From: Terriglobus saanensis SP1PR4
GTDB lineage: Bacteria; Acidobacteriota; Terriglobia; Terriglobales; Acidobacteriaceae
Assembly (NCBI RefSeq): GCF_000179915.2
Contig: NC_014963.1
Span: forward strand, 3,472,001 to 3,536,000
Length of the DNA stretch: 64,000 nucleotides
Direction: 5' to 3'
Shown in pieces: positions 1-64,000 of the stretch. Numbering within the stretch: position 1 is the first letter of the stretch; the number at the start of each line of letters is the position of its first letter. The position numbers and the translations under genes were made by a program. The notes below the pieces were generated by a model. The model was not told the origin of the DNA, made no database searches, and worked only from the letters and a program-made list of their open reading frames with translations.

Positions 1-305
1 GCTGCGATTAATCTCTTGCAAGCGTCAATAATTGTTCTTTATATCACAAAGACCAATTTTATGCTTTCCTATAGGGCTTCCTGAGAGGCCTTGACCCAGG
101 CATTATCTTCCGCACAGGGATTGAGTTTCGAATTGTAACCATTGATCGAAATCGCGGCCATGGTGTAAATTGCATTTATTCGATCTAAAGTTCAATTAAA
201 TCCATCACGTCCATAAAATATGGAGCCATGGAATTGATTTTGCCGTCGCAACACGTTGCATTTGAGCATGTCTAGCGGTCACGTTTCATGAGGGGAAGAA
301 CACCG
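1..305. other. Upstream region of the ABC importer operon; no recognised gene
   Basis: This AT-rich stretch holds no gene I can name. It contains two copies of the motif shared by the promoter regions of region 1 (near 31-60 and 169-199), so it is probably the control region of the importer operon. A 30-codon minus-strand ORF at 69-161 has no convincing ribosome site and no recognised relatives. Confidence 0.5.
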
Positions 306-1250
306 ATGCTGCAATATGTTGCCAAGCGGTTGCTGCTGACTCTCCCCACGCTTTTTCTTGTATCGCTCATCGTCTTCACGCTCATACGGCTCGTTCCAGG
401 CGATCCGGCTCAGGTGCTCCTCGGCGACGATATGAATAAAGCATCGGTCGCCGCGATGCGCGAGGAGATGGGACTGAATCGCCCTCTGCCAACACAATAC
501 GTCACGTGGCTGTCGCACGGGATTCGCGGCAATCTCGGCGTGTCCATCAGCACTGGCGAACCGGTCACAAGCCTCATCTTTCAGCGCTTCCAACTGTCTG
601 CGGTAGTAGCTTTGGTCGCTGTCATTCTGGCTACCTTGATCGCCATCGGTGCAGGCATGATCGCGGCATGGAAACAAAACAGCTCGATCGATATAGCCGT
701 TGTAGGCGCCGCCTCGCTGGTTCTCGCAATCCCAAGTTTCTGGCTTGGCCTTCTTCTGTTACTGGTGTTTGGTCTCAAATTCGGTTGGCTGCCGGTCGTG
801 GGTTACATTCCGTTCGCTGAAGACGCATGGCAATGGGCGCTCTTTCTTGTGCTTCCCGTCCTCACGCTTACGATCGTCGAAAGTGGCGTACTCACCCGCA
901 TGATGCGCGCTTCCTCACTCGACGTCCTGAAGATGGAGTACGTTACACATGCACGAGCCAAGGGCCTTTCCGAACTCAGAGTTCTTACCCGCCATGTCTT
1001 CCCAAACGCCTTCGCTCCAACATTGACATTGGTCGGTCTTACGCTTGGTCAACTGATCGGCGGCATTGCAGTCATCGAAACAGTCTTCACTTTGCCTGGC
1101 CTTGGCCGCCTCATGGTCGACGCGATTATGGCGCGCGATTATCCAGTCGTTCAGGGATGCCTTCTTTTCACAGGCCTGGTTTATGTCGTGATCAATCTAG
1201 TGGTGGATCTCTGCTATCCCTTCTTCGATCCTCGTGTGGCGGCCAACTGA
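306..1250 (+). CDS. ABC transporter permease, peptide/nickel (DppB-like) family
   Basis: Inner-membrane permease, first of the two channel subunits of a dipeptide/oligopeptide-type ABC importer. The start at 306 is preferred because AGGGGAA lies 8 bases before it; an ATG at 288 in the same frame would add six residues without a ribosome site. The protein (314 aa, normal for DppB) begins with a membrane segment followed by a periplasmic stretch (LVPGDPAQVLLGDD) typical of the family. The ABC-permease EAA loop is visible as EYVTHARAKGLSELRVLTRH. The stop codon overlaps the start of the next permease (TGATG), showing translational coupling. The substrate cannot be read from a permease; the genes around it suggest something other than peptides. 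Confidence 0.9.
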   Translation: MLQYVAKRLLLTLPTLFLVSLIVFTLIRLVPGDPAQVLLGDDMNKASVAAMREEMGLNRPLPTQYVTWLSHGIRGNLGVSISTGEPVTSLIFQRFQLSAVVALVAVILATLIAIGAGMIAAWKQNSSIDIAVVGAASLVLAIPSFWLGLLLLLVFGLKFGWLPVVGYIPFAEDAWQWALFLVLPVLTLTIVESGVLTRMMRASSLDVLKMEYVTHARAKGLSELRVLTRHVFPNAFAPTLTLVGLTLGQLIGGIAVIETVFTLPGLGRLMVDAIMARDYPVVQGCLLFTGLVYVVINLVVDLCYPFFDPRVAAN

Positions 1251-2080
1251 TGCGTATTGGCCGTCATCACTTCCGCCTCAATGCACTCATTGGCTGTATT
1301 TTTGTTGGGATACTTCTGCTGTCCATTGCTGTAGGTTTCGCATGGATGCCGTATGATCCGATCGCAATCGACCTCGACCACACGCTGGCACCGCCATCGA
1401 TGGCCCATTGGCTAGGCTCTGATGAGTTCGGCCGCGATGTTCTCAGTCGCGCCATGTTGGGCGCGCGCATCAGCGCCTCGATCGCCTTCGAGGCGACTTT
1501 AGGTGCCCTCGTCATCGGCGCGGCCCTGGGTATCCTCACCGGCTTCGTTCGTGGCTGGACGGATCGTCTCGTCATGATGGTCAACGATGCGATGCTCGCG
1601 CTTCCAGGAATTTTGCTTGCTCTCGGTTTGATCGCAGTGCTTGGCTCTGGTCGAAGCAGCATCGTTCTCGCCCTTACGCTCGCCTATCTCCCCTCGGTAG
1701 TCCGGGTGATCCGTGGAGCCGTCCTGTCTATTCGTCAGCGAGAATACATCGAGGCTTCCCAGGTTGCCGGAAACAGCACGCTTTACACCATGGGGCGTCA
1801 CGTTCTACCCAACGTTTTACCGCCGATTATCGTATTGGGTACGAGCGTCTTCGGATGGGTGGTCTTATCGGAGAGCGCCCTCAGCTTCCTTGGCGTTGGC
1901 GTGCCGCCACCAGCGCCAACCTGGGGCGATATGCTCTCCTCCTCTCGGCCGTACATGGAAAATGCCACATGGCTCAGCATCGTGCCGGGCCTCTGCATCG
2001 CTTTCACATTGCTTGGGATAAACCTCTTTGGCGATGCGCTGCGCGACTGGCTCGATCCTCGAAACAAGGAAAGTGCATGA
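1250..2080 (+). CDS. ABC transporter permease, DppC-like family
   Basis: Second inner-membrane channel subunit of the importer. An ATG at 1250 overlapping the upstream stop gives 276 aa, the usual DppC length; the longer open frame upstream is only a shadow of the first permease. The N-terminal membrane segment is followed by the family signature around LAPPSMAHWLGSDEFGRDV (residues about 45-65), and the EAA loop follows as EYIEASQVAGNSTLYTMGRH. It ends in ATGA, shared with the start of the ATPase gene. The three genes therefore form a strictly coupled operon without their binding protein, which lies 6 kb downstream. Confidence 0.9.
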   Translation: MRIGRHHFRLNALIGCIFVGILLLSIAVGFAWMPYDPIAIDLDHTLAPPSMAHWLGSDEFGRDVLSRAMLGARISASIAFEATLGALVIGAALGILTGFVRGWTDRLVMMVNDAMLALPGILLALGLIAVLGSGRSSIVLALTLAYLPSVVRVIRGAVLSIRQREYIEASQVAGNSTLYTMGRHVLPNVLPPIIVLGTSVFGWVVLSESALSFLGVGVPPPAPTWGDMLSSSRPYMENATWLSIVPGLCIAFTLLGINLFGDALRDWLDPRNKESA

Positions 2081-3723
2081 ACGAGACTACGACGGGCCCG
2101 CCCCATCTCCTCGAAGTGGAGAACCTTTGCATCGAGACAGCTCCCCGTCACGGTAATCCACGCAGTCTGCTAGAAGATCTCTCCTTCCACATGGTGCCGA
2201 ATGAATTCCTCGCGATTGTGGGCGAATCGGGCAGCGGCAAGACCATGGCCGCCCGCGCGATTCTCGGGCTCCTGCCCCCGGGAGTTCGCTTGGCCGCAGG
2301 CGCTATTCGTCTTGGTGGCCGGGATCTTACACAACTCACCTTGCCTCAACTACGCGCCGTGCGGGGTTCACAAATCGGCATGGTCTTCCAGGAGCCAATG
2401 GTTTCGCTCAACCCCGCACTCACGGTTGGCCACCAGCTCGCCGAAGGGCTGAAGTTGCATCGCGGTCTAGGCGCCGAAGAGACCCGCGAACTCTGCGTGA
2501 AGATGCTCTCTCGGGTCCGCATCACCGATCCAGAGCGCTGTCTTAAGTCCTTCCCTCACGAGTTTTCTGGAGGCATGCGGCAACGAATCATGCTGGCATC
2601 GGTTCTGTTGCTGAAGCCGAAGCTCCTGATTGCGGACGAACCCACCACGGCGCTCGATACGCTTAGTCAGCGCGAAATATTGGAGCTCATGGTCGAGCTT
2701 GCCCGCGACAACGGAGTCGCAACCCTGCTCATCACACATGATCTTGGGCTCGTCTCGCGTTACTCCGAGCGGGTGATCGTCCTCGAAAAGGGCAAGCTCA
2801 TCGAAAGTGGTGATACGAGCCAAGTATTGACGCAACCAGCCCACAGCTATACGCGGCGTCTCGTCTGCTCGCGACCTCAGCGTTCGCAGAATAAGCAAGC
2901 ACCTGCTCCTGACCGCGAAGTCCTTCTTCAAATAGACCAGGCCTGCATCTCCTACCCTGGTCGGCCAGGTCTCTTCGGACCCAGCGCTGTGAAGCCAATC
3001 GTGCACAACATAGACCTGACACTACGCGAAGGTGAAATTATGGCGCTCGTGGGCGCGAGCGGATCCGGCAAGACCACGCTTGGCCGTGCAGTGATGGGAC
3101 TCAAGGGTCTTGACTCAGGAGCGATCCGCTTCGATGGCAAAGATATCGCGAAATTATCCAGAAAAGAGATGCGGACCTTCCGCGCCCAGGCCCAACTTAT
3201 CTTCCAGGATCCCTTCTCTTCTCTCGACCCACGCATGCGCATCGACGACATCATTGCAGAACCCTTACGCCATGCACCTGGAACGACTGCGGAACATTTT
3301 AGAAGAGTCCAGGAAGTTCTCTCCGAAGTAGGTCTGACCGACTTCGGTAACCGGTATCCCCATGAGATGTCGGGCGGCCAACGGCAGCGAGTCGCCATCG
3401 CCCGTGCCATCGTCTCGCGTCCGCGCCTCGTTGTCGCTGACGAGCCAGTCTCGGCACTCGACATGACCATCCAGGCGCAGGTGCTCGCCCTACTTCAACG
3501 CCTGCAGGCCGATTACGGATTTGCCTGTCTCTTTATCACGCACGACCTTTCGGTCGTGGAACAGGTTGCCAACCGGGTCATCGTAATGTCTAACGGACGC
3601 ATCGTCGAGTCAGGCCTTGCCGATGAGGTCTTGAGAAACCCTCAGCACGGCTACACGCGCGCCCTGCTTGCAGCCACCCCAAGCTTGCCGCAATTGACCT
3701 ACACAGAGATCAGTTTGCCTTGA
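2077..3723 (+). CDS. Fused double ABC ATPase (DppD-DppF type) of the importer
   Basis: Cytoplasmic energising subunit in which two ATPases, usually separate DppD and DppF proteins, are joined in one 548-aa chain, as in GsiA or YejF. The first half has Walker A GESGSGKT, signature FSGGMRQR and Walker B LLIADEPTT. The second has Walker A GASGSGKT, signature MSGGQRQR and Walker B LVVADEPVS. Each half ends with the oligopeptide-ATPase C-terminal region. The ATG at 2077 overlaps the preceding stop (ATGA) and is preceded by AAGGAAAG. The last 25 bases overlap the convergent hydrolase gene on the other strand. Confidence 0.93.
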   Translation: MNETTTGPPHLLEVENLCIETAPRHGNPRSLLEDLSFHMVPNEFLAIVGESGSGKTMAARAILGLLPPGVRLAAGAIRLGGRDLTQLTLPQLRAVRGSQIGMVFQEPMVSLNPALTVGHQLAEGLKLHRGLGAEETRELCVKMLSRVRITDPERCLKSFPHEFSGGMRQRIMLASVLLLKPKLLIADEPTTALDTLSQREILELMVELARDNGVATLLITHDLGLVSRYSERVIVLEKGKLIESGDTSQVLTQPAHSYTRRLVCSRPQRSQNKQAPAPDREVLLQIDQACISYPGRPGLFGPSAVKPIVHNIDLTLREGEIMALVGASGSGKTTLGRAVMGLKGLDSGAIRFDGKDIAKLSRKEMRTFRAQAQLIFQDPFSSLDPRMRIDDIIAEPLRHAPGTTAEHFRRVQEVLSEVGLTDFGNRYPHEMSGGQRQRVAIARAIVSRPRLVVADEPVSALDMTIQAQVLALLQRLQADYGFACLFITHDLSVVEQVANRVIVMSNGRIVESGLADEVLRNPQHGYTRALLAATPSLPQLTYTEISLP

Positions 3724-5153
3724 AGATCCGGATCCTGCCTCGCTCCTGAGTTCACGTTCACTCTCCGCGATACAGTAATTCTGTCTCCTGCAAACCGGCA
3801 TACGACCGTATCTCGAAAAGTTGTTTCTGGAAAGATCCAGTTCAGTTCCAGAGTATCCGAGTCTAACCATCGTCCTCCCGCGACGACGCGTAGGGGCGTT
3901 AGGTTGTAGCCATGGTGCAAACGCGCTCCCGGCATATCTGTTTCACCTTCAAGCCAGTTGCCGATCCCGGCAGTCACGGCGTACTCACCCTCGTTGTCGA
4001 TGAGGCGAAAGGTACATACCGCAGGAGAGGTATCGAGGTGCAGAGCCTTCACCCCGAACGGATTCTCCTCAACGTTGTAGATGAGTATGCTGGCGTGCTC
4101 AAACCGAGATTCAACCAGTGACATCAGCTTTTCAACTTCCGTCTCTTTCTTCAAACGCGCTTCCAGCCGAGCATCAGCAACATCCTCAGCATTCAACGTA
4201 TGCTTCGGGAAGAGACGTGACAGATACCTGTGAACCAGCGGGACCAGATGTCCGGAGCAAGCCATCGAATCGTTGATTGCGCTCGTGAACGTTATCACCG
4301 CGTCGTAGGCGGGAGAGATCAGAATCAGTTGCCCAAAGAGCCCCATGGCATAGAATTCTCCCTCCGGTCCTGTAACCCAGTGGTAGCCATAGTTGCTGTC
4401 GCCATATGCTCGCGTCGCATCGTCGACCCACGTCTCGGGCAAGACCCGTTTGCCTTTCCACATACCCTTCTGCAGATGCAGAACTCCAAGCTTCAGTAGA
4501 TCGACGACCTTGCAGCTGAGGCCATTCCCTCCGGGATTAATCCCCTCCGGCCCCATGTCCCAGATTTCTCCCTCGATATCCAAGGGTTCAAACAAACGCG
4601 GCTTCAGATAATCATGCATCGTCTGGCCTGTAACTTTGGTGACGATCGCCGAAAGCATGTAGCTTGCCGCGCTGGTGTAGACGTAAACAGTTCCTGGCTT
4701 ATGCACTACAGGAATTTTGAAGAACTCCGCAATCCAACTCGTCTCAATCGCGCGCCACCGCGACCCGGAAGTCTCCTCCACGTGTCCGGTTCGCATTGTC
4801 AGCAAATCCTGAATGGTCATTGCCGCGAGGTTCGCATCGACTCTCGCCGGGAGATGCTCGGGGAAAAAACTTATTACCGTGTCGGTGAGCGACAAACGCC
4901 CTTCTTCCAACGCCAACCCAATCGCACACGCGGTAAAACTCTTGGTCACCGAATGACTGATACGAGGCCGATCCGAGCGATACGGCCACCGGTAAGCCTC
5001 TACGGCCAGATGCCCGCTACGGTATACAAGCAAACTATGCACGTCTAGACCGGCATCTTTTGCCTCATCGAGTAAGGCTGCAACCGCATCCGCGTCAACG
5101 CCAACCTCTCTGGGGCGCACACGCAGCAACCCATCGGCCGGATTGACCTTCAT
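3699..5153 (-). CDS. Serine hydrolase of the beta-lactamase (class C / 6-aminohexanoate-dimer hydrolase-like) family
   Basis: A 484-aa penicillin-binding-fold serine hydrolase. The nucleophile motif SxxK is S68-V-T-K71 in ISHSVTKSF and the second motif is Y159-T-S161 in YVYTSAASYML. The glycine-rich third element is near YAMGLFGQ. The first about 320 residues are the catalytic domain; a C-terminal beta-rich extension of unknown role follows, as in some acidobacterial members. There is no clear signal peptide, so it is probably cytoplasmic. Its start overlaps the stop of the PrpF-like gene by 4 bases (ATGA), so the two are co-translated. Family members cleave esters, amides or beta-lactams; with a tautomerase/isomerase as operon partner, an ester or lactone substrate is more likely than an antibiotic. 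Confidence 0.85.
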   Translation of the reverse strand: MKVNPADGLLRVRPREVGVDADAVAALLDEAKDAGLDVHSLLVYRSGHLAVEAYRWPYRSDRPRISHSVTKSFTACAIGLALEEGRLSLTDTVISFFPEHLPARVDANLAAMTIQDLLTMRTGHVEETSGSRWRAIETSWIAEFFKIPVVHKPGTVYVYTSAASYMLSAIVTKVTGQTMHDYLKPRLFEPLDIEGEIWDMGPEGINPGGNGLSCKVVDLLKLGVLHLQKGMWKGKRVLPETWVDDATRAYGDSNYGYHWVTGPEGEFYAMGLFGQLILISPAYDAVITFTSAINDSMACSGHLVPLVHRYLSRLFPKHTLNAEDVADARLEARLKKETEVEKLMSLVESRFEHASILIYNVEENPFGVKALHLDTSPAVCTFRLIDNEGEYAVTAGIGNWLEGETDMPGARLHHGYNLTPLRVVAGGRWLDSDTLELNWIFPETTFRDTVVCRFAGDRITVSRRVNVNSGARQDPDLQGKLISV

Positions 5154-6316
5154 TTCAAGCTCCCAAATAAAGCAGCTGGCACCAATACATTTCCTTCCAT
5201 CAGACGCCGTGCACTTCGGCTCATCACCGCCTTAATCAACACCCATGTTCCATTTCTCTGCTCGGCCACAGCACCTGCCATCATTACACCGGAAGGATGT
5301 CCAAATCTCACCCCGCTCATCGTCTTGCCCAGAAGGCGATGAATTACCGTGCCGGGTATCGCAGCCGCGACCCCGAGCGCAATCGCGCCTGTCCCTGTCA
5401 TCGCATGATGCAGTTTTCCCATCGACAGGATCCTCGCATTGAGATCGATCATCGTTGGGTCGACCATCTTTCCGCTCGAAGCCTTGTATCCCAACGGGGG
5501 CGATACGAAGCAAAGCTTTGGCGTATGCAGTCGCCGCAACGTCGCCTCTTCCACGGTTGCGGCAAGTCCCATGCGCACTGCTGCATGGGCTCGGACCGTC
5601 TCTAATATTGCGAGCAACTCCAAGTCCTCGTTTACATCCTTCTGCATCTCATCGCCGCGCATGCCAATCTGTGCGGCATCGACAAAGACCGCGGGATTAC
5701 CGGCGAAGATCATCGTCGCTTCCACGTCTCCCAGCCCCGGCAGCTTCAGCACATCCATCGCATTGCCCGTCGGAAACATCCCATGGCCTTGTGACTGCGC
5801 TTCCGACTCCAGAAATTCGACTCGAATCTCGGCCGCCGGAAATGTGACGCCGTCGAGTTCATAGTCTCCGTCTTCGACGACATCGCCGTCCATCATCGGG
5901 ATATGGGCAACGATTCTTGCATTCAAACTCGTGTGCCTCATGCGCACACTGGCGATTCCGCTGGAAGGAGCACCCACGATTCCTTGCGCAATCGCAAATG
6001 GCCCCACTGCCGACGTCAGGTTTCCGCAGTTGCCCGACCAGTCGATGATCGCTTTATCGATTGCGACCTGCCCAAACGAATAATCGATATCGCAGTCTGG
6101 CAGTGAGGACGGTCCCACCAACATCACCTTGCTCGTACTCGAGGTCGCCCCACCCATCCCGTCGATCTGCTGCCCGTACCTATCCGGGCTTCCAATCACT
6201 CGCAGCAGGATCCGGTCTCTCAACTCAGCGTCCTCTGGCAGGCTATCGGTGCGGAAGAAGACTCCCTTGCTGGTGCCGCCGCGCATATAGACTGCGGGGA
6301 TTTTAACTTGATTCAT
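5150..6316 (-). CDS. prpF: PrpF-family isomerase (methylaconitate / oxalomesaconate isomerase-like)
   Basis: A 388-aa member of the PrpF family, cytosolic enzymes that move a double bond in tricarboxylates: 2-methylaconitate isomerase (PrpF) or 4-oxalomesaconate tautomerase (GalD). The N-terminal signature MRGGTSKGVFF and the later GGATSSTSK and GNCGNLTSAVGPFAI are all present. The start at 6316 (MNQVKIPAVY) is preferred over 6379 because AAGGAAAG precedes it and the family begins there. It is divergent from the aconitase gene, an arrangement like acnD-prpF. The choice between PrpF and GalD activity cannot be made from sequence reading alone. Confidence 0.85.
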   Translation of the reverse strand: MNQVKIPAVYMRGGTSKGVFFRTDSLPEDAELRDRILLRVIGSPDRYGQQIDGMGGATSSTSKVMLVGPSSLPDCDIDYSFGQVAIDKAIIDWSGNCGNLTSAVGPFAIAQGIVGAPSSGIASVRMRHTSLNARIVAHIPMMDGDVVEDGDYELDGVTFPAAEIRVEFLESEAQSQGHGMFPTGNAMDVLKLPGLGDVEATMIFAGNPAVFVDAAQIGMRGDEMQKDVNEDLELLAILETVRAHAAVRMGLAATVEEATLRRLHTPKLCFVSPPLGYKASSGKMVDPTMIDLNARILSMGKLHHAMTGTGAIALGVAAAIPGTVIHRLLGKTMSGVRFGHPSGVMMAGAVAEQRNGTWVLIKAVMSRSARRLMEGNVLVPAALFGSLK

Positions 6317-6490
6317 TCCATCTTTCCTTCTGCGAGAGGGAAGCCTCGCCACCACAAACGCCTGAGTTACAAAAAGCAACTTTCTTAGCCCCTTTGCAGA
6401 TTCCCTCAGAACTTACGACTTTCTCCATTCCGGCAGGTCGGAGGAAGATTTGTTCTCGATTAGTGGGAACCGTGACACAAAAGCTGCATA

Positions 6491-6520
6491 ATTGTATTTT
6501 ATATAAACTAAGATCAAAAT
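6491..6520. promoter_or_regulatory. Candidate operator between prpF and the first aconitase gene
   Basis: ATTGTATTTT followed, after 12 bases, by ATCAAAA. The same arrangement with the same spacing stands between the MFS and rraA genes (19067), and weaker copies occur at 31, 169 and 16519. It lies in the divergent promoter region of the hydrolase/prpF unit and the aconitase. Binding by the GntR-type regulator encoded at 16655 is an inference. Confidence 0.5.
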
Positions 6521-6595
6521 GATGCTTTTGTCGATCTACGATTTTATGGTCTATGTCTCAGTCCATCAGGTCGGCACTCGTGCCAATGGAGACCT

Positions 6596-9430
6596 ATGAA
6601 TTCCAAACATCCGGATTCCTTTCAAGCCGCCTCCACCCTGATCTCTGGCGATCAGAGAGTGCACTTTTTTCGCCTGCACGCGCTGGCAGATGAAGGCATC
6701 AACCTGGATCGTCTTCCATTTGCGCTTCGCATTCTGCTCGAAAATCTTCTTCGCTGCGAAGACAACCGCACCGTCACCGCGGAGGACATCCGCTTTCTCG
6801 CCCACTGGGACCCGAAGGCCGAAGCGTCCCGAGAGATCGCCTTCATGCCCTCCCGCGTCCTCATGCAGGACTTCACTGGCATCCCTGCCATCGTCGATCT
6901 CGCCGCGATGCGCGACGCTATGGTTGCCCTCGGCGGCGACCCAAATAAGATCAACCCACTCCAACCGGCTGAACTCGTCATCGACCACTCTGTTCAGGTG
7001 GACGAGTACGGAACTAAAAACGCCTATGACATCAACACTGCGCTGGATTTTCATCGCAACCGTGAGCGTTACTCCTTCCTCAAGTGGGGACAATCATCCT
7101 TCGATAATTTCTCCGTTGTGCCCTCCGGCATGGGCATCTGCCATCAGGTCAATCTCGAATATCTCGCCGGTGTCGTCTTCACCGGTACACCGGACGCCGA
7201 AGGTAACGTCACGGTCTATCCCGACACGCTCATTGGCACCGACTCCCACACCACGATGATCAACGGTCTTGGAGTTCTTGGCTGGGGTGCTGGCGGCATT
7301 GAGGCTGAGGCGGCCATGCTTGGACAGCCAGTCTCCATGCTCATCCCGCAGGTCGTAGGCTTTCGCCTCACGGGCAAGTTGAAGGAAGGAACCACTGCAA
7401 CCGACCTCGTCCTGACGGTGACCGAGCTGCTTCGCAAGCACGGCGTTGTCGGCAAGTTTGTAGAGTTCTATGGTCCCAGCATCTCCGAGCTGCCGGTCGC
7501 TGATCGTGCCACTATCGCGAATATGGCCCCTGAGTATGGGGCGACATGCGGGCTCTTCCCTGTCGACGCAGAGACATTGCGCTACCTGCGCCTGACCGGT
7601 CGCACCGACGAACAGATCGCGCTCGTTGAGGCCTACTATCGCGAGCAGGGTCTCTTCTACACTGCCGATACGCCCGAGGCCGAATACAGCTCTGTGATAG
7701 CACTGGATCTTGGATCAGTGGTGTCCAGCGTGGCGGGACCTAAGCGCCCGCAGGACCGTGTCGCTCTCTCGGCGACCGCAAGCTCTTTCGAACACCAACT
7801 CCCCGGCCTCCTTGGTCCAAACGCTAATCGATCCAGCATTCGCCAGATTCTCCGCTGGGAGGGCGAAGGTGGGCACGCCAGCTTAGAGGGAGATGTCACC
7901 CATAGCCTCGGCGCACCAATCGAACCGGTATCGCCCAGGACTTCCGTACGTAGCCGGTTCGGTATTGATCCAGAGCCTTATCTGCATCACGGCTCCATCG
8001 TGATCGCGGCTATTACCAGTTGCACCAGCACCTCGAACCCGTACATTATGATGGCCGCAGGTCTGCTTGCAAAAAAAGCAGTCGAAAAAGGTTTGAAGAC
8101 ACCGCCCTGGGTCAAGACCTCACTCGCACCCGGCTCGCGTGTCGTCACGGATTACTACGTCAAGTCGGGCCTCATGCAGTATCTCGACGCACTCCGTTTC
8201 CATGTCGTCGGCTACGGGTGCACCGTCTGCATAGGTAACGCTGGCGCTTTGCTCACGGACGTATCGCAGGCTATCGAAGACCATGGGCTGGTCGCCGTCT
8301 CGGTCCTCTCTGGTAATCGCAACTTCGAAGGCCGTATCTCACCCGAGGTTCGCGCCAACTATCTCATGAGTCCCCCTCTTGTCGTCGCGTATGCTCTCGC
8401 CGGGCATATTGGACACAACTTTGATACGGACCCCATCGGTCCCGATCAAGAAGGTGCACCTGTTTTCCTGAAAGACATCTGGCCCACCCAGGCCGAGGTC
8501 TCCGAGGTCATCGCTTCTTCGATCAACTCATCCATGTTTCGCAAACAGTACAGCACCATCTCCGACGGCGATCAGAACTGGCAGCGCCTTCAATTTCCCG
8601 TCGGTCAGACCTATGGTTGGGAATCAGGATCGACCTACATCCGCAAAGCTCCTTATTTTGAAGGCATGCCATCACAGCCAGCACCGGTTCAAGATCTGCA
8701 GGGAGCACGCATTCTGGCTTCCTTAGGCGACTCCATCACTACCGATCACATCTCGCCTGCGGGCTCTATCAAACCGAACGGGCCAGCTGGCAAATACCTC
8801 ACCGATCACGGTGTCAAACCAGCAGACTTTAATAGTTACGGCAGCCGTCGCGGCAATCACGAGGTGATGGTCCGCGGCACCTTCGCCAATGTGCGCCTGC
8901 GCAATAAGCTCACTCCTGACACGGAAGGTGGCGTCACACGGCTGCTACCCGAAGGTATGTTCACAACGATCTACGAAGCCTCCGTGGCCTACGCTCAACG
9001 CAATACGCCTTTGGCCATCCTTGCTGGCAAGGAATATGGCTCCGGATCTTCGCGTGACTGGGCTGCCAAGGGTCCGCGTCTGCTCGGTGTCCGCTTCGTC
9101 ATCGCCGAGAGCTATGAACGTATCCATCGCTCCAATCTGGTCGGCATGGGCATTCTGCCGTTGCAGTTCCTTCCCGGCCAGAATGCAGAATCACTCGGTC
9201 TGACCGGTGAAGAGATCTACTCCGTCGGAACTGCTCCAGGCCAGCTTCGCGATCTACTCGACACTCAATTTACAAGTGGAAAGACAATTACTATTCGCAC
9301 TGAATCGCAACCCGGCATTTTCATCGAGTTTCCGGTCACCGTCCGTATCGACACTCCGCAGGAGATCCTCTACTACCAGCACGGCGGCATCCTGCAGTAT
9401 GTCCTGCGTCAGTTAGCAGCTAGACCATAG
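6596..9430 (+). CDS. acnA: Aconitase-family hydratase (AcnA/AcnD-like), first copy
   Basis: A 944-aa iron-sulfur hydro-lyase of the AcnA/IRP branch, slightly longer than the usual 890-910 aa. The three [4Fe-4S] ligands are C476 (TSCTSTSNP), C542 and C545 (GCTVC); the 66 and 3 residue spacing matches E. coli AcnA. The swivel domain carries SITTDHISPAGSI and GSGSSRDWAAKGPRLLGV. The enzyme interconverts citrate-like acids through aconitate-like intermediates. Divergence from prpF suggests an AcnD-type role (dehydrating an alkylated citrate) rather than the TCA enzyme, but overall similarity looks closer to AcnA. No strong Shine-Dalgarno is visible (TGGAG, 4 bases upstream). Confidence 0.92.
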   Translation: MNSKHPDSFQAASTLISGDQRVHFFRLHALADEGINLDRLPFALRILLENLLRCEDNRTVTAEDIRFLAHWDPKAEASREIAFMPSRVLMQDFTGIPAIVDLAAMRDAMVALGGDPNKINPLQPAELVIDHSVQVDEYGTKNAYDINTALDFHRNRERYSFLKWGQSSFDNFSVVPSGMGICHQVNLEYLAGVVFTGTPDAEGNVTVYPDTLIGTDSHTTMINGLGVLGWGAGGIEAEAAMLGQPVSMLIPQVVGFRLTGKLKEGTTATDLVLTVTELLRKHGVVGKFVEFYGPSISELPVADRATIANMAPEYGATCGLFPVDAETLRYLRLTGRTDEQIALVEAYYREQGLFYTADTPEAEYSSVIALDLGSVVSSVAGPKRPQDRVALSATASSFEHQLPGLLGPNANRSSIRQILRWEGEGGHASLEGDVTHSLGAPIEPVSPRTSVRSRFGIDPEPYLHHGSIVIAAITSCTSTSNPYIMMAAGLLAKKAVEKGLKTPPWVKTSLAPGSRVVTDYYVKSGLMQYLDALRFHVVGYGCTVCIGNAGALLTDVSQAIEDHGLVAVSVLSGNRNFEGRISPEVRANYLMSPPLVVAYALAGHIGHNFDTDPIGPDQEGAPVFLKDIWPTQAEVSEVIASSINSSMFRKQYSTISDGDQNWQRLQFPVGQTYGWESGSTYIRKAPYFEGMPSQPAPVQDLQGARILASLGDSITTDHISPAGSIKPNGPAGKYLTDHGVKPADFNSYGSRRGNHEVMVRGTFANVRLRNKLTPDTEGGVTRLLPEGMFTTIYEASVAYAQRNTPLAILAGKEYGSGSSRDWAAKGPRLLGVRFVIAESYERIHRSNLVGMGILPLQFLPGQNAESLGLTGEEIYSVGTAPGQLRDLLDTQFTSGKTITIRTESQPGIFIEFPVTVRIDTPQEILYYQHGGILQYVLRQLAARP

Positions 9431-9617
9431 ACCTTTCAATACGACAGGACGACCGTCCTCATTCACAGAACTCTCACGCAGGGCTTCATCGAACTCCATT
9501 TCATCGGACGAGGTTCTATGGGCCGCTCAGCGTATCAAGTCCGTTATCGAGCATGATTCGAAATGAGTTTGCACCTAAGTGTCAGAAAATAAATCCGCGA
9601 AGATGCCGAGGCCACAT

Positions 9618-11252
9618 ATGTTTGAAGCGCACCGATCCGACACCCCCCCTGGAGTCGCCGATCACCTTCGGCCAGCAATATCAAAGGTATACCGGTGGCA
9701 AAAGAAGCGCTTTGTTGGCGCTGTATGCGTGGGGCTGATTGCGTTGGCGCTTCCTGCTGATTCCGCTGGAGAAACGGTTCTGCGAGGTCGCCTCGCCGCG
9801 GATATCCTTTCACTTGATCCCGGGACATTCCGCGATGCGAATACGGATGCGGTCGTGCTCCATATCGTTGAAGGTTTGGTTGCATCGCGGGAAGATGGAT
9901 CGCTTGGTCCCATGCTCGCCAGCCGTTGGAAGATCTCTGACGAGGGCAAAACCTACACGTTTACGTTGCGCGAAGGCGTGGTCTTTCATAACGGTGCTCC
10001 GTTCACATCCGATGACGTGCTGTGGTCGCTCACCCGCTATCTGAAACCCAAGACGCACTGGCGGTGCCGTTCCGATTTCAGCCAGGATGGCATGACGCAA
10101 ATCCTATCGATCCTCACGCCTGATCCTCAAACCGTCGTGATTCGACTCAGCAAAGCAGCCCCACTCTTTCTCAAAACGCTCGCCCGCTCCGATTGCGGGG
10201 GCACCGGCATCCTTCAACGTAATTCGGTGGGACCAGATGGTATCTTTCGTACGCCGATCGGTACGGGACCATTCCAGGTAGGGGTCTGGAAGCGTAACCA
10301 GTACATCGAACTCGACCGCTTCCCTCGCTACGCTTCGTTGCCGGGCCCGCGTGATGGAAACTGCGGTGGTAAGCAAGCTTTGGTAGACAAGGTACGATTT
10401 CTCATCATTCCCGACGGATCGGCAGCACGGGTGGCACTGCTGCGAGGTAGCCTGGATGTTCTTGACGCTGTAAACGCAACAGAACTGGCCAGCATAAAAG
10501 GAAAGCCTGGCATCCGCATTGAGATGAACTCAGAGATGGATTTTTACGTACTCCTTTTTCAGACAAAGGATCCAGTTCTGCAAGATGTCCGCATCCGGCG
10601 TGCAATCGCTCTATCCATCGACGGCATAGGGTTGACCAGGGTAGTAACGATGGGCACAGCTCAGCCCGACAGCTCACCTGTCCCAAATGTCAGCCCGTTC
10701 CATGGGCCGGTAGAATCTGCAATCCTGAAACAGAATTTGGATATGGCGCGTCGCCTCGTAAAGGAAAGCGGCTACCACGGCCAGCCCATTCAGATCATCA
10801 CCAATCGCCGCTATCCACAAAATTTTGACTCCGCCGTTCTTATCCAAGCAATGGCGGCTCGTGCAGGAATCAACCTGCAAATCGAAATCCTTGACTGGGC
10901 CACGCAATCCGACCGATACGCGTCCGGTTCGTACCAGACGATGGCGCATTCCTTCTCCGCCCGTCTCGATCCATCGTTCAACTTTCTCGTCCTCATCGGT
11001 GATAAATCCAAAGAGCCGCGCAAAACCTGGGATACGCCGTACTCCAAGCAGCTGCTTCAGGCATCGATGCAGATTGAGGATCCTGCAAAGCGTCAACTTG
11101 CGATTGATGCATTGCAGCGACAGTTTATTGAAGATGTGCCCGCCGTCGTCCTCTACAACTCGACACGGATAGCCGCCGTACGAACGAACGTCATCGGCTA
11201 CAGAGGTTGGCCCGCCGACCAGCAGCGTCTGTGGAGTGTCGGCTTTAAATAA
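9618..11252 (+). CDS. Peptide-type ABC transporter substrate-binding protein (SBP_bac_5)
   Basis: Periplasmic binding protein, probably the partner of the permeases at 306-3723. The start at 9618 has GAGG six bases upstream; ATG 9603 and GTG 9579 are alternatives. A signal peptide (basic KKRF, then a hydrophobic stretch to about ADSAGE) is followed by the SBP_bac_5 fold: an ILSLDPGTF-type start, EGLVASREDGSLGPMLA, and YTFTLREGVVFHNGAPFTSDDV. The C-terminus has the ALQRQFIEDVPAVVLYN pattern. No lipobox cysteine is present at the cleavage site, so it is a soluble binder. It follows the aconitase gene in the same direction and ends in a strong terminator. Confidence 0.9.
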   Translation: MFEAHRSDTPPGVADHLRPAISKVYRWQKKRFVGAVCVGLIALALPADSAGETVLRGRLAADILSLDPGTFRDANTDAVVLHIVEGLVASREDGSLGPMLASRWKISDEGKTYTFTLREGVVFHNGAPFTSDDVLWSLTRYLKPKTHWRCRSDFSQDGMTQILSILTPDPQTVVIRLSKAAPLFLKTLARSDCGGTGILQRNSVGPDGIFRTPIGTGPFQVGVWKRNQYIELDRFPRYASLPGPRDGNCGGKQALVDKVRFLIIPDGSAARVALLRGSLDVLDAVNATELASIKGKPGIRIEMNSEMDFYVLLFQTKDPVLQDVRIRRAIALSIDGIGLTRVVTMGTAQPDSSPVPNVSPFHGPVESAILKQNLDMARRLVKESGYHGQPIQIITNRRYPQNFDSAVLIQAMAARAGINLQIEILDWATQSDRYASGSYQTMAHSFSARLDPSFNFLVLIGDKSKEPRKTWDTPYSKQLLQASMQIEDPAKRQLAIDALQRQFIEDVPAVVLYNSTRIAAVRTNVIGYRGWPADQQRLWSVGFK

Positions 11253-11287
11253 CAACTCAGCTCGTATTTGAGCTGAGTTGTTTTATT
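11251..11287 (+). terminator. Rho-independent terminator after the binding-protein gene
   Basis: A perfect 13-bp stem (AACAACTCAGCTC at 11251-11263 and its complement at 11270-11282) with a 6-base loop runs into TTTTATT. It begins inside the stop codon of the binding-protein gene. The A-rich left arm would allow it to work also for the convergent tannase-family operon. Confidence 0.85.
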
Positions 11288-11312
11288 CAATCATGCATCC
11301 TTCACGGCAGTT

Positions 11313-12938
11313 CTAACGCTGATTGACACAGCGATAGTTCTTCGCCTCATCCGAGCTACCTTTGCCGTTCCACCTCGCAACCTTGGGATAAGCGCACACA
11401 GGAATGGTGCGTTCGACCACTCCGTCCTTACGATGAGCGGCAATCATCTCCTCCGGGGAGGCACCCTGGCTGACCCAGCGGTCGAGGGCAATCAACATAT
11501 CGTGTTCCGCATCTGGATGCGGCCACTTGGGTACACCGTCTGGATCATCGACGCCACGCGCGCCACCAGCCAGTTCATAGCCCTGGCCCCCATTGCAATG
11601 CGACATCCCCGGAACGATAAAGAGTCGCATGAAGTCCTGCACCTTGGAAGCGCCTCCCACCACGTGCTCTACCTTATCGTAGTAAGCAATTGCGTCTCCA
11701 GGAGGCCCAACCGGATCAACCCAGCCGTGATACATCATGAGCTTGCCGCCATGTGCTTTGAAGGCTCGCAGATCGCCGCTGCTGGCATTTACCTCCGCCA
11801 TTCTGGCGTCTCCAGTCGTTACATCGTGGTCATAGTCGAAGGTATGCCAATCCCAGTCAGGATTGTTGAAGACCCAGTACTTCCAAACGTCGAGCCGCGA
11901 TGGTTCCTTCGGTCCGGTGATGAAGTTTTTCCAGCCCGTATAGTCACCACCAGTAATCACCTCACTGCCCGGAGCATAGCCGGCGATGATCTGTTCGCCC
12001 GTCCGAGAATTGCGCGGTCCCGCATAGATCTTCTTCGTCGCCTCTACTTGCGTCGAGGTCAGGCACGCAGCCGTCTCTGGCCCTTTACACAGCAGCACCG
12101 CGGGATCGAACTTGCACGCGAGGGGATCTTCAAGGATGCCATCCTTGACACCATCTTTTGCATCGCATGCATCGATCGCCGCCTTGTGAATCAACGGCAG
12201 TTTGTCGTCCGGCAAAATCAGTTGGCCGTCAGGATGCACCGCAGCGAATCCCCAGAGAAAGCCAACGTTGAGGTGAACGCGATCGTTCCCGGCATCCCCT
12301 GCGAGAATGCCATCGTAGTCATCCGGAAAGCGCTGCGCCTCCTGCAGAGCCTGGTGTCCACCGGTGGAACATCCATTGAAATAGGAATGTACCGGCGGCG
12401 CCCCGTAATACTTGTTCAGGATCAGCTTTGCCGCTTCGGTCGTCACATGCACCGCGCGGTAGCCCCAGTCAGCTATCCTCTCCGGATGACCAATGGCAAA
12501 CTTTACATCGCCACCTGTATGTCCTGTGTCTGTGCTGGTGGCCGCATATCCCAGGTTGACCGCATTTTCCAACGGTCCGTAGCTGATGCGTCCGTTATAG
12601 GCGCCATTGCCAACACCTTGCAGCCGATGGTTCCAGGCTGCGGCCACAGGCAGCCAAACCTCAAAGCCAATTGTTGACTCCGCCACCGGATGAATCACGC
12701 CCACCACGCGACAGAAGGCTGGTACCGCCGCAGGATAGATCTTGCGCTCTGAGGTCGACTTCTCGTATGAGGGAATAAAGGTACCCGCGGCGACTTCGAC
12801 CGCCGATGTAATCGAAGTATTTGGAAGTTGCAACGAACCCAGTTCCCCACAGGTACTGCCAAAAGCGCGCAGTGGCGCAACTGCGGCAGCTCCTAGTAAA
12901 AATGCAGACAAACCAATTCGGCGATTCAAGTTCTTCAT
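11313..12938 (-). CDS. Tannase/feruloyl esterase family protein, secreted
   Basis: A 541-aa exported esterase. It starts with a signal peptide (NRRIGLSAFLLGAAAVAPLRAFG). The nucleophile motif GCSTGG and the disulfide-linked His motif GMSHCNGG give the C-S...H-C arrangement of tannases, feruloyl esterases and MHETase. The catalytic aspartate is probably in YHGWVDPVGPPGD. Family members cut aromatic esters such as galloyl or feruloyl esters. It is the last gene of a minus-strand operon after an aconitase-like and an SGNH hydrolase gene (53-base gap). The true ester cannot be named. Confidence 0.88.
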   Translation of the reverse strand: MKNLNRRIGLSAFLLGAAAVAPLRAFGSTCGELGSLQLPNTSITSAVEVAAGTFIPSYEKSTSERKIYPAAVPAFCRVVGVIHPVAESTIGFEVWLPVAAAWNHRLQGVGNGAYNGRISYGPLENAVNLGYAATSTDTGHTGGDVKFAIGHPERIADWGYRAVHVTTEAAKLILNKYYGAPPVHSYFNGCSTGGHQALQEAQRFPDDYDGILAGDAGNDRVHLNVGFLWGFAAVHPDGQLILPDDKLPLIHKAAIDACDAKDGVKDGILEDPLACKFDPAVLLCKGPETAACLTSTQVEATKKIYAGPRNSRTGEQIIAGYAPGSEVITGGDYTGWKNFITGPKEPSRLDVWKYWVFNNPDWDWHTFDYDHDVTTGDARMAEVNASSGDLRAFKAHGGKLMMYHGWVDPVGPPGDAIAYYDKVEHVVGGASKVQDFMRLFIVPGMSHCNGGQGYELAGGARGVDDPDGVPKWPHPDAEHDMLIALDRWVSQGASPEEMIAAHRKDGVVERTIPVCAYPKVARWNGKGSSDEAKNYRCVNQR

Positions 12939-12991
12939 GATCGATATCCTTTGGGGTCAGATTGTCTGCTCGATTGCATAGAGAAATACTT

Positions 12992-13744
12992 TTATCGGTG
13001 AGCCAGCTCTCGCTCAATGGCTTGATTCACGAGGGGCTCCATCTTTTCGTACCCGGCGTGGTTGGGATGAAGACCATCGATCGTAAGGGACGTCTGCAAT
13101 CGATCGTGCCCATCTGTCATCGCTGCGTAGTAATCGACATACTGGACGTGCCTCTCAGCCGCATGGCTCTTCAACCATGCATTCAGCCGAAGGATGTCTT
13201 CGGGATGACGATCCGTCGTCTGCGGACGGAGCGCATCGCTGACTGGCAGCACGGAGCAAAGAATGATGCGCTCATGGTTCGCTTCTGCGAGATCCACGAT
13301 GGAGCTGATCGTCTGTTCGATGAAGGCGACCGTATCGGAAACCTTGAAAGCGACGAGATCATTGGTTCCGGCCAACAAGACGACTACCTTCGGCTTCAGG
13401 GCCAGAACATCGCTCCTATAACGAAGCAGCATCTGACCCGCATTTCCACCGTTGATACCACGATCAATATAGTTCGGCTTGTCCTGAAACAGGCTGGAGT
13501 ACTTTGCATCCTGCCAGTGATTCGTAATGGAGTCACCCAGAAAAACCACTCGGGGCAATGTGATGGGCAATGCGGCTAGCCGCTTATTCTCTGCTTCGTA
13601 GACTCCAAGCCGAGCCCAGTCTTCAAGAGGCGGATGGATATTAGTATGCGTCAAGGGTGCAGCCGATGACACAGTGGCTGGCGTCGTCTGAGAAATCCCT
13701 GCGGAAGCCAGAAAGAAAGTAAAGAGCAGAGCGGACAATTTCAT
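12992..13744 (-). CDS. Secreted SGNH/GDSL-family esterase
   Basis: A 250-aa SGNH hydrolase with a signal peptide (MKLSALLFTFFLASAGISQ). Block I is VVFLGDSIT, block II has the glycine in NGGNAGQMLLRY, block III is LLAGTNDL and block V is DGLHPNHAGY with the catalytic Asp and His. Such enzymes remove acetyl or other acyl groups from sugars or glycans. It lies 23 bases after the aconitase-like gene and before the tannase-family gene in the same direction, suggesting that the two exported esterases act on the same natural ester. Confidence 0.88.
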   Translation of the reverse strand: MKLSALLFTFFLASAGISQTTPATVSSAAPLTHTNIHPPLEDWARLGVYEAENKRLAALPITLPRVVFLGDSITNHWQDAKYSSLFQDKPNYIDRGINGGNAGQMLLRYRSDVLALKPKVVVLLAGTNDLVAFKVSDTVAFIEQTISSIVDLAEANHERIILCSVLPVSDALRPQTTDRHPEDILRLNAWLKSHAAERHVQYVDYYAAMTDGHDRLQTSLTIDGLHPNHAGYEKMEPLVNQAIERELAHR

Positions 13745-13767
13745 CTTTCGTCTCCTGGTCGTGATAT

Positions 13768-16452
13768 CTAGGCGTGCACTGGCTCCAGTTCGAGCAGTTG
13801 TCGTAGAACATACGGCAGCAGTCCACCGTGTCGAAGATATTCAACTTCCATCGCAGTCTGCGCGCGCAGCAGAAGTCCGATCTCTTCGACGGCACCCGTT
13901 TGACGGTGAATACGCAACGTAACAACCTGCGAGGGCATCAAGTCCTGACTAAGACCCAAAAGGTCGAAGCTCTCCGTGCCATCGAGCCTCAGCGAGTCCC
14001 GCTTCCTACCATCGAGAAACTGCAGCGGAAGCACTCCCATGCCGATCAGATTCGACCGGTGTATGCGTTCGAAGCTCTCCGCTATCACAGCACGAACTCC
14101 CAGCAGAGCCGGTCCTTTGGCGGCCCAGTCCCGACTCGAGCCACCCCCATAGTCACTTCCGGCAATGATGAGAAGCGGCGTCTGTCGCTCACGATAGCGC
14201 AGGGCCGCCTCGTAGACGGAGAGTACGTCACCTTCGGGTTGCAAAAGTGTTTGCGGAATAGAACTTTTGTTTGAAGGTAAGAGCTCGTTGCGCAATCGAG
14301 GATTACTGAACAGTCCACGCAGCATTACCTCGTGGTTTCCACGACGCGTTGAATACTGATTGAAGTCTGTAGGAGCAACGCCGCAAGCAGCCAGGTAAAC
14401 TCCCGCAAGGCTATGCTGCGGGATTGCGCCTGCTGGCGAGACATGGTCTGTCGTAATCGAGTCACCCAACAACAGCAGAAGTCTGGCTCCATAGATATTG
14501 CTCCGCGGAACAGGAGAGTTTGCCACGTCATCGAAGTAAGTCGGTTGTCGAAGATAGGTAGACTGCTCTCGCCACTTGTAGGTTTGGCCTTCATCGCTAA
14601 GAATCTTCTGCCATGCCTCGGGCCCCGCGAAAACAGTGCCTGAGCGACCGCGAAAGACGGAGGGTGTAACAAACTCAGCAAACACCTCTTCTATCTCCTC
14701 ATCCGTTGGCCAGATATCCGCAAGATAAACAGGAACGCCAACCGTAGTGATACTCAGGGGCTCGGTGGCAAGATTGATGAGTACCGAACCGGCAAGCGCA
14801 TATGCGACCACAAGCGCCGGAGAACCCAGGTATGCCGCACGCACGGAGGGGTTAATCCTGTCTTCAAAGTTACGATTGCCCGAAAGCACAGCAGTCCCCA
14901 CGAGTTCGTCCCGCTGCGCCAGCAGAGCCAGTTCGTCGTCAATCTGACCGGAGTTGCCGATGCAGGTCATGCATCCGTAGCCGACCAACTGAAAGCCAAG
15001 CTCGTCGAGAGGTGCCTGAAGCCCGGCGGCAAGAAGGTAGTCAGACACGACATGAGAGCCGGGAGACAGTGAGGTCTTCACCCAGGGAGGCACGCTAAGC
15101 CCGTTGCGCCGCGCGTTACGCGCCAACAAACCAGCCCCAATCATCAGTGCGGGGTTCGATGTGTTCGTGCAGGAGGTGATGGACGCGATGAGTACCGCAC
15201 CATCCTGGACAGAATAGGGCTGTCCCGGAACCACGATGGAACGCGGCTGTTTCACCTCAATCGGCGCCGCGGCAAGCATGGAAAGGAAGCTATCTCGTAC
15301 CTGCGAGAGAGCAACGCGGTCCTGCGGCCTCTTCGGTCCCGCCAGACTTGGCTCTACTGTAGCAAGATCAAATTCGACCACTTCGGTAAACATCGGTACA
15401 TGGTCGGGAGTATGCCAAAGCCCCTGCACCTTCGCGTAGTCCTCAACGATCTCAACGTGATGGGCGCTCTTGCCAATCAGTCGCAGATACTCCAGGGTAC
15501 GTTCGTCGATCGGAAACAAGGAGGATGTAGCACCATACTCTGGAGCCATATTCGATACTGTAGCGCGGTCTGCAACATTCAGAGAGGTGATGCCGGGACC
15601 AAAGAATTCAACAATTTTTTCGATAACCTGGACGCCTCGCAATACCTCGGTCAACGTAAGGGCCAGGTCCGTGGCGTTCACTCCGGCCCGCAGGCGATTG
15701 ACCAGTCGAATACCGACGACCTCTGGTACGCGCAGCGCGATGGGCTGACCAAGCGCAGCGGCCTCTCCCTCGATTCCGCCGACACCCCATGCGAGGATCC
15801 CGAGCGCATTGATCATCGGGGTATGGCTGTCGGTCCCTACAAGCGTATCGGGAACTAGCATGGGCGGGCCGGAAAGTTGTGGCACAACACGCACCACCTC
15901 GCTCAAGTGCTCCAGGTTCACCTGATGCAGTATCCCCGTGGCCGGCGGCACCACACGAAAGTTAGCCAGGCTTTGCTGTGCCCAGCGGATAAAAGAGTAG
16001 CGTTCGGCGTTTCGCTCAAAGTCTCGATCAAGATTGAAGAGGAATGCGTCCGCCGATCCTGCGCGGTCCACCATGACCGAATGATCAATCACAAGATCGA
16101 CTGGAATCTGAGGGTTAACGATCGCCGGATCTCCGCCACGCTGGACGACAGCGTCTCGCAACGCCGCGATGTCCACCAGCGCTGGCACACACGTCGTATC
16201 GTGCATCAATACACGAGCCGGATAAAATTCGATCTCGGCATGCGTGCGTCCGCCACCCGCGAGCCAGGACTGAAAAGCGTTGAGCGAGCCAGGTGACCGG
16301 CGGGCAGCATTCTCGGCCAGAATCTTCAAGGAACAAGGCAAGCGGCGAAAATTCTCGTCGCCCCATCCTGCCGAGACAAGAACGTACTCCACATTCGCAA
16401 TGAGCAGCTTCGTTGTTCGTGCGTAAGTTGTGTCATTCAGCCGCTCTTTCAT
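13768..16452 (-). CDS. acnA: Aconitase-family hydratase, second copy
   Basis: An 894-aa AcnA-type [4Fe-4S] hydratase, paralogous to the gene at 6596. The cluster ligands are C428 (TSCTNTSNP), C494 and C497 (GCMTC), with the same 66/3 spacing. The swivel domain shows SITTDHVSPAGAI and GGGSSRDWAAKGPALLGVRAV. The two copies differ in sequence throughout, so this is not a recent duplication. It heads an operon with two exported esterases and is divergent from the GntR regulator. Having two hydratases plus a PrpF isomerase matches the dehydrate-isomerise-rehydrate logic of the AcnD/PrpF/AcnB methylcitrate pathway; this is inference. Confidence 0.92.
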   Translation of the reverse strand: MKERLNDTTYARTTKLLIANVEYVLVSAGWGDENFRRLPCSLKILAENAARRSPGSLNAFQSWLAGGGRTHAEIEFYPARVLMHDTTCVPALVDIAALRDAVVQRGGDPAIVNPQIPVDLVIDHSVMVDRAGSADAFLFNLDRDFERNAERYSFIRWAQQSLANFRVVPPATGILHQVNLEHLSEVVRVVPQLSGPPMLVPDTLVGTDSHTPMINALGILAWGVGGIEGEAAALGQPIALRVPEVVGIRLVNRLRAGVNATDLALTLTEVLRGVQVIEKIVEFFGPGITSLNVADRATVSNMAPEYGATSSLFPIDERTLEYLRLIGKSAHHVEIVEDYAKVQGLWHTPDHVPMFTEVVEFDLATVEPSLAGPKRPQDRVALSQVRDSFLSMLAAAPIEVKQPRSIVVPGQPYSVQDGAVLIASITSCTNTSNPALMIGAGLLARNARRNGLSVPPWVKTSLSPGSHVVSDYLLAAGLQAPLDELGFQLVGYGCMTCIGNSGQIDDELALLAQRDELVGTAVLSGNRNFEDRINPSVRAAYLGSPALVVAYALAGSVLINLATEPLSITTVGVPVYLADIWPTDEEIEEVFAEFVTPSVFRGRSGTVFAGPEAWQKILSDEGQTYKWREQSTYLRQPTYFDDVANSPVPRSNIYGARLLLLLGDSITTDHVSPAGAIPQHSLAGVYLAACGVAPTDFNQYSTRRGNHEVMLRGLFSNPRLRNELLPSNKSSIPQTLLQPEGDVLSVYEAALRYRERQTPLLIIAGSDYGGGSSRDWAAKGPALLGVRAVIAESFERIHRSNLIGMGVLPLQFLDGRKRDSLRLDGTESFDLLGLSQDLMPSQVVTLRIHRQTGAVEEIGLLLRAQTAMEVEYLRHGGLLPYVLRQLLELEPVHA

Positions 16453-16518
16453 TGGGGCGTCTTACCGCCACGCAGCTCGTAGCTCATCCGGTTTATGTCA
16501 CATCTAAGCATTGGATTA

Positions 16519-16549
16519 TTCGTATTTTATACCAATAAAAAACAAATAG
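16519..16549. promoter_or_regulatory. Candidate operator between the second aconitase operon and gntR
   Basis: TTCGTATTTTATA with CAAA at the same offset as in the copies at 6491 and 19067, followed by the symmetric GTACAAAGTAC (16549-16559). It lies in the 200-base divergent region between the aconitase operon and the regulator gene, where autoregulation would be expected. Confidence 0.4.
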
Positions 16550-16654
16550 TACAAAGTACAATCATCGTGGTTTGGATTCATACCGTTACTAGGTCGCCTG
16601 ACACGGTAGCCGATCCAGGATTTCGCATCTACTGCAGGAAAAGAAGGTTCGGAA

Positions 16655-17602
16655 TTGAAGCGTAAGCAGAGCCGTTCAGAAACGGAATCATCCGCGTTGC
16701 CAACGCAACTCGCCTCACAGATCGTAGAGTTGCTCCGCACTACGAAAAGGAAGGCCGAAGAGCATCTGGCGGAACAGGAGTTCGCAGATGCGTTTAGGGT
16801 CTCCAGGACTCCGGTGCGGGAGGCGTTCCGACTACTCGAAGAGATGAACGTTCTGGAGAAGCGGCCGAATCGAGGTTATTTTCTGCTGCGCGACGCTGAT
16901 GCGTTTGAACATCAGCATCTGCAGGCGGGAGAAACAGACGATAGGGTGTACTTCGACATTGCGGCCGACCGTCTTTCGGGAGCGCTGCCTGAACGTTTCA
17001 CTGAGAACCAGCTCATGCGCCACTACGACGTAAGTCGCAGCCGGCTGGTCAAATACCTCCTGCGCATGCAGCACGAGGGCTGGCTCGAGAGGCTTCCGGG
17101 CCACGGCTGGGAGTTTCAACCCACTCTAAGTTCGCCTGAAGTGTACGAGCAAAGCTTCCGCTTCCGACTGCTCATCGAACCGGTCGCTCTGCTTGAGCCC
17201 GGTTATACATTGAGTACCGATGCAATCGCGGATCTCCGCAATCAACAGCAGGCGATGCTAGACGGCGGAATCTTCAGCTATAGCCGCAGCCATACTTTCC
17301 AGATCGGCGCTGCGTTTCACGAAACACTTGTAGCGGGAGCTCAGAATCCCTTCCTTCTGGAATCCATTCGGCGCGTGAATCGTTTGCGTCGCCTGATGGA
17401 ATACCGCCTTACCGCCGGACGCTCGCGCATGATTCAACAGTGCAAGGAGCACCTTGCTCTGCTTGACTTGGTTGAGAGTGGAGACTTACAGGCGGCCTCC
17501 GCCTTCTTACAGAAGCACCTTGAGGGTGCGCGGACACAGAAGATAGGGCTGGCACAAAAGGCTGGATCAGCGCTAACAAGAGTTACTTCTAAAGACCTCT
17601 AA
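16655..17602 (+). CDS. GntR-family regulator with two winged-helix domains and an FCD-like effector domain
   Basis: A 315-aa regulator. A TTG start at 16655 is used; AAGAAGG lies 7 bases upstream. It carries two GntR-type winged helices: residues about 38-75 (EFADAFRVSRTPVREAFRLL, then wing NRGYFL) and about 114-152 (ENQLMRHYDVSRSRLVKYLL, then wing GHGWEF). Residues about 165-300 are a helical ligand domain of FCD type with the His residues expected for a metal/acid site (HTFQIGAAFHETL, KEHLALLD). FCD regulators commonly respond to carboxylic acids. It is divergent from the aconitase/esterase operon and is the natural candidate for reading the shared AT-rich motif. A tandem helix pair is unusual for this family. 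Confidence 0.88.
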   Translation: MKRKQSRSETESSALPTQLASQIVELLRTTKRKAEEHLAEQEFADAFRVSRTPVREAFRLLEEMNVLEKRPNRGYFLLRDADAFEHQHLQAGETDDRVYFDIAADRLSGALPERFTENQLMRHYDVSRSRLVKYLLRMQHEGWLERLPGHGWEFQPTLSSPEVYEQSFRFRLLIEPVALLEPGYTLSTDAIADLRNQQQAMLDGGIFSYSRSHTFQIGAAFHETLVAGAQNPFLLESIRRVNRLRRLMEYRLTAGRSRMIQQCKEHLALLDLVESGDLQAASAFLQKHLEGARTQKIGLAQKAGSALTRVTSKDL

Positions 17603-17603
17603 C

Positions 17604-18965
17604 CTACGCCTGGCGCAGTGCCGTTAGGTCATTTTTTCTGCGATTACTCCGTCCAATCATCAATACGATCACACCGCTCAGCGCAAGGAATCCACCCAGA
17701 AATACCAGCGTCAACGCATAATTGCCCGTAGCACCGCGCACCCACCCGGTCATGTAGGGACCGAAAAAGCCTCCCAGGTTGCCAACCGAGTTGATCAGCG
17801 CAAATCCAGCGGCAGCCGATGCACCTGAGAGAGTCGCAGCTGGCATCGTCCAAAAGATCGTGTTGGAGCACCAGATACCAGTCGCGGCAATGCAAAGTCC
17901 AGCCATGGCGAGGAACGCATTTCCCGAATACGCCGCGAGAATGAAACCAGCCGCTCCAAAGAACGCTGGAAATGCAATGTGGCGCGGCCGTTCCCCTGTC
18001 CGGTCCGACCTGCGGCCCACGTAAATGCTGCCGACTGCCGCGCAAAGATATGGAATGGCAGACACGAAGCCCGTCTGTAGAGTTGTCAGATGGCCGATTG
18101 ATTTCACAATCTGCGGCAGCCAAAGTGCAATCCCGTAAAAGGACAACAAGACACAAAACTTCGAGGCTGCAAACGCCAGCGTCGGCCCATGCAGAAAGAC
18201 CGCACTTGCTGTTGCTGGAGACACACACTCGCGCTCTTTCGATTCAGAGCGCAGGATCGATGCGAGCCAGGCGCGCTCGTCAGGGGCCAGCCACTTCGCC
18301 TCTTCCGGTCGATCCGTCAACCACCAGATTGCAAGAATGCCCAACACCATTGAGGGCAATCCTTCCAAGAAAAAAAGCCATCGCCACGCCGCGAAACCTA
18401 GCATATTGCCGAAGGAAAGCAACGTCGTTGAAAGCGGCGCACCAAAGATAATCGCGATCGGATTGCCAATCATGAAGATCGTGATGGCCGCAGCACGTTC
18501 CCTGGCTGGAAACCAACGCACCAGGTAAAGCATGATGCCGGGGAAAAACCCGGCCTCTGCCGCACCTAACAATAGTCGTCCAGCGTAAAGCGAGTGCTTA
18601 TCAAAAATAAACGCGTTTGCCGCAGCAATGATCCCCCAGGTAATCATGATGCGCGACAACCAAATCCGCGCACCCACCCTTTGCAGGATCAGGTTGCTTG
18701 GCACCTCAAGTCCTGTATAGGCCACAAAAAGAATGCCCGCCGCAAAACCATAGATCTGTGGAGTCAGATGCAGATCGTGATTCATCTGCAGTGCGGCAAA
18801 GCTGATATTTACGCGGTCCAGAAAGTTCGCGCAGAACATGGCGATCATGAATGGAATGAGATGAGCACTCACCTTTTTCATCGTGCGTTGCCGTAGTTGC
18901 TCTTCTTTGGTCGAGATCGGGATCCGGGCAGGCTCACTTCTAATTTCAGCTAGGTTGATCGACAT
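17604..18965 (-). CDS. MFS transporter, anion:cation symporter (ACS) type
   Basis: Inner-membrane carrier of about 453 aa with 12 predicted membrane segments. NFLDRVNISFAAL in the first helix and the loop RLLLGAAEAGFFPGIMLYL are hallmarks of ACS-family carriers for organic acids (phthalate, tartrate, glucarate, hydroxyphenylacetate). The start at 18965 (MSINLAE) places helix 1 normally; an ATG at 19052 would add 29 residues of uncharacteristic sequence. It converges on gntR with a 1-base gap and is divergent from rraA. It probably imports or exports an organic acid handled by this block. Confidence 0.87.
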   Translation of the reverse strand: MSINLAEIRSEPARIPISTKEEQLRQRTMKKVSAHLIPFMIAMFCANFLDRVNISFAALQMNHDLHLTPQIYGFAAGILFVAYTGLEVPSNLILQRVGARIWLSRIMITWGIIAAANAFIFDKHSLYAGRLLLGAAEAGFFPGIMLYLVRWFPARERAAAITIFMIGNPIAIIFGAPLSTTLLSFGNMLGFAAWRWLFFLEGLPSMVLGILAIWWLTDRPEEAKWLAPDERAWLASILRSESKERECVSPATASAVFLHGPTLAFAASKFCVLLSFYGIALWLPQIVKSIGHLTTLQTGFVSAIPYLCAAVGSIYVGRRSDRTGERPRHIAFPAFFGAAGFILAAYSGNAFLAMAGLCIAATGIWCSNTIFWTMPAATLSGASAAAGFALINSVGNLGGFFGPYMTGWVRGATGNYALTLVFLGGFLALSGVIVLMIGRSNRRKNDLTALRQA

Positions 18966-19066
18966 CAGTGCGGGCGCTCCAATTCTGAAAGCAGCGATAG
19001 TACGGGTGTAACGGGACCAAAAGACTTGTGCGGATACTAGGGCTGCACTCATGGCCTTGTCAATAA

Positions 19067-19097
19067 ATTGTATTTTGATGTACTAATAATCAAAACG
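19067..19097. promoter_or_regulatory. Candidate operator between the MFS and rraA genes
   Basis: ATTGTATTTT then, after 12 bases, ATCAAAA. It also forms the inverted repeat TTTTGAT (N9) ATCAAAA. It is the best match to the copy at 6491 and lies in a divergent promoter region of 214 bases. Confidence 0.5.
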
Positions 19098-19179
19098 GTC
19101 TGAATACAAGGCGCTATCTCTGAGGTGCACACGGTCCCTCTCCAAACTTCATTCCAGTCACTTGCTTGAGAGGAATTTG

Positions 19180-19683
19180 ATGAAGATGCGAAGCATTCCA
19201 ACCGCCGACCTTATCGATGACTATAGCGACCTTTGCGCTTCCTGTGACGTGCAGTTTTTGCAATTTGGCCGACGTTCATCCTTCCACGGCCGGATCCGCA
19301 CGGTTAAATGCTATGACGACAATGTACTGGTACGCCGTGCCCTCGAAGCCCAATCGGACGGTGAAGTTCTGGTCGTCGACGGTGCAGGCTTTCTAGGCTC
19401 AGCTTTGGTAGGTGATCAGATTGCGTCTCTTGCGATCAGCAATGGCTGGGCAGGCATTGTGATCTTCGGTGCTCTGCGCGACTCAGTTGCACTGAGGGAG
19501 ATGGAAATCAGCATCAAGGCGCTCGGCAACAACCCCAGGAAGAGTGGGAAGAATGGAATAGGCGAATCTGATGTGGCCGTTCGGTTTGGTAACGTCGTCT
19601 TTCGCCCTGGGGATTGGATCTATAGCGATGAGGATGGCATCCTCGTCTCCCAGGAGAACCTGCTGCAAAAGAAGAATGCATAA
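19180..19683 (+). CDS. rraA: RraA-like protein (HMG/CHA aldolase superfamily)
   Basis: A 167-aa protein of RraA size. GRIRTVKCYDDN, VLVVDGAGFL, GDQIASLAISNGWAGIVI and GIGESDVAVRFG follow E. coli RraA closely. Unlike E. coli RraA (GAVRQ) it has GALRD, with an Asp 21 positions before the Arg. The RraA-like aldolases/decarboxylases need an Asp-x20-Arg-Asp arrangement, so catalysis on a 4-carboxy-4-hydroxy-2-oxo acid or oxaloacetate is possible; the acidic residue expected three places further is Ala here. The start at 19180 has AGAGGA six bases upstream; an in-frame TTG at 19162 has none. It may be a true RNase E regulator or a cleavage enzyme of the block. Confidence 0.8.
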   Translation: MKMRSIPTADLIDDYSDLCASCDVQFLQFGRRSSFHGRIRTVKCYDDNVLVRRALEAQSDGEVLVVDGAGFLGSALVGDQIASLAISNGWAGIVIFGALRDSVALREMEISIKALGNNPRKSGKNGIGESDVAVRFGNVVFRPGDWIYSDEDGILVSQENLLQKKNA

Positions 19684-19734
19684 CCACATCGGGCGCCAAT
19701 CTAATGACATAGCGTGGATGACGATTGGAGGCAC

Positions 19735-20964
19735 ATGCTGACGGACCAAACGAGTCGCCCTGATCGTCGAACTGCTGCAAAGAGCAAGTCGCAGCCGCAG
19801 AACCGCTCACTTCTTCTCGCCGTCCATCTTTGGCTTGGCTTGAGTCTCGGGGCTCTGCTGGTCTTAATTGGTCTGTCCGGTAGCGCGCTGATCTTTCGTT
19901 ATGAACTCGAAAGGCTCATCTTCCCTTCCCTCACCCACACTTCATCACACACACCAGCAACAGATCCAACCGCAAATCTTGACCTTTGCGTGAGCACAGC
20001 CCAGGCCGTCAATCCACTCAAGACCGTACGCAGCGTACGCCTGCCCGTCCATCCCGATGGAACCCTGGAGTGGCTCACGATCCCAATGGGCTCAACAACC
20101 AAAGAAGAAGCAACGACCGTATACACCGATCCGCAAACTTGTTCCGTCCTCGGCACAAGAGGTCCGCGTAAAGATGTGATGAGCTTTGTAGTGAACTTCC
20201 ATCACGCTCTGTTCCTTGGCAAGAACGGCGCATACCTGCAGACCTGTGTAGCCTTTGTGGCCATTTTCATGGCGTGCAGCGGGCTGATTCTGTGGTGGCC
20301 GAAGCGTTGGACCTCGTCTCGATTTCGCCCCCGCGCCAATGCCCGTCCTTTACACTATGCTATTGGATTCTGGGCAATGTGGCCGCTCCTGGTCATCGCT
20401 TCAACGGGTTGTTATATGGCGTGGCGCTCCACCATCAACAAGGCGCTTCTTCCAGAAACAATACCGCAAGCCTCTTCCGCCATCAAACCGCTTTTAGGCA
20501 AGGCCGCAATGACACGGTCAGATGCGGAAATTAAGGCGAAGAAACAACCTTATCCGCTCTCGTTGAACGCCATCGTTGCTACTGCCCATGCAGCGGAGCC
20601 TGATGCGGAATGGCGGATTCTTACCCTCCCCCAAAAAGCCAAAGAACCCGTAACCATCACCTATCAACTTCCCGGCGAATATGGCCGCAGCGGGAACAAT
20701 CAAATTCAGATTAAGCAGACTGATGATGGGACGGTGCACGTCGTCAAGGTAAGTGAACTAAAAAGCGGCCCTGCCATGAAGCGATTTCTTACGGGCCTCA
20801 TGCAGATTCACTATGGAGAATTCGCTGGAGTCGCCTCGCGCCTTGTTTGGTGCGCCACTGGCTTGATGCCTGCAGTTCTATTCTGCAGCGGATTTCTCAT
20901 GTGGAGACGACGAATTAGAGTGCGTCTTATCGCGGAGAAAGCTCTTCTCGGAAGATCCCGTTGA
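19735..20964 (+). CDS. PepSY-associated membrane protein
   Basis: A 409-aa inner-membrane protein of the PepSY_TM family, often linked to siderophore-iron reduction and uptake. Membrane segments are visible near LLLAVHLWLGLSLGALLVLIG, CVAFVAIFMACSGLILWW, AIGFWAMWPLLVIASTGCYM and WCATGLMPAVLFCSGFLMWR, with the conserved HHALFLGKNG before the second. The start at 19735 follows GGAGG with only 3 bases between; a GTG at 19714 is an alternative. No TonB receptor stands next to it. It precedes the LuxR-type gene by 73 bases. Confidence 0.83.
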   Translation: MLTDQTSRPDRRTAAKSKSQPQNRSLLLAVHLWLGLSLGALLVLIGLSGSALIFRYELERLIFPSLTHTSSHTPATDPTANLDLCVSTAQAVNPLKTVRSVRLPVHPDGTLEWLTIPMGSTTKEEATTVYTDPQTCSVLGTRGPRKDVMSFVVNFHHALFLGKNGAYLQTCVAFVAIFMACSGLILWWPKRWTSSRFRPRANARPLHYAIGFWAMWPLLVIASTGCYMAWRSTINKALLPETIPQASSAIKPLLGKAAMTRSDAEIKAKKQPYPLSLNAIVATAHAAEPDAEWRILTLPQKAKEPVTITYQLPGEYGRSGNNQIQIKQTDDGTVHVVKVSELKSGPAMKRFLTGLMQIHYGEFAGVASRLVWCATGLMPAVLFCSGFLMWRRRIRVRLIAEKALLGRSR

Positions 20965-21037
20965 GTCGCCGCAATCGTCTGCGCCGATTCAATCCAAGCG
21001 TTGTCGCAAGCAATCATGCAATCCGGTTGGAGGCAGT

Positions 21038-21838
21038 ATGCAATCAGTCTTTCAAACCATTACGCAGGTCATCGGCGCCATCGGAGACGATGAATTTCCG
21101 GTTGTTGCTGCGAATGCGCTCTGTTGTTTCTCCGGGTTTGATCTTGCGACGATCGTGATACACCGCTTTGATGAAACCCCAAGGCTCGTGTTTGACAACT
21201 TTGATTCAGTCGATTGCCGCCAAGGCATAGAAAATTACATCTCTTTTACTCACCGCCTAAATCCAGTCCTCAAGTGTCGAAATAGTCTTGGCGCAGTCCG
21301 GGTGCGCGACTATAAAGCTATTCCCCAACCTGACGAGCGTACAGGATCATACTTTCAACTCTCGCCCGAAGAAGAGCTCGGGTTCCGAACGATTGGCTGG
21401 CCAACTCGGCTTGAGGAACTTGGCCTCTACTTTGTTGCGTGTGGTGGTGTCGTAGAGTTCAGTATTTACAGGAAACTGACGCGATCCCTGGCTTCTAATA
21501 CAAAGCTTGCCGACCTGGAAACGCTTTGCGGGCCAATAGCCGAAGCATTTAGCCGACATGACGCTCTTTCTGGAATGCGAATCGCCGGAAGGTTTCCTGA
21601 AGCTGCTCTTCTCTCCTCACGCGAACAGCAGATAGCAGATCTGCTGTTGATCGGTTGCACGTCTGAGGCGATTGCACTGCGATTGGAGATTAGCAGACAC
21701 ACCGTAAGAGACTATCGAAAACAGATCTTCCGAAAACTTCAGATCTGCTCGCTTGCTGAACTATTTGCTGTCTACCATGGTCAACGCAATCAAATTGGGG
21801 CTTGGAATAATACAAACGCGCCCAGATCAACTCACTAA
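21038..21838 (+). CDS. LuxR-type transcriptional regulator
   Basis: A 266-aa protein. The C-terminal 70 residues are a LuxR helix-turn-helix: LSSREQQIADLLLIGCTSEAIA, then LEISRHTVRDYRKQIFRKL. The N-terminal about 180 residues show no receiver Asp pattern or autoinducer-domain tryptophans that I recognise, so the signal is unknown. ATG 21038 has GGAGG 5-6 bases upstream. It lies upstream of and parallel to the aminotransferase gene (103-base gap), its likeliest target. Confidence 0.85.
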   Translation: MQSVFQTITQVIGAIGDDEFPVVAANALCCFSGFDLATIVIHRFDETPRLVFDNFDSVDCRQGIENYISFTHRLNPVLKCRNSLGAVRVRDYKAIPQPDERTGSYFQLSPEEELGFRTIGWPTRLEELGLYFVACGGVVEFSIYRKLTRSLASNTKLADLETLCGPIAEAFSRHDALSGMRIAGRFPEAALLSSREQQIADLLLIGCTSEAIALRLEISRHTVRDYRKQIFRKLQICSLAELFAVYHGQRNQIGAWNNTNAPRSTH

Positions 21839-21941
21839 CGTTTGCCTGCTCCATCTCCCCGGATGAGACCCCCACATCAGGGGGGTGTCCAGATGAAGTC
21901 AGAAGCGATATGTTTCTCGAATACACAGGGAGGTTTCAACC

Positions 21942-23042
21942 ATGCAATACGTGAGAATGCCGATTGAGGTGGAGTCACCTGAAGAATTTGGCTATGGCCG
22001 CATCCGTTACAACCTGTCGGAGAGTTCGATCACAGATCAACGCCTATCCGATTTCAACCTGGAAATTCCCGATCTCGCTCTGATTTACAACGAGCATCGC
22101 GGTAGCGAAGCATTGCGCAAATTGATTATCGAAGAAAACCCAGAGCTGTCAGTCGACGATGTTCTGATCACCGCGGGCGCTGCAGGCGCGTTATTTATCA
22201 TCGCGACCGCTCTCCTGTCGCCTCAAGATCATTTGGTTGTGGTCCGTCCGAATTACGCAACGAATCTAGAGACGCCGCGCGCCATTGGATGTCAAATCAC
22301 ATTTGTCGATCTGTCGTTCGAGAATGGCTTCAAAATCGATCTGGAAGCGCTTCAAGCCTCTGTGAGACCCAGCACCAAACTCATCAGCGTGACCTGTCCA
22401 CACAACCCTACCGGAGTGATGATGAGCGAGGGCGAGCTTCGACAGTTAGTGCAACTCGCACGCAAGCATGGTTGTTATCTTGTCGTAGATGAAACCTATC
22501 GTGATCTATCGTTAGGTGGTGCTCTCCCCTTGGCCGCCTCGCTGGGGTCGCATGTAATCAGCGTCTCCTCCCTCTCTAAAGCATATGGAGTACCGGGAAT
22601 CAGACTTGGATGGCTGATTACTTCAGACAAAAATCTTCAGGAGATCTTTCTCGCTGCCAAAGAGCAGATCAGCATCTGCGGTAGCGTACTTCATGAGTGG
22701 ATAGGCGAGAAAATTCTCGCGAATCGTACTGCAATTCTTGGCCCCACACTTACGGAGATGCGTCGCCGTTTGGGAATCGTAAGCGACTGGATCAACAGCG
22801 AAGAACTCTTAGAGTGGGTTCGGCCATCCGGAGGCGTTGTGTGTTTTCCACGTATGAAGAGTATCCCTAACGGGGGGACGGCCAAATTTTATCAGCGTCT
22901 CATGGAACAGCATGGCACCTACCTGGGTCCTGGGCACTGGTTTGAGATGCCAGATACATACTTCAGGCTAGGATTTGGATGGCCAACATCCGAAGAGTTT
23001 GAACGCGGTCTCGAGGGGATTTCAAAGGCTTTACGCGGCTGA
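21942..23042 (+). CDS. PLP-dependent aminotransferase, class I/II fold
   Basis: A 366-aa fold-type I PLP enzyme. The cofactor lysine is in SVSSLSKAYGVPGIRLGW. CPHNPTGVMM, DETYRDLSL and the phosphate-binding TAGAAGALF are present, and the C-terminal arginine is in YFRLGFGW. The shortened N-terminus and GSEALRKLI pattern resemble aminotransferases used in amino-acid or amino-acid-derived secondary pathways. AGGGAGG precedes the start. The substrate is not predictable. It follows a LuxR-type gene, suggesting regulated rather than housekeeping use. Confidence 0.87.
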   Translation: MQYVRMPIEVESPEEFGYGRIRYNLSESSITDQRLSDFNLEIPDLALIYNEHRGSEALRKLIIEENPELSVDDVLITAGAAGALFIIATALLSPQDHLVVVRPNYATNLETPRAIGCQITFVDLSFENGFKIDLEALQASVRPSTKLISVTCPHNPTGVMMSEGELRQLVQLARKHGCYLVVDETYRDLSLGGALPLAASLGSHVISVSSLSKAYGVPGIRLGWLITSDKNLQEIFLAAKEQISICGSVLHEWIGEKILANRTAILGPTLTEMRRRLGIVSDWINSEELLEWVRPSGGVVCFPRMKSIPNGGTAKFYQRLMEQHGTYLGPGHWFEMPDTYFRLGFGWPTSEEFERGLEGISKALRG

Positions 23043-23069
23043 ACGACCACCGATCACGATGGAAGCATC

Positions 23070-23114
23070 GTCTGGCGGATCAAAGCATCGTACAAGGCTC
23101 TGGATCCGCCAGAC
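23070..23114. repeat. 12-bp inverted repeat between aminotransferase and multicopper oxidase genes
   Basis: GTCTGGCGGATC (23070-23081) and its exact complement (23103-23114) enclose 21 bases. There is no T-run after it, so it is either an imperfect terminator of the aminotransferase gene or an operator/leader element of the oxidase gene starting 28 bases later. AAGCATCGT occurs twice around and inside the left arm (23063 and 23083). Confidence 0.6.
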
Positions 23115-23141
23115 ATAAGCCACATCGGACATACTATAGAC

Positions 23142-24515
23142 ATGCCGTATCAAGTACGACCATCGACGCTTACCCGCAGACGCTTCGGTCAAGTTTTCGG
23201 ACTGGCTGCAGGCTCGCTATTGCTGCCAGAAATCGCCCGTGGAGCGGCCGGTTCGGACGTCAAACTGGAAATAGCACCCTACACTCTCGAAGCCTCGCCC
23301 AGACATCACATCCATACTCTCGCCTATAACGGGCAGGTGCCTGGACCGCTGCTGCGAATGCGACAAGGGCAAGAGCAAACCGTTGCAATCCGCAATCTAA
23401 CCAGTGATCCGGAGGTGGTTCACTGGCATGGCCTCTTCCTGCCCTCCGATATTGACGGTGCAATGGAAGAAGGGACACCGATGATTGCTCCCGGCGGTTC
23501 CGCCCGCTATGTCATGAAACCAGATCCGGCGGGATTCCGCTGGTATCACACCCACACGTTCGCGGGTAAGAATCTGATGAAGGCGCAGTACAGCGGACTT
23601 CACGGATTTCTTATGATTGAACCCCGTGAGAACCCAGCACCTTATGACCGCGAGGTTTTTCTGGCGCTGCATGATTGGGCAGGACACTTCATGGGCGGCG
23701 ACGATGGCTCCATGAATCCGGTATACGACGTTGCTACCATCAACGGTAAAATGCTTGGCTTCGGAGATCCCGTGCAAGTGAAACAGGGTGAGCGAGTTCT
23801 CTTTCATGTACTCAACTCCAGTCCGACTGAGATTCACTGGATCTCTTTTTCGGGTCATCACTTCAATGTCATAGCGCTGGATGGCAACACCGTACCGAAA
23901 TCACAGTCGGTCAGAATGCTAAGGTTGTCACCCGCCGAACGTGTTTCCGCCATCGTCGAAATGAAAAACCCCGGGGTCTGGATTTTGGGCGAAGTCCGCA
24001 AGCATATTCAGGCTATCGGCATGGGAATCGTCATCGAGTACGCAAACTCAAAGGGCAAACCTGTATGGAACCAACCACAGGAACTCGTTTGGAACTATCA
24101 GCAGTTTGCTGGAGACGCCGCAACAGCAACCAGCTCTCCCGATGCCAAGCAGATCGACCTTCTCTTCGATTCCAAGTTTCAAGGCCATGGGAACGAAGAA
24201 CTTTGGAGAATCAACGGCCAAAGCTATCCACAGAATAATTCCCCTGTTCTTCAGACAGGCCAGAGGTATCGACTCGTCATGAAGAACAAGAGTACCGACG
24301 ATCATCCAATGCATCTCCATCGACACACCTTTGAGGTCCGGCGCATTGACGACAATGCGGAGTTGCACGGACTGCGTAAAGATGTCGTGCTGGTTCGTGC
24401 TGGAAGTACCACGGAGGTCGAGTTTGTGGCCGACAATCCCGGTAAGACTCTCTTTCACTGTCACCAGCAGGATCACATGGACCGCGGATTCATGATGGTG
24501 TTCCACTATGCCTAA
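23142..24515 (+). CDS. Multicopper oxidase (laccase-like), Tat-exported
   Basis: A 457-aa periplasmic multicopper oxidase. It carries a Tat signal (TRRRFGQVFGLAAGSLLLP). Copper motifs are HWHG (H94, H96), YHTH (H136, H138), HPMHLH and HCHQQDHMDRGFM (H439, C440, H441, H445). The axial position of the type-1 copper, five residues after H445, is Phe450, as in high-potential fungal laccases; CueO has Met there. Such enzymes oxidise phenols or metal ions with O2. Its last 8 bases overlap the next gene, an outer-membrane-like protein. Confidence 0.93.
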   Translation: MPYQVRPSTLTRRRFGQVFGLAAGSLLLPEIARGAAGSDVKLEIAPYTLEASPRHHIHTLAYNGQVPGPLLRMRQGQEQTVAIRNLTSDPEVVHWHGLFLPSDIDGAMEEGTPMIAPGGSARYVMKPDPAGFRWYHTHTFAGKNLMKAQYSGLHGFLMIEPRENPAPYDREVFLALHDWAGHFMGGDDGSMNPVYDVATINGKMLGFGDPVQVKQGERVLFHVLNSSPTEIHWISFSGHHFNVIALDGNTVPKSQSVRMLRLSPAERVSAIVEMKNPGVWILGEVRKHIQAIGMGIVIEYANSKGKPVWNQPQELVWNYQQFAGDAATATSSPDAKQIDLLFDSKFQGHGNEELWRINGQSYPQNNSPVLQTGQRYRLVMKNKSTDDHPMHLHRHTFEVRRIDDNAELHGLRKDVVLVRAGSTTEVEFVADNPGKTLFHCHQQDHMDRGFMMVFHYA

Positions 24516-25320
24516 GTCAATTACTCGACAGTGCGTGAAGATGCTGATGCTTGCCTTTGCTCTCTGTGCGGCGCATCCCGCGAAGGCCCAGGGCAACTAC
24601 GAAATTCAGGTCTACGGTGCAGATACTGTTCCACCCAAAAACCTGATGGTTGAACTCCACTCAAACTTTACTCCTGAAGGCCAGAAGAATTACATCGGCA
24701 AGGTCATTCCTACAAACCACCAGGAACATGAGACGCTCGAACTTACCGAGGGGATCAACAGTTGGTCGGAGATCGGCTTCTATATCTTCACCAGCGAACA
24801 GGACGGGCACGGCATCCAATGGGTGGGAGATCACATACGACCACGGGTGAGAGCACCAGACAGTTGGCATCTTCCCGTTGGTCTAAGCCTTTCGACGGAA
24901 GTCGGCTACCAAAGGGCTATCTACTCGCCGGACACCTGGACTTGGGAGATACGGCCCATCATCGACAAGACGATTGGTCGCTGGTACTTTGCCATCAATC
25001 CAGCGCTGGAGCGCACGTGGCATGGCCCAGACGTGAATCAGGGCCTCGGATTCTCTCCGGGGGCGAAGATCAGTTATGACTTCACACGAAAAGTGAGTGG
25101 TGGCCTCGAATACTATGCCGACTACGGCCGACTCGGTGGGTTCGATACACTCCATAACCAGCAACAGCAGATCTTTGCCGTCACAGACTTAAACGTCTCT
25201 CCAAAGTGGGAGATTAACCTAGGCATTGGCGTAGGACCAACTTCCGCAACTGACCACCTGATCGTGAAAGGAATTTTAGGCAGACGTTTCGACTGGGGAA
25301 GGCATTCAACTGTCGAGTAG
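24508..25320 (+). CDS. Secreted, probably outer-membrane beta-barrel protein of unknown function
   Basis: A 270-aa protein with a signal peptide (KMLMLAFALCAAHPAKA, cleavage near AQG). The rest is rich in alternating aromatic/polar strands (for example WEIRPIIDKTIGRWYFAINP and KISYDFTRKVSGGLEYYADY), as in outer-membrane barrels, and ends with a strand-like IVKGILGRRF. Its start overlaps the multicopper oxidase stop, so the two are probably co-translated. Copper-related or phenol-related outer-membrane partners of multicopper oxidases are known, but I do not recognise this one. Confidence 0.7.
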   Translation: MPKSITRQCVKMLMLAFALCAAHPAKAQGNYEIQVYGADTVPPKNLMVELHSNFTPEGQKNYIGKVIPTNHQEHETLELTEGINSWSEIGFYIFTSEQDGHGIQWVGDHIRPRVRAPDSWHLPVGLSLSTEVGYQRAIYSPDTWTWEIRPIIDKTIGRWYFAINPALERTWHGPDVNQGLGFSPGAKISYDFTRKVSGGLEYYADYGRLGGFDTLHNQQQQIFAVTDLNVSPKWEINLGIGVGPTSATDHLIVKGILGRRFDWGRHSTVE

Positions 25321-25412
25321 TAAAGAAAGAGATAACAGCAAAAGCTTTTTTCTGCATTCGATGCCAACTGGCAATTGGTGATCTGCTCTGGGTGTCTCTT
25401 CGCTTTGGCGAA

Positions 25413-26192
25413 TTATCCTTTCAACTTTCCTGCTATGAGGCGCGCTAAGACTCCATCCAGAGCGCGATCCAGTTCAACGAGTCTGCCATCAGGCAGTAAG
25501 GCTCTGAATACCTGCTCATTCAGCCCTCCGGGCGTCTGGTGATCTTCCACCATCTGCGCAAACGTACGGTCGGGAGCAACGGTGGTTGCCGCGGCCAGGC
25601 CGCGCAACATCTGTCCCACAAATGCGTGGGCCTTTTGCGGTGCAACTCCTTGATGTTCCATCCAGGATGCCGTCGTATCCGCGAAGCCAAAGTAAGTAGA
25701 CATAATAGAGGTAGCGGTTGTGAATGCGTCGAATTCTGCTTCGCTCTCAAGCTCGATAACTATGCCGAGTTCATCGAATAAAGCTTTGATCGTCGGGTTT
25801 GGCGGATACATAGCGGTAGGCGCCTGCCTGTAAGCGACGGCTGGCAACGGAACAGCTCTTGTAACGATACTGGCCGGCGCTGTGACCGATTGCAGATACT
25901 TCAGAGACACCGCAGCAATCAGGCTAACGACATGATGGTCGGGCCGAAACCTCAACGACGTAAGAACCTCATGCGCTATTTGGGGACGTACCGCGAGTAT
26001 CACTGTGTCGCTGGCATCGAGCACTGCCTGATTTGTGGCTGCAATCTGCGCGTTGGCGTACCGCTCAGCCAACCGTCTGGCTATCTCAACATTGCGAGGC
26101 GATAAAAAGACGGGACATTTGGCCGGACTCGCTTGAAGACCTTTCACGATAGCGGCCGCGATTGTGCCAGTTCCGATGAATCCTAGTTTCAT
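25413..26192 (-). CDS. proC: Pyrroline-5-carboxylate reductase-like protein
   Basis: A 259-aa NAD(P)-dependent reductase of the ProC family, normally making proline from pyrroline-5-carboxylate. The Rossmann motif is LGFIGTGTIAAAIVKGL at the N-terminus, followed by ILAVRPQ. The C-terminal dimerisation domain has a changed proline-binding loop (DHQTPGGLNEQVFRAL against the common SPGGTT..). That difference may mean a different imino-acid substrate; ProC-like paralogues outside biosynthetic clusters are common. It stands alone, convergent with the barrel protein. Confidence 0.83.
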   Translation of the reverse strand: MKLGFIGTGTIAAAIVKGLQASPAKCPVFLSPRNVEIARRLAERYANAQIAATNQAVLDASDTVILAVRPQIAHEVLTSLRFRPDHHVVSLIAAVSLKYLQSVTAPASIVTRAVPLPAVAYRQAPTAMYPPNPTIKALFDELGIVIELESEAEFDAFTTATSIMSTYFGFADTTASWMEHQGVAPQKAHAFVGQMLRGLAAATTVAPDRTFAQMVEDHQTPGGLNEQVFRALLPDGRLVELDRALDGVLARLIAGKLKG

Positions 26193-26233
26193 TCTCTGTC
26201 CATCCGTGTTGAGCGCTTACATTGATCAGCCTG

Positions 26234-27082
26234 TTATAGATTGGCATCCCCCACGATAAGCTCTGCAATGGTATTTTCCGTTTCGGAGCGGATTGTAGCT
26301 TTAATGTCATTGAGATGCTTCCACTCTGGATCGTTACGTAGCGGTCCGCGCACCTTGGCTACAGTCTCTTCACGTTTGCCAAAATCTTCTAAATCCCGAT
26401 ACTCGTAGATGAACAGAGCATCCCAGGGATCGCCTACGGAATAGCGGTTTAGATAAATCGAATAGCGACTTAGAACCCCCTCCTTGATCCAGCCTTGCAC
26501 CTGCGGAATGACATAGCCATCGACATAAGCCTTGTACTGGTCGAGGGAGTTGTAGTTGTAAGGAATCACATAAAAGACTCTCTTGCTTGCAGATCCAGGT
26601 GCTTTATCACTGCCCTCCCATTCGAGATCAGCGGAATAGGTCTGGATTGGTTTCGCCAGTTTCAGACCTGCTGCCGAGAGACCACCGGGAGACTTGCGCT
26701 CTATCTCCTTCCATCGCTGCGTGGAGGCATAGTTTGAAAAGTTGAGGATCGTCATCGCATCCCAGGTACCAGTCGTGACGAAAGGGTTGAAGAGAATCTG
26801 ATATCCCTTTAGAACTCCTTCACTCTTCAACTTCTCAAGCATTGCCCCTTCCTGGTCTTGAAGATAGCTACGGAACGCGGGGCGGTCGACCGCAGCACAG
26901 CGATACGTAATGAGTAGCTGCCGAGGTCCACCCTCCGAACCAGCAGCCAAGCCGGATGCGGTCGACAGTTGAAGGACTCCAACAAAGAATAAGAGGAGAC
27001 GAGCCTGCCAGAGACGCGTCATGCAGTGACGCGCCCTCAACCCTACTCCCACACATAGCTCTAAACAGGACGCGACTGCCAT
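26234..27082 (-). CDS. Secreted protein of unknown function, two related alpha/beta domains
   Basis: 282 aa. The start at 27082 has GGAG six bases upstream; an internal ATG at 27022 would give a more typical signal peptide (MTRLWQARLLLFFVGVLQL). After the signal come two similar segments, each with strand, helix and a Trp-Asp-Ala pattern (GTWDAMTILNFSNYASTQRW and DPWDALFIYEYRDLEDFGKR), suggesting a duplicated ferredoxin-like (NIPSNAP/EthD-like) fold. I do not recognise a function. It is divergent from the alpha/beta hydrolase gene and shares its 132-base promoter region. Confidence 0.7.
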   Translation of the reverse strand: MAVASCLELCVGVGLRARHCMTRLWQARLLLFFVGVLQLSTASGLAAGSEGGPRQLLITYRCAAVDRPAFRSYLQDQEGAMLEKLKSEGVLKGYQILFNPFVTTGTWDAMTILNFSNYASTQRWKEIERKSPGGLSAAGLKLAKPIQTYSADLEWEGSDKAPGSASKRVFYVIPYNYNSLDQYKAYVDGYVIPQVQGWIKEGVLSRYSIYLNRYSVGDPWDALFIYEYRDLEDFGKREETVAKVRGPLRNDPEWKHLNDIKATIRSETENTIAELIVGDANL

Positions 27083-27107
27083 GGGTTCTCCATTCGCTCT
27101 TGCAACG

Positions 27108-27158
27108 GTTTTGATGAGAGATTGTATTTCTTGATGATATATTGTCTTTTATCAAAAC
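27108..27158. promoter_or_regulatory. AT-rich inverted repeat in the divergent promoter 27082/27215
   Basis: GTTTTGAT (27108-27115) and ATCAAAAC (27151-27158) form an exact inverted repeat. Between them lie ATTGTATTTC (27121) and ATTGTCTTTT (27141), both like the left half of the region 1 motif, but the fixed-spacing right half is missing. It may be a related operator for the secreted protein/hydrolase pair. Confidence 0.35.
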
Positions 27159-27214
27159 AAAAGCCATTTAAGACGACGGACACGTACCAACTTATACAAA
27201 TTCTGAGGCCGGTT

Positions 27215-28921
27215 ATGAATCGAGTTAAAAGCAGTGGAACCAAGCTTCCTTATGCCAGCTCTATTCTGGCACTGACGGTCTTGCTTGCTGTGTTTGCTTC
27301 TGCACAGACAACCTCCAGCACAGCTGACAAATTCCGGCCAACCCGAGCGCCGGTCCCACCGCCCGAATGCAAAGCGCGGGTTGGCTATGACCGCGACCTG
27401 GTCTTGCCGGGCTACCTACTGCCCACGCAGGCCAGCCCAAAGACATGCATCCCTTTCACATCCGTTGCAGCACAGCCGCCCGAAGGTTACCGCGGCGACT
27501 TCTATGTCGACGAGTTTACAGACGCCAAGCTGCGTAGCCGCTGGGAAGATTGTAAGAAAGAGAAGAGCTGCTACGACCGTGTCTATAAACAGGTCCTCTC
27601 TCGACATCCACCCAACAAGGAACACAGCCTCACCGATCCACACAGCCGTTTCCTTCTGGGCAAGATAGAAGAAAAGGGCAGCAACACCGATCTGAAGACG
27701 ATTCGACGCCCCGCGTTCTTTGCCAGGGCGCCTTACAACGAGCAGATCGCTAAGGTTGACTCGAAGACTTACACCGTCGAATTCTCCGCCCCTCCAGAAG
27801 CCTACGAGCGTCTGCACATGCACGCACCGGACGATATTAAGATCCGCGGCTGGTATATCTGTGGCGATGGCGTCAAGAATGGTCACGGTGGCAAGGTGCG
27901 GTCGCTGATCATTATGAGCGGCGGCGGAGGTGACAGAATCACCGCAATCGATGACCCTTCCGACAAGGCCTATACGATCGATCCAAAGACGGGGGAAACA
28001 ATCCCCAACGACGATTGGCCCAACGCTACCACCGGCGTGAAAGGCGAAGCGGTTTGGCGGCAGGTCTGGTATGAACTCCACGAAGCCGGCTTCGATGTGC
28101 TGGCGATAGATCGGCGTGGTGTTGGTATCTCGGGTGGCTACAGTGACACGAACACGCTCCAGCAAGGGCATGACCTATTAAGCATTGTCGCCAGTCTGCG
28201 AACGGGCAAAGGCATACGCGCGCTCTCCGCGACTGGTGGGCTGAGTCAAGATCGAGACGCCGCGTCAGCGATCCGTGGCGGGACACCCGATGCTGGCATG
28301 CCGGTGATGTTTCTCGGCAGCTCGCGAGGTACGATGGCGAGCGGTTGGGCCATGACGATCAACTTCGACAAGGACTGCAGCTATGATCTGCCGACGATCA
28401 CCTGTGGGCAGCCAGTACATGACAACAATATCAAGGGTGCTCTCCTGATTGCCGAATTTTCAAGCGGCGTCGGCTATCTCGAATCACAGACGACTCCGAA
28501 GGACGATGGACGAGGGCCGGGGCGGGATCGTGGACTCTTCATCGGTGGGATCGAGATCGAAAACAATATCGTGTTCTTTCCAAGTTCCGCAATCCTGGCA
28601 GGGATGAGCAAATGGCCCAGCGTCTTCCTCGCGCGAGGTCTTTGGTGTTATGCGGATGGCCTGGAGGGTTCAATGGATTCTTACAGCCGGGTCAATGGTC
28701 AAAAAGACCTCGTTGTGGTGCGTGGCCCACACCCCTACGAAACCTGGCCCGACCAGGAAAAACGCCGGGTGAAGGAACGTATGATCGCTTATGCTCAGGC
28801 CGTGGTCCTCGGCCGCAAAACTATCCCTGGACGTCGCACCTGGTCGAATATGAAGGAACTCGTAGGAACAACGAGCGATGTATGGGAACCATCAACCCAG
28901 CCGCAACTCAGCCGCCGATAG
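27215..28921 (+). CDS. Secreted alpha/beta hydrolase, tannase-like
   Basis: A 568-aa exported hydrolase. The start at 27215 has GAGG six bases upstream, and a signal peptide follows (YASSILALTVLLAVFASAQ); the longer frame to 27122 has no ribosome site. The catalytic region has DRRGVGISGGY, the nucleophile elbow GSSRGTMASG and several cysteines (for example CSYDLPTITC) that could form disulfides. The histidine is probably in RGPHPYETWP. It is too diverged to place in a named esterase family; role in carbohydrate or phenolic ester release is a guess from its neighbours. Confidence 0.75.
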   Translation: MNRVKSSGTKLPYASSILALTVLLAVFASAQTTSSTADKFRPTRAPVPPPECKARVGYDRDLVLPGYLLPTQASPKTCIPFTSVAAQPPEGYRGDFYVDEFTDAKLRSRWEDCKKEKSCYDRVYKQVLSRHPPNKEHSLTDPHSRFLLGKIEEKGSNTDLKTIRRPAFFARAPYNEQIAKVDSKTYTVEFSAPPEAYERLHMHAPDDIKIRGWYICGDGVKNGHGGKVRSLIIMSGGGGDRITAIDDPSDKAYTIDPKTGETIPNDDWPNATTGVKGEAVWRQVWYELHEAGFDVLAIDRRGVGISGGYSDTNTLQQGHDLLSIVASLRTGKGIRALSATGGLSQDRDAASAIRGGTPDAGMPVMFLGSSRGTMASGWAMTINFDKDCSYDLPTITCGQPVHDNNIKGALLIAEFSSGVGYLESQTTPKDDGRGPGRDRGLFIGGIEIENNIVFFPSSAILAGMSKWPSVFLARGLWCYADGLEGSMDSYSRVNGQKDLVVVRGPHPYETWPDQEKRRVKERMIAYAQAVVLGRKTIPGRRTWSNMKELVGTTSDVWEPSTQPQLSRR

Positions 28922-28960
28922 GGGAAAAAGAAGGTCAAGACTGTTGCGCTTAGGTTCTAC

Positions 28961-29211
28961 GCCGTAAGGAAGACGACCGCATCGGTAGCGCCTCTTACCT
29001 TAGACGATCTCGACCGCAAAGTTTGCGGGGCCAGGGCAAGAACATGCTTCTGTGATTTAGTCGATGCAATATTGAAGGGTTGGTCGTCATCCCCGCACGC
29101 ACCGGTAAGGCCAAGTCTCTTCTAATGAGCCATGAGTTCGACCGTCTCCCGATCGTAGCGCTCGACCGCCCCATAGAAGGGAGCCGCTCCGACCATCTCA
29201 CCTCACGCTAG
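28961..29211 (+). pseudogene. Decayed LacI-family regulator
   Basis: No intact frame exists here, but two plus-strand pieces read like a LacI repressor. Frame 28967 gives TLDDLDRKVCGARART, matching the DNA-binding start (usual form TLxDLAxxAGVSxAT). Frame 29068 gives NIEGLVVIPA and then LPIVALDRPIEG, matching the effector domain. Most of the middle is missing and the pieces are in different frames, so this is a relic. It stands at the downstream end of the acid-sugar operon. Confidence 0.55.
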
Positions 29212-29244
29212 ACCTCAAAGCGTAGGGGTATCCCAATGCGCAGA

Positions 29245-30402
29245 TTATCCCAGAAAACACTGATGATAAATCAGTTCTGCATCGGCCTGCTCAATCGATC
29301 TAGGGTTGTTCTTTAGAAGTCTCGTCACAGTCATGGCGGATCGAGCCAGACGTGAAATATCTCCTCTCGTAACGCCGTGACGGCCCAGATCGCAGATGAG
29401 GCCGCAAGCCTCGGCCAATTGAGTCAGGAGGTCGGCACCCAAGGCTGCAGTCTCTTCGTCGGGTAGACCTGCGGGCGCACCGAGGGCCCGGGCCACATCC
29501 GCGTGACGGTCCGGTGTGGACTTGGCGTTGAAGCGAAAGACTGCAGGTAAGAGGATGGCGTTCGAGAGCCCATGAGCAAGATGGAACTCGCCGCCCAAAG
29601 GGTAAGCCAAAGCATGCACTGCAGCGGTGTTCACAGGGCCGAGGCAGAGGCCACCATAGAGACTGACAAGAGACATTCCAATGCGGGCTTCAATATCATG
29701 TCCATCCTGAACGGCCATAGCCAGGTATTTCGCACAGAGCGTGATTCCCTGAAGAGCATACAAGTCAACGAGGGGGTGGGCAAAAAGGTTCGTGTAGGCT
29801 TCGACGCAGTGGGTCAGCGCATCCAGGCCAGTGGATGCAGTGATCGAGGAAGGGAGGGAGTAAGTAAGTTCGGGGTCGATGAAGGTAGCATCCGGCACAA
29901 GAAACGTACTGACAACGCCTTTCTTCAAAGCGGCTTCTTCATCAAGCAAAATAGCATTTGGGGAGACTTCACTGCCGGTTCCTGAAGTACTGGGGATGCA
30001 GACGAGATGGCAGTCACGCGACTTGAGAAGTCCGATGCCGAAGGTTTCTTGAACCGCCTGCTCGCTATATGTAAAAGCCGCTATGAGTTTGGCAACATCA
30101 AGAGGACTGCCACCGCCAATTCCGAGAACGCAGGTCGGTCCGGCCGCACGGGCATACGCCAAAGCCTTCTCGAACATCGAGATCGTGGGTTCAGCGGTGA
30201 CACTAAGATCAAACGTTACCTTACATCCAAGTTCCTGAAGAGAAACTCGGAGAGTATTTATAACCGTCGTCATGGATGGAGAAGAGACGATGTGAACGCG
30301 AGGTTTGCCAAGCGCTGCGATGTACGCAGTGCAGTCTGTAATGCAACCTGGACCGAAGGTTAGGCGCCTGGGTTGAAGGAACGTAATGGTTCTCATAGAC
30401 AT
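29245..30402 (-). CDS. Iron-dependent alcohol dehydrogenase
   Basis: A 385-aa group III (Fe-type) alcohol dehydrogenase. The NAD-binding GGGSPLD is at about residues 95-101; metal ligands are in TGLDALTHCVEAY (Asp, His) and HALAYPLGGEFHLAHGLSN (His, His). Relatives reduce aldehydes such as lactaldehyde, succinate semialdehyde or tartronate semialdehyde, or reduce maleylacetate. It is the last gene of the acid-sugar operon, 8 bases after the aldolase, so it probably handles an aldehyde released by aldol cleavage. Confidence 0.9.
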   Translation of the reverse strand: MSMRTITFLQPRRLTFGPGCITDCTAYIAALGKPRVHIVSSPSMTTVINTLRVSLQELGCKVTFDLSVTAEPTISMFEKALAYARAAGPTCVLGIGGGSPLDVAKLIAAFTYSEQAVQETFGIGLLKSRDCHLVCIPSTSGTGSEVSPNAILLDEEAALKKGVVSTFLVPDATFIDPELTYSLPSSITASTGLDALTHCVEAYTNLFAHPLVDLYALQGITLCAKYLAMAVQDGHDIEARIGMSLVSLYGGLCLGPVNTAAVHALAYPLGGEFHLAHGLSNAILLPAVFRFNAKSTPDRHADVARALGAPAGLPDEETAALGADLLTQLAEACGLICDLGRHGVTRGDISRLARSAMTVTRLLKNNPRSIEQADAELIYHQCFLG

Positions 30403-30410
30403 CGCTTTCT

Positions 30411-31235
30411 CTAGCCCTCTCCAACCTCGACGCGATGGTGCGAATGCACCTTCTCCATGGCCGCCTGAGCAATAGCCTCAGCCGCGGCCTTCAGGGCCAA
30501 CTGGGCTCCCGTCCGGAGACAGACAATATCGTTCGTCGCGAAGAGCAGGTCGATTCCGAGACGGGTCCAGTGGATGTAATCAGCCGCGCCACAGGCCGTG
30601 ACGATCTTCTTTCCGTGGCTGCGGGCAACGCGGACGATCGTCGAAGCCGCTTCAAGGACTGCAGGATGCGAAGTCTGTCCGGGATATCCGAGGCTGGCAG
30701 CCAGGTCTGCTGGGCCAATGAAGATATCAACTCCCTCGACCGCACAGATCTCATCAATGCGTGCGAGAGCTTCCTTGCTCTCGATCTGGGCTAGAAGCGA
30801 AAGGTCCTCATTGAGTTTCTGCTGTTCAGCTGGAACATCGTCGACAAGGCCGTACTTCAGCGCCCGTGAGACGCTGAAGAAACCACGGGCGCCAACCGGG
30901 GCGAAGCGTGCATAACGGACAAGTTCTTCCACGCTGCCCACGTCATCTGCCATGGGAATGTCGATCATGTCAGGCCCACATTCGGCGGCCTTCAGTACAT
31001 TGTTCCGGCTGGTATCTGCGATGCGGATCATGGTGAGCATACCGCTCCCTGCTGCCATCCGACAAAGATCGGCAGCCTCTGCAAAGGTAATGGCGGCGTG
31101 CTCCATCTCGATCCAGATCGCCTTGAAGCCGAGGTGCGCTGCCATTTCCAGGAAGATAGGGTCGTAGAAATATACAGCAGCGCCAAGGATGGGTTTGCCC
31201 TCTGCGAGTTCGATGGCGCGGTGGAGACGGTTCAT
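30411..31235 (-). CDS. HpcH/HpaI-family (class II) aldolase
   Basis: A 274-aa metal-dependent aldolase for 2-oxo-3-deoxy or related acids, splitting off pyruvate or a similar oxo acid. Motifs are WIEMEHAAI, IDIPMADDV, QIESKEALARIDEI (metal Glu) and GPADLAASLG (metal Asp). The start at 31235 (MNRLHRAIELAEG) is chosen because GAGGAG lies 7 bases upstream; the longer frame to 31325 overlaps the symporter gene. It lies 11 bases after the symporter and just before the Fe-ADH. Confidence 0.9.
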   Translation of the reverse strand: MNRLHRAIELAEGKPILGAAVYFYDPIFLEMAAHLGFKAIWIEMEHAAITFAEAADLCRMAAGSGMLTMIRIADTSRNNVLKAAECGPDMIDIPMADDVGSVEELVRYARFAPVGARGFFSVSRALKYGLVDDVPAEQQKLNEDLSLLAQIESKEALARIDEICAVEGVDIFIGPADLAASLGYPGQTSHPAVLEAASTIVRVARSHGKKIVTACGAADYIHWTRLGIDLLFATNDIVCLRTGAQLALKAAAEAIAQAAMEKVHSHHRVEVGEG

Positions 31236-31246
31236 ACTTATTCTCC

Positions 31247-32815
31247 TCAAGGAAGTACTTGGGTGGCTGTTGCGGCGGTCGCTTCCGATTGGGTTCGGGA
31301 GAGACGAAGCTCTCTCCATCCCCACAAGGTGAGATCTTCCGCAATTGGTTTGGAGCGTGGGAAGAAGAAGCTAAAGACGACGCCGAAGCCGAAGAGGATC
31401 AGATGTCCAATAGCGCCAATCATGTAGTCATGCCACGGAAAGTTGAAACGGCCGAGGTTAATGGTCTTGCCGCCAAGTGTAAGAGTGGCCCAGATTGTGA
31501 AGAGAAGATTCGCGAAGATTCCTGCCAGGGCGCCTACCCGGTTGGCTTTGCGGATCAGAAAAGCGAGCAGGAAAAGTCCGGCCAAGCCACCGGCGACGAT
31601 GGCTGTAATCGTGTAATAAAGCGATAGAGCGCCCCCCTGGCTGTGAGCCAGGCGAAGCGCAACACCGCCAGCAGCAAGGCCGCTGAAAACCACGATCAAG
31701 CGGCCCATTCTGAGTCTTTCTTTGTCCGTGCTTTGTGGGCGTGCCAAAAAATAAAAGTCCTCAACGCCTATCGTCGAGAGGCAATTCATATCGGACGCAA
31801 GCATCGCCATGGCGGAGCCCAGCAATGCGGCAACAAACAGACCCGCTAGTCCGGAAGGAATGTGAGTAATAAGAAAGTGCGGGAAAACCTGATCCGGGCG
31901 AGTCAGATTCTTGGGGATACTTTCGCCGGTGAGGCGATAGAAGCTCCATAGAAGACTGCCGATAAGCATGAAGGCGGTCCATACCGGCAAGCACAACGAT
32001 GCGCCCAGAAACATGCCACGCAGAGCACTCCGATCGGTCTTAGCGATCAGGTATCGTTGGACCACCGTTTGATCTGCCGTGTACTTCTGCAGGTAGAAGA
32101 AAAACCCGTAGATCGCAAGTACCAGAATCGTGGGCTTGTCGAGGTTCAGGCTCGTGCTGCCAAGACTCATCTTGCCGTGCGACCACGCGTCGGCAAGAAC
32201 AGCGTGCGGCCCTTGCCTCGGAAGGAAGAGAAGATAAGCGATGGAGACGATAATGCCTGTCCAGAGGACAAAGCCTTGGACAACATCGCTCCAGACGACG
32301 GCCTCAACACCGCCGAGCATCGTATAGAAAATAGTGATCAGAGCGGTGCCAATGATGACAGTGTTGACGTTCCAGCCGGTCATGCTGGAGATGGTGAGTG
32401 CAAGAAGATAGAAGACAAAGCCCATCTTGGAAAAATGGCCGATGGCAAAAGCTAAGGACGAATAGAGCCGAACGATCTTTCCGAAGCGTCGGCCAAAGTA
32501 TTCGTAGGTGCTCATGTGAACCACGTGCCGAAAGAACGGGACGACGACCGAGCCGATCAAGATGAGAATCGCCACGAACATGATACCGGGAACAAGGAGC
32601 GACCAATCGCCTGCATAGGCCGCGCCCGGATACGCGATAAAAGTGACGCTCGTGATGATGGTGGCGAGCAGAGACATGCCCATTGCCCAGCCGGGGATAC
32701 TGCGGTTCGCTGTAAAGTAGCTCTCTGTGGTCGTCTGTCGACGCGCAAAATGAAGGCCAATGCCTACGAGTGCGGCCATATAGATTCCGAGAACGACGAG
32801 ATCGAGTGGGCGCAC
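31247..32815 (-). CDS. Sodium:solute symporter (SSS family)
   Basis: A 522-aa inner-membrane Na+-coupled carrier. The SSS start (LDLVVLGIYMAALVGIG, then TTTESYFTANRSIPGWA) and 13-14 membrane segments are visible. ADQTVVQRYLIAK is the usual SSS loop. A GTG start follows the dehydrogenase stop directly (TAAGTG). Family members carry sugars, sialic acid, organic acids or proline; here an acid sugar or its parent sugar is likely from the operon. Confidence 0.9.
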   Translation of the reverse strand: MRPLDLVVLGIYMAALVGIGLHFARRQTTTESYFTANRSIPGWAMGMSLLATIITSVTFIAYPGAAYAGDWSLLVPGIMFVAILILIGSVVVPFFRHVVHMSTYEYFGRRFGKIVRLYSSLAFAIGHFSKMGFVFYLLALTISSMTGWNVNTVIIGTALITIFYTMLGGVEAVVWSDVVQGFVLWTGIIVSIAYLLFLPRQGPHAVLADAWSHGKMSLGSTSLNLDKPTILVLAIYGFFFYLQKYTADQTVVQRYLIAKTDRSALRGMFLGASLCLPVWTAFMLIGSLLWSFYRLTGESIPKNLTRPDQVFPHFLITHIPSGLAGLFVAALLGSAMAMLASDMNCLSTIGVEDFYFLARPQSTDKERLRMGRLIVVFSGLAAGGVALRLAHSQGGALSLYYTITAIVAGGLAGLFLLAFLIRKANRVGALAGIFANLLFTIWATLTLGGKTINLGRFNFPWHDYMIGAIGHLILFGFGVVFSFFFPRSKPIAEDLTLWGWRELRLSRTQSEATAATATQVLP

Positions 32816-33808
32816 TTAGGACACCTGAGCAGATTCGGATTTGAGGATGCGATGCGTGGCCATGGTGACGGCCATTTTCATCGCGGCGAGCATATTGCCT
32901 TCACCGGCGATGTTCTTGCCTGCTATGTCGAAGGCTGTACCGTGATCGACAGAGGTGCGAATGATGGGGATGCCAAGCGAAGTATTGACGGTAGCTTCAA
33001 AGTCAAGAAGCTTCATGGGGATGTGACCCTGATCGTGGTACATAGCGACGACGAGATCGTGCGACCCTTTTGCCGCTCGGAAGAAAATAGTGTCTGGTGC
33101 GGCGGGTCCTTCGCAATCGATTCCTTGGGCTCGGCAGGCTTCTACTGCAGGCTTAATGAACTCTTCGTCCTCGGAACCGAAGAGACCATGCTCACCTGCA
33201 TGGGGGTTGAGGCCACAGACCGCGATGCGCGGCTTTACGTGACCGAGGAGCTTCATTGCCTCATTACCAAGATGGATGGTGTGGATGATGCGCTGGGTAT
33301 CGAGATTGCAGGCCTTGCGCAGGCTGGTGTGCGTGGAGACGTGAACGACACTGAGCTTTACTCCGGCGAGGAGCATGCGAGATTCGGTGGCCCCGCAAAG
33401 CTCAGCAATGTATTCGGTGTGTCCGGAGAACGACATGCCGCTCATCGTTACGGCTTCTTTGTTAAGCGGAGCCGTGACCATGGCATCAGCGCTGCCGTCG
33501 AGACACATAAGAGTGGCGTCATGAACGTAACGGACCGCCGCCGCGCCGTAGTCCGCCCGAAGTGCACCGAACGCAATTGGCTCTTTCGTATCGAGCAACG
33601 CTGCATCTCGGAAGTCAACGCCTAGCGCCACAAAATTTACACCGGTACTTTTTTCAGCGGCAGCAATGGAGGGCCCGTCTCCAAGCACGATCCAGTTTGC
33701 GGAAGCACGAACTTCTTCCTTTGCGAGAGCCTTGAGGGTTACCTCGGCACCTACTCCAGCCGGGTCACCAAGAGTAAGAACTACGGTGGGGATGCGTGAT
33801 GCAGTCAT
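32816..33808 (-). CDS. pdxA2: PdxA-family dehydrogenase (PdxA2-like, 4-phosphoacid-sugar dehydrogenase)
   Basis: A 330-aa PdxA-fold enzyme. TLGDPAGVG, TAPLNKEAV, GHTEYIAE, CGLNPHAGE, MYHDQGHIPMK and RTSVDHGTAFDIAGK are conserved, including the metal-binding His residues. PdxA makes a PLP precursor, but the PdxA2 branch acts with DUF1537 kinases, oxidising and decarboxylating 4-phospho-D-threonate or -erythronate to dihydroxyacetone phosphate. Overlap of 4 bases with the kinase gene supports the catabolic role. Confidence 0.9.
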   Translation of the reverse strand: MTASRIPTVVLTLGDPAGVGAEVTLKALAKEEVRASANWIVLGDGPSIAAAEKSTGVNFVALGVDFRDAALLDTKEPIAFGALRADYGAAAVRYVHDATLMCLDGSADAMVTAPLNKEAVTMSGMSFSGHTEYIAELCGATESRMLLAGVKLSVVHVSTHTSLRKACNLDTQRIIHTIHLGNEAMKLLGHVKPRIAVCGLNPHAGEHGLFGSEDEEFIKPAVEACRAQGIDCEGPAAPDTIFFRAAKGSHDLVVAMYHDQGHIPMKLLDFEATVNTSLGIPIIRTSVDHGTAFDIAGKNIAGEGNMLAAMKMAVTMATHRILKSESAQVS

Positions 33809-34875
33809 TGGGCTGATCTCATTTCCTGGGTGGATAAGGTTTGGACGATGCGGGAGAGAACGCTTTCGTCGCCGAAGCCGCCGGACTTAAGCATGAAAGT
33901 GATCCCGTCCAGGAGGCCTCCGGAGATGCGGGACTGGGGAAGACCGCGCGCGAACTCGGATTGAATCTGAAGACGTTGAATTTTCATCGCCCGGCAGACA
34001 GCAAGAGCAGTGTCTCCACCAGTGGCAAAGAGACACGAGATGCCTTGTGACAGGTAAGGAGCAATCTGCTCCCGAAGCAAATGATCTGGAATGCCCCGCG
34101 GGACAGGGAGAATCACTGCGTTTGGCTCAGAGGATTTCAGATGTTGGAGCTGGCTTAGAGTGACAGGATGGTCGCTGCCCACAACAAAGACAACTTTGCC
34201 TCCTGGAGAGATAGAAGAGGCTTCGGAAGACGACGGCATGAAAGCAGCAGCCAGGGCATGAGCGAGACCGCCGGAACCTATCCACAGGACGCGACCGGTA
34301 TTGGCCAGTCCAAGAGTTGTTTGAACCACGGCAAGGAGATCGTTTTGTGTGTCGCTGTCACAGAGTAAAAGTTTGTGCCCGACTGCAATTTCAGTGTGGT
34401 GGGTGATCACCTTTGGATCTACTCCGGCTTTGCGGAGGTCTTCCAAAATAGGGAGGGCATGTTCGCCTGAGAGGTCACGGTGATGCAATTGGCTTTTTAT
34501 AATCATCCGACCGAGTTCCGGGAAGGCTGGTGCAAGGATGGCCAGGTCGTGAGGTACCGACGAGAGAATCGCGGCGATTTCGGTATAAGTATTGCCCCTG
34601 AAGACCGAATCCACCTTCTTGAAGATGTGATGACCTTGCTCCAAATCCAGGCGGCTCACAGCCTCCGTAACACGGGCGATGGATGCTTCGCGCGAGATAT
34701 CCCGACTTTCGGTATTGAAGGCAATGACCTCTGCGTTCGACGGCGTAAAGAGGTTCCAGCAAGGCTCAACCTCAGTCTTCATGCCAGCGCACGCGAAGGC
34801 TACTGCCGCATCGCATGCGCCGGTGAGATCGTCCGCAATGATACGAACGGATGCGGGTTGGAGCAATTTCCTCAT
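33805..34875 (-). CDS. Four-carbon acid sugar kinase (DUF1537 family)
   Basis: A 356-aa kinase that phosphorylates C4 acid sugars such as D-threonate or erythronate (families DtnK, OtnK). Motifs are IIADDLTGACDAA at the N-terminus, FKKVDSVFRGN (substrate site) and, in the nucleotide-binding C-terminal domain, LFATGGDTA and LKSGGFG. It is somewhat shorter than the common 400-430 aa. Its start overlaps the BNR gene stop (ATGA) and its end overlaps the PdxA2-like gene (ATGA). Confidence 0.9.
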   Translation of the reverse strand: MRKLLQPASVRIIADDLTGACDAAVAFACAGMKTEVEPCWNLFTPSNAEVIAFNTESRDISREASIARVTEAVSRLDLEQGHHIFKKVDSVFRGNTYTEIAAILSSVPHDLAILAPAFPELGRMIIKSQLHHRDLSGEHALPILEDLRKAGVDPKVITHHTEIAVGHKLLLCDSDTQNDLLAVVQTTLGLANTGRVLWIGSGGLAHALAAAFMPSSSEASSISPGGKVVFVVGSDHPVTLSQLQHLKSSEPNAVILPVPRGIPDHLLREQIAPYLSQGISCLFATGGDTALAVCRAMKIQRLQIQSEFARGLPQSRISGGLLDGITFMLKSGGFGDESVLSRIVQTLSTQEMRSAQ

Positions 34876-36110
34876 CTTGCTGGCTTGTAGACGCCGACGG
34901 TATTTCCTTGCCTAATCCATGACTCATCGAAGAGGACTGCCTTGATGGCAACACGGCGATATGTGTAGGCGACGAGGATTTGACCGGAAGGATTCTGCAG
35001 AATGGAAGGATAGCTGTACTCCTCTTCACCCGGAAACTGAATAGTGTCGCCCACTCCCGGAGAGTTGACAACCGACGCCCTGACAGCCGCATCGGGAATC
35101 TCGAGGTCGCGAACAGACGTCCAAGTGAGCCCTGCGTCGGACGATAGAGCGACGGAAAGAGGTGCGCGTGGGCCCGTTTGCGGCTCGTGAGCGGCCAGCT
35201 TCTCAGGCGATTTTCCCTGCGTGTTGTCAAAGGCGATCGCAATGTGGCCGTCTTTGAGGAGTGTCGCCTGGATAGATGCATTGTTGTTCGGGAGAACGGT
35301 CTTAGTCGGCGCAGTCCATTCACAACCATTCGTCGAGGTGGAACGATAGATAAAGTCCGCATACCTGCTACGAAAAAAGGCAACGTAACTCTTCGGACGA
35401 AGCTTCACGATGCTCATTTGGACAAGCCCATTGGACCCCGTAACGCGGCACTCGCGCCAGGTTTTGCCAGCGTCTTTGCTTACGTCTACTACCGAATAGT
35501 TCGTATCCGCACCGTTCGTGATGCCGCTGCTGGTCGAGTAGTAGATGGGAAGCAGGAGTTCACCGTTCTCTCCCATGACCGTGGGCTGACGAAGATAGGA
35601 ACCGGCCTTGTCGAATACGACTTCTGGCTTGGACCAGGTTTTGGCTCCATCATCGGAGTAGACCTTGAGTACCTGTGAATCGGCCTGGCCTTTATTCGCG
35701 CTCTGAGAGGTGTTGTAAAGCCAGATACGGCCATGCGCATCTTCGATAGGGACCGGATTCTGGTAAGACTTTCCTTCCTCACGGTCAACGAGGACGGCCG
35801 GTTCCCAGGTCTGGCTTCCCTTAGGCAGGCGTGAAACAACAATGGCAACATTCGAATCCCCCTCCCTTGTTCCTGAAAAGGAAAAACAGAGGATGTCTCC
35901 ATTGCGAAGGAGAAGAAGGTTGGCTGCATGCGACGAGGAAAACAGAGTCGGAAGTAGCGCCGACCTGGAGCCTGCGGTGAGACCTGCGGAAGGTCTAAAA
36001 GTGTAAGAGGCAACAGTCTGCGCCCGGGCAGAAAACCCGATGCAGTTGACGAGTAATCCTGCAGACAGCAAAAGATGGCAAGAGCGAACACTAAAAGTCG
36101 TGTAGATCAC
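34872..36110 (-). CDS. Secreted BNR/Asp-box repeat protein, sialidase-like fold
   Basis: A 412-aa exported beta-propeller. A GTG start at 36110 is preceded by AAGGA (6 bases). The signal peptide runs to about FSARAQ. Three clear Asp-boxes (SxDxGxTW) are YSDDGAKTW, SKDAGKTW and SSDAGLTW, with a fourth degenerate one at STNGCEW. The architecture is that of BNR_2 (exo-sialidase-like) proteins; I see no full arginine triad, so true sialidase activity is doubtful. As first gene of the acid-sugar operon it probably releases the sugar or acid that the symporter imports. Confidence 0.85.
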   Translation of the reverse strand: MIYTTFSVRSCHLLLSAGLLVNCIGFSARAQTVASYTFRPSAGLTAGSRSALLPTLFSSSHAANLLLLRNGDILCFSFSGTREGDSNVAIVVSRLPKGSQTWEPAVLVDREEGKSYQNPVPIEDAHGRIWLYNTSQSANKGQADSQVLKVYSDDGAKTWSKPEVVFDKAGSYLRQPTVMGENGELLLPIYYSTSSGITNGADTNYSVVDVSKDAGKTWRECRVTGSNGLVQMSIVKLRPKSYVAFFRSRYADFIYRSTSTNGCEWTAPTKTVLPNNNASIQATLLKDGHIAIAFDNTQGKSPEKLAAHEPQTGPRAPLSVALSSDAGLTWTSVRDLEIPDAAVRASVVNSPGVGDTIQFPGEEEYSYPSILQNPSGQILVAYTYRRVAIKAVLFDESWIRQGNTVGVYKPAR

Positions 36111-36219
36111 AGTGGTCCTTCAAAGAGCTAAATTCGATCGCGGAGTGAGTTTAGAGCTTAACTTTCATATTTGGCAAGTAATAAAAATTCCTACCGAGTG
36201 CTTTTTGCTTGAAACGGCA

Positions 36220-36242
36220 GGAAGCAGGACGTTCCGATCCTG
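36220..36242. promoter_or_regulatory. Candidate IclR operator in the divergent region
   Basis: Two nested inverted repeats overlap: GGAA-N8-TTCC (36220-36235) and CAGGA-N8-TCCTG (36225-36242). They lie between the operon start (36110) and the IclR gene (36294), where the regulator would be expected to bind. The assignment is positional only. Confidence 0.35.
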
Positions 36243-36293
36243 TCATGTTAATCGGCACGTCATTTTCATTGCCTGCGTTAGACTTGCGACACG

Positions 36294-37214
36294 ATGCGCT
36301 TTGCGCACACAGATCGAATGAATCCTGGGACACAGATGCCGAAGAAACTCACCGCTAAATTGGAAAGCCCACGCAGACGCAGGCCACAGTGGGCCACGGC
36401 AGCTGAGATGTCGGATCTGAAACCGGAGCTGCAGTCAGAGCGCTACCACTCCCGCACAATTGAACGCGCGCTTGACGCGTTGGAGGCCTTCGACTCGAGC
36501 GCATCGGCTTTGTCCCTTAAAGAATTGAGCAGCGCCATTGGCCAACCCGAATCATCGTTGTACCGCGTGCTGACGACCTTACAGAAGCGCGACTATCTGC
36601 TGCAAAATAGAGATGGCACCTACCAACTCACGCGTAAGGTTCTCCACGGACGACTCTACGAACGAGCGGAATTACTGAAAACAACGGCACGTCCTTTTAT
36701 GGAAGAGCTGAGTCGCCAGTTCGACGAAACCGTTAGTCTTTCCTATCTGTTTACCGAATATATCCAAGTTTTGGACACGATCGAAGCCTTCCATCCGATT
36801 CGCGTCACCAATCGCGCCGGTCGCATTATCCCTCCCCACTGCAGCTCGATGGGAAAAGCGATTATGGCCCATCAGAGCAGCGAGGTTGCCGACCGCATGC
36901 TCGAAACATACGGTCTCGTCAGGCGTACCGAACACAGCATCGGCGATCGGCAGACATTGCGTCTGGAATTGGAAGCGTCGCGTAAATCCGGTTTCGCGGT
37001 AGATCGGCAGGAATCCATGCTGGGTGGTATTTGCTATGGGGCCCCGATTCATTCTTCCGCAACAAGCGTAGTGGGTGCGATAAGCGTATCCACACCGATA
37101 CAGCGACTGGATGTCGATCGCGAGGCGGCGATTCGCGACGCCGTAGTCGATGCGGCGAAAGCAATTTCAAAGACCTTCATTGATGTTTTGCGGTTCACTT
37201 CGACTTCAGCTTAG
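36294..37214 (+). CDS. IclR-family transcriptional regulator
   Basis: A 306-aa regulator. Residues about 50-110 are the winged helix (RTIERALDALEAF, SLKELSSAIGQPESSLYRVLTTL). The remainder is the IclR effector domain with CSSMGKAIMA, SGFAVDRQESMLGGICYGAPI and the C-terminal helix DAAKAISKTF. The N-terminus is longer than usual; ATGs at 36318 and 36336 are possible and none has a strong ribosome site. It is divergent from the acid-sugar operon, its probable target, and is followed by the TonB-dependent receptor. Confidence 0.88.
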   Translation: MRFAHTDRMNPGTQMPKKLTAKLESPRRRRPQWATAAEMSDLKPELQSERYHSRTIERALDALEAFDSSASALSLKELSSAIGQPESSLYRVLTTLQKRDYLLQNRDGTYQLTRKVLHGRLYERAELLKTTARPFMEELSRQFDETVSLSYLFTEYIQVLDTIEAFHPIRVTNRAGRIIPPHCSSMGKAIMAHQSSEVADRMLETYGLVRRTEHSIGDRQTLRLELEASRKSGFAVDRQESMLGGICYGAPIHSSATSVVGAISVSTPIQRLDVDREAAIRDAVVDAAKAISKTFIDVLRFTSTSA

Positions 37215-37422
37215 CGCCCCGCTTCAACTAAACGTCAACTTTGCGGCCTTTCGGGTGGCCTTGGCCCTCCACGGCTTGCCAAGACAAAGACGTTTCTGAC
37301 GATTGCATTTGGTCTTCATTATTTCCATATTTTTGCATGAATGAAATTTATGTATTGACTTTGGAAACATGGGGTTGATATACGTGTGCGTCCTTAAAAC
37401 CCACCCACACGGAGTTCCGTAA

Positions 37423-40400
37423 ATGCGCAACCCCCTTTTCGGCAACCGCTCTGCACACGCAGCGATCTCTTTCCTCCTGGCTCTTTTTTTTGGTGGAATT
37501 ATTGCCTACTCCCAGGTCAGCACGGCCAGCGTTGGAGGCACGATCACGGACCCGTCTGGTGCCCTGGTTCCAGACGCCCAGGTCGTTTTGAAGAGCGATG
37601 CAACCGGGCTCGAACGCAAGGGAGGAACGAATTCGGATGGCGCTTACTCCTTCGATTTTGTGCCGATCGGCGAATACAGTCTTGAAGTAACCGCGCCTGG
37701 CTTTCAGGGGCAGCGCAAGACGAAGATAACCCTGAATACCGCGGACAAGGATCGGCTCGACTTTCAGCTGACTCTGTCCTCGGACACGATGATCGTCCAA
37801 GTCTCGGCGGATTCCGTTACGCTCGATACAACCTCGCCGCAACAGGTCTTCAATTTGAGCAGCACGGCGATCACTGAACTGCCGGTATCTCGCCAGGATT
37901 GGACCTCTGTTCTACAACTCGGCGCAGGTATCACCACGAATGGCGGCGGTCCTTCGCCTGCTGGCGCTTCCCTTTCCATCAACGGATTACCGCCTGCCGG
38001 CTTCAATCTCACGGTGGACGGTACAAATGCTACTTCCGATCCGGAGACGCCTGCGTTTGGCTTCTACCAGGGCCCCAATATCATCAACACGATCAACAAC
38101 GACGCGATCGCCGAAGTCAGCATCGTCAAGGGCATCGCGCCCGCGACGGTTGGTGGCACTATGTCGGGAAATGTAAACATCGTCACGAAGTCCGGAACGA
38201 ACCAATTTCACGGCAGCTTATATGAAATCAATGAAACCAGCGCCCTCGATGCCCGAAACCAATTCCTTACGTTTAAGCCTCGTCTGACTTTCAATGAGTT
38301 TGGAGGATCAATCGGCGGACCCATTTTCCCCAAGAAAATCTTTGGCTTTGGAAGCTATGAAGGCGCGCGAATTTCCGCATTTCAGGCGGTCTCTGCAACA
38401 GTGCCAACGCCTTATCTGAAGAGCATTGCGCCTCAGTATGCAAACGTTCTCAATGCGTATCCCACAATCGCACAACCGGCTGATCCGACCGCGATCAGCG
38501 CGCAATATTTTGGCGTGGGAGCTTTGAAGCAGAGCGACGGGAATGGTGCAGCCCGTATCGACTACAACCCGAATGAAAATAACCTCATTTACGTTCGTTA
38601 CATTCGTGCGCGTCCCTTCAAGATCAATCCAGATGCGATCAGCATCAATGCTCGCACCACGACGGGACACGCGGATGCGATCAACGCCGGATATACCCAC
38701 TCAGGCCACAACTGGACCTCCCTCACGCGGTTCGGCTCCAATCGCATCCGCCTGCAGCGTCTTGACGGTGGATTCAGCAGTGATCTCGAAGAGCTCGTCG
38801 TGGGTGGAATCGACTCGGAGGGTTCGGAACAGTTTGTGAAGAGTGGTCACTTCTATTCCTTCGAACAGCAGTTTGCTAGAACCCTCGGCAAACACTCGCT
38901 TACGACAGGTTTCATTTTGCAATGGCAAAACGCTGGACGTACCGACTTCAACACAGCGACGCTAAAGTACGGTTCCACCTCTGACTTCGTGAGAAATCTT
39001 CCGAATCAGGCGGTCATCACATTTGATCTGAGCCCGTTCAATCTTCGTTCCTATCAGTACGGTGGGTTCGTGCAGGATGACTACAAGATCACCTCTGATC
39101 TCACCCTGAATCTTGGCGTCCGCTATGACTACTTCACGATCCCCAAAGAGAATAGCGGACGAGTCTTCAATCGTGGAGTGGATCCAGCCAACCCACAGCT
39201 GGGACCTGGCTTCGGTGCATATCTACCGGCAAACTCAATGTATAGCGGCGACTACAATAATTTTCAGCCTCGAGTCGGTTTCACATTGGCACCTGGCGGC
39301 GCGAAGAACACAGTGTTACGCGGCGGCGCTGGCGTCTTCGTGAGCCCACACCCGATCTTCGGCGGTCCGATCGAAGAAGTTCAGGACTCGGCAAGCACAC
39401 CATTCCGTATCACGTTGACCGGAGCGCAGGCGACGAACTCCGGCCTCAAATATCCTCTGCCGCGTGCAAGCTACAAGGATGCGCTGGCGGACTTACAGGC
39501 CCGCGGGATTGTATCTACACAGGTAGTCAACACGGCAATCAACAGCAACTTCCCCAATCCGTATAGCTTGCAATGGATGCTGGGTATGGAACAGACTCTA
39601 CCGTTTTCGCATCGGCTCGAAATCGATTACGTAGGCAATCGCGCCTCGAAACTGAATATGACGGAGACCAGAAATCTGCCGAACAGGACCACCGGCATTT
39701 TGCCCGCACCTAACTTTCCGCAGTTCCGCTATTACTATGCGGGCGATGCAAGCAACTACAACGGATTACAGGTTCAACTCATTAAGGCTCCCTGGCATGG
39801 ACTCAGCTATGGAGCATCGTATGCCTGGTCACGCAATATGTCCTTTGCCGACGCCAATCTTCTGCTGCAGACAAACCCTCAAGACAATGACAACATAAAG
39901 GCCGATTACGGACGCACCCCGTTTGACGTACGCCAGAGATTTCATAGCAACTTTCTTTGGGTACCGGACATAGCCGGGATCATGGGAATGCACTCCCGCC
40001 GATCCAAATTGCTTCTGGATGGCTGGCAGATTGCCGGAATCGTGAGTGCTGAAACAGGAACGCCGGTCGTCGTCCGGAACTCCAATTCCTCGTATCCTTC
40101 AGACCGTCCCGATGTCGTCAATGGAGTTAGCCCATATCTCTCCAACTCACGCAGCACGAGACTGTATTTGAATGCGGGGGCATTCGCTGCCGTGCCAATT
40201 TCGCCACTCAGTCTTGCGCAGGTTCGGGGTGGAAATCTTCGTCGCAACGAAATCTCGAATCCTGGTCTAATAACGTTCGATGCGACTCTTGGGAAAACCT
40301 TCGACTTTACAGAAACTCTGAAGTTTCAACTGAAGGCCAGCGCCTTCAACGCATTCAATCACACAAACTATAGCGGCCTGCAAGGCAACGTAGCTTCTTC

Positions 40401-40467
40401 ACAATTTGGACAACTGACGACAGCAACACCGAGAACAGTGCAGCTTACGGGTCGACTCACCTTCTAA
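37423..40467 (+). CDS. TonB-dependent receptor, Oar-like, with N-terminal carboxypeptidase-regulatory domain
   Basis: A 1014-aa outer-membrane receptor. A signal peptide (ISFLLALFFGGIIAYSQ) precedes a CarboxypepD_reg domain (GGTITDPSGALVPDAQVVL, NSDGAYSFDFVPIGEYSLEV). The plug follows (SINGLPPAGFNLTVDG, GGTMSGNVNIVTKSGTN) and then a barrel ending in a Phe-terminal strand (TVQLTGRLTF). This Oar-like architecture is greatly expanded in acidobacteria and is usually linked to uptake of plant or fungal polymers. Placement after iclR and near the acid-sugar operon suggests uptake of the same material. Confidence 0.92.
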   Translation: MRNPLFGNRSAHAAISFLLALFFGGIIAYSQVSTASVGGTITDPSGALVPDAQVVLKSDATGLERKGGTNSDGAYSFDFVPIGEYSLEVTAPGFQGQRKTKITLNTADKDRLDFQLTLSSDTMIVQVSADSVTLDTTSPQQVFNLSSTAITELPVSRQDWTSVLQLGAGITTNGGGPSPAGASLSINGLPPAGFNLTVDGTNATSDPETPAFGFYQGPNIINTINNDAIAEVSIVKGIAPATVGGTMSGNVNIVTKSGTNQFHGSLYEINETSALDARNQFLTFKPRLTFNEFGGSIGGPIFPKKIFGFGSYEGARISAFQAVSATVPTPYLKSIAPQYANVLNAYPTIAQPADPTAISAQYFGVGALKQSDGNGAARIDYNPNENNLIYVRYIRARPFKINPDAISINARTTTGHADAINAGYTHSGHNWTSLTRFGSNRIRLQRLDGGFSSDLEELVVGGIDSEGSEQFVKSGHFYSFEQQFARTLGKHSLTTGFILQWQNAGRTDFNTATLKYGSTSDFVRNLPNQAVITFDLSPFNLRSYQYGGFVQDDYKITSDLTLNLGVRYDYFTIPKENSGRVFNRGVDPANPQLGPGFGAYLPANSMYSGDYNNFQPRVGFTLAPGGAKNTVLRGGAGVFVSPHPIFGGPIEEVQDSASTPFRITLTGAQATNSGLKYPLPRASYKDALADLQARGIVSTQVVNTAINSNFPNPYSLQWMLGMEQTLPFSHRLEIDYVGNRASKLNMTETRNLPNRTTGILPAPNFPQFRYYYAGDASNYNGLQVQLIKAPWHGLSYGASYAWSRNMSFADANLLLQTNPQDNDNIKADYGRTPFDVRQRFHSNFLWVPDIAGIMGMHSRRSKLLLDGWQIAGIVSAETGTPVVVRNSNSSYPSDRPDVVNGVSPYLSNSRSTRLYLNAGAFAAVPISPLSLAQVRGGNLRRNEISNPGLITFDATLGKTFDFTETLKFQLKASAFNAFNHTNYSGLQGNVASSQFGQLTTATPRTVQLTGRLTF

Positions 40468-40480
40468 AGCTTCAATACTT

Positions 40481-40518
40481 GGACCGTTCCGATAATAATC
40501 GGAACGGTCCAGCATTTT
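40481..40518 (+). terminator. Hairpin terminator after the TonB-dependent receptor
   Basis: A perfect 13-bp stem (GGACCGTTCCGAT at 40481-40493, complement at 40498-40510) with loop AATA is followed by AGCATTTTGG. The T-run is short, but the position 14 bases after the stop codon and the stability favour a terminator. Confidence 0.75.
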
Positions 40519-40539
40519 GGCCGACGGCAAGCGAAGCTT

Positions 40540-40835
40540 CTGCAGCTGCCGAAAAGAAACTTGACCTACTCGAGATCGCCGCCGAATTATGGCAAAGTTT
40601 CGCGCAGTGCGGCGAAGATCATGCGCACCAAATCGTTCGATGCCAATTTGTGCTGTCGACAGTTGCACGACCAATCGCGCCGCCCATTCATTCAAGCTGC
40701 CCCAGCCACCTTGCGGCCCTTATACGCGGAGCGAAACAGCTTTCCTTCCACCAATGCTGCTGCTGTGCGTCCTCAGCAAAGAGAACAGCTCATCAAGCGC
40801 CTTCATATAGCTGCTGCGAGCATTCGGCGATGTGA
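40540..40835 (-). pseudogene. Decayed tyrosine recombinase (integrase)
   Basis: Minus-strand fragments read like a phage-type or IS-type tyrosine integrase. SPNARSSYMKALDELF, ending near 40826, matches the start of the N-terminal SAM-like domain. After a stop and a large deletion, LNEWAARLVVQLSTAQIG and then GAHDLRRTAR (near 40600-40690) match the segment leading into the catalytic Arg box (HDLRRT). The part carrying the active-site Tyr is not recognisable. It is the only sign of a mobile element seen, just behind the receptor terminator. Confidence 0.6.
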
Positions 40836-40954
40836 AAAAGCAATTACCGCCAAGTGTTCTGACAGATCATGGAATAAAATGCAGTCGACGCGAATTCAAG
40901 AGTTTTGTCAATATGCAACCTGCGATGACAGCTATAATAGAGAGGAGGAATTCT

Positions 40955-41824
40955 GTGCTTTCTACTTCGATCGATTCGTACCGGCCGATGAAAGTAATCG
41001 CATCCAGTGCCGACCTTCCATGGGAGGGGTTCGTTGTCGAAAAGAGCATCAGCTCTCCCGGAATTCTGGTTCCGACGTCTTTGGATAAGCATTCTATTTG
41101 GCAGATGGTGGGCCCTCTCTCGGCCCGTGGCGAACGAAGTACGGGACGTGGTGGCTTTACCTCCTATGCAAAGGTGCCAGGAGATATCACGATCGTGCCT
41201 GCAGGGCCCGTCCCCGATGTACGCCTGTTTCCTGCGACGGAGTTGATCTGCTGTACGTTCGATAAGAGCTTCACCGAGGGTATTTCTGGCGAGATGGATC
41301 GTCGAGTATCCGATGCCCCTGTATTTAGTCTCTCGGTGCGCGATGCCACCACCACTCGCCTGCTGGACTTACTTACGGAAGAGTTGGAAGCTGGCGCGCA
41401 GTCAGGCCAACTGTATGCGGAATCCCTTGCGCAAGCGCTAGCCGTTCGCTTTTTGACAAGCGCCTCCGCTCTGTCCAGGAGACTTCACGCGCGGGTTTCC
41501 CCTCTGCCTCCAGCAATACTCCGAAAGGTCAAAGACCTGATAGAAAACAACTTCACTCGGAAATTGTCTCTGAAAACGCTTGCGTCAGAGAGTGGATACA
41601 GCAGAGCTCACTTTCTTCGCATGTTTTATGCATCGTGTGGAGTAACCCCGCATGACTATCTGGTAGATCGTCGTCTCAGCCATGCAAAACATCTGCTAAA
41701 GCGGGCGCGTTCGCCGATAGCCGCCATTGCGCTGGAATGTGGATTTTCAAGCCAGGCGCACATGACGAGCCTGTTCCGCCAGAAATTGGGAGTTACCCCC
41801 GGAGACTTTCGCAGAAGCTCTTAG
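40955..41824 (+). CDS. AraC-family transcriptional regulator
   Basis: A 289-aa protein. The GTG at 40955 is chosen because AGGAGG lies exactly 6 bases upstream; the longer frame from 40832 runs through the integrase relic. The C-terminal about 100 residues contain both AraC helix-turn-helix motifs (LSLKTLASESGYSRAHFLRMF and SPIAAIALECGFSSQAHMTSLF, followed by GVTPGDFR). The N-terminal domain is an AraC effector domain with no clear ligand. It lies 125 bases before the parallel GMC oxidoreductase gene, its likely target. Confidence 0.9.
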   Translation: MLSTSIDSYRPMKVIASSADLPWEGFVVEKSISSPGILVPTSLDKHSIWQMVGPLSARGERSTGRGGFTSYAKVPGDITIVPAGPVPDVRLFPATELICCTFDKSFTEGISGEMDRRVSDAPVFSLSVRDATTTRLLDLLTEELEAGAQSGQLYAESLAQALAVRFLTSASALSRRLHARVSPLPPAILRKVKDLIENNFTRKLSLKTLASESGYSRAHFLRMFYASCGVTPHDYLVDRRLSHAKHLLKRARSPIAAIALECGFSSQAHMTSLFRQKLGVTPGDFRRSS

Positions 41825-41949
41825 AGCGACTGAAAATCTACCCAATTCAAGCTGAGTGGCTTACCAAATCGCACTGATCTGAAAACCTGCGCCCTTTTCT
41901 GAAATCTCATTTCGTCACCGTTGCTCAAGCATAGAGAGCAAGGAGCGAT

Positions 41950-43605
41950 ATGAATAACCAGGATCAGGGAAACGGATCAGAAGTATTTCTTAATAAGGTC
42001 AAAGCCAATCAGGCGAATCTGAAATCGAACCTGCGGTCCTCCTACGACTTTATCGTCTGCGGTTCTGGATCCTCTGGTTCGGTAGTCGCCCGCCGACTCG
42101 CCGAGATAGAAAACGCCAGTGTCCTGTTGTTAGAAGCGGGTGGCCTCGACGAAATTGCAACGGTCTCGGAACCCAACCAGTGGCCGCTCAATATCGGATC
42201 GGAACGCGACTGGGCCTTTGCGGCTCATCCCTCTCGCCATTTGAACGGCAGATCGATGGGACTTCCCATGGGCAAGTTACTTGGTGGTGGGTCAAGTATC
42301 AATGCCATGATCTGGTCGCGCGGGCACAAGAGTGATTGGGATTTCTTCGCCGAGGAATCGGGCGATCCATCCTGGAGCTACGAATCCATACTCCGCACGT
42401 ATCAACGCATCGAAGACTGGCACGGCTCGCCGGATCCGAGTTATCGGGGAACGGGAGGAACCGTGTTCGTACAGCCTGCGCCAGACCCTCACCCGATGGC
42501 GCTCGCCATGCTGGTAGGTGCTAAGAGTGTCGGAATCCCTGTCTTCGACAGTCCCAATGGAATCATGGTGGAGGGTGCAGGCGGCAGCTCTATCGTCGAT
42601 ACAAGGATCCGAAACGGAAAGCGTCTCTCCATCTTCCGTACCTATATCTTCCCCTACATGGATCGTCCAAATCTGACGGTCCTTCCGAACACGCTCGTGA
42701 GCAAGGTTCTTTTTGAAGGCAAGCGTGCAACGGGCGTCGAGGTCGTTCATGAAGGGAAGACGATCCGCATCGGTGCTGGCCATGAGGTCATTCTGTCGTT
42801 GGGAGCCTTCAACACACCAAAGGTGCTGATGCAATCCGGTGTAGGAGATCAAGCGGAACTACAACGGTTTGGTATCCCGCTCGTTCAGCATCTGCCGGGT
42901 GTGGGACAAAACTTCCAGGATCACATCGCAGCAAGCTGCATCTGGGAATCTGAGCAGGATATCGTGATGCGCAATAATGGCTGCGAAGCAACGGTCTTCT
43001 GGAAGAGTGACCCATCACTTCCTGAACCCGATGTGCAACCCCTTCTGCTGGAGTTTCCTTACCCGAGTCCCGACGTAGCCGGCAGCTATCCACCGCCTCA
43101 ACGAGGCTGGTCATTATTTGCGACACTTATCCGGCCGAAAAGCACAGGATACATCCGGCTGACAGGACCGGCGCCGTCAGATCCACTGGAAATTCACTCG
43201 AATACGTTGGCACATCCTGACGATGTACGAGCGTTGATTCGAAGCGTGGAACTCTGCCGTGAGATCGGCAACTCGGCCGCCCTTCGCCCATTTGCTAAAC
43301 GCGAAGTCGTCCCAGGAAAGCTCCCAGCAAGCCAAATGGATCAGTTTGTTCGGAATGCCGCCGTGAGCTACTGCCACGAGACCTGCACATCCAAAATGGG
43401 GCGAGACGCCATGTCGGTTGTGGACAGCCACTTGAAAGTCTATGGAGTGGAGAATCTTCGCATCGCCGATGGATCGATCATGCCCCGCATAACAACCGGT
43501 AACACCATGGCGCCGTGCGTCGTCATCGGAGAACGTGCCGCGGAGATCATCAAGACCAGGCACCGGGCCAGCTCCGAAGCCATATCTGCTGGGATACCCC
43601 GATAA
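41950..43605 (+). CDS. GMC-family FAD oxidoreductase
   Basis: A 551-aa flavoenzyme of the choline dehydrogenase/alcohol oxidase family. FAD is bound by DFIVCGSGSSGSVVARRLAE (near residues 33-52) and LLEAGG. PMGKLLGGGSSINAMIWSRG is GMC signature 1 and GAFNTPKVLMQSGVGD is signature 2. The catalytic His is probably in SYCHETCTSKMG with the partner Asn in TTGNTMAP. It has no signal peptide. AAGGAG precedes the ATG. It probably oxidises an alcohol under control of the AraC protein upstream. Confidence 0.9.
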   Translation: MNNQDQGNGSEVFLNKVKANQANLKSNLRSSYDFIVCGSGSSGSVVARRLAEIENASVLLLEAGGLDEIATVSEPNQWPLNIGSERDWAFAAHPSRHLNGRSMGLPMGKLLGGGSSINAMIWSRGHKSDWDFFAEESGDPSWSYESILRTYQRIEDWHGSPDPSYRGTGGTVFVQPAPDPHPMALAMLVGAKSVGIPVFDSPNGIMVEGAGGSSIVDTRIRNGKRLSIFRTYIFPYMDRPNLTVLPNTLVSKVLFEGKRATGVEVVHEGKTIRIGAGHEVILSLGAFNTPKVLMQSGVGDQAELQRFGIPLVQHLPGVGQNFQDHIAASCIWESEQDIVMRNNGCEATVFWKSDPSLPEPDVQPLLLEFPYPSPDVAGSYPPPQRGWSLFATLIRPKSTGYIRLTGPAPSDPLEIHSNTLAHPDDVRALIRSVELCREIGNSAALRPFAKREVVPGKLPASQMDQFVRNAAVSYCHETCTSKMGRDAMSVVDSHLKVYGVENLRIADGSIMPRITTGNTMAPCVVIGERAAEIIKTRHRASSEAISAGIPR

Positions 43606-44027
43606 CTTATCCATAAGTAATGACTGTTCACATGCTCAATGACATGGAAGGAACTTGATGGTAGTCGGTATTGAATCACGTCGCGTCGCTCGCATACGAC
43701 TACTCACAGGTCCAGCGAGGAATGAGCGATAGACACCAGTCCGCCCACTTATCTCTCCAGAAAATTGGGCGGACAGATCTTTTCGCTTGCTGACGCAATA
43801 TTGGTTCCCCCATCGCGAGATAAAGACGATCACCTGTAGCCGTTATCTACAGTAGGCGGACATGATGTTTTGAATAACAACAGTCGGGCTAGGAGCTGTC
43901 TGGATATGATTTCGAGCGGGTGGCTGCCTCAAGAAATCGCTTACAAAAAATAACTCTTGCCGATCTGGTTGGCCAGGCCGGGAAAGGGCTAATCAGCTTT
44001 TTGAGTTGAAATTACAGGAGCGAAGAA
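43606..44027. other. Intergenic region without a recognised gene
   Basis: This gap between the GMC gene and the efflux operon holds one terminator-like hairpin (43739-43774). Short plus-strand pieces around 43890-44010 faintly recall a helix-turn-helix regulator but are too weak to call. Confidence 0.4.
43739..43783 (+). terminator. Terminator-like hairpin after the GMC gene
   Basis: GTCCGCCCA (43739-43747) pairs exactly with TGGGCGGAC (43766-43774) across an 18-base loop and is followed by AGATCTTTTC. The large loop makes it a weak candidate. Confidence 0.5.
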
Positions 44028-45271
44028 ATGATCAGCGGAATGCAACGAGCCGCCGACGAGCAGGCAGAAAATAAGGGACGGCGAATCGTTGGACGAGGAT
44101 CGACGAAGTTGTGGGTTGCCGTTGGGATAGCGGCGACAGTTCTTGTGGGTGCATGGCTCAGGTATGCGCCTGACACAAGTGGAAGATCTGTCGAGGCTCA
44201 CCCCACCCCATTTCCACAGGTCGTGGTCAGCAAACCGCTCATTCGCGAGTTCAATACACGGATAGGTTTTCTGGGGCAATTTTCAGCGGTAAACCAGATC
44301 GAGCTTCGTGCTCAGGTTGGTGGCAAGCTTACAGGAATTTTCTTCAAAGATGGAGATATCGTCCACAGCGGCGATCTTCTCTTCACCATTGAGCCGCGTC
44401 AGTATGAGATCAAACTCGCGGAGGCGACCGCTCAACTTGATGTAGCGACAGCTCGCCTCTTGTTGGCGGATCAACAACTTGGTCGCGCCAAAGAGTTGGA
44501 GCGTGGCGATGCCGGGACTGTCGAGAACGTCGATCAACGTACATCCGACCAACAAACCGCGCGGGCTTCAGTCGAAGGTGCTAAAGCCTGGGTTCGCGAT
44601 GCGCAATTCGATCTCGAACATTGCCGGATTAAGGCTCCCTTCACGGGGCGCATCGGTACGCATCTCGTTTCCGTAGGCAATCTCATCTCTGGTAGTCGTA
44701 CAGCGGCAAGTCCCACAACCTTGTTAGCGACCCTCGTCTCGCTCGACCCCATTCACTTGGATTTCGACATGAGTGAATCCGATTTCCTAGCGTTCTCAAA
44801 GCATCGCTCGCTTGCTAAGAACGGCCCTTTGCACGAAAAGATCGACATAAGTTTGGGCAATGAAGACCGATACGCGCGGCAAGGTGTCCTGGACTTCATG
44901 GACAACACTCTTGATCGATCAAGTGGCACGATCCATGCCCGAGCTACCGTTAGAAACCCGATCTCTTTATGACACCCGGCCAGTTCGCACGAGTTCGTGT
45001 AATCGTCTCCGCTCCTACGCCCAAGCTTCTGGTACCGGACGCAGCAGTGCTGCCTGACCAATCGTTGCGCATCGTCATGACGGTCTCACCAAACGGAATT
45101 GTCACGCCAAAGCCGGTCGTAACGGGCGAGATTCGCGACGGGTTACGAGTGATTCAATCGGGACTGACCCCGAACGACCGAGTAGTTATTGACGGACTTT
45201 CCTACGCGGTACCTGGAGCGAAAGTTACCACACAGGACGGCGAGATACGCCTCGTCCCCAGCCGAGACTAA
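44028..45271 (+). pseudogene. RND efflux periplasmic adaptor (MexA/AcrA-like), frameshifted
   Basis: Reads as a complete adaptor of about 414 aa if one missing base is restored. An AGGAG ribosome site, an N-terminal membrane anchor (LWVAVGIAATVLVGAWL) and barrel/lipoyl/hairpin segments (IELRAQVGGKLTGIFFKDGD, AQLDVATARLLLADQQLG) are intact. At about 44957-44961 (AACCCGATC) a one-base deletion breaks the frame; the conserved MTPGQFARVRV continues in the next frame to 45271. Either a recent loss of function or a sequencing error; the other two genes of the operon have the same kind of lesion. Confidence 0.85.
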
Positions 45272-45287
45272 GGACGGAGCCAGCAAC

Positions 45288-48200
45288 ATGCGCCTGACAC
45301 ATTTCTTTATTGACCGTCCGCGCTTCGCGACGGTGCTCAGTACGTTCATAACATTGATAGGGCTCGGTGCACTCGCCGTTCTGCCGGTCGCGCCATATCC
45401 TGAAGTGGTTCCACCAACAGTGCAGGTCACGACAGCTTTCCCGGTGCGTCGGCGGCAACAGTCGCTCTTACGGTAGCGACACCGCTTGAGCAGGAAATCA
45501 ACGGCGTTGAGAACATGCTCTACCTGAGCAGTCAATCAACGGGAGATGGCAGGCTCACCATCACCGTTACCTTTCGGATTGGCACTGACTTGAACGTGGC
45601 ACAGATGCTGACCCAGAACCGGGTTCAGGATGTGCTGCCCCGACTGCCGGTAGACGTCCAGAACCTCGGTGTTCAAGTCAGGAAAGCGACGCCCAGCATT
45701 CTCCTGGAGATTAGTCTCTTTTCTCCAGACAAGTCGCGGGACACTTTGTACTTATCCAATTACATGACTCTCCATGTGAAGGATGCGCTTGCACGACTGC
45801 AGGGCGTCGGCGACGTGCAGTTCCAGGGCGGACGCGAATACGCGATGCGCATCTGGCTTGATCCGGACAAAGTCGCGGCGAATAACCTGACTGCCAATGA
45901 GGTGCTCACAGTGCTTCGCGCGCAGAATTTGCAGGTGTCTGCGGGCATTTTGAATCAGCCTCCCTCCCCGGGAGATCAGGCCTATCAGATTAATGTGGAG
46001 GCGCTTGGTCGGCTCTCCACACCCGAGCAGTTTGCCTCAATCGTTGTGAAATCGGACGGCCATGGACGGATAACGCGTGTGGGAGATATTGGACGCGTCG
46101 AAGTGGGCGCTGCAGATTACGGCTCTACTGCTTTCATAGATCGTTTAAACGCTGCCGCGGTGTTGATGTATGCCGTGCCTGGCGCCAACTCGCTCGCCGT
46201 TGACCGAGAAGTGTTGTCTACGATGAAAAATCTGAAAAAAGATTTCCCTCCAGGTGTCGACTACGCGATCGTCTATGATCCCACAATTTTCATCAGTCAA
46301 TCGATCAAAGAAGTCGTCATAACAATCTTCATTGCCGTTCTGCTCGTTGTCGGCGTGGTCTTCCTGTTTTTGCAGAGTTGGAGAGCGACCATCATTCCAG
46401 TGGTTGCCATTCCCGGTATCGCTTGTCGGCACGTTTTCGGTCCTCGCGCTACTTGGAATTTCTATCAACAGCCTATCGTTATTCGGTCTGGTACTTGCGG
46501 TCGGTATCGTTGTCGACGACGCGATCGTTGTCGTTGAGAATGTTGAACGCAATATCCAATCCGGAATGTCGCCGCAGGAAGCTGCCCATCGGACGATGGA
46601 CGAAGTGGGTGGCGCACTTATCTCAATTGCACTCACGCTTTGTGCAGTATTCGTTCCATCAGCTTTTCTGTCGGGTATCTCCGGCCTGTTCTTCCGTCAG
46701 TTCGCGGTGACCATCGCTGCATCTACCGTCATCTCCTGTTTTGTATCGCTGACCTTGAGCCCCGCCCTATGCGCCACGCTCTTCAAAGCGCACAACCCGC
46801 ACTTCGCCTTGCAGGCCGGATTCGTGCAACGCCTGCTTCACAGAGGATTTAACCGTTTCAATCGGAGCTTCGATTGGCTCTCCGTTCGCTACGCGAATTT
46901 TACTCGACGTCTAGTCCGCGGAATTGCCATGGTCTTCGTTGTCTATGTCGGTTTGATCGTTGTTGCTGGCGTGGAACTCTTGCATGCGCCGACCGGCTTC
47001 ATTCCCGAACAAGACCAAGGCTACCTCATCACCATCGTTCAGTTACCGGCCGGAGCAACCCTGGCCCGGACAGAAGCACTCGTCAAAAAAGTGATGGACA
47101 TTGGTCTGAAGACGCGAGGCGTTGAGCATATCGTGTCTTTCGCAGGCCTTGACGCCATCACATCGACGGTAGCATCGAACTCAGGAACAATCTTCTCCGG
47201 CTTGCCTGCACTCTACGATCATTCACTCCCAGGGGTGTCGGCTAACTCTGCGCTGGCTGACTTTCAGAAGCGCCTCTCGGGCATCAAAGAAGCATACGTC
47301 CTGACAGTTTTGCCACCTCCGGTGCAGGGGCTTGGTAGCTCCGGTGGATTCAAAATGATGCTGGAGGATCGCGCAGGGCTTGGTCCTGAGGCCCTTGTAA
47401 AAGCTGCCAACACACTGGCCGCGGCCGCTAATAAGGACCCTGACTTCGGAGGCGTATTTACGCTGTTCAATGCCGGATCTCCATCCATTTACGCCGACAT
47501 TGATCGCGTGAAAGCTGAAAAGGTAGGCCTCACACCAACGGACGTGTTTTCAACGCTGCAGGTGTACCTCGGCTCACAATATGTAAACGACTTCAACTAT
47601 CTCGGCAGAACCTACAGGGTCGTTGCCCAAGCTGATGGGCAATTTCGGCGTACGCCACAAGACATCGCTCGCCTGAAGGCGCGTAATTCCTCTGGCGAGA
47701 TGGTGCCGATCGGAACAATAGCGCAACTCAAGGACAACACGATTCCTTATCGTGTACCACGGTACAACCTGTATCCGGCTGCTGAGGTTCAAGGAGTCGC
47801 GGCGCCGGGCGTGGCGTCCGGGACCGCTCTGGTCCGGATGGAGGAACTTGCACACCAGGTTCTTCCGGCGGGTATCGCCTTCGAATGGACCGAGCTTGCC
47901 TACCAGCAACAAGAACGTGGGACGCCGACTTTCATCGTTTTCGGTGCGGCTGCGCTGTGCGTCTTCTTGGTGCTGGTCGCACAGTACGAAAGTTGGAAGT
48001 TGCCTCTGGCAATCGTCCTGATCGTTCCAATGTGTCTGCTTGCGTCCGTCACCGGCCTGCTTATCCGCGGTATGCCTATCGACATCCTGGCCCAAATTGG
48101 CTTCGTTGTTCTCATTGGCCTGGCAGCGAAGAATGCGATCCTGATTGTTGAGTTCGCGCGTCAGAAGCAAGATCAAAATGGTGCCTCTCCCGGTGAAGCC

Positions 48201-48440
48201 GCCGTGCATGCAGCACATACGCGTTTGCGCCCGATTCTGATGACCTCCTTCGCATTCATTTTGGGGGTTGCTCCGCTCGCGGTAGCGACGGGAGCAGGTG
48301 CGGAAATGCGCCGATCCCTTGGCACGGCGGTGTTGTTCGGAATGTTGGGCGTGACTTGCTTCGGTCTTCTCTTCACGCCGGCCTTCTACACGTTCATCGG
48401 AAACCTAAGCCGCAAAGAAGAGAGCAAGAAAGCGGTATGA
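45288..48440 (+). pseudogene. RND multidrug efflux pump (HAE1 family), two frameshifts
   Basis: Would be a 1050-aa inner-membrane proton-driven pump, exactly the normal size. It starts as MRLTHFFIDRPRFATVLS. A base is missing in TTTCCCGGTGCG (about 45440), where the protein should read TAFPGASAATVALTVATPLEQ. An extra base in ATTCCCGGTATC (about 46411-46416) returns it to the first frame, where IPVSLVGTFSVLALLGIS follows. The proton-relay GIVVDDAIVVVENVE and later membrane domains are intact to 48440. The roughly 970-base middle part is thus out of frame as written. Confidence 0.85.
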
Positions 48441-49970
48441 AAGACACATCTGTGGATGAATGCCGAGGTTACAAGTTGGAAACTACCAATAGCGAAAAGC
48501 CGCGATTCAGCCTTACTGTAGTAAGCCTTTTCCTCGCTCCTGGGCGCAACGGGCTGCGCCGTGGGCCCGAAGTATACGAAGCCAAACATCCAGCTTGCTC
48601 CGTTTCACAACTTACCTGCGGTCGCCACTCAGAAAACGGCTAAACCGGCACCTCACCTCGAGACCTGGTGGACCGGCTTCGATGATCCGATACTCGTCAC
48701 AGTCGTTCAACGTGCGCTTGACCAGAATCTTGATCTTGCGGCTGCGTTTGCCCGTGTTCGTCAAGCGCGGGCTGCTGCGGCGGCGGCGGGTGCCCAACTT
48801 AAGCCGACAGTCGATCTCGGGGCAACGGGTACAGCTTTACATCAAAGCGTTGTGAATAATTTTGGCTCTGTTGCGAATGGACTTCCAGGTTATAAACGCG
48901 ACGAACGAGAATATATCTCCGGAGCAGCGGCGAGCTGGGAAATTGACGTTTCAGGCGGGCTGCGCCGCGGGGCAGCCGCGGCGGCTGACGAACTGCAAGC
49001 CGCCCAGGCTGAGCAGCTTGGCACCCGAATCACGGTGGCTGCGGAAGCAGCCGATACGTATCTTCAGATTAGGGAATTCCAGGCGCGACTTCTCGTAGCT
49101 CAGCAACTCATCGACACCGACACACATCTTCTGGGGTTGGTGAGGATCCGTCGACGCCTGGGAGTTGCAACCGAGCGAGAAACTGCACAAGTTGAGGCGC
49201 TTCTCAGGCAAGCCAGATCCACCGTACCTCCTTTGAGGGTCGCTCTTGAAGCACAGCTCAATAGACTGGATGTGCTTATGGCGGCTCAGGCGGGAACCTA
49301 TGCCGAGGAGCTCTCTAAGCCAAGCGCAATTCCTAGAATTCCTGCAATCGGCGGAGCCGACCAACCTCTCGACGCCCTGCGTCGACGGCCCGATATCATC
49401 GCCGCCGAGCGCCGTCTGGCCGCTTCTAACGAACGAATAGGTGTTGCGGTTTCCGACTACTATCCTAAGATTTCACTTTCCGGCGTTCTGGGTTTTGACA
49501 GCATTAACGGAGGCATTCTTTTCAATGGGAAGGCTTTTCAGGCTGCCGGGACGGGAGCATTGCGATGGCGACTCTTCGATTTCGGCAAGATTAATGCCGA
49601 GGTCGCACAGGCGCGTGGCGCTTATGCTGGCGCGCTTGCAGAGTATCGGCAGGCAGCGTTCAAGGCAACAGAAGATATTGAGAATGCGCTGATGGAACTT
49701 GCGCAAACGCAACTTCGCTTAGAAGAACTGCAGGGCGAGGTAGTTTCTCTCACGAGAGTTCGCGACCTTTCGGAGCGGGCCTACAAGTCCGGCGCAATTC
49801 CACTGAGTGACGTTCTGGACGCAGATAGTCAACTTCTTGTTGCACGCAATGATGTCGAGAGCATCCGGGCGGAAGCAGCTCGCGCCGCAGTAAGCACCTT
49901 CCGCGCACTTGGCGGTGGATGGGACGTGAGCGGGAATCGGAATTTGGTCATACCAGCAGCCAAGCATTGA
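48437..49970 (+). pseudogene. Outer membrane efflux factor (NodT-type lipoprotein), frameshifted near its start
   Basis: A TolC-like channel subunit of about 510 aa. The ATG at 48437 overlaps the pump stop (ATGA), and the signal sequence (FSLTVVSLFL) is in that frame. The lipobox and start of the mature protein (GATGCAVGPKYTKP) are one frame away because of an extra base near 48535-48545 (GCTCCTGGGCGC). The rest, 48561-49970, is fully open and typical: WWTGFDDPIL, LRRRPDIIAAERRLAASNERIGVA and YKSGAIPLSDVLDADSQLL. The body could still be made if translation re-starts, but without lipid anchor or export signal. Confidence 0.83.
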
Positions 49971-49991
49971 ACAACGGTAAAGGTACTCCAA

Positions 49992-50594
49992 TCATCGCTT
50001 CGACTTGTGATCGAGAAGATCGAATGCTTCGTCGATGTAATGCGTTAGCGGGTGAGCCGCATCTTCCCGCAGCCAGTTCTCTCTGGCAATTCGAAGCGTA
50101 CCCATGGCCATCATGGCGTCCATGCGTAGAGTAGGGCGCCGAGTTTGATCTGGCCACAATTCGTACATCGCATTAGCCAGTACTTCTTCCGCCTGAACAA
50201 GAAGCGCCTCTTTGCGTAGGCGAAGCGTTTCTATCGATCGGAGGATTTGGTCCGCGACGATGGACTCTTTGGTCTCATACGTCGAAGCAAGGGCCAGGAA
50301 TGTCTTCCGTGCGGCGGCGATTGGCGATTGCTTCGGCGATTGCTTGAGAAATGTAGGACGCAGGGCGGGAGCGAACTTGCCGCTATCATGCGCCAGCAAA
50401 ACATCCTCTTTTGACTTCAAGTAGTAGAAGAACGTGCGGCGCGATATTCCCGATGCCGCCGCTATCGCATCGAGCGTCGTCGTCTCATAACCATTTTCAA
50501 CAAAGAGTTTCAGACCGATTTCGGCAATCCGGTCAAGCGTCAACTGGCGTTTGCGTTCGCGTAGGTCGTTCGGGATTTTTTCTATCTTAGCCAC
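49992..50594 (-). CDS. TetR-family regulator
   Basis: A 200-aa repressor. The N-terminal helix-turn-helix is IAEIGLKLFVENGYETTTLDAIAAASGISRRTFFYYLKSKEDVL in outline (residues about 23-65). The ligand domain contains a 12-bp tandem duplication encoding KQSP twice (50324-50347). It converges on the efflux operon and is divergent from the short-chain dehydrogenase, whose promoter carries a palindrome that this protein very probably binds. It may also have governed the efflux operon. Confidence 0.9.
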   Translation of the reverse strand: MAKIEKIPNDLRERKRQLTLDRIAEIGLKLFVENGYETTTLDAIAAASGISRRTFFYYLKSKEDVLLAHDSGKFAPALRPTFLKQSPKQSPIAAARKTFLALASTYETKESIVADQILRSIETLRLRKEALLVQAEEVLANAMYELWPDQTRRPTLRMDAMMAMGTLRIARENWLREDAAHPLTHYIDEAFDLLDHKSKR

Positions 50595-50625
50595 CTGTGT
50601 TCAGTCTGACGGCAGAAGAGTTTCG

Positions 50626-50653
50626 TTGACAAGTTTGCACTCAGTGCGATAAT
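50626..50653 (+). promoter_or_regulatory. Sigma70-type promoter of the short-chain dehydrogenase with embedded TetR operator
   Basis: TTGACA (50626-50631), 16 bases, then GATAAT (50648-50653). The spacer contains the perfect palindrome GCACTcAGTGC (50637-50647). CAGTGCGAT recurs at 50642 and 50661, 19 bases apart, about two helical turns. A protein bound here would block RNA polymerase; the divergent TetR gene is the obvious candidate. Confidence 0.75.
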
Positions 50654-50692
50654 TTACATCCAGTGCGATTTTACAGCATAAGGAGCTCTATT

Positions 50693-51523
50693 ATGTCGTC
50701 GTCAAAGGTCTGGTTCATCACTGGTGCTTCACGAGGGTTTGGCCGTGTCTGGGCGGAGGCGGCTCTCAAACGCGGCGACAGGGTTGTCGCCGCGGCACGA
50801 AACCCGGGCGATCTCGATGAACTCGTCAAGACTCACGCGGATGCAGTCCTGGTCTTACCACTCGACGTTACGGATCGCGATGCCGTCTTCAAGGCGGTCG
50901 CTCAAGCGTTCGTACATTTCGAGCGCCTGGATGTCATTCTGTGCAATGCCGGTTACGGTTACATGGGGGCAATCGAGGAATTGGAGCCCGCGCAGGTCAA
51001 AGCCAACTTTGAAACCAATGTGTTTGGGACACTGTCCGTCATTCAGGCAGCGCTGCCGATCTTACGGATACAGGGCAACGGTCACATCATCACGGTGTCG
51101 AGCATTGGGGGCATTATCGGTTTCCCAACCGGTGGAAGTTATACCGCCAGCAAATTTGCCATCGAAGCCATGTCGGAAGCACTGGCGGGTGAGGTGGCTC
51201 CTTTTGGAATCAAAGTTACTATCCTGGAACCGGGCCAATTCGCCACCAAATTTCAATCAGCGGTGCAATCTCCGCCGGCCATTGAGGCCTATGATCCGAT
51301 ACGTCAAGCGATTCGTTCGTCATTCAAACCCGGAGAAGTTGGTGATCCGGCAGCAACCACAGCAGCCATCTTCGAAGCAGTGGACGCTACTGAGCCGCCA
51401 CTTCGCTTGGTACTCGGCTCGAGTACGATCCCAAAGTTCCGGGCGGTCTACGCGAAGCGGCTGAGCAACTGGGAGAAATGGGAAGCTGTATCGAACGCAG
51501 CGCAAGGCGAGCAACATGCTTAG
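50693..51523 (+). CDS. Short-chain dehydrogenase/reductase
   Basis: A 276-aa classical SDR. The cofactor motif TGASRGFG is at residues 10-17, followed by CNAGYGYMG and the catalytic Ser and YTASK (SSIGGIIGFPTGGSYTASK). The start at 50693 has AAGGAG upstream; the longer frame to 50663 would begin inside the operator. The LDVTD after strand 3 and the C-terminal RAVYAKRLSNWEKW match the SDR group commonly seen beside TetR regulators. The substrate is unknown; TetR-SDR pairs often respond to reactive or hydrophobic compounds. Confidence 0.9.
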   Translation: MSSSKVWFITGASRGFGRVWAEAALKRGDRVVAAARNPGDLDELVKTHADAVLVLPLDVTDRDAVFKAVAQAFVHFERLDVILCNAGYGYMGAIEELEPAQVKANFETNVFGTLSVIQAALPILRIQGNGHIITVSSIGGIIGFPTGGSYTASKFAIEAMSEALAGEVAPFGIKVTILEPGQFATKFQSAVQSPPAIEAYDPIRQAIRSSFKPGEVGDPAATTAAIFEAVDATEPPLRLVLGSSTIPKFRAVYAKRLSNWEKWEAVSNAAQGEQHA

Positions 51524-51692
51524 AGCGGCGTAGTCTTGGCCTCTCAGTGCAGACCAAGATCACGCCTTTCTTACCCTGGCAATTCGCAGAAGCTGCCTGT
51601 ATCGGTCCACACAAACCGACACCGACGCTGCTGAAGGGGATGAGCACCTGTGAGAAGACTTTTTCGGGATGCGTGGAAGGGAGATACCGAAG

Positions 51693-52325
51693 ATGAAATT
51701 GCTACTGCTGGGTGCTACAGGATCGGTGGGAGGCCGAACATTAGAACTCGCTCTCTCCAATGATGCCTTTTCCGAGGTGACTGCGCCAACACGGAAACCG
51801 TTGGCACCGAACGGCAGACTGGTTAACCCGATCACGTCGCGCCTTGAGGAACTCGCTCCAGCTTTGATGGCGCGCAGGCCGGACGCTGTTATTTGCGCGC
51901 TGGGAACCACCCAGGCAAAAGCAGGCTCGAAAGAAGCGTTCCGTTACGTTGACTACGAACTACCTATCGTATTTGGCAAAGCCGCACACACTGCAGGCGT
52001 AGGAACATACGCGATTGTGAGTGCCATGGGCGCATCTCCGGGTTCCATGAGCTTCTACTACAGAACGAAAGGAGAGGTGGAGAGGGACATCCAGGAGATC
52101 GGCTTCCGATCCCTTACGATTTGCAGGCCCAGCCTTATCGGCGGGAAGCGAAATGAAGCAAGAGCTGCTGAGGGAGCGGCGTTGTCGCTTCTTCGACTCT
52201 TAGCTCCGATCCTGCCGAAGAAGTTTCATGTCAATCCAGCAGATGTCATTGCTGCTACGTTGCTCGAATCAATCATCGTTGCAAAAAGGGGATGTCACTG
52301 GATCTACGCTGAGGAAATGACCTGA
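51693..52325 (+). CDS. NAD(P)-binding Rossmann-fold protein (HTATIP2/atypical SDR-like)
   Basis: A 210-aa atypical SDR. KLLLLGATGSVGGRTLELAL is the nucleotide-binding start, CALGTTQAKAGSKEAF and the YRTKGEVERDIQEIGF segment with Tyr-x3-Lys-like spacing are typical of the HTATIP2/oxidoreductase branch. The start at 51693 follows GGGAG by 9 bases. It lies 169 bases after the SDR, same direction, perhaps in one transcript. Function unknown; relatives are redox-sensing or quinone-related. Confidence 0.83.
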   Translation: MKLLLLGATGSVGGRTLELALSNDAFSEVTAPTRKPLAPNGRLVNPITSRLEELAPALMARRPDAVICALGTTQAKAGSKEAFRYVDYELPIVFGKAAHTAGVGTYAIVSAMGASPGSMSFYYRTKGEVERDIQEIGFRSLTICRPSLIGGKRNEARAAEGAALSLLRLLAPILPKKFHVNPADVIAATLLESIIVAKRGCHWIYAEEMT

Positions 52326-52501
52326 GAACGCAGGCCAAGACTTTCTCCCAAGAACAGCGGTCGAGAAGGGCTCAAAGTGTAGGCTGTGTAAACCAGTCGC
52401 ACGCATGAACGTCACTGCATACCGAGAGAAGCGTGCACCAGCCTCTGTTCAGGCTGCTCTCAGTGTGCCCGGATTGGAGTCCGCATAGGACCACCTGCAG
52501 T

Positions 52502-54859
52502 CTAATGGGCGTTCTTAAGAGAGTTATTCTCGGAACGCGCTTGCTTCAGGATCGGCTCGTTCTGATCTGCATCTTTCCAAAGTGCTAAAAACTTCTCGTA
52601 TTCATCGCGACTTTCACCGGCCTTATGTTCTGCCGCGAGGGAACGAGCAAGCCCAAGGTGGGCCAGAGGGTAGAGGTAGGAAAGAGGATCTATCCCTGGG
52701 TGATCGATGATTTTGTGAAACTCGCGTTCTGCAGCTTCAGGTTGATGGGCATTGAGGTGGGCTGTTCCGCGCATGAAAGGCGTGTCGAATTCGCGAAGAT
52801 CATAGGCCATAGCGGGGCGCAAGGCTTCGACCGCTTCCTCTGGCCTATGCCGTGCCAGCAGGATCGCCGCTCGAATTTGCGGACCCTTGAGATTTGTCCA
52901 CATCGTATCGTCCGGATGTTGTGCCAATTCTCTTCTAAGTATTTCCTCTGCGCGGCCCTCCTCACCTGTTTCGGCCATAGCCACAACCGGATCTGTCATG
53001 CCGGGCACAGGCGGCAGCGAATCAAGATATCTGCGCGCCTCCTGCGGGTGGCCCGTCTCAGCCAGGATGCGTGTTCCTGCCTCCAGATAGAAGGTATGGA
53101 GTTGAGCAAGTCCTTGTCGTTTGTAAGAGATCGAGATTGCTTCCATGGTCTCGCGCCCCTGCTGTAAACGGCCTTGGGCCGCAGCAAGGAGCGCCTCATT
53201 CAATCGCATCCGTGTCGCCGAGGCATGACCTCTTCCCCAGGCAATTTGCGCCTCCACTCCGTTCGCGTCGTGCAGCGCGAAATCGACCTGCATCAGCAAC
53301 GAATGCAGATCGTCACCATCCAGATCCTTCGCTATAGCCTGCTCGCAGACGAACTTGGCGGCATTCAGTTGCCCAGCATGCATGAGCGCGCGGCCAAGCA
53401 CAACGTAGCCGATAGCATTCTGGGGATTTAGCTCCAGGGAGCGTTTGGCTGGCACGATGGCTAGCTCTGCCTGCCCCAACCTTATATAGAGGTCGGCCAT
53501 GTTAACCCAGGCAGCCGTGTCCCGCGGATAAATATTCGTCCACGTCTGATAGTTACGCAGACCTTCATCCAGGTCGCCGGTCACACTATCGTGGTACCGG
53601 GCGATGATAAACAAGCGGTCACGCTCGTTGGCCGAATCACGCAGCTCATAAGCTTTCTTGAGATTCTCTGCCTCCATGGCGCGTTCGCCCACATTGCGAT
53701 AGCTGGCAGCCAGGTCTGCATAAGCTATGGTGAATTTTGGGTCCAGTTCGACCGCTCTCTGGAATAGGGGAATCGCATCGCTGTATCGTCCGTGCGAACC
53801 AAGATGGACGGCGTTGGAGTAGTTTCTCAACGCCTCGAATGAGCCGGTATCCGCCGCGAAAAGTGGAGTCCCGAACCGACGAATCGACGCACGTGACTCT
53901 CCAAGCTTCCTTCTCATCTCGTCTGCCACGGCATCGATAGCATGTGGAATTTCATCCGTGTCAGCCGCCTCGGCTTTGCTACTGGCCAACGCGTCTCCCG
54001 AAACACACTCGGTGGCATCGAGGGTAATAAGATACCTCCGACCGAATTTCGCTACAACGCCCCTTAGCATTACCTGTGCATTGTTCCGAAGGCATACTTC
54101 CCGTGCCAGAACCGGCGTAAGGGGGGTATCTTTCTGTTGCTGCATCTGGGACAACGTCTCCTGCACGTGCACCGCGGAAAGAAAATTCAGATATGGCGAC
54201 TGTTTCAGATCAGTGGCAACCGCACTGTCCAATACCTGACTCAGACCCGCTTCACCGGTTACGTTTTCAAGATCCGCAATGACGACCAATGGCGGCGGCT
54301 GAGTTCTGTGCCAATTTCGCCATGCTAGAAAGACGCCAAGGATAGCGGCAAGAAGCAGGATCGCTCCAGAGATTCCCTGGACGCGAAACCGATTGCCGGA
54401 GACGAACCGAGGATTGCCGAGTTCTTCCTCCTGGATAGCGTCGCCGGTTCGTTTCGTGGCTTCCTGATAAACAATTCCATTCGAGGGACCTTCCTGCCTA
54501 CTTGCTGGCGGAGGCTCTACTTGCCGAGCCTCCGAACTCAGAGAACGAACCGGACAGGTGAATTGATAACCACGTCCGGCTACGGTGAGGATGTAGCTGC
54601 CCTCTCCGGGCTTTTCAGCCAAAGCCTTACGAAGAACCGAGATGCTCTGGGCGAGACTGTTCTCGTCCACGAAGGCATCGGGCCAGACGTTTTTGAGCAG
54701 TTCTTCCTTGGTCAGGACCCGGCCGGGGTTCCGGACCAGGTAAAGCAGGACGTCAAAGGCACGCCGAGTCAGGAGAATCGTAGCTTGACCCCGCTTGAAA
54801 GTGCGAGAAACAGTATCGACCTGATAATCCCCGAATTGGAATATCTCCGTTATTTTCAT
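52502..54859 (-). CDS. CadC-like winged-helix protein with membrane segment and TPR tail
   Basis: A 785-aa regulator of a kind greatly expanded in acidobacteria. Residues 1-105 are an OmpR/CadC winged helix (LLTRRAFDVLLYLVRNPGRVLTKEELLKNVWP, in outline, and ILTVAGRGYQF). One membrane segment follows near residue 165 (GAILLLAAILGVFLAW). The rest is periplasmic with TPR repeats (for example AIPLFQRAVELDPKFTIAYADLAASYRNVGE in outline). A cytoplasmic DNA-binding head joined to an external sensor suggests one-component signalling. Tandem 10-bp repeats lie just upstream of its start. Confidence 0.9.
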   Translation of the reverse strand: MKITEIFQFGDYQVDTVSRTFKRGQATILLTRRAFDVLLYLVRNPGRVLTKEELLKNVWPDAFVDENSLAQSISVLRKALAEKPGEGSYILTVAGRGYQFTCPVRSLSSEARQVEPPPASRQEGPSNGIVYQEATKRTGDAIQEEELGNPRFVSGNRFRVQGISGAILLLAAILGVFLAWRNWHRTQPPPLVVIADLENVTGEAGLSQVLDSAVATDLKQSPYLNFLSAVHVQETLSQMQQQKDTPLTPVLAREVCLRNNAQVMLRGVVAKFGRRYLITLDATECVSGDALASSKAEAADTDEIPHAIDAVADEMRRKLGESRASIRRFGTPLFAADTGSFEALRNYSNAVHLGSHGRYSDAIPLFQRAVELDPKFTIAYADLAASYRNVGERAMEAENLKKAYELRDSANERDRLFIIARYHDSVTGDLDEGLRNYQTWTNIYPRDTAAWVNMADLYIRLGQAELAIVPAKRSLELNPQNAIGYVVLGRALMHAGQLNAAKFVCEQAIAKDLDGDDLHSLLMQVDFALHDANGVEAQIAWGRGHASATRMRLNEALLAAAQGRLQQGRETMEAISISYKRQGLAQLHTFYLEAGTRILAETGHPQEARRYLDSLPPVPGMTDPVVAMAETGEEGRAEEILRRELAQHPDDTMWTNLKGPQIRAAILLARHRPEEAVEALRPAMAYDLREFDTPFMRGTAHLNAHQPEAAEREFHKIIDHPGIDPLSYLYPLAHLGLARSLAAEHKAGESRDEYEKFLALWKDADQNEPILKQARSENNSLKNAH

Positions 54860-54884
54860 TCAATTGAAGGATTGCTTTCAGCTT

Positions 54885-54908
54885 GTCAGATCTCGTCAGA
54901 TCTGGTCA
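54885..54908. repeat. Tandem 10-bp direct repeats upstream of the winged-helix regulator
   Basis: GTCAGATCTC (54885-54894) is followed at once by GTCAGATCTG (54895-54904) and a third partial GTCAC. Direct repeats at one-turn spacing are the usual binding pattern of OmpR-type winged helices. They lie 25-50 bases before the start codon, suggesting autoregulation. Confidence 0.5.
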
Positions 54909-55076
54909 CTGGTATTTGGAAGCAGCAGGAACCATTCTGCTGACTAACACCCGCCAGTGGAACAGTGACTCGACTTTATCAGTCGCGATAAAGGACAGCA
55001 ATTTGTCCACGGCACGACCCTCCGGTTTATTGGCACGAACATAAACAGGGAGAGGTGAGACGAAGGGGATCGAAAA

Positions 55077-56621
55077 GTGAAGCGACACAGGTTAATGAAA
55101 AAGTTCAAGCTGCTTGGAGTGGTTCTGATTATCCTCTCTACAACCATCAGCACCACCACGCTGGCACAAATGGGCGCAACATTCGGGCCGCTTTCGCTTC
55201 GCGCAAAGGATCCGGGCCCCCGGCCGAATCCTGCAACGACGATTCCCAACCCCGTACCCGGGCTCAACGCGAATGAGATGGCGCTTTTTAATGAAAGCCT
55301 TCTGCGCGTCTCCGAATTGGAAGGAACATGCGACACCTGCGTTCAACAGCCACAGGGGGTTGCTCCCATCGATCCCGATCCCAAAAACCCATTTTCGCCC
55401 TTAAAGCTGATCAACTCGGCGGGCATGGGGCCGGTGTTTAATGCAGACCAGTGCTTCACGTGCCACTTCCAGCCAACCATCGGTGGCAGCGCTACCCGGA
55501 GCAATGCTGCGCATATCGTTGCTCACAGAATGGGCGCAACAAACGTTGTACCGAGCTTTGAAGAACCAAATGGCGCATTCCGTGAGGTCCGTTTCAAATT
55601 CAACCGAGACGGAAGCCGTGACGGTGGTGTGCATAGCCTCTTTACACTTCAAGGACGTTCCGACGCACCCGCCTGCCGTCTGGAGCAGCCCGACTTCGAG
55701 AAAGAAGTTCAGAAGCGAAATACCGCATTTCGCATTCCGCTCCAGCTCTTTGGCCTGGGTCTGATTGAAGCGATTCAGGACTCCGCCATTCGAGCGAATA
55801 TGAATGCCGACCGGGAGATGAAGCACGCTCTTGGCATCGAAGGTCACCCAAACATCGTTCCCAACAACGGCACCATCAGCCGTTTCGGATGGAAGGCGCA
55901 AAACGCTTCCCTTACCTTATTTGCCGGTGAGGCATACAACGTGGAGATGGGAATCAGCAATGACCTGTTCCCTGCCAGCCGCAACGAAAATACCGATTGC
56001 AACCTATCTTATGCACCCTTCGACGTCCCGCGAACCGACGATGTGTCTTACTTCAACCCTCTTAAAATTATGCCTGCCTGGCTGATGTTCACGGAATTCA
56101 TGCGCTTCGTCGATGCGCCACAGCCCGCGCCGCTGTCTTCGAGTGCGAATCGAGGCAAACATCTTTTCAATGAGGTCGGTTGCGCCATGTGTCACACTCC
56201 GTCGTTCAAAACTCCAGGAATGGCAAACCCAATCAGCCCGTCGGATGAAATCGGCGCCAAAACGGTCGCGCTGCGCGGACAAACCGTAAATCTCTATTCC
56301 GACTTGCTCGTACATCATATGGGAGCAACTTTGGCGGACAACGTCGTGCAGGGCAACGCCGGGCCAGATGAATTCCGCACAACACCTCTCTGGGGCCTCG
56401 GGCAACGCTTGTTCTTCCTGCACGATGGGCGCACACAAGACCTGATGACCGCAATCCAGGATCACTTCTCCTTTCCGGGGTTCGATGGCGGTGACAATCC
56501 TTCGAAGGACCGCGACTCCCAAAAGTATGGATGGTCAGAAGCTAACGAGACAGTCAAACGCTTCAACCGACTCCCAGAAACTGACAAGCAAGCCATCCTC
56601 AATTTTTTGCGATCCCTTTAG
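55077..56621 (+). CDS. Di-haem oxidoreductase (DUF1111, putative peroxidase)
   Basis: A 514-aa exported c-type cytochrome of the DHOR family. The GTG at 55077 has AGGGG upstream; ATG 55095 is an alternative. A signal peptide (FKLLGVVLIILSTTIS) is followed by two haem sites, CFTCH and CAMCH. Other hallmarks are TPLWGLGQRLFFLHDGRTQDL near the end and GLGLIEAI in the middle. Family members resemble bacterial peroxidases. A further CDTC lacks the haem His. It is followed after 25 bases by a small secreted protein, probably in one transcript. Confidence 0.9.
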   Translation: MKRHRLMKKFKLLGVVLIILSTTISTTTLAQMGATFGPLSLRAKDPGPRPNPATTIPNPVPGLNANEMALFNESLLRVSELEGTCDTCVQQPQGVAPIDPDPKNPFSPLKLINSAGMGPVFNADQCFTCHFQPTIGGSATRSNAAHIVAHRMGATNVVPSFEEPNGAFREVRFKFNRDGSRDGGVHSLFTLQGRSDAPACRLEQPDFEKEVQKRNTAFRIPLQLFGLGLIEAIQDSAIRANMNADREMKHALGIEGHPNIVPNNGTISRFGWKAQNASLTLFAGEAYNVEMGISNDLFPASRNENTDCNLSYAPFDVPRTDDVSYFNPLKIMPAWLMFTEFMRFVDAPQPAPLSSSANRGKHLFNEVGCAMCHTPSFKTPGMANPISPSDEIGAKTVALRGQTVNLYSDLLVHHMGATLADNVVQGNAGPDEFRTTPLWGLGQRLFFLHDGRTQDLMTAIQDHFSFPGFDGGDNPSKDRDSQKYGWSEANETVKRFNRLPETDKQAILNFLRSL

Positions 56622-56646
56622 TTGAATTACGAATCCAGGAGCAGAT

Positions 56647-57177
56647 ATGAGAAAGCTTCGATCTACCTTCATCGCGGTGTTGTTTCTATCTCCAGGGATG
56701 CTGCGTGCAGCGGACCCGTTTCTAGGCAAGTGGAACCTTGACATCAAGAGATCAAAATATCCGGCGCCATACTGTCCAGCACGGATGACCATCGAAATGA
56801 CCTCAGCTCCAAACGGCGTTCACTATCATTCCGAGACTCATCTAGCGAACGGGGCTTCCTTCAGTGCAGACTACGTCGCCCACTACGATGACCATCCAAC
56901 GATGGTTGCGGGTGCGAAGGGAGTTCTCTTGCCTGTCTCCCTTCACAGAGAGAGTTCGAATGTCGTGATTGCGAGATACGTGAGCGGCTTGGAAACCAGG
57001 GCGACAAGCCGCAGGATCGTCTCCGCCGACGGGAATACCATGACCGTAACAACGACTTCGCGGGACGGATCCGGCAACGAATTCACCAACGTAGGCGTGT
57101 ATAAGAAGGCAAACTCCTCGAGCACAGGCGAATTCGATCTGTCGAGGACCAAAACCGACCGTCTTGTTCCCAAGTAA
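56647..57177 (+). CDS. Small secreted protein of unknown function
   Basis: 176 aa with a signal peptide (LRSTFIAVLFLSPGMLRAA). The mature part starts DPFLGKWNLDIKRSKY and is a beta-rich, lipocalin-like sequence ending in GVYKKANSSSTGEFDLSR. Proteins with this opening (GxWxLDxxxSK) are common and uncharacterised in acidobacteria. It sits 25 bases after the di-haem oxidoreductase gene. Confidence 0.75.
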   Translation: MRKLRSTFIAVLFLSPGMLRAADPFLGKWNLDIKRSKYPAPYCPARMTIEMTSAPNGVHYHSETHLANGASFSADYVAHYDDHPTMVAGAKGVLLPVSLHRESSNVVIARYVSGLETRATSRRIVSADGNTMTVTTTSRDGSGNEFTNVGVYKKANSSSTGEFDLSRTKTDRLVPK

Positions 57178-57345
57178 CCAATATCTTGCCCTGTGACAAG
57201 CAGATAGAGCCGAACGCAGCGCGGTCTGCCCAGGCTGCAGCTTGCTGCTGTCTACAAGGCCCACGAGGCTGTGGTGCATGGCTCGTTTGCTGCCCCGCGC
57301 CTCCTTAGGCCTGGAAGTCCGAATCAAGTCACGAGAAGCCAGGCT

Positions 57346-58050
57346 TTATTGAGAGAACAGCATGTCGAAGAGCTTTCCGGCGATCTTCCGCACTGCACTC
57401 GAGTCCACGGTGTTTGGATCGAATTTGCACTCCAACTGCAATGCGGTCAGCATGGAAAAGCCCGTATGGACCGCAAGTGTGCGGCTAATAGCTTCTTTAC
57501 TCTTTGAAGCGGGGCCGAGCAGAGCCGAATAGGATTCCTCTTCGTTCACGGGAAGAATACTCTCGTAGACTTTTCGGAAATGCTCCTTGGAGTCTGGATT
57601 ACGCACGGAGTAAAGCCTAAATTCCAGCAGAAGAAAGCCCCAGGTATCGTCCGCCGCAAAGTCGAGAAAGTATTTTCGGAAAGCGTCGAGGTTCCCCTCG
57701 ATGGTTGATGAGTGCTCCATGAATTTCCTCATGATTGCTCTGCGTCGCAAGGCGTGGTCCTGTACGAGCGCAAGGAAGACATCCTCTTTGCTCTTGAAGT
57801 GCGCATAAATTGCGCCCTTGGTGCGTCCGGCAAGTCGGGCAATCTCCCCGAGCTCAGCTCTCTCGTATCCATCACGCACGAAGATGCGTTCTGCTGCACG
57901 AAGCAAAAGCTCCCGAGTCTCTTGGGTTTTCATCTCATGTTTCGTGAGCTTGCCCGTGTCTTCGTTTTTCTTCACACTGTCGGGCAAAGCGCGGTACTGA
58001 ATCTGCGAGTTGAAACTGACGTCTGGAGAGGAATGTCTGGCGGTTCGCAT
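57346..58050 (-). CDS. TetR-family regulator
   Basis: About 234 aa. The DNA-binding part is TRELLLRAAERIFVRDG followed by LGEIARLAGRTKGAIYAHFKSKEDVFLALV in outline. The effector domain is helical and typical (TetR_C). Start choice is uncertain: ATG 58050 has AAAGGA close by; ATG 57933 gives the usual N-terminus but no ribosome site; the frame is open to 58227. It is the only regulator next to the genes bearing the TACGTACYGGTAGGTA operators and is the natural candidate to bind them. Confidence 0.85.
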   Translation of the reverse strand: MRTARHSSPDVSFNSQIQYRALPDSVKKNEDTGKLTKHEMKTQETRELLLRAAERIFVRDGYERAELGEIARLAGRTKGAIYAHFKSKEDVFLALVQDHALRRRAIMRKFMEHSSTIEGNLDAFRKYFLDFAADDTWGFLLLEFRLYSVRNPDSKEHFRKVYESILPVNEEESYSALLGPASKSKEAISRTLAVHTGFSMLTALQLECKFDPNTVDSSAVRKIAGKLFDMLFSQ

Positions 58051-58096
58051 GGTTCCTTTATTGTGCTCCTTCGGGGCAAGACGGATAGACAGAAAA

Positions 58097-59122
58097 CTAC
58101 AGAACAGCAGGAGGGGTGTTTCGGTTTGCCGAGACACCCCTGTTGAATTCCTTAAGATCATTTGCGTAGAGCTTGGCCAGTCTTTTGGCGACGCCGTCCG
58201 CGATGGTGAGGCTTTCCGATTCGCCACGCACCTTAGCTTTCAGTGGCTCCGTCTTGTTGAGGCGTCCCGACGCATCTGTGATGGTTGCGTTGAAGACCAT
58301 CTGCGTTGTCTTCGCGAAGAAACCGATCGGCCCCATGGAGGCGCGGGCCACCTGGTTGCCGGGCTTGAAGCTGACGACGGAAATAGCGATGGTGAATTGC
58401 GGACATACCGGCTGGGTGTTCGACTCTCCGGCACGGTAGACATGACTTACGCCTTGCACCTTCTGGAGGCGGTTGATGATGTGCTCATAGACGGCGGCAC
58501 GATATGCTGCCGGCACGTCGGCTTCAGTCCATGTAGGAGGTGAGACAAGCACTGCCCCCGTAAGCCCGCTCGCGTCCTGGCAGGAAATCGACGGCGTAGC
58601 CGGTGGGGCCATAGAAACCTGATCCTTCAGTGAAGGCACTGCCTGCGTAGAACTCCTCATCACGTGCGCAGCATCATCGCCCGGGAGGAAAAAAATGGCC
58701 CCGTGATACGCTCCCCGAACATCATGGAACTCCACCGTAAGCTCGTTCACCTTGTGGTGCATGACCGTGGCCGCGGCAAGACCTCCGCCGTTCGGAATCA
58801 CCATGCGCACGATACGTCCCGTCGTGCCCCAGAGTTCGACACGTTCGGTTCCGTTGCTGATCGCAGCGATCTCGGCCCAAGGGATGTCGTATCGTCCCGA
58901 CTTCCCGTTGAAGGTTATGCCGCGATTGTTCACTGTCATTGATCCTTTAGATTTCGGCTTCAACTCGGGCAAGCCATACGCATGCTGAACGTTCGCGGCG
59001 GTCCAGGAGGGGATGGAGACCTGTGCGGATGTGTACGCGAGTTCGGCTGTCTGCGTGCTCTGTGCGATGCCCATAGTCGTTGTGACAGAAAGGAGGAGTG
59101 CGGCTAGTCGGCTTATATACAT
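58097..59122 (-). CDS. Secreted protein of unknown function
   Basis: 341 aa with a signal peptide (ISRLAALLLSVTTTMGIAQ). Residues about 55-150 form a beta-rich domain (GSMTVNNRGITFNGKSGRYD, then IPWAEIAAISNGTERVELW). Residues about 200-330 resemble the DUF4410 type, predicted lipoprotein-like domains that combine a paralogue-typical YEHIINRLQKVQGVSHVYRAGE and a C-terminal VAKRLAKLYANDLKEF. GAGGTG precedes the ATG. An operator copy lies 16 bases upstream, so it should be repressed by the same regulator as the next two genes. Confidence 0.7.
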   Translation of the reverse strand: MYISRLAALLLSVTTTMGIAQSTQTAELAYTSAQVSIPSWTAANVQHAYGLPELKPKSKGSMTVNNRGITFNGKSGRYDIPWAEIAAISNGTERVELWGTTGRIVRMVIPNGGGLAAATVMHHKVNELTVEFHDVRGAYHGAIFFLPGDDAAHVMRSSTQAVPSLKDQVSMAPPATPSISCQDASGLTGAVLVSPPTWTEADVPAAYRAAVYEHIINRLQKVQGVSHVYRAGESNTQPVCPQFTIAISVVSFKPGNQVARASMGPIGFFAKTTQMVFNATITDASGRLNKTEPLKAKVRGESESLTIADGVAKRLAKLYANDLKEFNRGVSANRNTPPAVL

Positions 59123-59136
59123 AATACACCTCGTTG

Positions 59137-59155
59137 ATACGTACTGGTAGGTACT
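59137..59155. promoter_or_regulatory. Operator copy A, upstream of the secreted protein gene
   Basis: ATACGTACTGGTAGGTACT, 16 bases before the start codon at 59122. It shares 15 of the 16 core positions (TACGTACYGGTAGGTA) with copy C and the right 13 with copy B. The near-palindromic centre is TACYGGTA. Confidence 0.65.
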
Positions 59156-59250
59156 GCAATTGGCGGTTTGTTCCGATCAAAAAGGACTTTCTGGTCAGGC
59201 TTCTTCAGGAGAGATCGCGACGGTGGCGTTACTTCAGGGCTCAGGACGGG

Positions 59251-59862
59251 TCAAAAGCTGAAAACGACGCCCGCTGTTGGTACTAGAGTCTGGGCGTATT
59301 TATCCAACTTTGGAGCGCCAGATCCAAAGTCGGGTGCCTTGTACAGGTAGTTCTTGCCCTGCAGGCGAAGCGCCAGGTGCCTGCTGAATGGGACGTCGAC
59401 TCCGCCGCCGAAGGCGATCACTGAAGCCATCTGCGACTCAAAGGACGTCGCATTGGGTTGGACAAAGAACATCTCTCCGCCGCCGACGTACAGGAATGAA
59501 TTGAACCGTTTTGTCAGCGGGTTTGGCAGATTGATGACAGCGCCGCCCGTCAAGGTATGAACATCGGACTTGAGGCGAAAGGTGCTTGTCGTGGTCAGGA
59601 ACTTCTGGGAGTTGCGAAAGTAATCGTAGTCTGCCTCAACGCCGATCCAGTGATTGAAGTTGAAGCGATAGCTGCCTTCAGCCAAACCGGCAGATGTTGG
59701 ATCGTAAGTCAACCCGTCGTGGGTGATCTTGCGCGTGATGCTGCCGCCCACGCTGACGGCCATTTGCTGACGCGCGAGCCGCTCGGCGGCGTACGTGGCC
59801 TGGGCTTGCACGGCAGAGCAGGAAAGAGTCAAAGCGACAAAAGCGAAAAGTTTGTTGAGCAT
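59251..59862 (-). CDS. Outer membrane beta-barrel protein
   Basis: 203 aa. The start at 59862 has GGAG 8 bases upstream. The signal peptide (LNKLFAFVALTLSCSAVQA) is followed by alternating barrel strands (MAVSVGGSITRKI, YRFNFNHWIGVEADYDYF, FNSFLYVGGGEMFF, LALRLQGKNYLY) and a terminal Phe (TAGVVFSF), typical of small OmpA/OmpW-like barrels in acidobacteria. An operator copy lies 66 bases upstream. Confidence 0.83.
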   Translation of the reverse strand: MLNKLFAFVALTLSCSAVQAQATYAAERLARQQMAVSVGGSITRKITHDGLTYDPTSAGLAEGSYRFNFNHWIGVEADYDYFRNSQKFLTTTSTFRLKSDVHTLTGGAVINLPNPLTKRFNSFLYVGGGEMFFVQPNATSFESQMASVIAFGGGVDVPFSRHLALRLQGKNYLYKAPDFGSGAPKLDKYAQTLVPTAGVVFSF

Positions 59863-59927
59863 GTAGGATCTCCGTGTTTCCAATTGAGAGTTTGGGTTGC
59901 AAATGCACCAGTCGACTCCAATATAAA

Positions 59928-59945
59928 GTCGTACTGGTAGGTATT
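59928..59945. promoter_or_regulatory. Operator copy B, upstream of the outer membrane protein gene
   Basis: GTCGTACTGGTAGGTATT. Same core as copies A and C except for one changed base on the left. It lies 66 bases upstream of the start at 59862. Confidence 0.6.
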
Positions 59946-59988
59946 AGGTGTACCGATCCAATGATTGGATTCAAAATTCGGCAGATTT

Positions 59989-61686
59989 TTAGCTTCGGAG
60001 CTTCAAGTGCAAGGCACTTTCTTTGGATGACGGCGGCAAATTCCCAAGGAATTGGTGAATCAGAGAAATCGCTATGCTGCCTTCGCCAACTGCACTGGCT
60101 ACACGTTTTACCGAACCATGGCGCACGTCTCCGGCACAGAAAAAGCCAGGAAGGCTGGTTTCAAGGTGGAATGGTTGCGCGCCATCCGTGCAGTGGCCGG
60201 CTTCCGTCAAGTCACGCCTGGTCAGGACAAATCCATCCTCGTCCCGTTCTATGGAGGTCGGCAACCAGTCCGTCTTCGCCTCGGCGCCGATCATGACGTA
60301 CATGGCATCGACGCGGCGCTCCACTTCGTCGGCGGTCACGCTATTGCGTGTCCAGACAGAGTGCAAGCGAGCGCCGCCTGACACGGCATAGACAATTGTG
60401 TCGCACTCAATAGCAATGTTTCCTCTGCTGACGATCTGTCGTACGAGGTATTCCGACATGCTTGCTTCCAACCGCGAGCCACGCACTACCAGGGTCACAC
60501 TCTTTGCATACCGGGAGACGTACAGCGCGGCTTGACCGGCGGAGTTGCCTCCACCGACGATGAAGACCGTCTTTCCCGTTACTTGCGGTGGCTCAATCGA
60601 ACCGCTCCCGTAGTAGCATCCTCGACCCACTAGACGGTCCAGCCCTTCAGCTTCTAACCGGCGCCACTCTACTCCCGTTGTCAGCAACACAGAGCGCGCT
60701 TGAATGGAATCTTCACCATCAAGACCAATGCAAAAAGGAGCATTGTCTTCTTTACGTATTTGCTTCACCTTCCGGGTAAGGACGATCTCCGCGCCAAAGC
60801 GCCGTGCCTGCTTGTGAGCCCGCTCACTCAGATCATCACCGGAGATCCCGCTGGAAAAGCCCAGATAGTTCTCGATGCGCGAGGACGTTCCCGCCTGGCC
60901 GCCTATGGCGTGCCGTTCGATCAGCGCGACAGATAGTCCTTCCGACCCGCCGTACACCGCGGCCGCTAAGCCCGCCGGGCCACCACCGATCACCACCAGG
61001 TCGTAAATAGGCTCGGCGGGCGCTGTCCGTATTGCAAGCGCCTTCGCGAGTTCTCGCGGAGAGGCCGTGCAAGGCATCCACTTGTCTCCATCCACGACGA
61101 CGCAAGGGTTGAGGTAGCTTGCAGGGATGCAGGGCGGGACCGCGTCCGGATGTCTGTTACGGTCCACCCATGCATAAGGGATACGGTTCAATTTCAGAAA
61201 GGTTCGAAGCTCAGCCAGATCGGTGATGAGGCCTGCGCCAACAAGCACAACGCGCGCCGATGGCAGATCCCTCGCGTATTGCTCACTGGTGAGGAGCCGT
61301 TCCTTCAACGTCCTAAGGATCGTGACGCCACATTGCGATGGGCCTTGTACTAGCGCCTGTAGCAGTTGCGAAGAGAACTGGGCCACGCGGCTGGGTCCAA
61401 CCGCCCGAATAGAGGAAAGCGAGGGTATCTGAAATAAAGCACCCGCTTCGCCAAAGAATTCTCCAGGACCAAACCGCGCGACGCGCACCTTCTGACCGAG
61501 CACTTCCTTCGTCAGTTCGAGTTCGCCCTCCAAGACGACAAAGAACTCCAAGGTCTCACCTTCGCGGACCAGCCACTCGCAGCCATCCAGAATCACGTCC
61601 GCCGCGCCTTCGGCCAGTTCGCTAAGGCTATCCTCATCCAGCTCGGCGAAGAGGCTTAAGCTCTTCAGAACGTTCGTGTGAATCAT
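59989..61686 (-). CDS. Cyclic-nucleotide-binding / thioredoxin-like / thioredoxin-reductase fusion
   Basis: A 565-aa cytoplasmic three-domain flavoprotein. Residues 1-125 are a cNMP-binding fold (EGETLEFFVVLEGELELT, FGPGEFFGEAGAL). Residues about 145-215 are thioredoxin/glutaredoxin-like but have no CxxC. Residues 228-565 are a thioredoxin reductase with FAD site GGGPAG (234-239) and NADPH site GGGNSAG (378-384), ending in the family motif FFCAGDVRHGSVKRVASAVGEG. The redox CxxC is replaced by C357-YYG. It therefore cannot work like normal TrxR; ferredoxin- or flavin-linked signalling is possible. AGGAGG lies 8 bases before the ATG. Confidence 0.88.
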   Translation of the reverse strand: MIHTNVLKSLSLFAELDEDSLSELAEGAADVILDGCEWLVREGETLEFFVVLEGELELTKEVLGQKVRVARFGPGEFFGEAGALFQIPSLSSIRAVGPSRVAQFSSQLLQALVQGPSQCGVTILRTLKERLLTSEQYARDLPSARVVLVGAGLITDLAELRTFLKLNRIPYAWVDRNRHPDAVPPCIPASYLNPCVVVDGDKWMPCTASPRELAKALAIRTAPAEPIYDLVVIGGGPAGLAAAVYGGSEGLSVALIERHAIGGQAGTSSRIENYLGFSSGISGDDLSERAHKQARRFGAEIVLTRKVKQIRKEDNAPFCIGLDGEDSIQARSVLLTTGVEWRRLEAEGLDRLVGRGCYYGSGSIEPPQVTGKTVFIVGGGNSAGQAALYVSRYAKSVTLVVRGSRLEASMSEYLVRQIVSRGNIAIECDTIVYAVSGGARLHSVWTRNSVTADEVERRVDAMYVMIGAEAKTDWLPTSIERDEDGFVLTRRDLTEAGHCTDGAQPFHLETSLPGFFCAGDVRHGSVKRVASAVGEGSIAISLIHQFLGNLPPSSKESALHLKLRS

Positions 61687-61711
61687 GGGTGTATCCTCCT
61701 CTTATTAATAT

Positions 61712-61735
61712 ATACCTACCGGTACGTACTATACT
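61712..61735. promoter_or_regulatory. Operator copy C, upstream of the fusion reductase gene
   Basis: TATACCTACCGGTACGTACT on the plus strand, that is TACGTACCGGTAGGTA read towards the gene. It is a 16-bp palindrome with one symmetric mismatch, 26 bases before the start at 61686. Probable target of the TetR at 57346. Confidence 0.65.
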
Positions 61736-61770
61736 AAGCCATGTCCATCCTCCACAGGAGGTGCTCCGAC

Positions 61771-62014
61771 ATGACGAAGTGGCTTGATCAGCTAGAAGAG
61801 CGCGCAGTAGAGTTGCTTGTTTGACGAGGGCCGAGCTACGTTCGAAGCATTAGACGTCGAGGTCGATAATGCGGGAATAATGAAGATGGCTACTCGCGGA
61901 GACGGATGACGATCTATCCGATAGTCAGATCGTTATCCCTTTGATGGGGCACCTACACTCATCGCGAAACTGGCCGGACGACTAACCGATGGGAGCCGGA
62001 ACATAAATCTTTGA
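61771..62014 (+). pseudogene. Decayed short-chain dehydrogenase
   Basis: An ATG with a strong AGGAGGTG ribosome site opens a 17-codon frame (MTKWLDQLEERAVELLV). Further pieces in shifting frames match the middle of a classical SDR in the right order: LFDEGRATFEALDV, VDNAGIMKMATRGD (the NNAG motif), DDLSDSQIVIPLMG and LIAKLAGRLTDGSRNINL. At least two frameshifts and a 3' truncation are present. It fills the region between the fusion reductase and the GT2 gene. Confidence 0.65.
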
Positions 62015-62036
62015 CCACGTGGACAGTGCAACGAAT

Positions 62037-62885
62037 TCACTTCTTGATCGAATGGACAATCTCTTGAAACTTCATATCTAGATCTTTTACAGGTCGTCTA
62101 TAGACGCCGGTAAAAGCATTCCAACGGATGAAGGCTATATCTTCCAGCATCTTAATTCCATCCTTCAAATAGCTGATTCGAGATCGTTCATCGTGGCCCC
62201 AAGTTACTGGCACCTCGCGAATGGAGTATCCGCGCTTGATTGCGATGAACAATATTTCTGGATCGAAGCCCCAGCGTTCAATGCATTGCAGTTGAAAGAT
62301 AGTCTGGGCTACTTTGCGTTTGAAGGCTTTGAATCCGCACTGGGTGTCAGCAAAGGGTAGTCCGACAATCAATCGGGTAATCGCATTAAAACAGCGTCCA
62401 AAAAACTGCCTGTACAGGGGCTGGTGAAGAGTCTGCCGCTTGCGATCCAGCCAGCGCGAGCCAATCGCGATATCGGCGCCCTCGTTGATCGTTGCAAAGA
62501 GCAGTTCCGCCTCTTCCATTGGCGAGGATAGATCGGCATCTGTAAACATCACGATGTCGCCAGAAGCATTCAGAATCCCGTTGCGTATGCTGTACCCTTT
62601 ACCACGATTGCCGAGGTTTTCTATCAGTCGCAGGATTGGATCACTCGCGGCGAATCCTTGCACGATCAACGCGGTATCGTCACGAGATCCATCGTTCACC
62701 ACAAGAACTTCAGCATTCCAGCCTTTTCCGTGAACGCACTTCAGCACATGCTCCAGAGTTTTTCCGATACGTGCGCCTTCGTTATAGGCAGGAATAACAA
62801 TGCTGTAGTCGGGGGACAATTTTGGATATTCGTCGTTTCCTCGTTTTGATGTCAAGGTATCTGATCTCATTTCTGGAGAAACCAC
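62037..62885 (-). CDS. Family 2 glycosyltransferase (dolichyl/polyprenyl-phosphate glucosyl- or mannosyltransferase-like)
   Basis: A 282-aa cytoplasmic-face GT2 enzyme. YSIVIPAYNEGARIG starts the GT-A fold, VVNDGSRDDT binds nucleotide, FTDADLSSPMEEAELL holds the metal-binding DxD and DTQCGFKAFKRKVA plus GYSIREVPVTWGHDERSRI are typical of the polyprenyl-phosphate glycosyltransferase group. A GTG start (62885) with AAGGG upstream is used; ATG 62870 is possible. The downstream membrane protein gene runs in the same direction and may use the lipid-linked sugar it makes. Confidence 0.9.
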   Translation of the reverse strand: MVSPEMRSDTLTSKRGNDEYPKLSPDYSIVIPAYNEGARIGKTLEHVLKCVHGKGWNAEVLVVNDGSRDDTALIVQGFAASDPILRLIENLGNRGKGYSIRNGILNASGDIVMFTDADLSSPMEEAELLFATINEGADIAIGSRWLDRKRQTLHQPLYRQFFGRCFNAITRLIVGLPFADTQCGFKAFKRKVAQTIFQLQCIERWGFDPEILFIAIKRGYSIREVPVTWGHDERSRISYLKDGIKMLEDIAFIRWNAFTGVYRRPVKDLDMKFQEIVHSIKK

Positions 62886-63019
62886 TACTGTACCCTTTGG
62901 GGATTTCGCGTAGACGCTTTCGTTAAATTGACCTTGCCGGTCTGTCCCAAGTTCTATCTCTCCGGACTAGACAAGACGTGCCGGCCGAAGAAAGATAATT
63001 TCACCTGAAGTTACTCCTT

Positions 63020-64000
63020 TCATTTCACCAATGATGAGGAGGGATCGGTCAATGGATTTTCCGGAGGAAACCTTTGAAATTCGGGATGAACCGTCTGGTA
63101 GATGTGCGTTGCGATTTGGTATTCACGCGTCGCATTATCCGGCTGCTTCTTTTGCGCATAGAGGGATGCGAGCATCTCGTGCGTCAAAAGAGCTTCTGGA
63201 TCAAGGCGCTCAGCAAGATTTAATTCGAAAAGAGCCGCATCGACTTGTCCCTGATGAGAGAGACGACTGCCCACTACGAAATGGCTGAGGGCGGAGATTT
63301 TGTTTACTTTAAAACTACCGTCGAATTCCAGAATTTCCCCTTGCAGGACGGTTGACGGGTGGAGATTTCTAAATTGGTCATAAGGGTTCAGATCGTCCGG
63401 CCCGAAATCGAACCCCGTCATCTCATTCGATCCGATAAACACCGGGCCATCAATCTTTTCCGGAACCACGCCCTGTGGCTGTTGCGCAAGCCACGCAAAG
63501 AATGTGGGCATCGGCGAACATGGGATGTGATAGTAGGCCGGGTTGACGATCCCATCATAGGCAAACCAACAATGCGTTATATGGTGCTGGTCGAGATAGC
63601 TTTGCAGGACTTTTAGACCGCTTTCCCAACCAACATTCGCATCCGACACCACTTTATAGGAACTCGACGGCCCGCCAAAGGCCTCGTTTGAATAAGGCAG
63701 ATAGTTGGGAAACGCCCATAGAGAAGAGGCTGAGTGAAGGGCTAGCAGAGTGATAACAACGTAAAGCCAACGCTTCGATTGTCCGACGAGCATCCACGCA
63801 ACGCCGCCTACCAGCACCATGAGGAAAGGATAAATGGGGAGAATATGACGGAGCCCGAGATTCAGCTTCGAAGTCATAGCGATGGCGAACCAGATCGTCG
63901 CTGGAACAACAAGGAAGACGAGCTCTCTGCGATATTCACGGTGCCAGATTTTCTTTGCGGCAACAGTTAACGCCAGCAGGATCATGAACGCTAGCGTCGA
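63020..64000 (-). CDS. Membrane glycosyltransferase-like protein with C-terminal TPRs, 5' part outside the window
   Basis: The open frame runs off the right edge, so the N-terminus is missing. Visible are membrane segments (ELVFLVVPATIWFAIAM, HILPIYPFLMVLVGGVAWMLV, WLYVVITLLALHSASSLW) with the LNLGLRHILPIYPF pattern of PMT/ArnT-type transferases. A soluble part with YDQFRNLHPSTVLQG follows, and finally a TPR pair (SHQGQVDAALFELNLAERLDPEAL, then ASLYAQKKQPDNATREYQIATHIY, each in outline). Such proteins use polyprenyl-phosphate sugars, which fits the GT2 gene 135 bases downstream of it. Confidence 0.8.
   Translation of the reverse strand, partial: STLAFMILLALTVAAKKIWHREYRRELVFLVVPATIWFAIAMTSKLNLGLRHILPIYPFLMVLVGGVAWMLVGQSKRWLYVVITLLALHSASSLWAFPNYLPYSNEAFGGPSSSYKVVSDANVGWESGLKVLQSYLDQHHITHCWFAYDGIVNPAYYHIPCSPMPTFFAWLAQQPQGVVPEKIDGPVFIGSNEMTGFDFGPDDLNPYDQFRNLHPSTVLQGEILEFDGSFKVNKISALSHFVVGSRLSHQGQVDAALFELNLAERLDPEALLTHEMLASLYAQKKQPDNATREYQIATHIYQTVHPEFQRFPPENPLTDPSSSLVK

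Follow-up and report, generated by a model that had tools for sequence, protein, structure and literature searches.

What does a protein built like a thioredoxin reductase do when it lacks a redox cysteine pair and is joined to a sensor fold? The gene that raises this question, P0001, lies in a window (the whole stretch of DNA analysed, 64,000 nucleotides) of the genome of Terriglobus saanensis SP1PR4 (contig NC_014963.1, positions 3,472,001 to 3,536,000). P0001 is a complete open reading frame that runs from ATG to stop and encodes 565 amino acids, and it has the layout of a fusion family in which a cyclic-nucleotide-binding (cNMP) fold, a thioredoxin (Trx)-like segment, and a thioredoxin reductase (TrxR)-like domain are joined in one chain. 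Its features, and one gene next to it, are as follows.

59989..61686, minus strand: P0001, gene for the cNMP-fold/Trx-like/TrxR-like flavoprotein (intact open reading frame, Pfam)
61345..61578, minus strand: cNMP_binding domain (PF00027), residues 37-114 (Pfam, 50.2 bits against a curated cut-off of 27.5)
61402..61455, minus strand: phosphate-binding-cassette region, residues 78-95 (Glu80 conserved; Ser89 where the phosphate Arg would be)
61039..61254, minus strand: small Trx-like segment, residues 145-216, without CxxC (predicted beta-alpha-beta-beta-beta-alpha)
60079..61005, minus strand: TrxR-like FAD/NAD(P) domain (PF07992, Pyr_redox_2), residues 228-536 (Pfam, 109.2 bits; structure matches)
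60970..60987, minus strand: FAD motif GGGPAG, residues 234-239, intact (sequence, alignment)
60616..60618, minus strand: Cys357, the C in C-YYG, conserved in just 2 of 30 (alignment of the P0001 type, CN1)
60592..60612, minus strand: YGSGSIE, residues 359-365, in place of the CxxC-Asp site (alignment of 43)
60532..60555, minus strand: NAD(P) motif GGGNSAGQ, residues 378-385, intact (sequence, alignment)
59251..59883, minus strand: outer-membrane beta-barrel gene, downstream of P0001 (same order in one congener, G032)

The preliminary description of this DNA had proposed the fusion, and its coordinates were exact, with PF00027 and PF07992 both above their cut-offs. It was also right that the FAD and NAD(P) sites are intact and that the redox cysteine pair is missing: there is no CxxC at any position of the 565-residue sequence, the Trx-like part included. 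Its Trx-like domain fared less well. The middle of the protein (residues 145-216) had no Pfam match, and on the predicted order of strands and helices the label is plausible but weaker than those of the other domains. Pfam detected neither a DNA-binding domain nor any other output domain in the protein. The best NCBIfam model was thioredoxin-disulfide reductase (TIGR01292), with a score of 212.2 bits, under the cut-off of 343.45.

P0001 is one of three fused proteins in its own genome. The other two are a protein of the RR type, which has an N-terminal receiver (L002/L070), and one of the CN3 type, which has a more distant cNMP fold (L003/L071). A tree of 72 flavin domains placed the 30 CN1 proteins in one clade (support 0.993) and the 9 RR proteins in a separate one (0.856); the 8 CN3 proteins stood apart from both, joined by 8 proteins from viral contigs (0.948). 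P0001 is 42-53% identical to other CN1 members and 84% identical to its ortholog in the congener G032. The wider family was matched at E 1e-60 or better in 114 of 150 genomes of the window's order, at least 25 of which have a full-length CN1 match (matches listed, read by eye). At E 1e-110, a search of the phylum matched 9 of 297 genomes, all within the window's family, and a single-protein scan of genome contigs gave two distant matches only. Plasmids also carry the family (132 of 72,556 records), with matches from Rhizobium, Rhodococcus, Paraburkholderia, Agrobacterium, Deinococcus, Streptomyces, and others. A protein from Deinococcus aquaticus (WP_273991014.1) shares the domain order of P0001, is 43% identical to it, lacks CxxC at the TrxR site, and has one CECC elsewhere; it differs from P0001 in sequence divergence only.

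Two further arrangements were seen among the relatives. Thirty viral-contig loci (L112-L141) encode relatives, most of them stand-alone flavoproteins of roughly 300-360 amino acids; at the TrxR site, CxxC is missing in 27 of the 28 that were readable, and L141 keeps CATC. The sole PHROG match of five scanned viral proteins and of P0001 was PHROG 6397 (positions 3-328 of 473), whose label, 'ribonucleotide reductase large subunit', looks wrong for the matched part. In two genomes, two P0001-type genes point in opposite directions at a distance of about 1 kb (L079 5784-10254 and L086 5821-10340), with one open reading frame of 322-324 amino acids in between.

Judged from aligned sequences, the loss of CxxC is a trait of the fused family, in which another, strongly conserved site, made up of Tyr359, Glu365, Lys527, Arg528, and Glu535, has taken the place of the motif. 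We aligned 43 fused sequences (30 CN1, 8 RR, and 5 CN3) with three TrxR controls. Cysteine was found at the CxxC columns (361 and 364) in none of the 43 fused relatives, in contrast to all three ordinary TrxRs; P0001 has Ser361 and Ile364 there. CxxC was also missing in seven further members that were read by eye, and the CxxC strings present elsewhere in 4 of the 43 (CRRC, CLNC, CECC, and CLRC) were never at the TrxR site. Glu365, where the controls have Asp, was found in 43 of 43, as was each of Arg402, Ser411, Tyr413, Lys527, Arg528, and Glu535, and Tyr359 was kept in 42. The column of Cys369 held Cys in all 13 RR and CN3 proteins and in 0 of 30 CN1 proteins, and Cys517 was present in 27 of 30 CN1 proteins and 0 of the 13 others. 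The C-YYG that had been read in place of CxxC was a misalignment. Its cysteine, Cys357, sits four residues ahead of Ser361, the first CxxC position, in a column that is Val in 26, Ile in 2, and Cys in 2 of the 30 CN1 proteins, the 2 being P0001 and its 84%-identical ortholog.

The near-complete conservation of the substitute site counts against decay. A decayed pseudo-enzyme would account for the loss of both CxxC and the phosphate Arg of the cNMP cassette; the alternative site, however, is invariant or nearly so, the open reading frame is intact, and the family is matched across the order as described above. We regard decay as highly improbable. The reading that we prefer, with a probability of roughly one half, is that P0001, rather than being a conventional thioredoxin reductase, is an NAD(P)H-dependent FAD oxidoreductase gated by a signal, and that its FAD passes electrons directly to a partner. 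NAD(P)H would reduce the FAD and, with no disulfide relay, electrons would go from FAD straight to a partner docked at the position equivalent to that of thioredoxin on TrxR. The cNMP fold would control the flavoprotein in response to a signal other than a cyclic nucleotide bound in the canonical way.

The modelled structure of P0001 appears to fit TrxR in the reduced (FR) arrangement best. The AlphaFold model was built from 23 sequences and had a mean pLDDT of 82.2. Averaged over ten residues, pLDDT mostly exceeded 85 across the flavin domain, with 73 for residues 361-370, and ranged from 47 to 79 over residues 31-120. Foldseek and VIA matches spanned residues 211-558 at most and barely covered the cNMP and Trx-like parts. 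The best matches were TrxRs, including 3r9u (Z 36.0), 5mh4 in the FR arrangement (Z 35.9, rmsd 1.8 over 302 residues), and 1f6m, a TrxR with thioredoxin (Z 35.4, rmsd 2.4). The fit to 5mjk, in the FO arrangement, had an rmsd of 6.4 (Z 31.6), and that to 5w4c, which is titled FO, an rmsd of 4.5. A control with CATC (L141), whose alignment was also made up mostly of CxxC-less rows, was likewise nearer to FR (rmsd 3.0 to 5mh4, 5.7 to 5mjk, and 3.5 to 5w4c), and the FR/FO contrast is therefore only suggestive. As proof of mechanism, the FR-like conformation is weakened by this control and by the rmsd to 5w4c.

TrxR-like ferredoxin and flavodoxin NADP reductases are likewise not known to carry CxxC, and P0001 could be an enzyme of that type. 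Such reductases are among its structural matches (8c16, Z 29.4, rmsd 3.1), but TrxR entries score higher, and we think this identity quite improbable. Low-Mr TrxR (TrxB) shares with P0001 the FAD/NAD(P) fold and both dinucleotide motifs; P0001 differs in having no CxxC, Glu for the Asp of CxxCD, an added sensor domain, and a TIGR01292 score under the cut-off. The top Foldseek match (rank 1) was AhpF, which has an N-terminal Trx-like part and a TrxR-like core, a layout resembling that of P0001, with CxxC motifs. P0001, in contrast, has no CxxC and scored 147.1 bits against a cut-off of 502.9 with the AhpF model TIGR03140. The score for the bacillithiol disulfide reductase YpdA (TIGR04018) was 61.8 bits against a cut-off of 339.9.

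The cNMP fold of P0001 is unlikely to bind cAMP or cGMP. In protein kinase A, an Arg of the cNMP cassette binds the phosphate. In the corresponding column, set by alignment with protein kinase A, none of the 30 CN1 proteins has this Arg of canonical cAMP/cGMP receptors (Ala in 19, Ser in 5, Thr in 4, Val in 1, and Phe in 1). In CRP, Arg82 is required for cAMP binding, according to PMC4868304. Because the phosphate Arg is absent in 30 of 30, cAMP and cGMP, which the preliminary description had named as ligands to try, are disfavoured. The pocket to which it had pointed keeps Glu80 in all 30 CN1 proteins, but its Arg position is Ser89 in P0001 and the site is not intact. Descent of the P0001-type fold from the kinase described below was unsupported, as its best score was 61.2 bits to the kinases' folds versus 62.8 to protein kinase A, and a search of the genome with residues 1-145 of P0001 found P0001 itself and nothing else.

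A finding new here is that the receiver-bearing sister proteins adjoin a histidine kinase that has a cNMP fold of its own. The RR protein of the T. saanensis genome carries PF00072 and is directly followed by a 483-amino-acid kinase with PF00027 and HATPase_c. This kinase was found at E 1e-30 in 80 of 120 genomes of the order. In 78 of 78 genomes with a pair, kinase and RR flavoprotein were on the same contig and within 410 bp (pairs of the best kinase match and an RR-type match among the matches listed, made by eye); the other two genomes with the kinase, G056 and G079, had no flavoprotein among the matches listed. All 30 kinase loci that were fetched contained the flavoprotein. On seven RR-bearing plasmid loci, we scanned nine kinases and found PF00027 above the cut-off of 27.5 bits in eight, on six loci: two kinases each in Caballeronia (L094) and Deinococcus (L143, one of them 2.6 kb upstream), and a kinase in Gloeothece (L144), Nostoc (L145), Streptomyces (L095, 28.8 bits), and Tsukamurella (L108, 28.0 bits). 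The exception was a second Nostoc locus (L110), where the kinase is 2.6 kb off and has a receiver in place of PF00027. In Novosphingobium (L092), three kinases close to the CN3-type gene likewise had no PF00027.

Because the sisters have a receiver at the N-terminus and lie beside a kinase, the flavoprotein looks like an output. This fits an input role for the cNMP fold of P0001, and the coupling to a sensor fold that had been proposed from the DNA alone stands. P0001 might instead be a flavin-based redox sensor, its flavin domain monitoring the state of NAD(P)H or oxygen and passing a signal to a partner, with catalysis incidental. The lack of an obvious electron outlet and the signalling domain attached in all 30 aligned CN1 members would suit a sensor. 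However, the place of the receiver in the sisters, and the failure of Pfam to find an output domain in P0001, make it unlikely.

No fixed operon for P0001 emerged from 20 loci compared; in these 20, two of which are not of the P0001 type, the recurring neighbours seen by eye were parts of RND efflux systems (7 loci), LysR regulators (5), and a permease (5). The congener G032 keeps both downstream genes in place, the beta-barrel gene and one of no known type. Within the window, positions 55077-56621 encode a protein that resembles di-haem oxidoreductases (DHOR) and has a match to cytochrome c. None of 21 CN1 loci (11-16 kb each) had a gene for a UBP-type zinc finger, the cNMP-fold kinase, or a WCGPC-type motif; the UBP search recovered 8 of 8 known UBP loci as a positive control, and the Trx motif search ran without a control. 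As the CN1 loci have no conserved partner, our inference of a system rests on the sister clades.

In some lineages, the sister genes lie near a gene for a UBP-type zinc finger (PF02148), which is present in 126 of 150 genomes of the order. In at least seven genomes (G069, G091, G096, G117, G134, G144, and G145), no more than 0.7 kb separated the finger gene from an RR or CN3 match, and 4 of 31 UBP loci, taken with up to 1.5 kb of flanking DNA, held an RR or CN3 flavoprotein. In most genomes, the two genes were not side by side among the matches listed. The T. saanensis locus is not one of the 4; its single UBP gene (G000:C1:5010138-5010332, L039) is unlinked to the three fused flavoproteins. 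In family f1, the presence of one gene was associated with that of the other, with both in 106, flavoprotein only in 8, UBP only in 10, and neither in 12 (odds ratio 15.9, p 8.5e-7, with absences of unlisted genomes inferred and relatedness and genome size uncorrected). On plasmids, at least 22 of the 60 UBP records listed (87 in total) had a listed flavoprotein match within 1.6 kb, and as many of these records are near-copies, they are not independent. By annotation, the two genes are in a row in Streptomyces, Tsukamurella, Rhodococcus, and Rhizobium, and form a divergent pair in Burkholderia. Literature searches found no paper that links the UBP finger to a thioredoxin reductase or an FAD oxidoreductase. 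Two Rhodococcus plasmids have the row dnaK-grpE-J domain-cbpM-clpB-trxA-UBP finger-flavoprotein (L105 1-7420, L106 1-6861), in which the trxA, finger, and flavoprotein genes overlap. The trxA gene is two genes upstream of the relative, and the one of the two trxA products that was read has WCGPC.

Thioredoxin reduction, which the preliminary description had named as evidence against its own proposal, may already be on record for a probable relative, ATII-TrxR, a 552-amino-acid Crp/TrxB fusion from a Red Sea metagenome. PMC6544261 reports that it binds FAD, works with either NADPH or NADH, and reduces DTNB and also thioredoxin, the latter with a Km of 1.03 uM and a kcat of 28.4 per s. Among the literature matches listed, this was the only paper that we noticed on a protein of the P0001 layout. 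The cysteines given there are 206, 223, and 376 (spacings 17 and 153), and 467. Relatives from Cupriavidus campinensis, which have no CxxC at the TrxR site, have spacings of 17/153 (L101) and 17/152 (L103), with no counterpart at the spacing of Cys467. On this match in cysteine spacing, ATII-TrxR probably belongs to CN3, not to the subfamily of P0001.

P0001 might thus be a real thioredoxin reductase without CxxC, its FAD reducing the thioredoxin disulfide directly or by way of scattered cysteines. Three of the four ATII-TrxR cysteines match the CxxC-less Cupriavidus relatives by spacing, and the trxA, finger, and flavoprotein genes are in a row at two Rhodococcus loci, both of which would fit such an enzyme. 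Against it, the P0001 subfamily does not have even the one conserved cysteine of its sisters (column 369), and the T. saanensis genome has two ordinary TrxRs with CATC, by which the job of thioredoxin reductase is already covered. We consider this reading doubtful, though the most probable of the alternatives to the signal-gated oxidoreductase. For that oxidoreductase, which we prefer, we would look first to a protein thiol or a partner with a thioredoxin fold as the acceptor, a possibility that we hold with some reserve; a quinone, metal, or oxygen may serve instead.

Based on the sister loci, we tentatively propose, at less than even odds, that the CxxC-less flavoproteins serve as the enzymatic output of a sensing circuit that is built on the cNMP fold and comes in split and fused forms; the input would gate electron transfer from NAD(P)H via FAD to a partner protein, without a disulfide relay. 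In the split form, the cNMP-fold kinase would act on the receiver-flavoprotein, joined in some lineages by the UBP-type zinc finger; in the fused form, that of P0001, the sensor would be joined directly to the flavoprotein. Relatives, the Deinococcus aquaticus protein among them, are annotated by NCBI as 'cyclic nucleotide-binding domain-containing thioredoxin-disulfide reductase', a name that implies a disulfide reductase despite the missing catalytic disulfide and that the sequence does not support. If the gating is real, a redox enzyme would be a direct output of bacterial signalling, and if the kinase or the cNMP fold gates electron flow, this would also point to a possible role of the bacterial UBP-type zinc finger.
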